Virus record (IMG/VR): IMGVR_UViG_3300046694_000208
Coordinates: 1-40,244 of that record
Direction: 5' to 3' (one strand)
Source of the DNA: a virus
Length of the DNA stretch: 40,244 nt
The position numbers were made by a program, and so were the translations under genes. Each line of letters starts with the position of its first letter. Position 1 is the first letter of the stretch. Under the pieces are notes generated by a model. It did not search any database. It worked only from the letters and a program-made list of their open reading frames with translations, and was not told the origin of the DNA. Below, piece after piece: positions 1 through 40,244 of this stretch.

Positions 1-1722
1 ATAACCACATTCGATAAGCTAGCCGGTGAGGTCGAGGGACAATACAAAGATGGCTTATCCTTTTTGCGTAGGATGGGATGGCTGGATAAGTGGCCTGAGT
101 ATGAGCGCTTCAAGGCTGGAGACCAGTGGCCGCCGGCCACAACGCGCACCAAGTCGCTACCGCGCCCGGTGTTCAATCTGATCAAGATGATCGAAACACA
201 CAAAGTGGCCAACGTCATGAGTGAACAGATTAACATGCTGTTCAGCCGGGAAGAGGCGGACGAGACGCAGGAGCAAGACGAAACAGGCGATCTGTTCAGC
301 AGGTACTCAGCTGCTACCTGGGAGCGAATTAAACAGGATGATCTCAACGAAGAAGCCTTGGACGTTGCAGCCAATACCGGCACAGTGGCCGTGCATTACT
401 TTTACGATATGAGCATCAAAGGCGGTGTGCAGTTCCCTTTCATTGGTGAGATGCAAGGCGAGGTAATTGACCCGATTAATATCTTCTTCGGCAATGAGCA
501 GCAGCGCAATGTGCAGCGGCAGCCGTATATCATCATCAGCAGCCGGGAGAGCATCAAGAGTGTCCGAGAATACGCCCGGTCCAATGGGTTAAGCAAAGAC
601 ATGGTAGCCCAGATTAAGCCGGACAAGGACACACAGGATGAAGGATACGACATGGCAAAGGTCGAGATTGACGACGGCAAGAAGATAACCGTTATCACAC
701 GTTACTGGAAGGGCAACGGAGGTAAGATCATGTTTTGCAAGGTCGCTGGTGGCATGACCATCAAAAAGACGACAGACACGATGCTGAGCCGGTATCCTAT
801 CGCTGTGATGCAATGGGAACGCCGTAAGAAGTCCATACGCGGCATTGGGGATACTGAGGGGCTGATCCCGAACCAGAAGGCTGTTAATACTCTGGTTGCC
901 ATGCAGATACTCTCTGTACAGCTCACAGGCTGGCCTAAGCTGATCTATAAGAAGGGTGCGATTGACCCAAGCAAGATTACCAATGCCCCGGGAGAGATGA
1001 TCGAGGACCACCTACCCGTAGGACAGGGAGACGGTGCAAAGTATCTCACACCGGGCAACATTAGCGCGGTTGCTGGTAACTTGGTAGAGGCTATATTGAC
1101 CTACACACGCCAAATGACAGGCGCTGACGAGGCTGCAACCGGCTCCGCACCATCTGCTGACCTCAATGCAACGGCCATCATGCTGCTGCAAAAAGCTTCA
1201 GCGATTCCAATAGAGTCCATCAAGCGCAGGTTTTACAGCTTTATCGAGGATATTGGCCGCATCTGGGAGGACATTTGGAAGGTGAAGTACAATTTACCGC
1301 GCCAAGTCACCCTAAAGGATGATGATGGCGAAGAGTACCCGGCCATGTTTGACGGTTCGCAGTACCAGGACGTACCAATGTCGCTCAAAATTGATGTTGG
1401 CCCATCATCCACTTACTCCGAATCACTCATGCTGTCGAGCTTAGACAAGGCTTTAGACCGCGGGGACATCGACTACATGCAGTATCTCAAGTACGCACCG
1501 CATGCTGTCGTGCCTTTCAGAGACCGATTGATGAAGGAAATGGAGGACAAGAAAGGCGTAATCGGCCAAATGGAGCAGCTGATTGCATCTATGCAGCCTG
1601 AAGAAAAGCAAATGTTCCAATCCATGCCACCAGAGCAGCAGTTTATGTTCTTGCAGCAGAACATCTTAGCTCCACAAGTACCGCAAGCAGTGCCGAATCA
1701 ACCTACAGCCGTAGGGATGTAA
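1..1722 (+). CDS. P22-type portal protein (main part; start is at 40095)
   Basis: This is the portal, the ring at the capsid vertex through which DNA is packaged and ejected. The reading frame is open from base 1. Because bases 1-126 repeat at 40104-40229, the true start is the ATG at 40095, behind AAGGTG, which adds Met-Ser-Glu and gives a protein of about 576 aa. The ATG at 64 is only an internal methionine. The sequence looks like P22-like portals of podovirus-type phages: a long mixed alpha/beta body, the segment IRGIGDTEGLIPNQKAVN in the middle, and a Gln/Met/Pro-rich C-terminus. The position after large terminase and before scaffold and capsid supports the call. A terminator follows at once. 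The family call is by recognition. Confidence 0.85.
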   Translation: MTTFDKLAGEVEGQYKDGLSFLRRMGWLDKWPEYERFKAGDQWPPATTRTKSLPRPVFNLIKMIETHKVANVMSEQINMLFSREEADETQEQDETGDLFSRYSAATWERIKQDDLNEEALDVAANTGTVAVHYFYDMSIKGGVQFPFIGEMQGEVIDPINIFFGNEQQRNVQRQPYIIISSRESIKSVREYARSNGLSKDMVAQIKPDKDTQDEGYDMAKVEIDDGKKITVITRYWKGNGGKIMFCKVAGGMTIKKTTDTMLSRYPIAVMQWERRKKSIRGIGDTEGLIPNQKAVNTLVAMQILSVQLTGWPKLIYKKGAIDPSKITNAPGEMIEDHLPVGQGDGAKYLTPGNISAVAGNLVEAILTYTRQMTGADEAATGSAPSADLNATAIMLLQKASAIPIESIKRRFYSFIEDIGRIWEDIWKVKYNLPRQVTLKDDDGEEYPAMFDGSQYQDVPMSLKIDVGPSSTYSESLMLSSLDKALDRGDIDYMQYLKYAPHAVVPFRDRLMKEMEDKKGVIGQMEQLIASMQPEEKQMFQSMPPEQQFMFLQQNILAPQVPQAVPNQPTAVGM

Positions 1723-1728
1723 AATATA

Positions 1729-1762
1729 GGGCTTCCGCTGAGACTGCGGTGGCCCTTTTTAT
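1729..1762 (+). terminator. Rho-independent terminator after portal
   Basis: A two-part stem follows the portal stop: GGGC/GGCCC, an internal loop, then CCGC/GCGG around TGAGACT. It ends in TTTTTAT. It probably lowers read-through between packaging and scaffold/capsid genes rather than ending the late operon. Confidence 0.7.
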
Positions 1763-1803
1763 ATACAAATTTGCCCCAACCATAGGGCAAGGAGGCGTTA
1801 CAC

Positions 1804-2601
1804 ATGGAAGAGACCGCCAACCATAGCGGCATTGAACAGGCAGCACCTGTTACTGAGCAAGTGCCAGTAACGGAGGCAATTGAAACACAAACCACAGGGG
1901 AGACCGCCACACCAGCGGAAGAGCCTAGAGGGATAAAGGTCAAGTACAACAAAGAAGAACGCTTTGTGCCAGAGGATGAGGTACCGAGTTGGGTTCAGAA
2001 AGGCTTGAACTATGACAAGGTGTCCGAAAAAGCCCAGCAAGCCGAGCGATATCAGCAATCACTTGACCGTGTAGCGAAATATTACGGGTTTGACACTCAC
2101 GAATCGTACATGGAAGCACTGGAACAGGCCGAAACGGACCGCCGCATCACCGAAGAAGCTGACCGCCTTGGTGTTCCGGAGGATGTGATCCGCGAATATG
2201 TCCAGCCACTTAAAACCAGACTCGACCAGTACGAGAAACGTGACTTGGAACGTTCAGAACAGGACGCACTTCAGAAGGTAGAGTCACAGATTTCCAGCAT
2301 GGAGAGCGACACTGCCAACTATCCGAACTTTGCACAGCACAAGATGGAAGTCATCAACCTAGCAGCATCCAAAGGATACAGCTTGGACGATGCCTACAAG
2401 CTACTTACTTACGACACGCGGGTAACTACCGCATCGCAACAGGCCCAGCAGGAGGCCATACGAAGACTGCAACAAAACGCCGACAGCTCGACAGGCGCAT
2501 TGGGCGCTGACGCACCAGAGCAAGCCACAGGATACATGGCGATGTCTCAGGCAGAGCGTAAAGCGTACCGTGAGGCCATTAAGCGCGGACAACCATACTA
2601 A
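1804..2601 (+). CDS. Capsid scaffolding protein (probable)
   Basis: A 265-aa acidic, Gln/Glu-rich, largely helical protein lies directly between portal and major capsid protein, the usual place of the scaffold. It has a low-complexity Thr/Glu/Pro-rich N-terminus (residues 1-45), a central coiled-coil-like part (about 70-175) and a small Lys/Arg-rich C-terminus ending KAYREAIKRGQPY. Scaffolds often bind capsid protein through such a basic tail. The start ATG follows AAGGAGG at good distance. No protease is seen nearby, so the scaffold may be released whole. The role is inferred from position and composition. Confidence 0.7.
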   Translation: MEETANHSGIEQAAPVTEQVPVTEAIETQTTGETATPAEEPRGIKVKYNKEERFVPEDEVPSWVQKGLNYDKVSEKAQQAERYQQSLDRVAKYYGFDTHESYMEALEQAETDRRITEEADRLGVPEDVIREYVQPLKTRLDQYEKRDLERSEQDALQKVESQISSMESDTANYPNFAQHKMEVINLAASKGYSLDDAYKLLTYDTRVTTASQQAQQEAIRRLQQNADSSTGALGADAPEQATGYMAMSQAERKAYREAIKRGQPY

Positions 2602-2615
2602 GGGGATGACTTACC

Positions 2616-3578
2616 ATGGCAACATCAGTACAAGGGTATAACGCAACGGCCGGAGTGAACGCACTTACGGCGGAACAACATACGTATTTCCAGGATGAAT
2701 TGCTCGAAAGACTGCTGCCAGAACTCAAATGGACGCAGTTTGGCGAAAAGAAGACGATTCCGAACCGCAAAGGAGCGACAACAAGCTTCCGCCGCCTGAA
2801 TTCACTGGCTGTATCTACTACAGCACTAACCGAGGGCGTTACTCCAGACGGCGTTAACCTTGATATCGTGGCAATCACAGCCACAGTAGCCGAGTACGGC
2901 AGCTGGACCAAGATTTCTGAATTCATCAATATGACTGGTTATGACCCGTTGCTGACTGAAGCATCTGGACTCATGGGTGAAAATGCTGGGGAATCCATTG
3001 ATACCATCGTACGTGACATTGTAGCCGCAGGCACAAACGTAATCTATGCCAACGGAAAGGCCTCCCGTATCCTCACTGCTGCTACAGATAAGATCACTGC
3101 TGCGGATATCCTGAAGGTGCGCCGTACCATGAAAAATAACAAGGTGAAAGAAATCAAACTGCCTGGTGGTGGCTCAGGTTTCGTGGCCCTGGTACATCCC
3201 TTCGTAGCCATGGACCTCATGCAGACACAGGAGTGGAAGGATCAGAACACATACGTGGACACCAAGAACCGTGAAGAAGGTATCCTGGGTAAGATGTACG
3301 GCATCTACTTCATGGAAGTGGACAACGGCGTGAAGTTCACGGGTGCCGGTGCATCGTCTGCAGATATCTACGGCACGATCTTCCTGGGCCGCGGCGCGTA
3401 TGGTCTGCCAGACATCGGCGGTAGCATGAAGCCTGAGATTATCGTACACCCTGCTGGATCTGCTGGATCGGCCGACCCACTGAACCAATTCAACACGATC
3501 GCTTGGAAATGCGCGTTCACTGCAGTTCGTCTGCAGGAACTGGCTATCATCCGTTACGAATCCGGCGCATCTGTATAA
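2616..3578 (+). CDS. Major capsid protein, N4-gp56 type
   Basis: This 320-aa protein forms the head shell. The N-terminal part, with FQDELLERLLPELKWTQFG and then NRKGATTSFRRLNSLAV, and the segment TLTEGVTPDGV-like around residues 70-76 are typical of the N4-gp56 family of HK97-fold capsid proteins. The centre carries the expected VHPFVAMDLMQTQEWKD and GKMYGIYFMEVDN segments. It starts at an ATG behind AAGGGG and sits 14 bases after the scaffold gene. A hairpin with a T-rich tail follows. The combination of a P22-like portal and an N4-gp56-like capsid is known in short-tailed phages of Gram-positive hosts. Family call by recognition. Confidence 0.88.
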   Translation: MATSVQGYNATAGVNALTAEQHTYFQDELLERLLPELKWTQFGEKKTIPNRKGATTSFRRLNSLAVSTTALTEGVTPDGVNLDIVAITATVAEYGSWTKISEFINMTGYDPLLTEASGLMGENAGESIDTIVRDIVAAGTNVIYANGKASRILTAATDKITAADILKVRRTMKNNKVKEIKLPGGGSGFVALVHPFVAMDLMQTQEWKDQNTYVDTKNREEGILGKMYGIYFMEVDNGVKFTGAGASSADIYGTIFLGRGAYGLPDIGGSMKPEIIVHPAGSAGSADPLNQFNTIAWKCAFTAVRLQELAIIRYESGASV

Positions 3579-3584
3579 CCACTT

Positions 3585-3604
3585 GGGGGCTTAGGCCCCC
3601 TTTA
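3585..3604 (+). terminator. Hairpin with short T tail after capsid gene
   Basis: GGGGGC and GCCCCC pair over a TTAG loop and are followed by TTTAAT. The T tract is short, so it may work as a partial terminator or as a 3' stabiliser of the abundant capsid mRNA. Confidence 0.6.
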
Positions 3605-3622
3605 ATCTAAGGAGGACTTACC

Positions 3623-3913
3623 ATGGCAACAGAAAAATCACTCGAAAAACAAGCAGCAGAGGCAGAAAAAAGCGCAGCGCAGCAGCTGCAGGAAATGCCG
3701 AAAGTGAAAATTATCATTCCTGACGATCCGCAGAACCCTTCGGATAAGGTTGTTCCTGTTGGATTCAACGGCGTAATATACACGATTCCCCGGGGAGTCA
3801 CCGTAGAAGTTCCGGAAGTGATTGCTGAAATCTGGCAGGACTCCTACGAACGTACACGCGCAGTCAATCAGCGCATTGAAAAAAGCACCAGCCAAGAAAT
3901 AAAAGTAATGTGA
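3623..3913 (+). CDS. Small structural-region protein, unknown role
   Basis: A 96-aa protein with a strong ribosome site (AAGGAGG). The first 30 residues are a charged Ala/Glu/Lys-rich helix. The rest looks like a small beta-rich module (KVKIIIPDDP, VGFNGVIYTIPRGVTVEVP) followed by a helix. It is placed between capsid and adaptor genes, where many phages encode a head-completion or decoration protein. The module resembles short phage proteins with a 'V..nG..y.i.rG..v.vP' pattern seen in several head regions. Function is not recognised. Confidence 0.6.
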   Translation: MATEKSLEKQAAEAEKSAAQQLQEMPKVKIIIPDDPQNPSDKVVPVGFNGVIYTIPRGVTVEVPEVIAEIWQDSYERTRAVNQRIEKSTSQEIKVM

Positions 3914-3917
3914 CAAG

Positions 3918-3939
3918 GGCCCCGCAATGGGGCCTTTTT
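3918..3939 (+). terminator. Rho-independent terminator
   Basis: GGCCCC and GGGGCC pair over the loop GCAAT and are followed directly by TTTTT. This is the third hairpin between consecutive head genes, so the late operon seems to be graded by intergenic terminators. Confidence 0.75.
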
Positions 3940-3959
3940 GTCTATTAAGGGGTGATACC

Positions 3960-4544
3960 GTGACATTGCAGGAAATACTGGACGAAATCGCTGAGAAGTA
4001 CCCGCATGGCTTGTCCAATGATAGTGTGATCCGTAAGGTTAACCAGATTCAGGCTGAACTATTTCGTACCACTTTTAAAATAAACACCATGTGGCAAGAC
4101 GACATCATTGCTGATGTATTCGCCTATGCCCTTCCATGCGCTCGCAGCAGCGTTATAGACGTGCTTGTGAATGATTCGGAATATATCTACCAAGACGTCA
4201 AAAAAACGGCTGGAGTGCCGTTCTATTACTTCACAGATGGAAATGAACTTGGTCTGTACCCTACACCAACGGAAGATAGCGCCGGAGGGCTTACTATCTT
4301 TTATAACCGAACACCAGCAAAGCTGAATTCAAGTGAACTGAACGCTGTTCCTGAACTGGACAGCGATTTTCACATGCTTTTAGTGTATGGAGCACTGGTT
4401 CAAATCGCGGAAAACTTCAATGATGTAGCGATGGTGAACAACTACACAGCGAAATACAACGGGATGATTGAAGAATTCCAAAGAGTTAATGACGAAACGC
4501 CGGATTACCTTGTCATTGAAGATGTCATGGGGGGATTACTATGA
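3960..4544 (+). CDS. Head-tail adaptor protein
   Basis: A 194-aa protein that probably sits under the portal and joins head to tail. It begins at a GTG behind AAGGGGTG; an ATG upstream in the same frame lies inside the terminator and has no ribosome site. The pattern 'LQEILDEIAEKYPHGLSNDSVIRKVNQIQAELFR' at the start, 'GLYPTP' near the middle and 'FHMLLVYGALVQIAENFND' near the end matches small adaptor proteins of the gp6/gp4 sort that form dodecameric rings. It overlaps the next gene by 4 bases (ATGA), which suggests translational coupling to the tailspike. Confidence 0.7.
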   Translation: MTLQEILDEIAEKYPHGLSNDSVIRKVNQIQAELFRTTFKINTMWQDDIIADVFAYALPCARSSVIDVLVNDSEYIYQDVKKTAGVPFYYFTDGNELGLYPTPTEDSAGGLTIFYNRTPAKLNSSELNAVPELDSDFHMLLVYGALVQIAENFNDVAMVNNYTAKYNGMIEEFQRVNDETPDYLVIEDVMGGLL

Positions 4545-6013
4545 GCAATGCCTCGCAATTAATTGCAAGTCAATATAGAAATTCAGAAATAAACCGGAGA
4601 ATATGGGCGGATGTGTATTACACATTCAAAGAGTTCGGAGCTTTAGGAGATGGGGAGAACGACGATACACTGGCAATAAAGAACTGCTTAGCAGCAGCTA
4701 AACAGTCAGGTGCTTCCGTCATGATGACCCCGGGACACTATATAATCAATGAAATGCTTGATGTGGAGTGCAGTTTAATCGGAGCTTCCATGAAGGATGT
4801 AATACTGGACTTTTCAGGTAATCCAGATAGCAGCTGTCTATTTTTTAACTTTTCGAAACTGATAGCCGAAAAATTTACGATCAGATGTAACTCATCTGTT
4901 ACTACTCAGGTTGCTATGAATGTCTATTATTGCACAGATGCATCATCATTTAGAGAAATTGTTATCGAAGATAACGCGCCAAATGGGATTTACGTATCGA
5001 GATTATTCTACGCTAATTTCAATAATATTCGAATGCGCAGTGTTCTGCCTACGGGTTACGGTATCCAAATTTACAACCATGCTGAAGGCGGAGTTAATGC
5101 GGTTAAATTTGCTAATATCTATATTCAAGGTGGGCTAAACTCTGTTCTGTTTAACGGAACAGGAAGCTATTCGTCTGAGGGGACAGTATTTGATACTTGC
5201 ACATTTGAAAGTTCTTTTAAAACGGCGGTCAAAAACAACTCTCAGAATTTATTTAACATCAAGTTCGAAAACTGCTATTTTGAAAACTCATATGCAAACA
5301 CTACTGATGCCAGCGTACCAGTTCTTTTGGATAGCGTTATTACGGCGAACAAACCAATTCAATTTAATAACACAACGCTAAGAGCTAGTAACGCGAACAG
5401 TAGGTACATTACAACTGGGCTCTGCTTAATTAACGTTTTATACAACATCAATTTCATGAATATGAATACGGATGGGGCAAAAAATATCATTGTCCAGGCG
5501 TTCAATGTGGGAGGTATAGCAAAGGATTATCACAACAGTTATACGGGGAGTACAATAGTTGAAAAAATTGGCGTAAATGAAGCCCGTTATCTGTTCAAAA
5601 AGGCAATAGGGACAAAGGCAGTTCCTATCAATACTCCCACTAGCTTGTTTACGGTTAAATGTCCTGCTTCGAATGGTCTAACGGTAATGAATGTTAGATT
5701 GATCATCCCCAGCAGCGTTAACACTTATGCCGCAACAGTGGCTGAGTACTTGGTGTTTTGTAATGCAAGGGGATCTGCTCAAGAATCGAAATTTATTCTT
5801 AAGCACAGTATTGAGTCTAACGCGTCTCAATTAGCAACAAACTTCACTTTTTCCGTTTCTGCAAGTGCATACAATGCAACGACCAACACTCACGATTTTA
5901 CAGTTTCCGTCACTGCAACACATGCAAATCTAGTTGGGACATATCTCATTGAGGTCGAGGGGATAAATTCCACCACTACTGAAAACGGAGAAAGAAAAAT
6001 ACTTTTCTTGTGA
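4541..6013 (+). CDS. Tailspike with pectate-lyase-type beta-helix
   Basis: This 490-aa protein is probably the receptor-binding or polysaccharide-degrading spike. Residues about 28-60 hold the module VYYTFKEFGALGDGENDD followed by AIKNCL and MMTPGHYII, the usual N-terminal signature of pectate-lyase-3-like beta-helices in phage tailspikes. The next 250 residues are Asn/Thr/Ser-rich repeats as in parallel beta-helices, then a beta-sandwich-like C-terminus. Catalytic residues cannot be named. The first 27 residues are the only head-binding candidate, unusually short. The DNA is clearly more AT-rich than its neighbours, which fits exchange of host-range modules. Confidence 0.8.
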   Translation: MSNASQLIASQYRNSEINRRIWADVYYTFKEFGALGDGENDDTLAIKNCLAAAKQSGASVMMTPGHYIINEMLDVECSLIGASMKDVILDFSGNPDSSCLFFNFSKLIAEKFTIRCNSSVTTQVAMNVYYCTDASSFREIVIEDNAPNGIYVSRLFYANFNNIRMRSVLPTGYGIQIYNHAEGGVNAVKFANIYIQGGLNSVLFNGTGSYSSEGTVFDTCTFESSFKTAVKNNSQNLFNIKFENCYFENSYANTTDASVPVLLDSVITANKPIQFNNTTLRASNANSRYITTGLCLINVLYNINFMNMNTDGAKNIIVQAFNVGGIAKDYHNSYTGSTIVEKIGVNEARYLFKKAIGTKAVPINTPTSLFTVKCPASNGLTVMNVRLIIPSSVNTYAATVAEYLVFCNARGSAQESKFILKHSIESNASQLATNFTFSVSASAYNATTNTHDFTVSVTATHANLVGTYLIEVEGINSTTTENGERKILFL

Positions 6014-6059
6014 GGTTTGTAGTTTAGACCATACTATGTAATAAGAAAGGAGGTGCTTC

Positions 6060-7450
6060 ATGCAACCTTGGACATCAGCACCGAATAAATCAAAACCGAT
6101 CATAGTCACATTGGCCGATGGCATCAACCAATCCGTAGAGTCCATAGAGCTTGCAGACGGTCAATGTACCGATGCACTCAACGTGGACTCTTTTATTTAC
6201 CCAACGCTCCAGGTGCGTGACGGTTACGCGCTGCATAGCACCCACACGGGCTATATCAACCGCCTGTTTAAGTTCCTGGGTGTTTGGTACTGTGGCAACG
6301 GAAGGGGTTTGTACCGGTTCACAGGATCGTCATGGGCGGCTGTCTATGAATATGGTGACACCAACAATGATCGGCTATGGGACGCGGCAATGTTCTTCGA
6401 TGGCAGTAAGCTGTATTTCCTGGATGGATCCCTGCAGCTGCAGCAGTGGGATGGCACAACACTCACTGCAATGAGCGCGGCCCCGGCAGCCAGCGCGTTC
6501 CTCACGACACACGCCAACCGGTTCTATGCGGCCAACCGTAACGACAATCTGCTGTCATACTCCGGACTACGTGATGCTGCAGACTGGACCAGCACCAACA
6601 AATACACCGGGACCGGGAAAATCACCGTTGAAACCCCGGACGGAGAGAAGCCAACCGGCCTTATTGCTTACGCCGATCATGTGATACTCTTCAAAAAATA
6701 CACGTTGCATGAGTTGTACGGCGAGGATTCAACCAACTTCCAGATGCAGAACCCTTACGGGGTTGGCTGTATCTCAGATCGGACAATCGTTCCAACCAAT
6801 TCGGCGCTTTTTGGCTAGGCCCTGACGGAGTCTATTCCTACTCAGGAGGGGCCGCACCCGTAAAAATAAGCGATCCTATCAAAAATTACATTGCGTCCAT
6901 CAACCAAGCTTACGCAAAACACTGCGTGGCCGGCACTGATGGGCGTTTTCTTTACCTGTCGCTGGTGACCGGGGGCAACACGCTTCCAAACATAACGCTC
7001 AAATTCGACCTACAGGGCGGCCGCTGGTGGCCTTGTAGCTTCGTGGCTACATCTTATTACCTGGACGGACAGACGCTTTACATCGGCACGGCAGGCGGTC
7101 AGGTACTGCAAATGGGTGGGGCTACAGACAACGGTGCGGTAATCAACTGGTCCATTGAAACGAAGCCGTTCAGCGAAGGTGACGAAACTGTCCGTAAGAC
7201 GATCAACCGCCTGTGGGTGATTGCGGATATTGAGCCGGGCTCAACGCTGATTGCGGCCTACGCTGCAGGGACTGAGGCTGGAACGTGGAACGTGGTGAGC
7301 TCAACCACCAACGGTACCGGAGCTATTCAAAGCATTCGCATACCGGTGATCGTTAACACACCGCAAATCTGGTACCGCCTGAAGCTATACGGAACCGGGA
7401 AAGTGAAAATACACCGCGTAATTCGTGAGGTGTCAGGGAGGAATTCGTAA
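6060..7450 (+). CDS. gp10-like tail hub protein, read across a -1 frameshift
   Basis: The gene starts at ATG 6060 behind AAGGAGG and is open to a TAG at 6816-6818. The second part is open in the -1 frame to 7450. Moving back one base at CTTTTTGG (6807-6814) gives a continuous 463-aa protein with Leu-Phe-Trp-Leu-Gly-Pro-Asp-Gly across the joint. The repeats (YRFTGSSW, LQQWDGTTLT, FWLGPDGVYSYSGG, IGTAGGQVLQMGG) look like beta-propeller blades, as in P22 gp10-like proteins that plug the tail. A hairpin can form just after the T run. It may be programmed frameshifting, a recent one-base deletion, or a sequence error. The function call is moderate; that both parts are one protein is strongly supported. 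Confidence 0.72.
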
Positions 7451-8184
7451 TGGCACAGGTGAATTTGCCAAATGTCGAGGGCATGACCAGTTTGGATGAT
7501 TTGAAAAATGCTGTTGGTAAAATGACGAAGGAACTGTCGTGGCTGCTGGAGAATCTTGACACGCGGAACCTGAACTATGTTGATGGGGATCTGCTGGTAG
7601 AGGGTACGGTTACGGCGCTTAAGCTCCAGGTTGATGAATTGTCTGCGATCAGTGCAAACCTGGGTAAGATTGTATCGGGTGAAATATACGGAGCGTATAT
7701 CGCAACCAAGGAATCTGCATATCCGAGAGCAGAAATGAGCTCTACGAGCGATTTGTTCGGTGCATATAAAGATGCAGATAATTTCATCCGTATTGTTGCT
7801 GATTATGGCGGTTCTCCAGCATTAGAAGTGTGGAGTGGTGGGGTTATAAAGGGCAGAATCAATACATTGTTAGGAGTTTTAGCGGTTGAAGGATACTCAG
7901 GATTAACAGTATCCTCTTACGGATCAACAGACCTTCGTTCAGCAAATGAGGTTCTTGTGCCAAAAACTGATTGGAGTGGGATTGTAAAAGAAGATGGATT
8001 ATCACTACAAGATGAATTTGATGAATTGAATGATGGATTGGCTGGAAAAGCAACAGCAGGTGTTTCAACAAGCTTATCCGGATCAGCAAATGGTGGGATA
8101 CCAATCGGAACTGTTCTGATGGTATCAGGTGGTGGGACAGTTACATGGACCGGAATACCTTTGCATTCCCATGCTCAAAATTAA
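7450..8184 (+). CDS. Tail fibre or appendage protein
   Basis: A 244-aa protein whose ATG shares a base with the upstream stop. The N-terminal 80 residues contain a helix (TSLDDLKNAVGKMTKELSWLLENL) and the pattern 'VDGDLLVEGTVTALKL...LSAISANLGKIVSGEI', found in many Gram-positive phage tail fibres and minor structural proteins. The C-terminal half is Gly/Ser/Thr-rich (AGVSTSLSGSANGG) and ends with HSHAQN, a His pair like those seen in metal-binding fibre tips. Base composition shifts to AT-rich at about 7690, so the anchor and tip probably have different histories. Confidence 0.65.
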   Translation: MAQVNLPNVEGMTSLDDLKNAVGKMTKELSWLLENLDTRNLNYVDGDLLVEGTVTALKLQVDELSAISANLGKIVSGEIYGAYIATKESAYPRAEMSSTSDLFGAYKDADNFIRIVADYGGSPALEVWSGGVIKGRINTLLGVLAVEGYSGLTVSSYGSTDLRSANEVLVPKTDWSGIVKEDGLSLQDEFDELNDGLAGKATAGVSTSLSGSANGGIPIGTVLMVSGGGTVTWTGIPLHSHAQN

Positions 8185-8224
8185 ATGATATACTAATCCC
8201 AAAATCTAGCATTAGGGGTGCGGT

Positions 8225-8842
8225 ATGAAGAAGATTGGATTAATACTTATTGGGATTGTCATTGGTGCCGGAATTACACTATCTCCTCAAATATATGGCG
8301 CTGGGGCTAAACTGCTCGGTGCAAAAGTGGATAAAACAATGGAGATCAAATTAAATGGGAAATCTATAGGACAGGGAGCTGTGATTGATGGGACGAGTTA
8401 TATTCCTGTAAGATCCGCAGCGAATGCCTTGGGAATGGGGGTCAGTGTGGATAGCACACAAGTTAATTTAACTACTTTAAACTCAGCTGAACAAAATGCT
8501 GCAATTGCCCGGGAAGAACAAGCTAAGATGGACCAGGAACAACAAGGAAAAGACAATGCAGCTTTTATAGAAAAATTAAATCGAGACATTGCAAGTTCAA
8601 AACGTAAAATTGAAAGCTATAATAACGCCATGAATAGAATTTCAAATGAAATTACAAGAACAAAAAATATGCTGGACACAGTTAATGCCAATGCTCAGGC
8701 ACCTGAAGAATCCATAAAAGAAGCTCAAGAAAAATACAATACGGCTGTAAATGCCGAATCTGAAATGCAGAAAAAAATTGATGCTGAACAAAAAAACCTT
8801 GCTGACCTTGAATCACAACTGGCCTCATTGCAACAAAAATAA
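8225..8842 (+). CDS. Secreted stalk-domain protein with coiled coil
   Basis: A 205-aa protein. Residues 1-25 are a signal peptide or membrane anchor (MKK, then a hydrophobic run ending near IYGAGAKLLGA). Residues about 40-82 contain 'IKLNGKSI...VIDGTSYIPVRSAANALGM', the copper-amine-oxidase N-terminal-like 'stalk' domain common on Paenibacillaceae cell surfaces. From about 90 to the end it is a long Gln/Glu/Lys coiled coil. The DNA is AT-rich and lies between a fibre gene and a terminator, like a moron. It could be a surface protein made by infected or lysogenic cells, or a virion appendage. No catalytic residues are expected. Role unknown. Confidence 0.7.
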   Translation: MKKIGLILIGIVIGAGITLSPQIYGAGAKLLGAKVDKTMEIKLNGKSIGQGAVIDGTSYIPVRSAANALGMGVSVDSTQVNLTTLNSAEQNAAIAREEQAKMDQEQQGKDNAAFIEKLNRDIASSKRKIESYNNAMNRISNEITRTKNMLDTVNANAQAPEESIKEAQEKYNTAVNAESEMQKKIDAEQKNLADLESQLASLQQK

Positions 8843-8895
8843 TCAAAACCTATTGACCACACCTGCTACACTGAAATAAATAACAGATCGGCCAG

Positions 8896-8919
8896 AGGAC
8901 TCCATACGGGGTCCTTTTT
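8896..8919 (+). terminator. Rho-independent terminator
   Basis: An 8-bp stem AGGACTCC/GGGGTCCT (one T-G pair) over the loop ATAC runs into TTTTTC. It ends transcripts of the stalk-domain gene before the internal virion gene. Confidence 0.75.
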
Positions 8920-8940
8920 CTATTGCAAAGGAGTGATAAG

Positions 8941-10431
8941 ATGGCAACCACGTTAGGAAACGGCGTAGTGGACTACAACACAGCAGCCGCAGAAGCCAAA
9001 AAGAAGCTCGTGCAGAATCAATTGAAGATCAACAATGATCCCGGATATGTCGCCAGTGAGCAGCAACGAGCCTTACAGGTGATTGCGCAGCGCCAGGCAC
9101 AGGGACTGGACACCAGCGGTCAGCAGAAATACCTCACGCAGCAGCTTGGATACAAAGCGCCAGCCGCGACCACAACTGCAGCACCAACGCCGACAGCGGC
9201 CGCCGCGCCGAAGACGAACGCACAGCAGGGATCGGATTATATGTCTCAGATGGCGGCTATAGCGCAGAGACAGGTCACGCCATTCTCGTACGACCCGAAC
9301 AGCGACCCGGCATATCAAGCAGCGCTAACCCGGGCCAAAGCCAATATTGCAGACGGTACCGCACAGACAGAGGCTGAATTAAACCGCCGCGGCCTACTGA
9401 ACAGCACGATCACTTCTGACCGTTCTGCAGAGATTGGCGCACAGGAAATGGGCAATGTAGAGACTACCGTCCTGCCGCAGCTGATGCAGCAAGCTTATCA
9501 AAAGTATGCAGATCAATTGGCTCAAGAACAGCAGCAGTTTGCTAACCTTGGGACTGTAGCTAATTCTTATCTCAGCGAAGATCAGCGTGCTATCGACAAC
9601 ACCAACACCACAGCAGGGCTCACAGGGAACCTGCCGGGCGGAGAACAAGCGCAGCAGCTTTACTCCCAACTCATGGGCCTGAAGCAGCAAGCAGAGGCCA
9701 AGGGTATCACCGCAGCAGATCGCAGCAAGCTAAGCAACCAAGCAGACGGTATCCGGGCTATGTTGTCCACCATGGGCGTTGACATCAGCAAACTTGGAGC
9801 GAACACGAACTCCGCCACAGCAGGACAGATCACACCAACCATTCGCACACTGTCCGGACAGAACCAAGACTTGGCTGCACAGAATCAGACGTTCAACCAA
9901 TCCACCCAGACCCGCCAACTGGATACAGCGGACAAACAATATACTGAGCAGTTTGCTTACACTAAAGCGCGCGATGCTATCTCTGATAAGCGTTGGCAGG
10001 CTGAATTCGACTACAACAAGGAGCAAGGTGGTCTGGACTATGCACTTCGCAGGCTTGCACAGGCTGATTCTACAGCGTATCAGCAGGCTCAATTGGCGCT
10101 GTCACAGGACGACAACTCCCGGGCATGGGCAACGCTTGATTATGAGCAGTCACAACCGGCAGCGGCCAAGTATACAGGCATGACAGCCAGCCAGCTGTTG
10201 GATAACATCAAGCCTCTTTATCAGGAACCAGTATACACAGTGAACAAACTCGGGAAGCAAGAGGACACAGGCAAGACACAGCTCACCAAAGACCCGACAA
10301 AGTTAACTGATCTGTTTGAGACCGTGGTGGATGCAGGATTGAGTGACACTGAAACCAAACAGGTGCTATTGTCTCTTGGATATACCATGAAAGATATTGA
10401 ATCGCGCATCAAACAGTACTCGGGAAACTGA
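8941..10431 (+). CDS. Internal virion protein, short (unshifted) form
   Basis: A 496-aa protein starting at ATG 8941 behind AAAGGAGTGA. It is Ala/Gln/Thr-rich and mostly helical, with a low-complexity Ala/Pro/Thr stretch (about 70-95) and heptad-rich parts, as in ejected core proteins or scaffolds of DNA-ejection conduits in short-tailed phages. The start resembles 'GNGVVDYNTAAAEAKKKL', and the segment 'RGLLNSTITSDRSAEIGAQEM' is seen in Gram-positive phage virion proteins of this sort. The TGA at 10429 directly follows a GGGAAAC heptamer and precedes a strong hairpin, so a fraction of ribosomes should shift to make the 634-aa form. Confidence 0.72.
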   Translation: MATTLGNGVVDYNTAAAEAKKKLVQNQLKINNDPGYVASEQQRALQVIAQRQAQGLDTSGQQKYLTQQLGYKAPAATTTAAPTPTAAAAPKTNAQQGSDYMSQMAAIAQRQVTPFSYDPNSDPAYQAALTRAKANIADGTAQTEAELNRRGLLNSTITSDRSAEIGAQEMGNVETTVLPQLMQQAYQKYADQLAQEQQQFANLGTVANSYLSEDQRAIDNTNTTAGLTGNLPGGEQAQQLYSQLMGLKQQAEAKGITAADRSKLSNQADGIRAMLSTMGVDISKLGANTNSATAGQITPTIRTLSGQNQDLAAQNQTFNQSTQTRQLDTADKQYTEQFAYTKARDAISDKRWQAEFDYNKEQGGLDYALRRLAQADSTAYQQAQLALSQDDNSRAWATLDYEQSQPAAAKYTGMTASQLLDNIKPLYQEPVYTVNKLGKQEDTGKTQLTKDPTKLTDLFETVVDAGLSDTETKQVLLSLGYTMKDIESRIKQYSGN

Positions 10432-10459
10432 GTAGCCCCACAGCTTCGGCCAGTGGGGC
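10422..10459 (+). promoter_or_regulatory. Programmed -1 ribosomal frameshift signal
   Basis: The slippery heptamer G GGA AAC (10422-10428) lies in the correct phase (zero-frame codons GGA AAC), with the TGA stop next. Six bases later GCCCCAC (10435-10441) pairs with GTGGGGC (10453-10459). Inside that stem a GC-TTCG-GC tetraloop adds stability. After slippage the next codon is CTG at 10428 and the frame is open to 10844. There is no T tract after the hairpin, so it is not a terminator. Confidence 0.9.
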
Positions 10460-10844
10460 CAAACTTAACAGCACCTTAAGCGGCGTCCTCAAAAATACTG
10501 GGGACGTTTTTGCTTCTGTCGGTCAAAAGTATGGTATAGATCCGGCATTACTTGCGGCGATAGCCATTCATGAAACCGGAAATGGCACCAGTTCAGCAGT
10601 GAAAAATAAATACAATGTTGGCGGTATGATGGGCAAAAATGGTCTGATGACCTTTAATAGCCTGGAAGAAGGTATCGACAAGATGGCTTCAAACCTAAAA
10701 CGGAACTACTTCGACAAGGGATTGACTACTATTGAGCAGATTCAGAAAAAATATGCTCCGAATGGTGCGGCCAATGATCCAACTGGACTGAATAGTTACT
10801 GGACCAGCGGAGTGAAGAAATACTATAACATGCTTGCGGGGTGA
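10428..10844 (+). CDS. Lysozyme-like domain made as frameshift extension of the internal virion protein
   Basis: These 138 codons in the -1 frame encode a short linker and a glucosaminidase/transglycosylase-like domain: 'VGQKYGIDPALLAAIAIHE' followed by TGNGTSSAVKNKYNVGG. The Glu of HETGNG (codon 10572-10574) is the expected catalytic residue. No ATG, GTG or TTG lies in this frame between the upstream TGA near 10398 and the GTG at 10599, and that GTG is already past the catalytic Glu. So the domain can only be translated by -1 slippage at 10422 (or an unlikely CTG start). The fusion of about 634 aa would carry a wall-cutting domain into the virion to open peptidoglycan during DNA ejection. 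Confidence 0.85.
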   Translation: MSSPTASASGAKLNSTLSGVLKNTGDVFASVGQKYGIDPALLAAIAIHETGNGTSSAVKNKYNVGGMMGKNGLMTFNSLEEGIDKMASNLKRNYFDKGLTTIEQIQKKYAPNGAANDPTGLNSYWTSGVKKYYNMLAG

Positions 10845-10848
10845 GTAC

Positions 10849-13800
10849 ATGTCAACGTTTGATGCAGTTCGTAATCGAAAACGTGGCGAGGATGCAAAAC
10901 AGAGGGTACTTGAACGGACATACTCCCCACAACCTGAATCGGATAAGGAGGAAGAAAGTTTATTCTCGGCTGTACGAAAACGGTCATTGGAAACCCCTGC
11001 ACCGGTTGTTTCAACTCCAAGCGCATCACCAGTTAGCGGTACACCAATGTCTCAACTGTTGGATAAGACTGGCATACTCATCGGTGATCCCCGGCAGTCT
11101 GAGCTTGCCAAGGCAATCCGGAATGAACCAATGGCGGCACAGCAGTATAAGCAGAACACCGGGATTGATGTGCAGAATCCGAAGAAAGAAAAAGGTACAC
11201 TGAGCAAAGTCTTGGATAATGTCACTGCATTTACTGACCGCGCAGCGAATGCTACAACATTCGGCGGAACCGATTTAGTGGATCGCTTTTTTGAAAAGTT
11301 TGGGCCGAAAGCATATAGTGACGAGCTGAAAGAAAAAAGAGATCGTGCTGAAAACCTTGGAGCCGGTGGAATTGCAGCCGATGTGCTCGGCTCCCTGGTC
11401 AGCGGACAGGCCGCATATAAGGCCGCCGGCGCTGCGGTAGATCCCTTAATCAAATCACTACCTAAAATCACACAGAGTTTGATTCGAGGTACTGCTGCGG
11501 GTGCGGCGTTTGAATTCCCGCGTCAAGCCAACCAAGAGGCCGCAGAGTACCTGGGCGGACCACGGCAGAGTGTTCAGGACCGACTGAAAAATGTTGCTTT
11601 ATCTGCTGGACTTGGTGGACTCACTGATTTAGGTATTGGCGCAGGCGGTCTTGCAGCAGCCGGGATCAAGAATCCTCTGCTTGGTAAGGCTGTGGGCGGT
11701 GGGATCGGCGTAGGAAGCTTGGGCGCTGCCCTGGGAACAGCGAATGAACTTCAGGAAAAGGCATCCGGACAACAGCAATCACTCGGTGGCAGGCTGGAAG
11801 ATATCGGCAAGTACACTTTGGCCGGTGCTGGACTAGGGATTGCTGGGGGATCTTTGTTCAGCAGATTCATGAAAAATAGAACTACAGTAGAAACTCCTGC
11901 TGTAGATGAAGCTCCAAATGTTTCGTCTGGTACGAGAGCAAGAATAGCAAACAAACCAGGATTGAATGCTGTACTAGAGCAGATGAAACCATTGGTAGAT
12001 GAACATATGACTCCACCTCTTGAGAATCCCAATGAACTGGCAAAGTGGGTTCAACGTAATTTCAAGGCTAATGGCGATGACATATCATTGAATGAAATTC
12101 GAACTTTGGGTTACGAAGATCTCCGGCAATTATCTGAAGAAATGCGCAAGCAAATCACGGTAGAAGAGGCGGCACGGCAAGTCGCCAAAAACTTGGGATA
12201 CGACTTTGATAAACTATTAGCTACAAAAACAGTTCCCCGTGACTTTGTGCAGCGTGCCAGAAAGACACAGGAACTTCAAGAAACATATGGTATTAAAAGC
12301 CCTGTTAATCGGTCTATCGCCCAAAACAATCAACCAAGAACAACACAAACATCAGAAACAACGAAAATTGAAACGCCACAGCCTATACAACCCGTAGAAA
12401 CATCAACCATTGGATCTGATGAAATTGGTGAAACGCTCGGATCATTCGGTTCCGGTATTACAGACAGTATGTACAACTCGTTATGGAGCAAAGTGCAAAA
12501 AGGACTGACAGAAGAAGCAGACGCTCCCTCGACAGTGTTGCAGGTAGCGAAAGAAATTAAAGACAGAGGCGGGATGACTTCTATTGATGATTTAAAAAAC
12601 GTTGCATCAGAAGTGATATCCGCTAAGAATAGAGGAGCGACTGGGCAAGAGTTTCAAAGATTAATGAACAATGTAGTGGATAGTTACAGCCCACCACGTC
12701 CTCAAACGCCACTTGTCGATGCAGCTCCGGATGTAACTGCACCACCACAGAGCCAGGACATGTTCACGGACCTATTTGGCGACCAGGGATTAGGTATCTC
12801 ATCCGGGGGAAGATCAGCAAGGGTCGGTACCGGTCCAGTTGACACCGCAGACCAGATTGTTCGGCGTGGCATCAAGAACGACAAACAAGGCATTAAACAG
12901 TCTGCAGCAGCGCAGGCCCGGGCGACATATCAGAATCTTGTCGATAATCTGGACCCACTGAAGCGAATCAGCAGCGACACCTATGAATCAGCCATGGATG
13001 CAACCCGGGCCAATAACCTTGCAAATACCGTTGTTCGTGACAAATTTGTGAATCTTGAAGGAGAGGTTATCGGCAGTAGCCTGAACGATATCTTCAAGAA
13101 AGTGGCGCGCGGTCAGGATAAGAATTTCATTGATTACCTAACGCTGCGGCATGCTAAAACCCGGATGTCCCGGGGGGAACGGGTATATGCTGAAAACTTG
13201 GATATGACACCGGATAAGGTCCAGCAGCGTATTGACACGTTGAATTCCCGTTACCCTGGTTTTGAAGAAATCGCGCAGGAGTGGGATAAATTCAACGATA
13301 ACGTGCTGCGGGAAATTGGTGTTAAGGAAGGGTTGCTATCTAACGACCTGTACAATGCACTGCGGAAGAAGAATCCGAATTATTCACCAATGCGCCGGCA
13401 GTTCCTTCGGTCAGAGAAGCCCGGAAAGAACTTCATCCAGAAGACCACAAAGTCATCCTTCAGCGGCCAGAAAGCACCGATTCAGAAGGTCAGCCCTACC
13501 GGATCAGTCCGGAACATCGTAGACCCGCGTAAATCCACTATTGAATCTGTGGGTGCTTGGACAAATGCAGCCCTGCGTAACCGGACAATGCAGTCCATGG
13601 TGGATGCAATCAAGCGAGATCCGGAGGCGTTCAAGGGTGTGGCCGAGATTATCCAGCAGCCGAAGAGTAAGGTGAACCTCAAGGACGTACTCACAAATGG
13701 TGGGCAGGATGACTTTCTCGAGGCACTGGATGCAGACTTTAAGGACCTATTCAGCACAGCGAAGGTTGACGGTGACAATGTGGTCCGGGCTATGGTCAAC

Positions 13801-15459
13801 GGTGAACCGGTACACATCAAAGTGGGAGATCCCGAGATCGTCAAAACGCTGATTGGCATGGGTCCGCAGGCATCGAACGTCCTCATTGATACCATGAGCG
13901 CATTCAGTAATGCGACTAAGCGCGGTGCAACTGGTCTGCTGGCGCCGGCCTTTGCGATCAAAGGGGCAACCATGGACCTTGCACAATCGGCAATTCAGTC
14001 AAAAAATCCACCGAAGCAGATTGCATACACGATTTATTCTATCTTCAGTGGTGTTGGTGATTCGCTTGGCATCAAGGGACTTCGAAATTGGGCGCAGGAG
14101 TACCGGCGTGCAGGCGGAGGATATACGGCATCCCTTAAAGGTGATCGGCGCTTAAACACTGGCATATCCGATATGACAAGATATCCAAAATTCTCACCAC
14201 AGAATGCTGCAAAGATTGGAGTTAAAGCAGTAAAGGCACCATTCAAGATACTTGAAGAGATAGGGAACATTGCTGAAAATGCTCCGCGTATTGCAGCATC
14301 TAAGATTGAACGTCAGAGCCTGGGTAACCAGATCACACCGCAGAATATTCGGCAGGCCATGAGCGCCGGTCGTGAGATTACTGTTAACTTCAGCCGTAAA
14401 GGAGCATTAACCCGCGACATTGAAGCATTCGTTCCTTATAACAATGCTGCAGTACAGGGAACGTATCGCGTACTACGAGCATTCAAGAATAATCCCGTCC
14501 GGACTGTGGCCGCAATTGGGACACTAGCAGTTCTTCCGAAGCTTTATGAGTATTCTAAATTCGGTGATGATCCGGACTACCAAAATCTACCGGCCCGGGA
14601 AAGAATGCGGTTCCTGATCGTTAACAAAAATGAAGATGGTACATTCACAAAGATACCGATGGAGCCAGCCTATAACAGCTTTGGAGAGGCGACTATTGAA
14701 GCCTTAAGGTATTTCAAGGACAACGATCCGACAGCCTTCAAGGGGACAATGGATGCCTTAGCAAACGCTTGGACACCACCATTGATTACCGGTGCGCTGC
14801 AGGGAGCAACAAAGGGAGGCGGAGCTGAGGGAAGTATTGCTGGTGTGGTGAATTCAACCGTGGCCGCGCCGTTCGTTGCCTCTGTAGCAAACCAAAGTTT
14901 CACCGGCGCCCCTATCGTATCTCAGTCTCTCCAGGACCGCAGCAGACCGTATCAATATGATGAACGCACCAGTGCGGTAGCTAAAAAGTTAGGACAGACG
15001 CTGGACATGTCGCCTCAGAAGGTGGATTACATCATTAAAGCGTACGGCGGTGACTTGGCCCGATTGGTTTTACCACTGACATCTGACCTTGGACAAGGAA
15101 ATGTCCGGAATACGCTGCTGAAGAACTTTATTGTTGATCCGGAATTCAGCAATACCTTGACGGATGACTTCTACGATGCCAAGGACAAACTGAATCAGGC
15201 ATACGCCGATTACAACGAGGCCGGGGCAGAATTACCTAAGTGGTACGATGACGACCTGAGAAAGGCTCTGAATTCGTCTGCGAAGGGGTCGGTATCGAAG
15301 GAGCTTGCAGGGCTGCGGGATTACAAGAAGGAGATCACCGCTGATAAATCACTGACAGACAAGCAGCGCACTGAGAAACTGCGTAAGATTCAGCAGCAGA
15401 TTAATGAAATTTACATCAATATCAACTCCGCGCTGAAAGAGTATGGGGTAATCAAATGA
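10849..15459 (+). CDS. Giant internal virion protein with LPD38-like domain
   Basis: A 1,536-aa protein; ATG 10849 follows GGGGTGAG. Regions in order: charged N-terminus; a Gly/Ala-rich amphipathic or membrane-active part (about 150-350, with repeated GGLAAAG, GGGIGVGSLGAALG, LAGAGLGIAGGSLFS runs); a low-complexity linker rich in Thr/Gln/Pro; a long helical part; and from about 1040 to 1330 a part resembling the 'large polyvalent protein-associated' LPD38 domain (GLLAPAFAIKG, FVPYNNAAVQG, NNPVR). The C-terminal 100 residues are coiled coil. Such proteins fill the place of T7 gp16-like ejection proteins. It starts 4 bases after the lysozyme extension, so the two are probably made and packaged together. 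No catalytic site is recognised. Confidence 0.75.
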   Translation: MSTFDAVRNRKRGEDAKQRVLERTYSPQPESDKEEESLFSAVRKRSLETPAPVVSTPSASPVSGTPMSQLLDKTGILIGDPRQSELAKAIRNEPMAAQQYKQNTGIDVQNPKKEKGTLSKVLDNVTAFTDRAANATTFGGTDLVDRFFEKFGPKAYSDELKEKRDRAENLGAGGIAADVLGSLVSGQAAYKAAGAAVDPLIKSLPKITQSLIRGTAAGAAFEFPRQANQEAAEYLGGPRQSVQDRLKNVALSAGLGGLTDLGIGAGGLAAAGIKNPLLGKAVGGGIGVGSLGAALGTANELQEKASGQQQSLGGRLEDIGKYTLAGAGLGIAGGSLFSRFMKNRTTVETPAVDEAPNVSSGTRARIANKPGLNAVLEQMKPLVDEHMTPPLENPNELAKWVQRNFKANGDDISLNEIRTLGYEDLRQLSEEMRKQITVEEAARQVAKNLGYDFDKLLATKTVPRDFVQRARKTQELQETYGIKSPVNRSIAQNNQPRTTQTSETTKIETPQPIQPVETSTIGSDEIGETLGSFGSGITDSMYNSLWSKVQKGLTEEADAPSTVLQVAKEIKDRGGMTSIDDLKNVASEVISAKNRGATGQEFQRLMNNVVDSYSPPRPQTPLVDAAPDVTAPPQSQDMFTDLFGDQGLGISSGGRSARVGTGPVDTADQIVRRGIKNDKQGIKQSAAAQARATYQNLVDNLDPLKRISSDTYESAMDATRANNLANTVVRDKFVNLEGEVIGSSLNDIFKKVARGQDKNFIDYLTLRHAKTRMSRGERVYAENLDMTPDKVQQRIDTLNSRYPGFEEIAQEWDKFNDNVLREIGVKEGLLSNDLYNALRKKNPNYSPMRRQFLRSEKPGKNFIQKTTKSSFSGQKAPIQKVSPTGSVRNIVDPRKSTIESVGAWTNAALRNRTMQSMVDAIKRDPEAFKGVAEIIQQPKSKVNLKDVLTNGGQDDFLEALDADFKDLFSTAKVDGDNVVRAMVNGEPVHIKVGDPEIVKTLIGMGPQASNVLIDTMSAFSNATKRGATGLLAPAFAIKGATMDLAQSAIQSKNPPKQIAYTIYSIFSGVGDSLGIKGLRNWAQEYRRAGGGYTASLKGDRRLNTGISDMTRYPKFSPQNAAKIGVKAVKAPFKILEEIGNIAENAPRIAASKIERQSLGNQITPQNIRQAMSAGREITVNFSRKGALTRDIEAFVPYNNAAVQGTYRVLRAFKNNPVRTVAAIGTLAVLPKLYEYSKFGDDPDYQNLPARERMRFLIVNKNEDGTFTKIPMEPAYNSFGEATIEALRYFKDNDPTAFKGTMDALANAWTPPLITGALQGATKGGGAEGSIAGVVNSTVAAPFVASVANQSFTGAPIVSQSLQDRSRPYQYDERTSAVAKKLGQTLDMSPQKVDYIIKAYGGDLARLVLPLTSDLGQGNVRNTLLKNFIVDPEFSNTLTDDFYDAKDKLNQAYADYNEAGAELPKWYDDDLRKALNSSAKGSVSKELAGLRDYKKEITADKSLTDKQRTEKLRKIQQQINEIYININSALKEYGVIK

Positions 15460-15632
15460 TCGAATTTGACGAAACCGAATACCTGCAGATTGACTTCACA
15501 GACAAATCCCTTCAATTAATAGCTTCACTAAACGGCGATGAAGTAGCTAATAAATTATATGCTCCGGCGGTGAGGATAGATGTGGGGAGCAGCAGACACG
15601 ATATACGATCTGATTTACTTCGTACTTCGTAA
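15456..15632 (+). CDS. Small protein of unknown function
   Basis: A 58-aa ORF whose ATG overlaps the stop of the giant protein gene (ATGA), a typical coupled start. It is acidic (MIEFDETEYLQIDFTD) in the first half and more basic at the end. Its last 53 bases overlap the next frame. No family is recognised. Confidence 0.5.
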   Translation: MIEFDETEYLQIDFTDKSLQLIASLNGDEVANKLYAPAVRIDVGSSRHDIRSDLLRTS

Positions 15633-15927
15633 CTTAAAAGATTTCCGATGGGAGGCCCTTATAGGGTACTCCCTTTATTTATTCGGCAAGCGCAGCGGCA
15701 TGAAGATGTTCCGGAGGTTTATGACCGGGCACTTCCCCTATCTTGCTGACGAAAACGAGGACTGGCGCAGATGGGCAACCAACCAAATCGAATTGTTAGG
15801 TGGTCGAAAATGGCAGCCAACGAAGCAGTATGGGCGTATGAAACGATCCGCGAGAGTGGGTCAGATGAACTCCAATATCTCATTGGCCTTATCACTGGAG
15901 GACATCCTCCGGGAAGGAGTGTTAAAG
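15580..15927 (+). CDS. Putative upstream part in frame with the endolysin
   Basis: ATG 15580 follows GGTGAGGATAG. The frame has no stop before the amidase start, so translation would give a 407-aa endolysin with a 116-aa N-terminal extension. Residues 1-80 look like real protein (MWGAADTIYDLIYFVLRNLK, FRWEALIGYSLYLFGKRSG, FMTGHFPYLADENEDWRRW). Residues after about 80 look less natural. In the -1 frame an ATG at 15810 behind TTAGGTGG opens a 60-aa frame with AYETIRESGSDELQYLIGLITGG, which reads more like a protein. The original gene may have run into that frame and been shifted, or two small genes may overlap. Either way the endolysin has its own good start. Confidence 0.45.
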
Positions 15928-15992
15928 ATGGCGAAGAAAAAAGTCAAAAAAGTCAAAAAAGTGAAGATCGACCCGGGACACGGGGGTCATGA
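15810..15992 (+). CDS. Possible small overlapping ORF
   Basis: A 60-aa frame starting at an ATG behind TTAGGTGG. Its first 40 residues (MAANEAVWAYETIRE, ELQYLIGLITGG) look protein-like, while the last 20 are read out of frame from the endolysin's Lys repeats. It may be the displaced C-terminus of the gene that begins at 15580. Weak evidence. Confidence 0.3.
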   Translation: MAANEAVWAYETIRESGSDELQYLIGLITGGHPPGRSVKDGEEKSQKSQKSEDRPGTRGS

Positions 15993-16803
15993 TTCAGGAG
16001 CAATCAGCATCACCGGTGTGAAAGAGAAAGATATTAACCTCGCAACGGCGCTGAAGGTTGCTGAGCTGCTTAAGCCTAACCCAAACATCGAATGTACCTT
16101 AACCCGGGAAACAGACGTATTCATCGGACTGAGTGACCGGGCGAAAATGGCGAATAAAGATAAAGTTGATGCATTTATCTCCATCCATGTGAACAGCTTT
16201 AAGGACACATCTACCGGCACCGAGACGGAATACACGCGGACCGGTGAGAGTGAGAAACTGGCCCAGATCGTACAGAAGCATCTGGTGAAGGCTACAGGAT
16301 TCAAGGATCGCGGTATCAACAAATACAACCTTGCAGTGACCCGGGAAACAACTATGGCCGCAGCGCTGACAGAGCCAGGATATTTAAGCAACCCAGCAGA
16401 GGAATTGATACTCGTATCCCCGGACTTTATACCACGATATGCGGAGGCTGTAGCCCGTGGAGTATGCGAGTACTTGGGGATTCAGTATGAGGCAGTGCCG
16501 TCCGACACAAATCCGGTTTCTGTACGCATCGGAGGATTGGACCTCGAACAGCCGGGCATTATCATTGATGGCCGCAGCTGGGTACCGGCCAAGCTTACCT
16601 TAGGCGTGCTGGGTTTCCTGCAATGGACATTCTCAAATAAGAACATCTTAATCAACGGAACTCCGGTGGAGACTAAGATATTCAACAATACGAGCTATAT
16701 CCGGTCTACGGACCTTATGACGCTCGGACTGATCCGCAGCGTATTTATGGAGCCGGACGCATCCAATCCAAAACGTGTATTAATCATTCCGAAGGAGGGG
16801 TAA
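15928..16803 (+). CDS. Endolysin: N-acetylmuramoyl-L-alanine amidase (Amidase_3) with stalk domain
   Basis: This enzyme cuts the bond between MurNAc and L-alanine of peptidoglycan and releases progeny. The chosen start, ATG 15928, follows GAAGGAG and gives 291 aa. After a Lys/Val repeat the Amidase_3 fold begins: KIDPGHGGHDSGAIS (zinc His), VKEKDINLAT (zinc Glu), AFISIHVNSF (zinc His) and LTEPGYLSNP (catalytic Glu). Residues about 200-285 resemble the copper-amine-oxidase-like stalk domain (IRIGGLDL, IIDGRSWVPAKLTLGVLG, NGTPVETKIFNNTSYIRSTDL) and probably bind the wall. There is no signal peptide; the holin gene follows 2 bases later. Confidence 0.92.
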   Translation: MAKKKVKKVKKVKIDPGHGGHDSGAISITGVKEKDINLATALKVAELLKPNPNIECTLTRETDVFIGLSDRAKMANKDKVDAFISIHVNSFKDTSTGTETEYTRTGESEKLAQIVQKHLVKATGFKDRGINKYNLAVTRETTMAAALTEPGYLSNPAEELILVSPDFIPRYAEAVARGVCEYLGIQYEAVPSDTNPVSVRIGGLDLEQPGIIIDGRSWVPAKLTLGVLGFLQWTFSNKNILINGTPVETKIFNNTSYIRSTDLMTLGLIRSVFMEPDASNPKRVLIIPKEG

Positions 16804-16805
16804 CA

Positions 16806-17165
16806 ATGAAAGAGGTATGGGATCAAGTACAACCGCAGGTGGCTACAGTTGTGGTGTCTCTCATAGGGATAGTAGCTACTATAGCGCTCTCTCTGCTGGC
16901 GGTGCTGCAAAGTAAGGTGAAACTATGGCTGGCGAGTAAAACGTCCCTGGCAGATCGGGAGTTGATTCATAAGATTGCTTTGGAGGCTTATGCGTTTGCT
17001 GAAAAGGAATTCAAGACTCTGGGTGGGCCAACAAAGCTATCTGAAGCCTACAACTATGCATCTAGATTGTTAAACCAGTCCGGGATGCAAGTAGCACCGG
17101 AAGAAATTAAAGCAGCAATCGAGAAAGCGGTGCTTGATTATAGCCAGCCGAACAAGTCCGCATGA
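16806..17165 (+). CDS. Holin, LL-H family
   Basis: A 119-aa membrane protein. One transmembrane helix near the N-terminus (about residues 13-35, ATVVVSLIGIVATIALSLLAVL) is followed by a charged helical cytoplasmic part with 'LIHKIALEAYAFAEKEF...KLSEAYNYASRLLNQSG' and '...IKAAIEKAVLDY', the pattern of LL-H-type holins. It would permeabilise the membrane and let the endolysin reach the wall. It lies just after the endolysin with a shared AGGAGGGG ribosome site and is the last gene before the late terminator. Confidence 0.88.
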   Translation: MKEVWDQVQPQVATVVVSLIGIVATIALSLLAVLQSKVKLWLASKTSLADRELIHKIALEAYAFAEKEFKTLGGPTKLSEAYNYASRLLNQSGMQVAPEEIKAAIEKAVLDYSQPNKSA

Positions 17166-17170
17166 ATAAG

Positions 17171-17199
17171 AGGCCATCCTTAACCGGGTGGCCTTTTTT
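17171..17199 (+). terminator. Terminator of the late operon
   Basis: GGCCATCC pairs with GGGTGGCC (one T-G pair) around TTAACC and is followed by TTTTTT. It closes the rightward late operon before the lysogeny region. Confidence 0.85.
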
Positions 17200-17496
17200 A
17201 TTTGAGTTATCCACATTGTGGACAATAATGTTACCCGGGTAACTTTTGGGTAACATAATAGGCATATATAAACATACATAAACCATAATATATTACACTT
17301 GTATAACGCAGGTTGATGCAAAAAATCCAGTAATATAGCCGAATTTCCCTACTGCACATACATAGACATAAATATGTTACAAATAGTCACGGTTATAAAG
17401 CATATAACCAGCAAACATACATAAAACCTTGATACATAAGGGGTTGTTCGATCTAAAATACGTTTGGGGTAACATTTGGGTAACAAAAGGTTTTTT
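17200..17496. promoter_or_regulatory. Candidate attP region with paired integrase-arm repeats
   Basis: This gene-free stretch of AT-rich DNA lies next to the integrase 3' end, the usual place of attP. The 7-mer GGGTAAC occurs as two pairs, each spaced exactly 11 bases: 17237/17248 and 17467/17478. The first copy is part of the palindrome GTTACCCGGGTAAC (17230-17243). Between the pairs, ACATACATA occurs three times (near 17271, 17355 and 17415). Another GGGTAAC lies at 18762 near the integrase start. Such paired repeats flanking about 200 bp are what arm-type sites of tyrosine integrases look like. The core cannot be named without a host junction. Confidence 0.5.
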
Positions 17497-18726
17497 TTAT
17501 AGGTTTCTGAGCATCTCCGCGAACTTGGTGGATGCTTCCTTTTTGCGCTCTTTAGTCACATGTAAGTACACGTGTCTGGTGATGTGGTCGTCCTCATGTC
17601 CCAGCCGATCCATGATCTCTTCAAGGGATATTCCAAGTGCGGCCAGCAGGGATACATGGGTGTGTCTAAATTTGTGTGGTGTGATATTTTGATTCAAATT
17701 TGTTATCTTAAGTAGCCGTTTGGTCCGGTGCTCGATCAGGTCGATGAGCTCAGGGTATCCGTAATAGGACTTCATTTTAGCAATCACAAAGTCGTGGTCA
17801 TGATAGACTTTTCGGTGCTTCATTCTCACTTCATTTTGCTTTGCCCGGTGAGCTTCTAACACTCTGATTAGATCCTCGTCAATTTCAATGATGCGTATAG
17901 ACTTTTTTGTCTTCGGGGGGATCAACTCATATTCTTCAATGGCCTTATTCTCGCGGTAAATGGTCTTCCTGACATTAATCCGGTGATCCTCAAAATCGAT
18001 ATCCTTCCACTTCAACGCGCATAACTCTCCTACGCGCATGCCGGTGTATGACAGCATCATAAATATAACGTAGTCTCTCTCCAGCCCCTTCGTCTTAGCA
18101 GCCTCTAAAAACAAAGCTAATTCTTCTTTCTCCAGGTAATTAATGACCTCGCTCTGCTTCTCGATTTCCTCCACCGTCTGCCGGATCTTAGGGATATAGG
18201 AATACAGAGTTGGGTCCGACTTGATAACCGATTTCTCCATGGCCCACCGGAATATGAGTTTACCGGTGTTCTGTATACCGACTAAGGTACTGTGTGATAG
18301 ACCGGATGCATGCAGTTCGTTAAGAGCGTTTTGATATACCGTCAAAGTTATGTCCTTCATCCTGTAGTATTGCAAGTATGGCAGCAGGTTCTTGATAGTG
18401 AATTTACGCATCCTTACGGTCCCTGGCTTGACCTTACCTGTTGACTGATAGTATTTGTACCATGTCTCTGCGAAGTCCTTAAACAAGGTGTTAGGCTCCT
18501 CTACGAAAGTACCCTGCTGTAACTCCACCAGCATGATAGCTGCAGCTGCTTCAGCGTCTCCCTTTGTCACAAATCCACCTTTCTTCTTCTGCCGCCGTTT
18601 CCCCGTTTGAGGGTGTATACCGGCATCCAATATAAACGACCACTTCGCACCACAGCCGCACTTCTTGCTCTGTTTCCCCGGGCACTTACAATGGGGCTTA
18701 TAAAAATGACCTTTCACTTGGATCAC
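17497..18726 (-). CDS. int: Tyrosine-family site-specific integrase
   Basis: A 409-aa recombinase that would integrate and excise the prophage. The N-terminus has a Cys-rich arm-binding part (CKCPGKQSKKCGCGAKW, residues 13-29), then an SAM-like core-binding domain (about 80-175) and the catalytic domain. Active-site residues are all present: Arg231 in SYTGMRVGEL, Lys near 273 in PKTKKS, His351 and Arg354 in HKFRHTH, His377 in LGHED and nucleophile Tyr387 in RHVYLHV. It runs against the late operon. Its promoter must lie in the hairpin-rich stretch upstream (18727-19100). Confidence 0.95.
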   Translation of the reverse strand: MIQVKGHFYKPHCKCPGKQSKKCGCGAKWSFILDAGIHPQTGKRRQKKKGGFVTKGDAEAAAAIMLVELQQGTFVEEPNTLFKDFAETWYKYYQSTGKVKPGTVRMRKFTIKNLLPYLQYYRMKDITLTVYQNALNELHASGLSHSTLVGIQNTGKLIFRWAMEKSVIKSDPTLYSYIPKIRQTVEEIEKQSEVINYLEKEELALFLEAAKTKGLERDYVIFMMLSYTGMRVGELCALKWKDIDFEDHRINVRKTIYRENKAIEEYELIPPKTKKSIRIIEIDEDLIRVLEAHRAKQNEVRMKHRKVYHDHDFVIAKMKSYYGYPELIDLIEHRTKRLLKITNLNQNITPHKFRHTHVSLLAALGISLEEIMDRLGHEDDHITRHVYLHVTKERKKEASTKFAEMLRNL

Positions 18727-18876
18727 TCCTTAACTCTCTCTATGTCTGTATTGTAGGGGAGGGGTAACAAAAAGACCATACTTAACGGAACAAAATTGCG
18801 TTCTGAAGACAGTTGGAGTCTGCCCGTCGAATTTGACGGGCAGGTAGGGAGAACGAAATTACGTTCCCCTTTATTT

Positions 18877-18908
18877 CGGACCTCTCGATTCAAAAGGTCC
18901 GGTTTTTT
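18877..18908 (+). terminator. Terminator-like hairpin (plus strand)
   Basis: CGGACCT pairs with AGGTCCG over an 11-base loop, followed by G and six T. On the plus strand it would stop rightward read-through before the membrane-protein genes. Confidence 0.6.
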
Positions 18909-19063
18909 AGTGAAGACTATGACCTCGTGGACCGCTAGGACATTCAGGACGAAATTTCGTCCTGAAGATCAATAACCTTATGGAATATGCATCCTTTCCT
19001 AACATTCCGATTCAGAATGTTAGAATGTTGTATGACTCTGTGGATGGCGGAGTCGTCTCTGTT

Positions 19064-19095
19064 ATAAAAAGACCATACCCGGATTGAGTATGGTC
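19064..19095 (-). terminator. Terminator of the minus-strand membrane-protein operon
   Basis: Read on the minus strand, GACCATAC pairs with GTATGGTC over nine bases and ends in TTTTTAT. It lies 8 bases after the stop of the last membrane-protein gene. Confidence 0.75.
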
Positions 19096-19102
19096 AGAAG
19101 AA

Positions 19103-19537
19103 TCAGGTTATATATTTTATATTGATATAAAGTGATCCGACAATCAATATTACTGATAAAACTGTTGATTCTAATGATATTGACTCTGGATAAATTAATC
19201 TGAATATAATATTTGCGCAATTGATGATAAATGTAACTACAAGAGAGTATTGAGAATATATGCCCTCAATTGCACGTTGATCAATGATCTCCAAATAAAA
19301 AGGATTACTTCTATTTTTTAAATCATTTTGATATTGGATTATGGAAATACGGGTGAAATGGTCTTCATATATGATTGATAATGGGAATAATATGGCGGAG
19401 AAAGTAATGAATATCATCTCGTCTACACCATATCTAAGAAATACATATCTTACTAAAAAGAAGCAAATGGCAATGAATAGACAGGATAGAAGATAAAAGA
19501 GTGAATTCTTAATTTTAATTCTCAGAGTATAATCCAT
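19103..19537 (-). CDS. Four-helix membrane protein of the lysogeny region
   Basis: A 144-aa hydrophobic protein with about four membrane segments (near residues 10-30, 38-57, 94-113 and 121-140) and a charged loop in the middle (YEDHFTRISIIQYQNDLKNRSN). Its ATG overlaps the stop of the preceding gene (TAATG), so translation is coupled. The DNA is strongly AT-rich. As the last gene of a three-gene operon between integrase and repressor, it is likely expressed in the lysogen; superinfection exclusion or another host-altering role is possible. No family is recognised. Confidence 0.7.
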   Translation of the reverse strand: MDYTLRIKIKNSLFYLLSCLFIAICFFLVRYVFLRYGVDEMIFITFSAILFPLSIIYEDHFTRISIIQYQNDLKNRSNPFYLEIIDQRAIEGIYSQYSLVVTFIINCANIIFRLIYPESISLESTVLSVILIVGSLYINIKYIT

Positions 19538-19968
19538 TATTTCACCTGCTCATGAGTTAGTTCTACATACCATTCTTCATTATCATTATCTTCTATGAGT
19601 ACCTTATTGTATGGTTCTAATGCTACAGGGTTAGCATAATCAAAGTCGGTGTTGCCACCATTGCTCCAATCAACGGATTGAAGAAATATTCCGTCTTCAT
19701 CTTTATATATCCAAGCAGGTACTCGATAATTTTTCTGCGAGTCTTCTTTAGGGAATAAGTTGACGTAATATTGTTTACTATCGTCATATCCGTTTTTTTG
19801 AGAATAAAAATAATATGGAATACCAATAGACAATACTACTAACCAAATTAGAAACAGCTTAGCCTTCTTTGATAATTCTTTTCCTTTATTTTTGAAATAT
19901 TCTTCACTAAGATGAATGATTGCATAAATAGATAACAACACCATTATAAATTCTATCCAAATGTTCAT
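19537..19968 (-). CDS. Two-helix membrane protein with exported domain
   Basis: A 143-aa protein; ATG 19968 sits 7 bases after AAGGAA, better placed than the GTG at 19974. It has a membrane helix at residues 5-20, a Lys-rich cytoplasmic loop (KNKGKELSKKAK), a second helix at about 37-53 and then about 85 residues that should face outside, rich in Asp, Asn, Tyr and Trp (YRVPAWIYKDEDG, QSVDWSNGGNTDFDYANP). The outer part looks like a small beta-rich domain and could bind a surface ligand. It is the middle gene of the AT-rich membrane triad. No family is recognised. Confidence 0.7.
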   Translation of the reverse strand: MNIWIEFIMVLLSIYAIIHLSEEYFKNKGKELSKKAKLFLIWLVVLSIGIPYYFYSQKNGYDDSKQYYVNLFPKEDSQKNYRVPAWIYKDEDGIFLQSVDWSNGGNTDFDYANPVALEPYNKVLIEDNDNEEWYVELTHEQVK

Positions 19969-20010
19969 AAGCACGTTCCTTTATATCCACATCGGATGTG
20001 GGATTTACTT

Positions 20011-20274
20011 TTAAATTTTAGATTTTGATGTGAATTTAGAAACGAATACTAAATTGATAAGAGAGATGATAATCATAATTGTGGCAGAAAATTCTCCCTG
20101 ATCTCTATGGAACAACTTTAGCAATTCAAAAGTTAATATAGCAGGTGTGACCAAAGCGGTTAAAAACATAATAACTCCAATAGTCAACATCAGTTTTCTG
20201 TTATACTCTCGAACATTTATTTTTTTGGATGTATATAGAGAAAAAATGTACAAAGGTATACAAATTATAAACAT
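20011..20274 (-). CDS. Small membrane protein, first gene of the triad
   Basis: An 87-aa protein, three likely helices (about 2-14, 28-50, 62-80) separated by short Lys/Arg-rich loops (TSKKINVREYNRK, FTSKSKI). The ATG follows GGTGGTGAAAGGGA. A candidate promoter on the minus strand is TTGCGC (20321-20326), 18 bases, TATAGT (20297-20302). It is divergent to the LytTR gene and shares its control region. Could be a lysogenic conversion protein or the membrane partner of the LytTR regulator. Function unknown. Confidence 0.65.
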   Translation of the reverse strand: MFIICIPLYIFSLYTSKKINVREYNRKLMLTIGVIMFLTALVTPAILTFELLKLFHRDQGEFSATIMIIISLINLVFVSKFTSKSKI

Positions 20275-20389
20275 TCCCTTTCACCACCTATAGATTACTA
20301 TAAATCCCTTGTCATATTTTGCGCAATGATAACTTTACTGCAATAAAGTATGATTTAACTACCCGCGTTTTGGGTAGGAGGGCGACATC
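20275..20389. promoter_or_regulatory. Shared divergent control region with two dyads
   Basis: This 115-base gap separates the membrane operon (minus) and the LytTR gene (plus). It contains TTGCGCAA (20319-20326), which overlaps the -35 of the leftward promoter, and the near-perfect 18-base palindrome ACTTTACTGCAATAAAGT (20332-20349). Either could be an operator. Confidence 0.5.
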
Positions 20390-20722
20390 ATGAAATTACT
20401 AACAGTTAAAATGCATGACAGATCAGGCGACGACGAAGATTTCGTGGAGCTAGATGTTGACGATGTTGATTACATTAACATTTGGTATCGCACTAAAAGT
20501 TCTACAGGAGTACCAGCGTTTCATACTTTTTATGGATCTTTCATTTGTCTTTGTAATCTAACCGATTTAAGTAAGGCTCTTAAGTCGTTTGGATTTGAGT
20601 CTGCAGATCAGTCAACGATCATTAATACAAAACGCGTGAAAGAAGTGAAGTCTGTTGACAATAACGGTTCTGTGATTAAGTTCACCAGCGGGTTGAAAGT
20701 TCGGATACGCAAGCAGATTTGA
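20390..20722 (+). CDS. LytTR-domain DNA-binding protein
   Basis: A 110-aa protein behind AGGAGGGCG. Residues about 45-108 fit a LytTR domain: 'FHTFYGSFICLCNLTDLSKALKSFGF', then 'DQSTIINTKRVKEVKS' in place of the usual 'hRS.lVN...I..i', then 'GSVIKFTSGLKVRIRKQI' like the last strands. These domains bind DNA with beta strands and are common in Firmicutes regulators of quorum sensing and bacteriocins. The N-terminus is acidic and holds no receiver domain. Small LytTR proteins next to membrane proteins form known two-part systems (e.g. HdrRM and BrsRM in streptococci), which makes the divergent triad notable. Family call moderate. Confidence 0.65.
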   Translation: MKLLTVKMHDRSGDDEDFVELDVDDVDYINIWYRTKSSTGVPAFHTFYGSFICLCNLTDLSKALKSFGFESADQSTIINTKRVKEVKSVDNNGSVIKFTSGLKVRIRKQI

Positions 20723-20936
20723 TATGTGATTGTCAACCCCTCCACGGTTGTTGGACGGGTACAATCGTTCGACCTCGTTCGACAGCGTTTTCATAAATAG
20801 AGTGATATATTAACGACATAAAGTAATTAGTACTAATGGGCAGGTGATTATTGCAGAACTATGTATTATGATTGTTTGTAGTACTCCGTGTGGAGTACTT
20901 ACAACCGGGTCGGAGCAGCTGAACGCCGCTTCAAGC
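20723..20936. other. Intergenic stretch with small repeats and a hairpin
   Basis: No gene is supported here. CTCGTTCGAC-like 9-mers (TCGTTCGAC) occur twice in tandem near 20768-20787. AGTACTCC pairs with GGAGTACT over GTGT (20880-20899), without a T tract on either strand. This hairpin sits downstream of the minus-strand XRE gene and could be its weak terminator or a binding site. Confidence 0.5.
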
Positions 20937-21149
20937 CTACTGTTTATTAAAGTCATAGAGATCATCGATGTAGCAACCCAATGCCACGGCAATTGTTTTC
21001 GCAGTAGCGAGAGACATTACCTTCCGATTATTCGCGTAATCAGATATTTGGGCCTTTGGCATATTTAATTCACCGGCTAGCCATTGTTGATTCTGCCTGA
21101 TTTCTCTAAGTCTTTTCTTCAGTAGGCAACGACCAGGTACATAACCCAT
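20937..21149 (-). CDS. XRE-family helix-turn-helix protein
   Basis: A 70-aa single-domain regulator. It contains the XRE pattern 'RLREIRQNQQWLAGELNMPKAQISDYANNRKVMSLATAKTIA' with helix-turn-helix near residues 24-44 and ends after 'VALGCYIDDLYDF'. The ATG follows AGGTGA. It lies downstream of the CI-like repressor on the same strand, separated by a plus-strand gene. It may be a second lysogeny regulator; the size also fits a Cro-like protein. Confidence 0.8.
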   Translation of the reverse strand: MGYVPGRCLLKKRLREIRQNQQWLAGELNMPKAQISDYANNRKVMSLATAKTIAVALGCYIDDLYDFNKQ

Positions 21150-21261
21150 GTCGATGTCACCTATATTTTTTTATTTAAAATAAGAACATACGTTTTGTTT
21201 GACCCAGTGATGTGGTAATATTAACGAAGCATCGCTGTAAAAACTCTAAGGGGTTGTTTCA

Positions 21262-21429
21262 ATGGACAAGATCAAGATGGATATAACACGAAAAATGCTA
21301 AATGAACTAGGAGTAGAAACAAGTTGTATCTTACATGGGATTGAATCTATGAACCCATTGGACATGAAGCCCGAGTACATTAAAGCTTATCTTCTTTTGC
21401 GCTATGAGCAGGAACTTGTTTCTTCATAG
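21262..21429 (+). CDS. Small protein overlapping the repressor 3' end
   Basis: A 55-aa ORF with ATG behind CTAAGGGG. It is mostly helical (MDKIKMDITRKMLNELGVET) and ends YLLLRYEQELVSS. Its last 50 bases overlap, on the other strand, the end of the repressor gene, so transcription of one opposes the other. No family is recognised; the ribosome site and clean start make it credible. Confidence 0.5.
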   Translation: MDKIKMDITRKMLNELGVETSCILHGIESMNPLDMKPEYIKAYLLLRYEQELVSS

Positions 21430-21805
21430 ACCGTTCTGCCCGGACCAGTGCGATAAACCTTCTTACGTCTTCGTCATCCAATTTAATCCCATCAACGATA
21501 AAGTCCATTTTAGCCATGATCTCTTCATCAGTGAGATCTAATGAATCAATTAAAACCCGGGATGGTTCCGATAAGATCTGTTCTGGGTTATCCGTCCTTC
21601 CTAATAGATAATCCATTGATACAGAGAAGTAGTCAGCAATAAGTTCTAAACGTTCCCTTTTAGGCAATTCTCCCCTTGTTTCATACCTCCTTAGTGAAGA
21701 AGATGGAATGTCCAAAGCTTCAGCCAACTGATCCTGGGACAAGTTTTTTATCTTCCTGAGTTCTTTCAACCTATATTTGAACTCATTTTCCATGTTTGAC
21801 ACCAT
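21380..21805 (-). CDS. CI-like phage repressor
   Basis: A 141-aa repressor that should keep the prophage silent. The start ATG 21805 has an AGGAGG ribosome site 9 bases upstream; a longer frame (to 21859) would run into the operator. Residues about 12-66 form an XRE domain: RLKELRKIKNLSQDQLAEAL, then PSSSLRRYETRGELPKRERL and ADYFSVSMDYLLGR. The C-terminal 70 residues are charged and helical, without the LexA-type Ser/Lys peptidase, so induction would not use RecA-driven self-cleavage; the KilAC antirepressor may act instead. Divergent to the Cro-like gene with operators between. Confidence 0.88.
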   Translation of the reverse strand: MVSNMENEFKYRLKELRKIKNLSQDQLAEALDIPSSSLRRYETRGELPKRERLELIADYFSVSMDYLLGRTDNPEQILSEPSRVLIDSLDLTDEEIMAKMDFIVDGIKLDDEDVRRFIALVRAERSMKKQVPAHSAKEDKL

Positions 21806-21853
21806 CCTTTTATTCCTCCTTATATTGTAGAGTAAATTGTTCATAAAATAAAC

Positions 21854-21868
21854 GTTCAAAAACTGATC
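21854..21868. promoter_or_regulatory. Imperfect operator
   Basis: GTTCAAAAACTGATC keeps GTTCA and most of the TGAAC half. It lies near the repressor promoter side of the divergent region. Confidence 0.5.
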
Positions 21869-21877
21869 AAAAAGGCA

Positions 21878-21906
21878 TTGACATGTTCAGTAATTGAACT
21901 TATACT
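21878..21906 (+). promoter_or_regulatory. Rightward early promoter
   Basis: TTGACA (21878-21883), a 17-base spacer and TATACT (21901-21906) form a near-consensus sigma-A promoter. A full operator fills the spacer. It drives the Cro-like gene and the early operon. Confidence 0.85.
21885..21899. promoter_or_regulatory. Operator in the promoter spacer
   Basis: Perfect dyad GTTCAGTAATTGAAC, lying between -35 and -10 of the early promoter. Bound repressor would directly block RNA polymerase. Confidence 0.85.
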
Positions 21907-21917
21907 AAGGTCATGAA

Positions 21918-21932
21918 GTTCAGTAATTGAAC
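21918..21932. promoter_or_regulatory. Second operator
   Basis: An identical copy of GTTCAGTAATTGAAC, 33 bases (about three helical turns) after the first, so dimers could bind side by side. Confidence 0.85.
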
Positions 21933-21951
21933 GGAAACGAGGTGAACAAAA

Positions 21952-22191
21952 TTGACTGATAAAGACCTTAAACCATTGCCAAACTTGATCAAAGCAAGAA
22001 ACGAAGTAGGATACACTCAGGAGCAACTAGCGAAGAAATCAAAGGTTTCACGCCCATTGTTGTGTAATATTGAACGTGGTTACGCATTGCCTTCTTTGCC
22101 TGTAGCTTACCGGATTGCTAAAGTACTAAAAAAACCAATCGAGCATCTTTTTTTTAATGATAATGTTCAAAAATTGAACAAAACTGCATAA
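21952..22191 (+). CDS. Cro-like XRE regulator
   Basis: A 79-aa protein beginning at TTG (21952) behind ACGAGGTG; no ATG fits. The XRE domain covers 'LIKARNEVGYTQEQLAKKS' and 'VSRPLLCNIERGYALPSLPVAYRIAKVL', followed by a typical 'KPIEHLFF'. It is the first gene of the rightward early operon and faces the repressor, as Cro does. A further operator copy lies in its 3' end. Confidence 0.85.
   Translation: MTDKDLKPLPNLIKARNEVGYTQEQLAKKSKVSRPLLCNIERGYALPSLPVAYRIAKVLKKPIEHLFFNDNVQKLNKTA
22165..22179. promoter_or_regulatory. Operator inside the end of the Cro-like gene
   Basis: GTTCAAAAATTGAAC is a perfect dyad with the same half-sites as the two promoter operators, 250 bases downstream and just before the antirepressor ribosome site. 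It suggests DNA looping or a roadblock controlling antirepressor. Confidence 0.7.
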
Positions 22192-22204
22192 GGAGTGATT
22201 ATGT

Positions 22205-22963
22205 ATGAGCCTTCCTCAAATATTCAATTTTGAAACGAATGATGTTAGAACATTCAACATCGATGGTGATCCTTGGTTTGTTTTAATGGATACTTGTTCG
22301 ATTCTTGGACTTAGATCATCTGATGTAAGACAACGATTAAGCGACGATGTGGTTTCAAACCACCCCGTCACAGATTCATTAGGCAGACGAACATCGGCAA
22401 CGATTATCAATGAAGATGGGCTATATGATGTGATTCTTGATAGTAGAAAGCCAGAAGCTAAGAAATTCCGAAAATGGATCACAAGTGAAGTCATCCCAAT
22501 GATCCGCAAAACAGGCGGTTATGTAATCCCGCAGACTATGCCCGAAACCCTCCGGCTGCTAGCTGCAGAGATTGAGAAGAACCAAGCAATTGAAGCAGAG
22601 AACAGACAACTTGCATTACAGGCTGCGGCGCAGGATCAGAAACTACAGGAACAAGCAACACCGGTTGCAATTTACAACTTGGCGATATCAGCCCACAACA
22701 CCATGTCGATGCAAGAAGTAGCTAAATCGCTGGGAACGGGCCGCACAAAGCTGTACCAGATCCTCCGTGAAGAGAACATCATCATGAAAAACTCTACAAT
22801 GCCATACCAGCGTTATCTTGATTCAGGACATTTCAAAGTAACCGAGCGTCCTCGGGCAAGTGGGGACACGATTATGAATGACCCGGACACCAGAGTGTAC
22901 GCCAAAGGATTTGACTTAATTGCTCGCCTCCTTCATAAGAGATCCGAATCGAAAGTTTCATAG
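22205..22963 (+). CDS. Antirepressor with BRO-N and KilAC domains
   Basis: A 252-aa protein. Residues about 8-105 match BRO-N (IFNFETNDVRTFNIDGDPWFV, then GLRSSDVRQRL, INEDGLYDVILDSRKPEAKKF and WITSEVIPMIRKTGGYV). A Gln/Glu-rich linker (115-150) leads to a KilAC domain (MSMQEVAKSLGTGRTKLYQIL, YQRYLDSGHFKVTERPR). Such proteins inactivate phage repressors and start lytic growth. It follows the Cro-like gene by 13 bases with AAGGAG and an operator just upstream. Confidence 0.92.
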   Translation: MSLPQIFNFETNDVRTFNIDGDPWFVLMDTCSILGLRSSDVRQRLSDDVVSNHPVTDSLGRRTSATIINEDGLYDVILDSRKPEAKKFRKWITSEVIPMIRKTGGYVIPQTMPETLRLLAAEIEKNQAIEAENRQLALQAAAQDQKLQEQATPVAIYNLAISAHNTMSMQEVAKSLGTGRTKLYQILREENIIMKNSTMPYQRYLDSGHFKVTERPRASGDTIMNDPDTRVYAKGFDLIARLLHKRSESKVS

Positions 22964-23033
22964 AATACTAGTATCAATTATATACCGACACCAAACGACT
23001 TAAAAGGATAAAACTTCCAAGGAGGTACACACG

Positions 23034-23279
23034 ATGACACTCGAAGAACTGCCAGAAGTGCTTACGGCGCAACAGATTGCGGATTACCTGGGGCTGGCGC
23101 GGCTGACGATCTATGAGCAATATAACATCCCAGTTGATCGCGGAGGCATACCGAACTTTAGCATAGGCAAGTCACGCCGGACGTTCAAGTCGGATTTCAT
23201 CCAATATCTCAATCGGCAACGCAGCTTTAAAGACGATATAGCAACAAAGCGCATGAACAAAATTCAGGGAGTTTCCTAA
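23034..23279 (+). CDS. Excisionase-like helix-turn-helix protein
   Basis: An 81-aa protein behind AAGGAGGT. 'VLTAQQIADYLGLARLTIYEQY' followed by 'GGIPNFSIGKSRRTFKSDFIQYL' is the MerR-like winged fold of the excisionase/HTH_17 family. It could direct excision with the integrase or control early genes. Being in the early operon rather than next to int leaves the role open. Confidence 0.75.
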   Translation: MTLEELPEVLTAQQIADYLGLARLTIYEQYNIPVDRGGIPNFSIGKSRRTFKSDFIQYLNRQRSFKDDIATKRMNKIQGVS

Positions 23280-23292
23280 GGAGGGACAAGCC

Positions 23293-23532
23293 ATGGCTAA
23301 GAAAATCGAGGATCTGCCGAAGTTGACGCTAGTGATACCCATTAAACGGCCGGACAAGCCCAAGGTAAGCCAGTATCGTACCTTTACACCAAGCTGCGGC
23401 TGCGGCCGGGAGGCAGAGTGGGAAGTCTACGACACGCTACAGCCTCACTGCACAACCTGCAAAGACGAGGCCATGACGAGCAAGATCAAGCCGTTTGTGC
23501 GGTCACTGGGAGGGTTTGACGATGCAAGCTGA
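23293..23532 (+). CDS. Small zinc-ribbon-like protein
   Basis: A 79-aa protein with two Cys pairs, SCGCGREAEW and HCTTCKDEA, that can hold one zinc ion. AGGAGGG precedes the ATG. It overlaps the next gene by 11 bases. Role unknown. Confidence 0.6.
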   Translation: MAKKIEDLPKLTLVIPIKRPDKPKVSQYRTFTPSCGCGREAEWEVYDTLQPHCTTCKDEAMTSKIKPFVRSLGGFDDAS

Positions 23533-23722
23533 GATAGAGTTCATCGTTGATACGGAGTGCGGCCGGCACTTCTGCTGGTCGGCTCCAGACTACGAGGGAT
23601 TGATCAACTCTCTGCACTACCGAGGATACAAACCAACGTTCATCATGCCGTACGAGGAATATCTGCTGCAAATGGAAGACGCTAAACTGCACATCGAAAG
23701 AGAGCTGAAAGAATCTGCTTAA
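23522..23722 (+). CDS. Small protein of unknown function
   Basis: A 66-aa protein; ATG 23522 lies behind GGGAGGG. It is acidic with several aromatic residues (CGRHFCWSAPDYEGL, YRGYKPTFIMPYEEYLL) and a helical end. No family is recognised. Confidence 0.6.
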   Translation: MQAEIEFIVDTECGRHFCWSAPDYEGLINSLHYRGYKPTFIMPYEEYLLQMEDAKLHIERELKESA

Positions 23723-23765
23723 GACGGTAGCTGACATTTTAGAACATTACAAAGGAGAGAGTGAA

Positions 23766-23936
23766 ATGAAATGTGCACGATGTAATCTAGAAAAAGAATC
23801 CACTAAGAAACGAAGAACCAATACGGCATATGTAGATGATACGTTGAACTTCGTGGTTGAATGCGATGAATGTTTTGCGGAAACAGAAGAGTATTGGGAA
23901 CAAATGTGGGAAGAGAACAGCTATGGAAGTTATTGA
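23766..23936 (+). CDS. Small zinc-ribbon protein
   Basis: A 56-aa protein behind AAAGGAGAG. MKCARCNLEKES and VECDECFAETEEYW give two CxxC pairs about 28 residues apart, a minimal zinc ribbon. The rest is charged. It overlaps the next gene by 14 bases. Typical of early Firmicutes phage genes, but the role is not known. Confidence 0.6.
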   Translation: MKCARCNLEKESTKKRRTNTAYVDDTLNFVVECDECFAETEEYWEQMWEENSYGSY

Positions 23937-24105
23937 GCCGCGGTTGAAGTTTCTGGAGCTTGCGAAGATCGCCAATGCCCGGGGAACGCTGACACAGACA
24001 CTTAAGCGTGTATATCTGCTGAACTATGTACGGGAAGTGCGCAAAGAAAAGGCCGCTGCAGCAACAGCGACCCGGGAAAGACAGTTTGGAAATTATCCTA
24101 ATTAA
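23923..24105 (+). CDS. Small basic helical protein
   Basis: A 60-aa protein from ATG 23923, behind GGGAAGAG. It is helical and Lys/Arg/Ala-rich (LKFLELAKIANARGTLTQTL, RKEKAAAATATRERQ). Just upstream of the recombination genes; no family recognised. Confidence 0.55.
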   Translation: MEVIEPRLKFLELAKIANARGTLTQTLKRVYLLNYVREVRKEKAAAATATRERQFGNYPN

Positions 24106-24132
24106 TTCTACCACGGAAAGGGTGAGTGATCA

Positions 24133-25008
24133 ATGCAAGCACTTCGCTTAGTTGGCACAAAGGACCTGGAACATGAGGATTGGCTGGAATGGCGTAAGCG
24201 CGGGATTGGTGGATCTGATGTAGCTGCGATCTGCGGACTGAGCCGGTATAAATCTGCCTTGGAAGTCTACCTGGATAAGATCGGAGAGATTCCGCCGATT
24301 CCTGATAATCCAAAAATGAAGGCTGGCCGGATACTTGAACCATTAATCGCGGACTGGTTTGCAGAAGAAACCGGCATCCGAGTGCAGAAGCAGAATTACA
24401 TCTTCCAACATAAAGATTACCCGTTCATGCTGGCGAACATTGACCGATGGGTACCCGGGGAGAACGCGGGGCTGGAAATCAAAAATACTGCTGAGTATTC
24501 GCGTAACAACTGGTTTGATGGGCAAACGGAGATCATTCCCACGGAGTATCAGTTGCAGGCAAATCACTATATGGCGGTGACTGGCGCGGATAAATGGTAT
24601 GTAGCTGTGCTGATCGGCGGATGGGACTTCCAGTGGCGTGTGATCGAGCGTGACGACAACTTAATCAAGAATCTAACTACCATTGAGGAAAATTTTTGGA
24701 ATCAGCATGTCGTGGCTGGAGTACTTCCGGAAGTTAAGGCACAGGACACGGATCTGATGAACTATATGTACCCTGCCAGCGCGCCTACAAGCGTCAACAT
24801 CAGCGAAGCATACTATGAACTCATTAAGAGACTCATAGATACGAAACAGGCCTTAAAACAGGCTGAGGATGCCCATGAGGACGTGAAAAACAAAGTTAAG
24901 CAACTGATGGGCGAGAATGAACTCGCTTTATGGCAGGGCGAAAAATTCTGCTCTTGGAAAACAAATGCACGCGGAAGCCGCGTATTCAAAATAATTGGAG
25001 GTCTATAA
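24133..25008 (+). CDS. YqaJ-type viral recombinase (lambda-exonuclease-like)
   Basis: A 291-aa PD-(D/E)XK nuclease that resects double-stranded ends 5' to 3' for RecT-driven recombination. Motifs in order: RGIGGSDVAAICGLSRYKS (about 33-51), the acidic AGRILEPLIADWF, FMLANIDRWV with the metal-binding Asp, LEIKNT with the catalytic Glu and Lys, and the Gln motif EYQLQANHYMAV. The C-terminal 60 residues are helical. The stop is followed 3 bases later by the RecT gene, so the pair works together. Confidence 0.93.
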   Translation: MQALRLVGTKDLEHEDWLEWRKRGIGGSDVAAICGLSRYKSALEVYLDKIGEIPPIPDNPKMKAGRILEPLIADWFAEETGIRVQKQNYIFQHKDYPFMLANIDRWVPGENAGLEIKNTAEYSRNNWFDGQTEIIPTEYQLQANHYMAVTGADKWYVAVLIGGWDFQWRVIERDDNLIKNLTTIEENFWNQHVVAGVLPEVKAQDTDLMNYMYPASAPTSVNISEAYYELIKRLIDTKQALKQAEDAHEDVKNKVKQLMGENELALWQGEKFCSWKTNARGSRVFKIIGGL

Positions 25009-25011
25009 ACC

Positions 25012-25854
25012 ATGAATATGAAAGCACCCACGAATCAAAACGCACTAGCAGGAGCATTGACCGGTATAGCTACAGCCCCGGCAACCAAAGGAAAAACTAT
25101 CAATGACCTGTTTGAGCAAATGAAGCCAGCTATTGCCCAGGCGATCCCGAAACACCTCACTCCTGACCGTCTCCTGCGTATTGCGACAACCAGCATACGT
25201 ACTAACCCCAAACTAAAGGTATGCACGCCTGAGAGCCTCTTGGGGGCTGTGATGCAGTGTGCGCAGCTGGGACTCGAACCTTCTATCCTCGGTCATGCAT
25301 ACCTCATTCCCTATAAGAACAAAGGCGTAGACGAATGCCAGTTCCAGATTGGTTACAAAGGACTAATTGAGCTTGCCCGGCGTACCGGACAGATCAGCAG
25401 CATCATGGCCCAGGCCGTACATGAGAATGATGAATTTGAGTACGAATATGGCATCAACGAGAAGTTGCGGCACGTTCCGGCGGATGGCGAGCGTGGTCAG
25501 GTGGTCAAATATTATTCCTACGCCAAGTTTAAAGATGGTGGTTACTCCTTTATGGTCATGAGTCGGCAGGATATCATGATCCACCGCGATAAATTCAGCA
25601 AGGCCAAGACCTACGGTCCATGGGTTGACCACTTTGACGAAATGGCAAAAAAGACGGTGCTTAAGGCACTCATGAAATACATGCCGATTAGCGTAGAGTT
25701 CCAGCGTGCGGTTGACCAAGACGAAACTACTAAGCGATTTGAATCCGGCACTGAAGACATGAGTGAAATTGTGGATGTCACAGACTGGCAAGAGATCCCT
25801 GGCGAAACAACGGAGGTCATTCAAGATCCTGATCAGGCAGCACTCGATATCTAA
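25012..25854 (+). CDS. recT: RecT single-strand annealing protein
   Basis: A 280-aa annealase that binds single strands left by the YqaJ nuclease and pairs homologous DNA. Diagnostic segments: INDLFEQMKPAIAQAIPKHLT, 'LLGAVMQCAQLGLEP...GHAYLIPY', 'CQFQIGYKGLIELARRTG', 'VWVDHFDEMAKKTVLK'-like near 225 and 'MPIS'. The start may be ATG 25012 or 25018. Its C-terminal 40 residues are acidic, as often in RecT proteins that contact partner proteins. Confidence 0.94.
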   Translation: MNMKAPTNQNALAGALTGIATAPATKGKTINDLFEQMKPAIAQAIPKHLTPDRLLRIATTSIRTNPKLKVCTPESLLGAVMQCAQLGLEPSILGHAYLIPYKNKGVDECQFQIGYKGLIELARRTGQISSIMAQAVHENDEFEYEYGINEKLRHVPADGERGQVVKYYSYAKFKDGGYSFMVMSRQDIMIHRDKFSKAKTYGPWVDHFDEMAKKTVLKALMKYMPISVEFQRAVDQDETTKRFESGTEDMSEIVDVTDWQEIPGETTEVIQDPDQAALDI

Positions 25855-25868
25855 TCGGAGGTGTGACC

Positions 25869-26198
25869 ATGCGAAAGAAGCCAAAGAAGCAGCTGGCTCC
25901 CTGGAGGGTCGGCATCCTTTCCCACCACCAGCGCGGCGGCCTAACTCAGAAGCAGATGGGTGATATCTCCGACAAGGTGCGCAAAGAGGTGGATGCCCGG
26001 TCCGGCGGCATATGCGAGATCAGGAAGCGCTGCAAAGGCGCTCCTGCGGTCCAACAGGCGCACATCACCGGACGCAAGCAGATCAACCACAAGACCACAG
26101 CGGACGACCTGAGAGACGCTTGTCTTGCGTGTCACAACTATATTGACGAGACACCAGAAGGTATACGGTACAAAAGGACGTTAAAGGAGGGCGCATAA
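25869..26198 (+). CDS. HNH-type nuclease-like protein (NinG-like)
   Basis: A 109-aa protein; ATG 25869 is 6 bases after GGAGGT. The N-terminus is very basic (RKKPKKQLAPWR). The C-terminal half has ICEIRKRCKG, VQQAHITGRK, 'TTADDLRDACLACHNYIDE', the Cys/His pattern of compact HNH/NinG-like nucleases found next to phage recombination genes. It could process branched recombination intermediates. Family call moderate. Confidence 0.65.
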   Translation: MRKKPKKQLAPWRVGILSHHQRGGLTQKQMGDISDKVRKEVDARSGGICEIRKRCKGAPAVQQAHITGRKQINHKTTADDLRDACLACHNYIDETPEGIRYKRTLKEGA

Positions 26199-26438
26199 AT
26201 GAAACTGTGGGATCAATTCCTAGAATTGAAAGCTCAAATACACAACATCACCATAGACGAAGATAAACGGCACGAAGACGCACGTTTTCTCCGGTCCATT
26301 GAAACTATTGAGCGTACTCTGAAACGATCTCTCAGAGGCGCTGAGTACCGAATCCTATTCACTTTGGATGATCCCCAGGCTGAACTTGTTAAAAAACTAA
26401 TGGAAGAGGCGCAGCATGATACGAAAAGAGGCACTTAA
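26199..26438 (+). CDS. Small charged protein
   Basis: A 79-aa mostly helical acidic protein (WDQFLELKAQIHNITIDED), read directly after the HNH gene with a shared AAAGGAGGG. It overlaps the next gene by 23 bases. No family recognised. Confidence 0.55.
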   Translation: MKLWDQFLELKAQIHNITIDEDKRHEDARFLRSIETIERTLKRSLRGAEYRILFTLDDPQAELVKKLMEEAQHDTKRGT

Positions 26439-26637
26439 AGAGTTGGACAAGCTGCTGCAGCACTGTCAAAGCTGCGAACAGCGCAAGGTACCGTTTTCCC
26501 CGCGGAGTCATGAGCACCGGAATAGTTACTGTATTAACCAATGTAAGGACGTAGGCCCGAAGTTACAGGACTTAGGCAAGAGCATGGAGGACATTACGAG
26601 GGCGGAGAGAGCTGATAGAAAGGGGTTGAGCGCATGA
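26416..26637 (+). CDS. Zinc-finger-like small protein
   Basis: A 73-aa protein with LQHCQSCEQRK and YCINQCKDVG, spaced by about 21 residues. This Cx2C/Cx3C layout with a helical tail (LQDLGKSMEDI) is a recurring small zinc-binding protein of Bacilli phages. It overlaps the next gene by ATGA. Function unknown. Confidence 0.65.
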   Translation: MIRKEALKELDKLLQHCQSCEQRKVPFSPRSHEHRNSYCINQCKDVGPKLQDLGKSMEDITRAERADRKGLSA

Positions 26638-26828
26638 GCACAAGAGTTCAATTAATCGCAGACATCGCAGTGATGAAACGGGAAATCGAAGTATACGAAA
26701 ACTGTCTGCTATACGCAACAAAATACAGTGTGCTAGGAGACATCGAATACTACGGCGAGTTGAGAAATCACATAACCCGCCGTATCGAAAAGGCCGAGGC
26801 TGAGCTGCAGCAGTTAAAGAGTGCTTAG
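26634..26828 (+). CDS. Small coiled-coil protein
   Basis: A 64-aa protein, two helices around a central turn (LIADIAVMKREIEVYENCLLY, HITRRIEKAEAELQQL). Start ATG overlaps the previous stop. No family recognised. Its last codons overlap the stop of the minus-strand RHH gene. Confidence 0.55.
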   Translation: MSTRVQLIADIAVMKREIEVYENCLLYATKYSVLGDIEYYGELRNHITRRIEKAEAELQQLKSA

Positions 26829-26980
26829 TCCTTCTTACTATCTTTCATAGCATTGCGAAGGATGACATTGATCATTGAGCTAACGGATCGGTCATCCTCT
26901 GCAGCTGCCTTACTTATGAACTCAAATACATCGACATCTAACGTTATTGATAACTTTTCTTTATTGGTTTGTCTCACCAT
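26825..26980 (-). CDS. Ribbon-helix-helix (CopG/Arc-type) repressor
   Basis: A 51-aa protein encoded against the surrounding early operon. KLSITLDVDVFEFISKAAAE followed by DDRSVSSMINVILRNAM is the strand-helix-helix pattern of CopG/Arc-type DNA-binding dimers. GAGGTG precedes the ATG, and a TATACT -10 (27000-27005) lies upstream. GTAGGATAAA repeats in the same gap are likely its operator. It may dampen the plus-strand operon or restart transcription at 27.1 kb. Confidence 0.75.
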   Translation of the reverse strand: MVRQTNKEKLSITLDVDVFEFISKAAAEDDRSVSSMINVILRNAMKDSKKD

Positions 26981-26999
26981 ATAAATACACCTCAAAAAA

Positions 27000-27062
27000 A
27001 GTATAGCATTTTATCCGATAATCCAAACATTTATCTTGCTAAGTAGGATAAAGTAGGATAAA
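27000..27062. promoter_or_regulatory. Promoter and tandem operator for the RHH gene
   Basis: The minus-strand -10 TATACT (27000-27005) is followed by an inverted TTTATCC (27010-27016) and two tandem GTAGGATAAA decamers (27043-27062). RHH proteins usually bind short tandem or inverted repeats spaced about 10 bases. Confidence 0.55.
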
Positions 27063-27098
27063 GTAAGAATACGAACTGAACATAAGGAGTTGAGCACA

Positions 27099-27296
27099 AT
27101 GCCGAGGTTCTACTATCACAGTTGGACAGGAGACGAGGATCGCCTGCTAACAGAGATCATGACCAACGGAGAACGGGAACGAAAGAAGGTATTGGACCTT
27201 TTCAATGAGGCCGCGAATAAACTTCAGCGCACCGCCAAGTCGTGCCAGAATCGTTGGTATGAGATCCGCAGCGCTGAAAATACGAAGGCGGTGTAA
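27099..27296 (+). CDS. Myb/SANT-like DNA-binding protein, RsfA-like
   Basis: A 65-aa protein from ATG 27099, 9 bases after AAGGAG. 'WTGDEDRLLTEIM' then 'KVLDLFNEAANKLQRTAKSCQNRWYEIR' is the Myb-like layout of the RsfA prespore regulator family: Trp, acidic turn, and C-terminal RW. It probably binds DNA. A sporulation link is only inferred. Confidence 0.7.
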   Translation: MPRFYYHSWTGDEDRLLTEIMTNGERERKKVLDLFNEAANKLQRTAKSCQNRWYEIRSAENTKAV

Positions 27297-27298
27297 GT

Positions 27299-27823
27299 AT
27301 GAAAAATAAATTTGAGATTAGAGGAGAAGTTACTGCTATTTTATTGAATAGTCGAAAATACGGAAAGATGGAAACTTTAATCAGCACAAGTAAATTAGAA
27401 AGAGTAAAAGAATTGGATGGGACGTGGGTTCCTACTTGGGATAAGAGAGCTAATAAATTTTACGTAAAGGGTAATTTTCCAATGATTAATCGAAAACAAG
27501 AACCATCAGTTAGGTTACACAGATGGATTACAAACGCGCCAACAGGAATGGTAGTCGATCATATAATGCACGATGGATTAAATAATACAGATGATAATCT
27601 GAGAGTTGTCACATATTCAGAAAACAGTTTTAACAGAAAAGGACCACAATCAAATAACAAAAGCGGAATCAGAGGTGTTATTTGGGACAATTATGCAAAT
27701 AAATGGAGAGCATTTATATCAATTAATGGAAAACAAAAATATATTGGTAATTTTATTGAATTAGAAGATGCGGAAGATGCAGCCAATGCAGCTAGAAATA
27801 TGCCAGGGAACAAGGCGGTGTAG
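27299..27823 (+). CDS. HNH endonuclease with AP2-like domain
   Basis: A 174-aa free-standing homing-type nuclease. The HNH part includes LHRWITNAPTGMVVDHIMHDGLNN as 'HR...vDHi' then 'NLRVVTYSENSFNR'; the catalytic His is in VDHI. The C-terminus (SNNKSGIRGVIWDNYANKW, then FISINGKQKYIGNF) is an AP2-like DNA-binding module. The gene is markedly AT-rich and lies between two operon genes with almost no gap, as expected for an inserted mobile gene. Confidence 0.88.
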   Translation: MKNKFEIRGEVTAILLNSRKYGKMETLISTSKLERVKELDGTWVPTWDKRANKFYVKGNFPMINRKQEPSVRLHRWITNAPTGMVVDHIMHDGLNNTDDNLRVVTYSENSFNRKGPQSNNKSGIRGVIWDNYANKWRAFISINGKQKYIGNFIELEDAEDAANAARNMPGNKAV

Positions 27824-27826
27824 ATA

Positions 27827-28708
27827 ATGGCTAGACCGCGTAAGGAGGGGATGGATTACTTCCCCCATGATGTGAATTTATCATCTGACAAAAAGGTTGA
27901 AGCGTTACGGATTATTCACGGAAATGACGGTTACACATTCTTCTGCATCATGCTTGAACTAATCTATCAGGAACCAACTTTTGAGATAGACGTTTCTGAC
28001 GCAGAAACTATTCAGATACTCGCCAAAAAAGTAGAAGTAACTACACAAAAACTCACAGAAATGATTTCAACCAGCATAAAACATGGATGTTTTGATAGAG
28101 AAAAATACGAAAATGATCGTGTTTTAACATCAAATGGCATCAAAAAACGTGCATCGGTCGTAGTTGACAAGCGAGAGAAGATGAGATCAAAAAGCCGTAG
28201 TGACGCGGTTCCTGTAGTTTCACCACCAGTTTCTTCCCTAGTTTCTGACGCAGAAATGGGGGTAGAAAGTACACAAAGTAAAAGGAAAGTAAAAGATAAA
28301 GTAAAAGTAAAAGGAAAGAAAGATATTATACCTAAAATTAACTTTGCTGAATTCGTATCAATGTCTCAAGAAGAATACGACAAGCTTCTCACAGCACACG
28401 GACAGGACAAGCTTAATCGGATCATTGAAACCCTGGACAATTACAAAGGGTCAACCGGAAAGAAATACACCAGCGATTACCGGGCTATTTTAAACTGGGT
28501 GGTCACTAGGGTTGAGGAAGACGAACGGAAACTAAAGCTAATACCTGGAGGTGGAAACGGTGGAAAGTATCAAACCGGCTATGCAGGAGTTTCTGAAGCG
28601 AGTAGAAAGGCTGCGAGCCGAGGCGCTGAAACCTTCATCGGAAGCCCTGGACGAGAATCAGGACTTACCACCGAGGAAGTTCAGCGGCGCGCCAGCAATT
28701 TCGAATGA
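27827..28708 (+). CDS. Replication initiator-like protein (Lin1244/DUF4373 N-terminus)
   Basis: A 293-aa protein. The N-terminus 'GMDYFPHDVNLSSDKKVEAL' and 'GNDGYTFFCIMLELIYQE' match the DUF4373 (Lin1244/Lin1753) domain of phage replication proteins. After a Lys-rich linker (about 130-165), 'YDKLLTAHGQDKLNRIIETL' with 'YKGSTGKKYTSDYRAILNWV' resembles the C-terminal part of DnaD-like initiators. It should open the origin and recruit the helicase loader encoded next. The two genes overlap by 149 bases in different frames. Confidence 0.85.
   Translation: MARPRKEGMDYFPHDVNLSSDKKVEALRIIHGNDGYTFFCIMLELIYQEPTFEIDVSDAETIQILAKKVEVTTQKLTEMISTSIKHGCFDREKYENDRVLTSNGIKKRASVVVDKREKMRSKSRSDAVPVVSPPVSSLVSDAEMGVESTQSKRKVKDKVKVKGKKDIIPKINFAEFVSMSQEEYDKLLTAHGQDKLNRIIETLDNYKGSTGKKYTSDYRAILNWVVTRVEEDERKLKLIPGGGNGGKYQTGYAGVSEASRKAASRGAETFIGSPGRESGLTTEEVQRRASNFE
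28276..28313 (+). repeat. Iteron-like repeats in the initiator gene
   Basis: AAGTAAAAG occurs at 28276, 28287 and 28299, and GTAAAAG again at 28307, so the unit recurs about every 11-12 bases in an AT-rich stretch. Initiator genes of many phages contain their own origin in such repeats. The same bases encode the Lys-rich linker, so codon bias is an alternative. Confidence 0.45.
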
Positions 28709-29480
28709 GGGATGCGAGAAATGTGATTACACCGGAACGATTAACTCATTCCGATGGGAGCAGCCAGAAGGATACCCGATCAAAATACAAGTGGCCGTGG
28801 TGGAAAACTGCAGCTGCCACATGGACCGGATGTTCCTGAAGTACAACGCATCTGAGAGCTTCAACGCAAAGGAACGGAGTCACACCTTCAAAAATGCAAC
28901 GATGGACAATATGAACGAAATACAGTTTAACATTGCAATGGACTTCGTCACAGACATCAAGAAGCATATGGAGCTTGGCACTTGGTTGTACATCTTCGGT
29001 GATGATGCCCGGGTGAATGAGGTGTCGCGGGAAAAGGGTGCCATCCTGAACGCATACGGTACAGGTAAGACATATCTGATGCAGTGTATGGCTAATGCGT
29101 TCTCACTTCGGAAGATCCCGGCAATTTACGTAACCGAGTCAAAACTGTACGGAGAGATCAAAGCCACATACAACCGAGACAGCGAAGAATCTGAAATTGA
29201 TGTGCTTCAGCGCTACTACAACGTACCAATCCTGATGATAGACGACATTTTCACAGCTCAGTACAAGGATTGGGCCGAAGGGATGCTGTACAACATCATT
29301 GACGAGCGCATGAAGAATAACAAAGTGACGATCATGACCAGCAACTATGCATTAGGACGCATCAGAGAGCGGTTGCCGCTGAACGGCGGGAAGATCGGCA
29401 GTCGGATCAACGGTAAAGCAGAACTGATTGAAATGCTGGGACCGGATCGCAGACCACAAAGCAAGAGTGAACCGGCTTAA
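28560..29480 (+). CDS. DnaC-like helicase loader ATPase
   Basis: An AAA+ loader of about 306 aa that would bring the host DnaB-type helicase to the phage origin. The best start is GTG 28560, 8 bases after GGAGG; GTG 28551 is possible. It has a zinc-binding part (EGCEKCDYTG ... ENCSCH), Walker A-like 'ILNAYGTGKTYLMQ', Walker B 'VPILMIDDIF', sensor 'IMTSNYALGRI' and a C-terminal Arg-rich part. The first Gly of Walker A is Asn here. It starts 149 bases before the initiator gene ends, in another frame. Confidence 0.88.
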   Translation: MESIKPAMQEFLKRVERLRAEALKPSSEALDENQDLPPRKFSGAPAISNEGCEKCDYTGTINSFRWEQPEGYPIKIQVAVVENCSCHMDRMFLKYNASESFNAKERSHTFKNATMDNMNEIQFNIAMDFVTDIKKHMELGTWLYIFGDDARVNEVSREKGAILNAYGTGKTYLMQCMANAFSLRKIPAIYVTESKLYGEIKATYNRDSEESEIDVLQRYYNVPILMIDDIFTAQYKDWAEGMLYNIIDERMKNNKVTIMTSNYALGRIRERLPLNGGKIGSRINGKAELIEMLGPDRRPQSKSEPA

Positions 29481-29501
29481 ATAAGAGAGGATGGATGAAC
29501 A

Positions 29502-29675
29502 GTGAAAGTACTTTTTGTAGACGGTAACTGCATCGGAGATATAGAACACGACATAAACAAATTTATCCAAACAGTATCCATTGAAGTAGTTGATATCAAG
29601 TACCAGATGCTAACTGATCCAGCATGCGACAATCAACTTTATGTGACAGCAATGATCATGTACAAGGAGTTATAA
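29502..29675 (+). CDS. Cse60-like small protein
   Basis: A 57-aa protein with GTG start, behind AGAGAGGATGG. 'MKVLFVDGN', 'INKFIQTVSIEVVDIKYQ' and 'LYVTAMIMYKEL' match the Cse60/DUF2758 family (small protein known from Bacillus sporulation and many phages): alternating strands and a helix, ending in 'AMI.Y'. Biochemical role unknown. Confidence 0.65.
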   Translation: MKVLFVDGNCIGDIEHDINKFIQTVSIEVVDIKYQMLTDPACDNQLYVTAMIMYKEL

Positions 29676-29679
29676 ACCA

Positions 29680-29814
29680 ATGACCAAACCCATTGACGAC
29701 TACGACCTATACGACAAAGACTTCGCCGCATGGTGGCGCAAGGGCCTAGAAGCCTTCGGAATGGACACCAGCGTGGTAGACGAATGGGAACGTGAGCAGG
29801 CTGAGGCAGCCTAA
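29680..29814 (+). CDS. Small acidic protein
   Basis: A 44-aa ORF, ATG behind AAGGAG in the end of the previous gene. It is rich in Asp, Trp and Glu (DDYDLYDKDFAAWWRKGLEA). Similar tiny acidic proteins occur in early phage operons; no function recognised. Confidence 0.5.
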   Translation: MTKPIDDYDLYDKDFAAWWRKGLEAFGMDTSVVDEWEREQAEAA

Positions 29815-29875
29815 CAAGAGGGGGTAACCGGAGTTAACGGAGCCACTACGCGCGATAACAAGGGAGGAAACAGGG

Positions 29876-30061
29876 ATGATATGTGCTTATTGCAAAGCAG
29901 AGTTACAGGAAGACGAACCTCATGTAAAGGTCCAGCATCATGAGCGTGGATCATACGTGCTCACGAACTACTTCTGCAACATCGAGCACCAGATATTTCG
30001 CACAATGAAAGGGCGATACGGAATCAACGAAGATAAGATGCACGAGATAATGGGACGCTGA
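29876..30061 (+). CDS. Small Cys/His zinc-binding protein
   Basis: A 61-aa protein behind AAGGGAGGAAAC. CAYCKAEL and YFCNIEHQIF give a CxxC...CxxxH ligand set. The second half is basic and helical. Role unknown. Confidence 0.6.
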   Translation: MICAYCKAELQEDEPHVKVQHHERGSYVLTNYFCNIEHQIFRTMKGRYGINEDKMHEIMGR

Positions 30062-30165
30062 GCTTCTACAAGCCCCACACAGACGTTATAACCGCAAGGA
30101 CAGGCACAAGTTAGTCCCAGCGCAAATAAGCTCTCTACGGGGCGTACAGAAGGTGAGAGGATAGC

Positions 30166-30339
30166 ATGATCATGGACGAAATGAGGAAACTCGCTGATTT
30201 GCTCGAAGAAATGGTGGATGAAATGTGCTTCATCAAGTCAGAGTTTGAGTCGGATGGACTTCCGGGAGTATTTGATGATACCAATGCACTTGTGTTGAGA
30301 GCAGGGGAAGTAATTAACCATATCAGAGGGATCATATAG
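30166..30339 (+). CDS. Small acidic helical protein
   Basis: A 57-aa ORF with ATG behind GGTGAGAGG. Three short amphipathic helices (MRKLADLLEEMVDEMCFIK, ALVLRAGEVINHI). No family recognised. Confidence 0.5.
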   Translation: MIMDEMRKLADLLEEMVDEMCFIKSEFESDGLPGVFDDTNALVLRAGEVINHIRGII

Positions 30340-30353
30340 AGAGGGTGAAGGGA

Positions 30354-30641
30354 ATGAGTAGACTTAAAAGAGTTTTAAAGCTTATTGAAAAAACAAGAGA
30401 TGAAGGAAACGTACCAACTCAAATACTTATGAGTTTGTCATTTGCTAGTGCGCTAAAAAACGATCTTATGCCTGAGATAGATAAATACTTTATTAATGGT
30501 CGAATGGAGATTGACGGAGTGCCTTGGGGAATAGAGAAGATAAGAGGGTTTAGGGTTGTTTATTTTCCGAAGGCCCCCGAATCGAACGAATACGCTCAAC
30601 GAAGTGAAGGCCGTAAAGAGTTTGGGGATTCCCATGAATAA
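30354..30641 (+). CDS. Protein of unknown function
   Basis: A 95-aa protein from ATG 30354, behind GAGAGGGTG (a GTG at 30345 is also possible). Helical first half (LKRVLKLIEKTRDEG), then IDGVPWGIEKIRGFRVVYFP like a small beta-hairpin. The C-terminus overlaps the next gene. No family recognised. Confidence 0.55.
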   Translation: MSRLKRVLKLIEKTRDEGNVPTQILMSLSFASALKNDLMPEIDKYFINGRMEIDGVPWGIEKIRGFRVVYFPKAPESNEYAQRSEGRKEFGDSHE

Positions 30642-30909
30642 ACTAACAGAGACGGACAAGGCAAAAGAATACTTGGAACTATGCCAAAGAAGGATGGTAT
30701 ATGACGAATCAACTCACATCATAGGCAGCCTCCTTTCTCTCCTAGAAGAAAAGGACAAAGCCCTAGCGTTCTACGCAGACGAGAAAAACCACGATTGGAA
30801 ATTGAACGAATACCGTAATGTGGAACCAACCAAAGTAATGATAGATGGCGGATTTATCGCCCGTAAAGCCATTAATACATCCTCTAACAACGAAGGAGAC
30901 CAGAAATGA
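30634..30909 (+). CDS. Protein of unknown function
   Basis: A 91-aa helical protein from ATG 30634, behind TTGGGG. It includes AKEYLELCQRRMVYDES and SLLSLLEEKDKALAFYADEKN. It overlaps the preceding and following genes by a few bases. No family recognised. Confidence 0.5.
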   Translation: MNKLTETDKAKEYLELCQRRMVYDESTHIIGSLLSLLEEKDKALAFYADEKNHDWKLNEYRNVEPTKVMIDGGFIARKAINTSSNNEGDQK

Positions 30910-31277
30910 CACAAGTAAAGGAATGGAGCAACCCGGAGCTTAACCGGGCGCTGGCGGAGTTGATGGGGTACCGTATTGAAAAGGCTGGGAGCTTCTGGCT
31001 GCTTCACAAAGATGGTTACTTCACGGGCAGTGTTCACTATGAAGAAGAGAAAGCTTACGAAATGCTGCCTGATTACTGCACAGACCCTGCTGCCTCTCTA
31101 GAGGTACAGACAGCAGCAATAGCCAAATACGACAAGCGATATGTAGTTGAATTAGACCGGATTGTTAATCCAGATGATCAGCAACATGAGTGGGAAGAAA
31201 GTGAAATAGCTAAACTGCTCACCGCCAGCCCCAGAGAGAGGGCAGAGGCGGTATATATCACGCTACAGGGGCAGTAG
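30906..31277 (+). CDS. Phage ABA-sandwich-like protein (first copy)
   Basis: A 123-aa protein. 'ELNRALAELMGYRIEKAGSFWLL', then 'YEMLPDYCTDPAASLEVQTAAI' and a C-terminal 'LLTASPRERAEAVYITLQ' follow the phage ABA-sandwich/BC1872 layout: a 'MGY' turn, a central 'P.YSTD...A' motif and a final 'RA.A.' helix. The role of the family is unknown. A relative lies at 32952. Confidence 0.72.
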   Translation: MTQVKEWSNPELNRALAELMGYRIEKAGSFWLLHKDGYFTGSVHYEEEKAYEMLPDYCTDPAASLEVQTAAIAKYDKRYVVELDRIVNPDDQQHEWEESEIAKLLTASPRERAEAVYITLQGQ

Positions 31278-31306
31278 AAGCATACGGTGCAGGAAGGAGC
31301 CCGGGT

Positions 31307-31522
31307 ATGCAATTGACCATTGACGATATTTGCATAGAGGTATCAGTAGATGGGAGACCTTACAGGGATTATGGCGATCCCATTGACAAGTATGGACAGA
31401 TCAAACCACACGTTGAAGGTTATTACGGTGATATTCTCGGATGGCGGAGGGTGCGGTGCAAACAAAAGATTGCGAGAGTGCGCGCAAATCAGGAGGTAGA
31501 TACAAATGTCAGAACACTTTGA
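31307..31522 (+). CDS. Small protein of unknown function
   Basis: A 71-aa protein behind AGGAAGGAG. The N-terminal part is acidic (MQLTIDDICIEVSVDG), the end is basic (WRRVRCKQKIARVRANQ). No family recognised. Confidence 0.5.
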   Translation: MQLTIDDICIEVSVDGRPYRDYGDPIDKYGQIKPHVEGYYGDILGWRRVRCKQKIARVRANQEVDTNVRTL

Positions 31523-31679
31523 AGATGGGGAAAAAGTAATTTTAAAGAAAACAGGTGAAATCGTAACAATAAATGAGTGGTCGCTTACCAGAATGGGCAG
31601 AGGAATTACACGGTACACGTACAATCTGATTGAAGTTCCTGGAATTTTTTTCTATCACAGCGAGTTTGAGAGAATTTAA
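31506..31679 (+). CDS. Small beta-rich protein
   Basis: A 57-aa ORF; ATG behind AGGAGGT. 'FEDGEKVILKKTGEIVTIN' looks like a short SH3-like barrel, 'YNLIEVPGIFFYHSEFERI' its last strands. Similar small 'G..V..k.tGe...I' proteins occur in Bacilli phages. Role unknown. Confidence 0.6.
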   Translation: MSEHFEDGEKVILKKTGEIVTINEWSLTRMGRGITRYTYNLIEVPGIFFYHSEFERI

Positions 31680-31757
31680 TCATTACTGATGCGCAGTACG
31701 AGAGTGTAACTCATCAGGCCGATAGGCCATCGTCCGACAGCAATACCCAGGCGTAGC

Positions 31758-31775
31758 CGGGGGCCGAAACAGATC
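31758..31775 (+). repeat. Intergenic GC-rich motif, copy A
   Basis: CGGGGGCCGAAACAGATC, preceded by AATACCCAG. It matches 16 of 18 bases of copy B at 33982. Both lie in a gap just before a gene. GGCC-GATA-GGCC (near 31719-31730) also forms a small hairpin in this gap. Confidence 0.55.
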
Positions 31776-31827
31776 GGGACAGAGAGGGTATAGCAGCCCT
31801 CCTCTCCCACTAAGGGAGGATATAACA

Positions 31828-32208
31828 ATGCCAAATAAAGAAGGGCGATATAACCGCCAGGAAGTGCTTGATAGTAGGCTGCCATACTTCATACCGCGAT
31901 CGCAACGATGGAACGGAGAACAATATGATTTCGCGGTGCTGCTGAGTAAAACGCGTTGCCGGGAGCTAGGAGTACCCATCATGGAGAACGGTGAGCAGCC
32001 ATCAGCGTTCCTTTACTCTCCAAACGCAGGCAGAGGAACCAATGACTTGGATCATCGCTATCACGCCTTATATGACCGGACAGATGCATATGAGGAGATT
32101 AAAGATAGATTGCATCCAAGAGAGATTATGGGTGATCCGCCAAACGATGAAGATGAAGACTTTTGCGAATATTGCAGGAAGCCGGGGAAATATTGCGACT
32201 GTCCATAA
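31828..32208 (+). CDS. Protein of unknown function with Cys-rich tail
   Basis: A 126-aa protein behind AGGGAGG. Acidic, with 'FIPRSQRWNGEQYDFAVLLS' in the middle, 'RYHALYDRTDAYEEIKDRL' towards the end and a C-terminal FCEYCRKPGKYCDCP that may bind zinc. No family recognised. Confidence 0.6.
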   Translation: MPNKEGRYNRQEVLDSRLPYFIPRSQRWNGEQYDFAVLLSKTRCRELGVPIMENGEQPSAFLYSPNAGRGTNDLDHRYHALYDRTDAYEEIKDRLHPREIMGDPPNDEDEDFCEYCRKPGKYCDCP

Positions 32209-32231
32209 AAATCAATAAGGGAGGAAGCCCA

Positions 32232-32789
32232 ATGACACAAACACCCAAACGTAAGCTCAAAGCCGGAGACCCAGTCATGCTGCCAAGTGGTTTGGTTACG
32301 GAGCTCACAGATATTCAGTACGAGCATAACCGGTATCAACTCCTGGAAGCAGCAAGCGGCTGGCAATACGGGATAGATAATCTGCAGCCTGCTGACTGGC
32401 AGACAGAAGCCCGGAAATGGCGTAGAGAAGCCCTGCGGGAGTACCCGACACCGGAAGCCTATGAAGCAGCATGTGCAGCCAGAGACAAACACAGCGCCCG
32501 TGCAGACGCAGCAGAGGCCCGGATAAAGGAATTAGAAAATAGTGCACGCTTCGAATTAATACGACATATCCGCACTGAAGCAGATAGAAAAGAATATCTT
32601 CTTGCTGAGGAAATCATTCGACTGGAGGCCCGGGAACAACGGCTGAAAGAGGCAATAGATCACGCTCTTAAGTGGACTTGGTACAGCAGTGAAGCGAACA
32701 TGACGGAGATTGATACAGTTCTTAGCGAAGTCTTCTGCACCCTATACCCAGATACCCCAGCACCCAAGGAGGGCAGCGATGAAGTTTAA
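32232..32789 (+). CDS. Coiled-coil accessory protein
   Basis: A 185-aa protein from ATG 32232, behind AGGGAGGAAG. The first 50 residues look like a small KOW/SH3-like part (LKAGDPVMLPSGLVTELTDIQ, with YGIDNLQP), then come long Glu/Arg-rich helices (ARDKHSARADAAEARIKELE). Such fusions are common accessory proteins of Bacilli phages. Role unknown. Confidence 0.6.
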   Translation: MTQTPKRKLKAGDPVMLPSGLVTELTDIQYEHNRYQLLEAASGWQYGIDNLQPADWQTEARKWRREALREYPTPEAYEAACAARDKHSARADAAEARIKELENSARFELIRHIRTEADRKEYLLAEEIIRLEAREQRLKEAIDHALKWTWYSSEANMTEIDTVLSEVFCTLYPDTPAPKEGSDEV

Positions 32790-32955
32790 GAAGGCGGTTG
32801 AGCTATCAGAAAAGTATGCCAATTGTACAGAATGCGGAAACGGAAACGTTGGGAATGGGCAAGGAACGGTGAGAATCGAAGGCAATACGTTCCGGCGCAC
32901 CTGCAGATGTGGCTGGAAAGTTGAAATCACGGTTGAGGAAGGAGATAACCAATGA
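32779..32955 (+). CDS. DUF3797 zinc-ribbon protein
   Basis: A 58-aa protein, ATG behind AAGGAGGGC. 'ELSEKYANCTECGNGNVGNG' with 'FRRTCRCGWKVEI' is the DUF3797 pattern: CxxC, the turn 'GNG.G', then CxC-G. Probably a zinc ribbon; the role is unknown. Confidence 0.72.
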   Translation: MKFKKAVELSEKYANCTECGNGNVGNGQGTVRIEGNTFRRTCRCGWKVEITVEEGDNQ

Positions 32956-33326
32956 CACTCACAAGGGAAGAGATACTGAGCCGGACACCGGGTCCGGAAC
33001 TGGACGCACTCATTGCCGAACACGTGATGGGCTGGACAACAAGCGAATCATGGGACGGGCGTTACTGGGTGGATGCTGATAAGTGCAGCAGATATGAGAA
33101 GAAGGAATTCAAGCCTTCGCAATATATCAACATAGCCTGGGAAGTAGTAACCCATCTGATGAATGATCACAAAGACGTAATCGTGCAGTGCGTTTCGTTC
33201 GAAGTGAATAGATTATTTGATTGCGCGATATATGAACATAAAGAGGAATTGGCAGTGACAACCATGCTTGGAAGCGCACCAGAAGCCATCGGTAAGGCTG
33301 CACTATTGGCTGTACTTAACTTATAA
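32952..33326 (+). CDS. Phage ABA-sandwich domain protein (second copy)
   Basis: A 124-aa protein whose ATG overlaps the previous stop. 'ELDALIAEHVMGWTTSESWDG', 'SQYINIAWEVVTHLM', a central strand pair and the final 'GSAPEAIGKAALLAVLNL' are the ABA-sandwich signature found in many Bacilli phages. It is a paralogue in layout of the protein at 30906. Role unknown. Confidence 0.8.
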   Translation: MTLTREEILSRTPGPELDALIAEHVMGWTTSESWDGRYWVDADKCSRYEKKEFKPSQYINIAWEVVTHLMNDHKDVIVQCVSFEVNRLFDCAIYEHKEELAVTTMLGSAPEAIGKAALLAVLNL

Positions 33327-33358
33327 GGGGGCTGAGACCCCAAAGGGAGAGTATACAC

Positions 33359-33688
33359 ATGGGCAGAGATATTAAGTACAAGGCATGGTTGCCGACAATC
33401 AAAAAGATGACTTATGGACATACGCTGGACGAATGGCTGCTGCACTTCCCGCACGTGGAAGATTTTTCGGAAGACGCAGTTTGGCTGCAATACACCGGAT
33501 TAAAGGACAATAACGGCAGGGAGGTATACGAAGGGGATATCTGCAAAACTACGAAATTCATAGGCGTTGTTGAGTGGAGAAGAACTCAATACGCGCTCAT
33601 GGTAAATGAAAATACTTGGACTGGAATGATGGGAGAAATCGAAGTCATCGGCAACATCTACGAGAATCCAGAACTACTAGAGGTATAA
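33359..33688 (+). CDS. YopX family protein
   Basis: A 109-aa protein behind AAGGGAG. 'RDIKYKAWLPTIKKM' at the start, 'LQYTGLKDNNGREVYEGDIC' in the middle and 'EVIGNIYENPELL' at the end are the three hallmarks of YopX, a small beta-rich fold common in Firmicutes phages. Biochemical role unknown. Confidence 0.92.
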   Translation: MGRDIKYKAWLPTIKKMTYGHTLDEWLLHFPHVEDFSEDAVWLQYTGLKDNNGREVYEGDICKTTKFIGVVEWRRTQYALMVNENTWTGMMGEIEVIGNIYENPELLEV

Positions 33689-33703
33689 GGGGGAGAAGAG
33701 GAT

Positions 33704-33970
33704 ATGAGCGACTTCCATAACAGAAAGCGAGTAAAGACTCGGAAACCTCATAAGTGCGAGGGTTGTTTTGAAAAAGTACCTGTTGGGACTGAAATAACAA
33801 ACTGTTCAGGCGTGTATGAAGGAGAATTCTATAACCACTACATGTGTGATCCATGTCTTGAATGGTTCGACAAAGAAGCAAATGAAGAATTTATTCCAGG
33901 TGAGATTGGACAGTATCGTAAAGAGGAAGAGCGTGAATTATTGGCTGGAGGCCATCTATCGACAGAATAA
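33704..33970 (+). CDS. Zinc-binding small protein
   Basis: An 88-aa protein behind GGGGGAGA. HKCEGCFEKV and YMCDPCLEWF supply two CxxC pairs with 'IPVGTEI'-like 'VPVGTEITNCSGVYEGEFYNH' between, a layout seen in phage proteins with a treble-clef-like zinc site. The tail is acidic. Role unknown. Confidence 0.65.
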   Translation: MSDFHNRKRVKTRKPHKCEGCFEKVPVGTEITNCSGVYEGEFYNHYMCDPCLEWFDKEANEEFIPGEIGQYRKEEERELLAGGHLSTE

Positions 33971-33981
33971 TCCCAGCAGCG

Positions 33982-33999
33982 CGGGGGCCGGAACAGGTC
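33982..33999 (+). repeat. Intergenic GC-rich motif, copy B
   Basis: CGGGGGCCGGAACAGGTC, preceded by AATCCCAG and lying in the gap before the gene at 34030. It differs from copy A (31758) at two bases, both A to G. Confidence 0.55.
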
Positions 34000-34029
34000 T
34001 GGCTCCCCATAAAGAAAGGAACAACCCAC

Positions 34030-34377
34030 ATGTCCAATATCTCTGAATTACTAGGGAAGACGATTGTTGATATAACTCAACATGAAGATTACGAACTCAT
34101 CTTTAAAACGGAATGTGGCAGCTCATACCGGATGTGTCACCATCAGGATTGCTGTGAAGATGTACGAATTGAAGAGATTGTAGGAAATCTGGCTGACCTG
34201 ATTAAAACGCCGATATTAATGGCTGAAGAGGTATCGCAGGAAGACGAAAACGCCAGCGAGAGTGGCACGTGGACGTTCTACAAACTGGCTACAGTCAAAG
34301 GGTATGTGACCATCCGGTGGTTCGGAGAATCAAACGGATATTATTCGGAGGAAGCAAGCTTTGAAAGAATAGGTTGA
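34030..34377 (+). CDS. DUF7448-like protein
   Basis: A 115-aa protein behind AAAGGAAC. 'LLGKTIVDITQHEDYELIF', 'YRMCHHQDCCEDVRIEEIVG', 'LIKTPILMAEEVS' and 'TWTFYKLATVKGYVTIRWFG' plus NGYYSE are the conserved blocks of a phage family now called DUF7448. The QDCCE pair could bind metal. Function unknown. Confidence 0.78.
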   Translation: MSNISELLGKTIVDITQHEDYELIFKTECGSSYRMCHHQDCCEDVRIEEIVGNLADLIKTPILMAEEVSQEDENASESGTWTFYKLATVKGYVTIRWFGESNGYYSEEASFERIG

Positions 34378-34394
34378 GGGGAGGAAGACAGACC

Positions 34395-34757
34395 ATGCGA
34401 CTGATAGACGCAGATAAGCTGCTGGAATGGCTGGAGGATAAGAGTGGAAAGTCATACGCGACAACATTTATTAATTCTACTTACAACGGTGTTATCCAAG
34501 AAGTGGAGTCCGGCACCTTTGACCCGACACCCACACCACCAGTACAGCCAGACATCAAGCCGGGGGATAGAATACGGCATAAGGACCATAAGCATTTCGG
34601 CATCGGTATTGTAGACGACATCGCAAAGAGTGGACTTCGGGCATTCTGTTACTTCCCCGATTACGATCGCCGGCGCAGCCATTGGGAGCCACGATCATAT
34701 TACCGTTTAGACAAACTGGAGGTAATAACCGATGATCAGCCAACAGAAAAAGCATAA
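34395..34757 (+). CDS. Phage accessory protein of unknown function
   Basis: A 120-aa protein from ATG 34395 (the frame also opens at 34374). It starts 'MRLIDADKLLEWLEDK', the N-terminus shared by many small phage proteins, followed by a Pro-rich linker (TPTPPVQPD) and an SH3/KOW-like end 'KPGDRIRHKDHKHFGIGIV'. Role unknown. Confidence 0.6.
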   Translation: MRLIDADKLLEWLEDKSGKSYATTFINSTYNGVIQEVESGTFDPTPTPPVQPDIKPGDRIRHKDHKHFGIGIVDDIAKSGLRAFCYFPDYDRRRSHWEPRSYYRLDKLEVITDDQPTEKA

Positions 34758-34992
34758 GCGCGTATCTCCTATGCCGGTAGTATCATCCTTCCCACCGCCG
34801 AACCGCGAGACAGTCCACAGCGAAGTGACCACATACGTTCTGACTGCGGAGCAACTGGCCGAAGTGATTGCGAAGTACGGCCCACCTACCCGGCCATACG
34901 GCAGCTACAGCAACATAGCAACACCGCCGACACGACAGCAGGGAGGTGCTAAGCGTGGCAAACAAGTACGGGGCAAGAAAGACGCAAGTTAA
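34732..34992 (+). CDS. Small protein of unknown function
   Basis: An 86-aa protein; ATG behind GGAGG inside the end of the previous gene. It contains 'VLTAEQLAEVIAKYGPP', likely helical, with a basic tail (RGKKDAS). Its end overlaps the resolvase-like gene. No family recognised. Confidence 0.5.
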   Translation: MISQQKKHKRVSPMPVVSSFPPPNRETVHSEVTTYVLTAEQLAEVIAKYGPPTRPYGSYSNIATPPTRQQGGAKRGKQVRGKKDAS

Positions 34993-35293
34993 CGGGATAC
35001 TATTTGACAGTAAGCGAGAAGCCAACCGGTACAGAGAGCTATTGCTGATGCAGCGCGCCGGGATCGTCAAGGAAATTGAGTTGCAGCCCCAGTATGTACT
35101 CATTGATAAATTCAAGCATAAACGCACAGGTAAGGTAATCCAGCCCATTAAGTACACAGCGGATTTTCTGGTCACATATCCAGACGGACACCAAGAGATA
35201 GAAGATGCTAAAGGAGCGATCACCCGGGACTACTCGCTACGCAAGAAACTATTTTACAACCGGTATCCAGAACTCGAAATCAAGGAGGTATGA
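34955..35293 (+). CDS. DUF1064 protein, PD-(D/E)XK resolvase-like
   Basis: A 112-aa protein from GTG 34955, behind GGGAGGTG. 'KYGARKTQVNGILFDSKREA', 'LQPQYVLIDKF', 'YTADFLVTYPDG' and 'IEDAKGAITRDYSLRKKLF' match DUF1064, which has a PD-(D/E)XK nuclease layout (Asp in YTADF; Glu, Asp and Lys in EIEDAKG). It likely resolves Holliday-like junctions before packaging. Confidence 0.88.
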   Translation: MANKYGARKTQVNGILFDSKREANRYRELLLMQRAGIVKEIELQPQYVLIDKFKHKRTGKVIQPIKYTADFLVTYPDGHQEIEDAKGAITRDYSLRKKLFYNRYPELEIKEV

Positions 35294-35296
35294 ACG

Positions 35297-35494
35297 ATGA
35301 GAGCAGCATGGATCAACCTTGGCAGCGAGTATACGCTCCTGGACGATTGTGGAGCCCATAGAGGAACGATCATCACCTTGGACAAGCAAACACACCAGCG
35401 GAGCTTACGTGCGCTGTACGACCCTCCTGTAGTGATCTACACCGAATGGTGCGACATACTCGACAAAGGCGTGAACGATCTCAAAACGGCATGA
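35297..35494 (+). CDS. Small protein of unknown function
   Basis: A 65-aa protein behind AAGGAGG. 'MRAAWINLGSEYTLLDDCG' and 'PVVIYTEWCDIL' suggest a small beta-rich fold. Last gene before a promoter-like stretch. No family recognised. Confidence 0.55.
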   Translation: MRAAWINLGSEYTLLDDCGAHRGTIITLDKQTHQRSLRALYDPPVVIYTEWCDILDKGVNDLKTA

Positions 35495-35530
35495 TTAAAT
35501 ACTGAGAAAGCGGAAGAAAATCGGAGATAT

Positions 35531-35562
35531 TTGTACAATAGTCGCGGGAAATAGTGTATAAT
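35531..35562 (+). promoter_or_regulatory. Candidate promoter
   Basis: A consensus -10 TATAAT at 35557-35562 with TG directly before it. The nearest -35-like hexamer, TTGTAC (35531-35536), is 20 bases away, longer than ideal, so an activator may be needed. It would drive the genes at 35604-37189. Confidence 0.4.
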
Positions 35563-35603
35563 ATAGGTAATAATCAATAATATGAGCGAAAAGAGGGGTA
35601 TTC

Positions 35604-36590
35604 GTGGAAATATCAGAATTGCAAGATCAAATTGAGCAGCTACAGTATGAGTTGAACATGGAAAATCAGCGCGGTGGGTTGAAGGATGCAGCCAAGGTAG
35701 AGGGCCTGGAAGCAAAGCTAGTGGAATTGACCGCAGAACTGGACAAACCTGCAGTAGATCCAGTGATTGCAAAGGCTAATGAAGAAGTTGAGCTATTTGG
35801 GACCGCGCTTGAACCGTTTTGCAAAAACGCGATTGCATATCAAGCTATCCGGTCTACAGTAATCAGCAAGACATACGCTCTGATGGATGACTTGAACGAA
35901 GCCCAGGCACAAGCAGAAGAAACAGCTGCCATTACAAACAGCGAACTATCTGAGCTCTCTCAGCAGATCGAGGACCGGGATGCTATTATCTCTGGACTCC
36001 GCAAGGAATTGTTCGAAGCGAAAGAACTGGCTGAAGACAACGCCAGTAAGCGTGACGCTGCACACCGGGAACTGCTGGAAGCCTCGCAGACCATTGATAC
36101 GCTCAAGGATAAGCTTGCAGCCACAGAAGTGACTGTGCCAAAAGCCCGTACGAATGTTGAAGGATCGGATAAAGACGCAGCTGAAGCATATAAGCAGTCT
36201 CTGCCGGCCATCTATGATGTACAACCACTGGACAACCGGCGCAGCAGATACAGCGCTAAATTCGCAGCAACAGATGAGCCGTTCGAGGACTACTATATTT
36301 ACAAAGACGGTAAGTACCGGGAGGTGTCCGCTGAACAAGCGGTGACATTTCGAACCGAGTACATGGACGCGCAACAACCGGAGGCTATTGAAGAGGATCA
36401 TTCATACGATATTCCCGACAGCACAGACGAGGTAGCGCAATACACAGCACCTGCCTTTCGTGCCGAAGAGAGCACAGCCGGTGGACTGGATCAAACAGAC
36501 ACTGGTAGCGAAGTGGCAGGAACGACAGTTGAAGAAAGACTCCAGGCGCTCGAGTTAGCGGTATTTGGTACAGCGAGGGAGGCGGCCTAA
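35604..36590 (+). CDS. Long coiled-coil protein
   Basis: A 328-aa protein with GTG start behind GAGGGG. Residues 1-50 and 85-180 are long acidic coiled coils (LQDQIEQLQYELNME, ELSQQIEDRDAIISGLRKEL); residues about 185-250 look like a folded module (PAIYDVQPLDNRRSRYSAKF, YYIYKDGKYREVSAEQAV); the C-terminus is acidic and Thr-rich. Possibly a structural or nucleoid-interacting protein. No family recognised. Confidence 0.6.
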   Translation: MEISELQDQIEQLQYELNMENQRGGLKDAAKVEGLEAKLVELTAELDKPAVDPVIAKANEEVELFGTALEPFCKNAIAYQAIRSTVISKTYALMDDLNEAQAQAEETAAITNSELSELSQQIEDRDAIISGLRKELFEAKELAEDNASKRDAAHRELLEASQTIDTLKDKLAATEVTVPKARTNVEGSDKDAAEAYKQSLPAIYDVQPLDNRRSRYSAKFAATDEPFEDYYIYKDGKYREVSAEQAVTFRTEYMDAQQPEAIEEDHSYDIPDSTDEVAQYTAPAFRAEESTAGGLDQTDTGSEVAGTTVEERLQALELAVFGTAREAA

Positions 36591-36607
36591 CGGCTGCTTT
36601 TCTCCTT

Positions 36608-36751
36608 ATGCAGGCGGGAGACAGAGTCCAACACAAATCAGGCTTAACCGGCAGGATCGTAAGTATCACCAAGTGGGTATATGTATTGATAGACGGTACG
36701 GGGACAACGATACCTTATTACGAGAGCAGCCTAACAGTGATAGAGGATTAA
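36608..36751 (+). CDS. Small KOW/SH3-like protein
   Basis: A 47-aa ORF: 'AGDRVQHKSGLTGRIVSITKW' and 'YVLIDGTGTTIPYYESSLTVI' alternate like an SH3/KOW barrel. There is no good ribosome site of its own; it starts 18 bases after the previous stop, so it may depend on coupling. Similar 'GD.V.h..G.tG.I' proteins are common in phages. Confidence 0.6.
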   Translation: MQAGDRVQHKSGLTGRIVSITKWVYVLIDGTGTTIPYYESSLTVIED

Positions 36752-36772
36752 TTATCTATAGGGGGGATAACC

Positions 36773-37189
36773 ATGAAGTGGCAAGATTCGTACAATGATA
36801 CAGTATCTGAATTGCGCATCCTGCAGATTCGTGAGATGGAGATCAGGAGACGGGTAGAGATGGCGCACAACGTCATGACCAGCGGCAGTATACCATCCTC
36901 CGGCAGCTATGTGCATATACCATTTGATAAGGGAGTTGACTGGTATAACAAGGCCGTAGCGGAACTGGATGAGATTCAGGCTGAGGTGGACCGTATGAAC
37001 GGCATCAAGGTTGAGATGGAACGATACATGAATCAGTTTGAAGGGATTGAATATGTAGTACAGTGCAAACGTCTGGAAGGAAAGGGTTCTAAACAAATAT
37101 CAGCGGAGACTGGATATTCTGAGAGCTATGTTCGCAAACTAATGATGAAAAGGAACAAAGAGGGAACACAAAGTGCAAAAGCATCGTGA
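36773..37189 (+). CDS. ArpU/RinA-like late transcription regulator
   Basis: A 138-aa protein behind GGGGGGAT. The first 100 residues are coiled coil with a Ser/Gly-rich loop; the C-terminus 'VVQCKRLEGKGSKQISAETGYSESYVRKL' is a sigma-70 region-4-like helix-turn-helix. Proteins of this layout (ArpU, RinA) end the early operon of Gram-positive temperate phages and activate the late operon that starts with terminase, exactly the situation here. Confidence 0.82.
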   Translation: MKWQDSYNDTVSELRILQIREMEIRRRVEMAHNVMTSGSIPSSGSYVHIPFDKGVDWYNKAVAELDEIQAEVDRMNGIKVEMERYMNQFEGIEYVVQCKRLEGKGSKQISAETGYSESYVRKLMMKRNKEGTQSAKAS

Positions 37190-37205
37190 TATAATGGTTT
37201 TATGA

Positions 37206-37251
37206 GGAATTGGCGATCAGTGACCCGGGGACTGCCCCTATCGCCGATTCC
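37206..37251 (+). repeat. Long hairpin upstream of the tRNA
   Basis: GGAATTGGCGAT (37206-37217) pairs over 12 positions (one U-G) with ATCGCCGATTCC (37240-37251). The loop can fold further through CAGT/ACTG. No T tract follows, so it is not a normal terminator. It may be a processed RNA, an operator or part of the packaging site. Confidence 0.65.
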
Positions 37252-37312
37252 CCACTCACTTGGATGATTAACTCCTACCCCTTGGCGCTGGCTAATGCTG
37301 GCGCTACATTTT

Positions 37313-37386
37313 GCTCCCTTAACTCAGTTTGGTAGAGTAATCGCCTTATATGCGATCAGCCGGTGGTTCAAATCCATCAGGGAGTA
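37313..37386 (+). tRNA. tRNA-Ile with anticodon UAU (reads AUA)
   Basis: All arms fold: acceptor GCTCCCT/AGGGAGT (one G-U), D-stem ACTC/GAGT with GG in the loop, anticodon stem ATCGC/GCGAT with loop CTTATAT (U33, anticodon UAU, A37), 5-base variable loop and T-arm GGTGG/CCATC with TTCAAAT. Discriminator A37386; CCA is not encoded. U8, A14 and A21 are in place. Most bacteria read AUA with a lysidine-modified CAU tRNA, so UAU is unusual. Confidence 0.92.
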
Positions 37387-37402
37387 TTTATTCAGGCAAT
37401 AC

Positions 37403-37517
37403 CCATCCATAACGCGCTAATGCGCACACTTCGATGTTGGGGATGGTTTGCATATAGGCCTGCACGTGCGTTATGACGGTTAAGTTATGCTTAGCTCAGT
37501 ACGTGTGTGCCACACAC
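37403..37517 (+). repeat. Cluster of dyads downstream of the tRNA
   Basis: CCATCC (37403) pairs with GGATGG (37441), enclosing GCGC-TAAT-GCGC (37414-37425). CATAACGC (37408) can instead pair with GCGTTATG (37468). GCACGTGC (37462-37469) is a palindrome, and GTGTGTG/CACACAC (37503-37517) has a one-base centre. The alternatives exclude each other, as in switch-like RNAs, or mark a protein-bound site such as pac/cos. Confidence 0.5.
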
Positions 37518-37603
37518 AGCAGCCCCAGCGGACCGGGGATATGAGGCAGGCAAAGGATGGACCGCCCCCACTGGCACGGGTTTACCCAGACAGGTTATCA
37601 GAG

Positions 37604-37639
37604 AGAGTAACGGTATATCGCCGTTGCTCTTTTTGTTTT
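37604..37639 (+). terminator. Rho-independent terminator before the terminase genes
   Basis: AGAGTAACGG pairs with CCGTTGCTCT over TATATCG (one T-G pair), followed by TTTTGTTTT. It ends the transcript carrying the tRNA and the early/middle genes. Confidence 0.82.
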
Positions 37640-37686
37640 ATCCCTGCATCGATTCGACCGAATTACCCAGTGAAACGGGGGCCGCA

Positions 37687-37761
37687 ATGAGGTATTCAGA
37701 GAGGTATTTAACTATCACTTTTATCCTTATGTTACTGATATTAATCGAGGTGGTGAGATAG
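37687..37761 (+). CDS. Tiny membrane peptide
   Basis: A 24-aa ORF behind GGGGG: MRYSERYLT, then a hydrophobic run (ITFILMLLILIEVV). The stop touches the ATG of the next gene. Perhaps a short membrane peptide or a leader that couples translation. Confidence 0.4.
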   Translation: MRYSERYLTITFILMLLILIEVVR

Positions 37762-37923
37762 ATGCTAGGTCCATTGTTCACACAGGAGAGTATAGATCGC
37801 TCACCATGGTGGTTTAGGGCTCTATTCTACACAATGGGATACACCTATCTGGCGGTGGGCGTGATTATCAGCGTTTTTAGCATGCCGATGGCAGCGATCA
37901 GACACATAAAGAAACGTAAATAA
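37762..37923 (+). CDS. Small single-span membrane protein
   Basis: A 53-aa ORF, ATG 37762 directly after the previous stop, behind GAGGTGGTGAG. A charged start (TQESIDRSPWWFRAL), one membrane span (about 22-44, with YLAVGVIISVFSM) and a basic tail (RHIKKRK). Position before terminase suggests a late or holin-like accessory protein; unproven. Confidence 0.5.
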   Translation: MLGPLFTQESIDRSPWWFRALFYTMGYTYLAVGVIISVFSMPMAAIRHIKKRK

Positions 37924-38000
37924 GTTGTTACAGGAATAGTGAGTCTCTGAAATTGCGGGTGTTATATCGTAAATAAGTAATTATAAGGGAGGTGAAGGCA

Positions 38001-38486
38001 ATGGCAGGAGGCAGACCAAGCAAATACTATTCTAACGTAGAGCCCAAACTCCTGCTCATTGAGGCGTGGGCAAGGGATGGATTGACTATAGAGGATATCG
38101 CAAATAACTTGGGCGTTGCAGCAGGAACCATGTACGAATACCAGAAACAATATCCTGAGTTATATGAGGCCTTAAAAAGAAATAGGGAATCGGCAGACAT
38201 CATCGTGGAAAACGCCTTGTATAAACGAGCACTTGGTTATCAGTATGAAGAAGTCACCTATGAAAACGGCATGGAGACAAAACGCGTTGTCAAAGAGGTG
38301 CAGCCCGATACTACGGCGCAAATCTTCTGGCTGAAGAACCGTAAGCCTAAAGAATGGCGGGATAAACAGGACATTGAACACAGCGGTGGAGTTGTCCAGA
38401 CAGTCAACCATAACCTTAAGAAACTGAGCGCGAAGGAGTTGGCGGACCTTGAACACATTATCGCAAAGACTGCCGACCCTGGATGA
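38001..38486 (+). CDS. terS: Terminase small subunit
   Basis: A 161-aa protein from ATG 38001, behind GGGAGGTG. 'GGRPSKYYSNVEPKLLLIEA' then 'DGLTIEDIANNLGVAAGTMYEYQKQ' is the N-terminal helix-turn-helix that binds the packaging site; 'QPDTTAQIFWLKNRKPKEWRD' is a conserved block of this terminase-small family. The C-terminus ('LKKLSAKELADLEHII') should contact the large subunit. It overlaps that gene by 38 bases. Confidence 0.88.
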   Translation: MAGGRPSKYYSNVEPKLLLIEAWARDGLTIEDIANNLGVAAGTMYEYQKQYPELYEALKRNRESADIIVENALYKRALGYQYEEVTYENGMETKRVVKEVQPDTTAQIFWLKNRKPKEWRDKQDIEHSGGVVQTVNHNLKKLSAKELADLEHIIAKTADPG

Positions 38487-39912
38487 AGTCAGGCAATCCA
38501 GAGCGTACGTTGACTTCAGTTACTTTGTAGACTACGACAGCGACTACAGAGACCGCGAAGGGAAGCACCTGGACGTGTTGGACGAGGCGCTGATGAAAGT
38601 CTCTACCGGTGAGCTTAAGCGCCTTATAGTGACTATGCCACCACGACACGGGAAGAGTGAGCGAGTATCAAGAAAGTTCCCGGCGTGGCACATTGGACGT
38701 AATCCAGATGATGAAATTATCCTTGCTTCCTATTCCGTTGACCTGAGCCGCGGATTCTCCCGTATTGCTCGAGACACCTTGACCAGTAATAGCGGAGTCT
38801 TTGAGGTTGATGTGGACGGAAATAACAAATCCTCTGAATCATGGGGAACTGCAGACCACCGAGGAGGATTGCATGCAGCTGGTGTAGGCGGACCAATTAC
38901 AGGTAAGGGCGCAAAGATTGCAATTATTGACGATCCAGTGAAGAACGCAGAAGAGGCTGACAGCGAAACTATGCGAGAGAAAATATGGGAGTGGTACACG
39001 TCCACCCTGTATACTCGCTTAACTCCTGACGGACGTATTGTCGTTGTCATGACACGATGGCATGAGGATGATTTAGTAGGCAGGTTACTCAAAAAAGAGT
39101 CTGACGAGGTCGCAGAGGGTTCACACAAGGGCGAACGATGGACGGTGATTAACTTTCCTGCCTTGGCTGAAAAGGACGATTATCTACATCGTCCAGAGGG
39201 TGAACCATTATGGCCTGAATATGGGTTCGATAAACAGCGAATGGAACAGATCAAGGTGGATGTCGGTTCGCGTGTGTTCAACGCCTTGTACCAGCAAAGA
39301 CCATCAGCAGCTGACGGCAACATGCTTAAGCGTGATTGGTGGAGGTACTACGATGCACCGCCGCCTTTTGCTTCCATGCTGATTAGTGTGGATGCAGCGT
39401 TCAAAGACGAGGACACCAGCGACTATGTGGTTATTCAAGTGTGGGGTAAGGTACAGGCGAATATGTATTTGGTAGATCAGGTGAGAGCAAAGATGAACTT
39501 CCCGGCTACAATACAGACCATTCGCAACGTCACCAAGAAGTATCCAGAGGCACATTGGAAACTGGTGGAGGACAAAGCCAACGGCTCAGCTATCATTGCC
39601 ACGCTACACCGAGAGATTGGCGGTATAGTGGCGATTAATCCAGAAGGTGGTAAAGTTGCCCGGGTGAATGCAGTATCGGCTTATATCGAGTCTGGTAACG
39701 TATTCTTGCCGCGCTCAACATGGATACAGGACTTTGTAGAAGAAGCAGCAAGCTTTCCGAACGGTAAACATGATGATCAAGTTGACGCGATGAGCCAAGC
39801 GCTCCATCGCTTTATTTATTTTAATGGCATACTGCCGCAGGAAGATAAGGCAGTCACACCATTCCCATTCAGAACAGACGAACCCACCGGAGGTGATTAC
39901 TTAGCATGGTAG
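38449..39912 (+). CDS. terL: Terminase large subunit
   Basis: A 487-aa packaging motor and nuclease. It most likely starts at TTG 38449, 10 bases after AAGGAG and inside the terS gene; no ATG fits before the conserved part. ATPase: Walker A PPRHGKS (residues 64-70), adenine-binding/Walker B IAIIDD (157-162) and coupling MTRWH (201-205). Nuclease: Asp315 in ISVDAAFKD, Glu374 in VEDKANG and the C-terminal HDDQVDA (441-447). This is the Terminase_6-type layout. DNA is brought through the portal encoded two genes downstream. Confidence 0.94.
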   Translation: MNTLSQRLPTLDEVRQSRAYVDFSYFVDYDSDYRDREGKHLDVLDEALMKVSTGELKRLIVTMPPRHGKSERVSRKFPAWHIGRNPDDEIILASYSVDLSRGFSRIARDTLTSNSGVFEVDVDGNNKSSESWGTADHRGGLHAAGVGGPITGKGAKIAIIDDPVKNAEEADSETMREKIWEWYTSTLYTRLTPDGRIVVVMTRWHEDDLVGRLLKKESDEVAEGSHKGERWTVINFPALAEKDDYLHRPEGEPLWPEYGFDKQRMEQIKVDVGSRVFNALYQQRPSAADGNMLKRDWWRYYDAPPPFASMLISVDAAFKDEDTSDYVVIQVWGKVQANMYLVDQVRAKMNFPATIQTIRNVTKKYPEAHWKLVEDKANGSAIIATLHREIGGIVAINPEGGKVARVNAVSAYIESGNVFLPRSTWIQDFVEEAASFPNGKHDDQVDAMSQALHRFIYFNGILPQEDKAVTPFPFRTDEPTGGDYLAW

Positions 39913-40094
39913 AACAAGCAGCAGAGCTTGGGGAGTTGCTGAAACTCCCACTCTTGGAGCAAGAAACCACCGCGCTGATCAATGCGAAGATGCGCGAGTT
40001 TATAGGTGAGGTGAAGCCGACACCACCGGAGATCAAACAGGAAGTTGAGAGCATCATGGCTGAGTGGCTGGGCGCACAGAAAGAAGGTGAGTAA
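39906..40094 (+). CDS. Small protein between terminase and portal
   Basis: A 62-aa acidic helical protein ('AAELGELLKLPLLEQETTALI', 'IKQEVESIMAEWL') whose ATG overlaps the terminase stop and whose stop touches the portal start. Small acidic proteins at this spot may assist packaging; role unknown. Confidence 0.6.
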   Translation: MVEQAAELGELLKLPLLEQETTALINAKMREFIGEVKPTPPEIKQEVESIMAEWLGAQKEGE

Positions 40095-40229
40095 ATGTCA
40101 GAAATAACCACATTCGATAAGCTAGCCGGTGAGGTCGAGGGACAATACAAAGATGGCTTATCCTTTTTGCGTAGGATGGGATGGCTGGATAAGTGGCCTG
40201 AGTATGAGCGCTTCAAGGCTGGAGACCAG
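40095..40229 (+). CDS. Start of the portal gene (continues at base 1 of the circle)
   Basis: ATG 40095 lies behind AAGGTG. Codons run Met-Ser-Glu-Ile-Thr and join base 1 in frame through the 126-base overlap. This is the true N-terminus of the portal listed at 1-1722. Confidence 0.88.
40104..40229 (+). repeat. Assembly overlap identical to bases 1-126
   Basis: Base for base equal to 1-126. It joins the portal ORF exactly and ends where adapter begins, so it reflects a circular or permuted assembly rather than proven terminal repeats. Confidence 0.9.
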
Positions 40230-40244
40230 AGATCGGAAGAGCGT
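40230..40244 (+). other. Illumina adapter sequence
   Basis: AGATCGGAAGAGCGT is the start of the standard TruSeq adapter. At 40230 the sequence leaves the match with base 127. These 15 bases are an artefact. Confidence 0.95.

Follow-up and report, generated by a model that had tools for sequence, protein, structure and literature searches.

The 40,244-base DNA analyzed here, the full-length IMG/VR record IMGVR_UViG_3300046694_000208 (the window), contains a gene for a probable internal virion protein at the end of which a programmed -1 ribosomal frameshift very probably adds a peptidoglycan hydrolase domain to that protein, the signal serving in related phages as a conserved attachment point for exchanged enzymes. 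Frameshifting appears to be a near family-wide way to attach a wall enzyme to a probable ejected protein.

Genome Setting and the Upstream Protein

The window encodes a portal, a capsid protein, a tail spike, probable virion proteins including an LPD38 protein of ~1536 amino acids, an amidase endolysin, a holin, an integrase, YqaJ/RecT, and terminase, and the phage is probably temperate and podovirus-like. By capsid, the nearest isolated named relatives are the Bacillus megaterium Pageviruses (72-73% capsid identity). Close prophage relatives sit in Paenibacillus, Cohnella, and Gorillibacterium genomes, which makes a host among the Paenibacillaceae likely.

Of two candidate starts for the upstream protein, ATG 8941, which follows AAGGAG, is more likely than TTG 8923. 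The AlphaFold model of the protein is all-helical with a low pTM, and fold searches with it gave no significant match. From its helical content and gene position, it is probably an internal or ejection protein. The hydrolase cassette has a conserved right flank, which the LPD38 gene that follows marks. The product of this gene has a conserved region common to proteins of Vibrio, Shewanella, Burkholderia, and Escherichia phages, some of which are annotated as methylases or DarB-like antirestriction proteins. The features of the locus are collected in Table 1.

Table 1. Position and basis of each feature at the frameshift locus of the window
Feature	Position	Strand	Basis
Upstream protein, ~496 aa, probable internal/ejection protein	8941..10431	+	ORF; AAGGAG then ATG 8941
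TGA closing the -1 frame upstream	10398..10400	+	Sequence
Slippery heptamer G_GGA_AAC, in phase	10422..10428	+	Sequence; site type kept in relatives
-1 frame extension, 138 aa, glucosaminidase PF01832	10428..10844	+	Pfam; third-position substitutions
Zero-frame stop TGA, abutting the heptamer	10429..10431	+	Sequence
Hairpin, 25 nt, probable frameshift stimulator	10435..10459	+	Fold; synonymous-shuffle comparison
Next gene, ~1536-aa LPD38 protein, probable ejected virion protein	10849..15459	+	Pfam PF18857, E = 5e-39; conserved flank

The Signal and the Extension in the Window

The zero-frame codons at the end of the upstream ORF are TCG GGA AAC TGA. An earlier note, made from the sequence alone, had described here an in-phase G GGA AAC, an adjoining TGA, a six-base spacer, and a GC-capped 7-bp stem, all of which can be read directly in the DNA. 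The spacer occupies positions 10429-10434, and the stem pairs GCCCCAC (10435-10441) with GTGGGGC (10453-10459) around an inner GC-TTCG-GC cap. The hairpin has a predicted folding energy of -15.1 kcal/mol, with a z-score of -2.3 relative to synonymous-codon shuffles. The -1 frame is closed at 10398-10400, and the slip must therefore fall between there and 10431.

The -1 frame extension terminates at the TGA at 10842-10844 and matches PF01832 with an E-value of 7e-11 and 43.3 bits (cut-off 30.2), so that the lysozyme-like, glucosaminidase/transglycosylase-like domain of the earlier note is refined to a glucosaminidase. The catalytic Glu is encoded by GAA 10572-10574 within an IHETGN motif. As had been claimed, no ATG, GTG, or TTG lies in this frame ahead of the catalytic codon back to the TGA near 10398; the first candidate, GTG 10599, is past it. 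The locus presents an in-phase slippery heptamer, an RNA stem 6 nt downstream of it, and a coding -1 overlap with no start of its own, as a programmed frameshift site would.

Conservation of the Junction among Relatives

Relatives were gathered by scans with the window proteins and by capsid alignment, together with two Pagevirus records. This gave 47 junctions from IMG/VR, one Paenibacillus genome, and the isolated B. megaterium Pageviruses; 43 of the 47 remain after those with upstream proteins at least 90% identical are dropped. In all 47 junctions, the -1 frame at the stop of the upstream ORF encodes a wall-hydrolase domain. Of this set, 21 had been found via the enzyme or its genome neighbor and the others via the capsid, the upstream protein, or phage records.

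A canonical in-phase X_XXY_YYZ heptamer occurs within 9 nt of the stop in 37 of the 47 junctions, compared with 12 of 644 background ORF ends, taken from other ORFs in these loci that are 150 aa or longer (Fisher p ~1e-41, a value that overstates independence because the junctions are kin). These canonical sites are GGGAAAC (20), GGGAAAG (7), AAAGGGG (3), GGGTTTT (3), and one each of CCCAAAC, AAAAAAC, GGGAAAA, and GGGGGGG. The other 10 junctions have non-canonical sites. Seven carry GGGGGAG immediately ahead of the stop, an arrangement found at none of the 644 background ORF ends, and two (L082 and L090) carry GCTTTTCGG. In the tenth (L011:7400-7515), GGGGGAG lies 18 nt ahead of the stop rather than abutting it, a natural test of the need for an adjacent stop.

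The -1 frame past the break is under purifying selection. Over 100 codons compared between the window and L013, substitutions at positions 1, 2, and 3 of the -1 frame number 7, 4, and 52, and other pairs are similar. A sequencing error or a broken pseudogene could look alike in one contig alone, and one relative, L077, is indeed fused in frame, but the same break with the same type of motif recurs beside 43 distinct upstream proteins, in isolate and finished phage genomes among others, and its far side is under selection; we give this explanation almost no credence.

In many relatives the -1 frame is shut only 15-30 nt upstream, and the slip must therefore happen at the position of the motif. 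A +1 shift and stop codon readthrough were rejected, the +1 extension being short in nearly all junctions and the zero frame reaching a stop within ~100 codons. Slippage of RNA polymerase at G or A runs, which would put both parts in one frame in some mRNAs, is very improbable: G-rich sites do exist (GGGGGGG in L018 and GGGGGAG in several junctions), but at most junctions the site is GGGAAAC or GGGAAAG, whose runs of three bases are shorter than polymerase slippage normally needs, and the mixed X_XXY_YYZ pattern, the phase, the adjoining stop, and the stem suit ribosomal slippage.

RNA Structure Downstream of the Stop

Across the 47 junctions, the 48 nt past the stop fold more stably than shuffled versions in which synonymous codons were resampled and the -1 peptide was kept unchanged (z-score: mean -3.06, median -3.37). 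The stems vary by subgroup and include GCCCCAC/GTGGGGC, CCGGCGTA/TACGCCGG, GCCAGTGTA/TACACTGGC, and GCCCCGG/CCGGGGC. In the most frequent stem, pairing holds for 93% of cells and drops to 30-47% when the stem is slid; compensatory change in this stem was not above shuffles, and the covariation test was uninformative. An unusually stable stem was not found in Pagevirus, L067, L090, and some junctions of the VgrG3 type.

Start Codons and the Pagevirus Gene Models

The principal alternative is that there are two separate genes, the hydrolase being translated alone, either by termination-reinitiation or from a start codon that may be non-AUG. Some relatives have an ATG, GTG, or TTG in the -1 frame, 12 of the 47 with a weak Shine-Dalgarno-like match, and the Pagevirus enzymes CPT_Pascal18 and Page_19 are annotated as separate genes. 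A conserved normal start for the enzyme domain would have spoken against a frameshift, and a survey of the -1 frame of all 47 junctions found none; seven, the window among them, have no start at all ahead of the catalytic motif. Separate genes also leave the heptamers and the exclusive -1 phase unexplained, and we consider them unlikely.

In both Pascal and Page the upstream ORF ends TCG GGT TTT CTG GGG TAG, with G_GGT_TTT six bases ahead of the stop, and the open -1 frame runs for 315 codons in Pascal and 302 in Page; the homologue of the upstream protein in Pascal is weakly detectable (E = 1e-8). The locus is the same as in the window, with NlpC/P60 plus SLT in the -1 frame behind GGGTTTT, but there is no clear downstream stem and the enzyme was published as the product of its own gene and called a "lytic tail protein" or "lytic tail fiber protein." The announcements of the two phages do not mention frameshifting (PMC3990757, PMC4319499). 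The annotated start in Page cuts into the NlpC/P60 domain, which then matches profile positions 39-100 rather than 1-100. The annotated starts of Page_19 (L093:16041-16781) and CPT_Pascal18 (L092:14476-15360) look arbitrary, and that of Page_19 drops the first part of NlpC/P60, including the Cys motif FDCSS. The frameshift reading corrects these published gene models, and it suggests that gene callers may miss or truncate such enzymes elsewhere.

With the heptamer, the stop, the stem, the -1 phase, the third-position substitutions, and the lack of a conserved start taken together over 47 junctions, the central proposal of the earlier note, a programmed -1 frameshift adding a lysozyme-like C-terminal extension, is strongly supported. 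An in-frame fusion in relatives, which would have counted against it, was found once. In L077 (15495-18071), a VgrG3-like lysozyme domain is joined in frame to the upstream protein to give 859 amino acids with no frameshift; the enzyme is a different one. The fused form is therefore viable by itself, and the enzyme need not be kept at a minority dose. A distant relative, L062, has no extension.

Exchange of Enzymes behind the Signal

The appended domains are of at least five kinds, as typed by Pfam or, for members outside the Pfam scan, by motif: glucosaminidase (PF01832), SLT in two forms (one PF01464, the other diverged), VgrG3-like lysozyme (PF21277), M15 peptidase (Peptidase_M15_3, PF08291), and NlpC/P60 (PF00877) plus SLT. 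A maximum-likelihood tree built from 41 upstream proteins requires domain type to change at least 16 times, where the minimum is 4; this is close to the 17.5 obtained with shuffled labels. In one pair of loci (L047, with a glucosaminidase, and L054, with an SLT form), the upstream proteins are 92% identical and the enzymes differ. The DNA of this pair is 84% identical ahead of the site and 83% identical past the cassette, and the identity extends across the heptamer and the stop and into the beginning of the stem.

These observations support the view that the conserved signal is an attachment point behind which the wall enzyme, drawn from at least five domain families, has been exchanged repeatedly. 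Finding the junctions in the -1 phase alone is consistent with a resident signal behind which an insertion would be of use in no other frame. A broader version, toward which we lean slightly, is that of a standing exchange site: selection would keep the heptamer, stop, and hairpin, cassettes would be traded to match host peptidoglycan, and slippage would keep the number of enzyme copies per virion low and defined, whatever their type.

Proposed Mechanism

Ribosomes ending the upstream protein would reach G_GGA_AAC, and most would stop at the adjoining TGA. A fraction, aided by the hairpin, would slip back one base and read on for ~138 codons. The upstream protein would then also exist in a minority form that ends in a peptidoglycan hydrolase, with the sequence Ser-Gly-Asn-Leu-Ser at the joint. 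Both forms may be packaged in the virion or ejected with it, and the enzyme may breach the wall as the DNA enters. Given the way in which a -1 frameshift operates, slippage would set the enzyme dose. How efficiently bacteria would shift at sites that end in AAC is uncertain, since a major frameshift review reports A_AAA_AAC to be less shift-prone than A_AAA_AAG in E. coli (PMC5009743).

Comparison with Known Systems

Among phages, most known cases of extension by frameshifting concern tail chaperones, coat tails, and Ig-like domains. The slippery site of the lambda G/GT chaperones is G_GGA_AAG, and the window resembles chaperones of this type in that a -1 slip near the end of an ORF would yield a minority extended protein. 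It differs from them in that the phage is short-tailed and the products are a probable virion protein and a wall hydrolase, not an assembly factor encoded ahead of the tape measure. A podovirus-like portal match, a hydrolase as the extension, and the giant LPD38 protein as the product of the following gene do not suit a tail chaperone. T7 gp16 and other ejected podovirus proteins carry a transglycosylase domain. As in T7, a wall-cutting domain is attached here to a probable ejected internal protein, but the T7 domain is in-frame, N-terminal, and present in every copy, whereas that of the window is a C-terminal frameshift extension on a different protein.

The review describes G_GGA_AAC as the tail chaperone site of the haloarchaeal virus HCTV-1 and, citing Fraser et al. 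(2006), Ig-like C-terminal extensions made by frameshifting in the phage T3 coat, Lactobacillus phage A2, and Listeria PSA/A118 (PMC5009743). In these, as in the family described here, a fraction of a structural protein gains a C-terminal domain by slippage near the stop, and the domains move between phages. The same review presents the Ig-like domains as indifferent to +1, -1, or in-frame attachment, a picture of random landing in any frame (PMC5009743); in contrast, the junctions described here append enzymes from at least five families, invariably in the -1 phase, and the signal keeps its place.

Our search of the open-access literature turned up no account of a virion wall hydrolase attached by frameshifting, and with subscription literature mostly outside our reach its novelty is provisional. 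The part of the review available to us mentions neither lysozyme nor peptidoglycan (PMC5009743), and the PRFect paper names lysins among genes known to contain frameshifts. The number of wall enzymes per short-tailed virion becomes testable in the isolated B. megaterium phages.

Additional Loci

In API480, a capsid relative, the junction was absent at the two gene ends inspected. Two further loci (L029 and L030) encode glucosaminidases with an ordinary upstream ATG and no homologue of the upstream protein, and they were not counted as junctions. The glucosaminidase of a contig labeled "Listeria phage LM 4-11-1" (L095, OR846771) was rejected as a relative, because the gene is unrelated and has start codons of its own. 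This contig encodes a membrane-anchored protein with glucosaminidase and NlpC/P60-like domains that resembles those of conjugative elements, and the phage label may be wrong. G-run heptamers ahead of the tail-spike gene, at window position 4541 and in relatives, look like Shine-Dalgarno sequences plus ATGA overlaps rather than frameshift sites. In L085 (16452-17995), the upstream ORF is itself broken by a frame change near its N-terminal third, possibly through sequencing error or decay.
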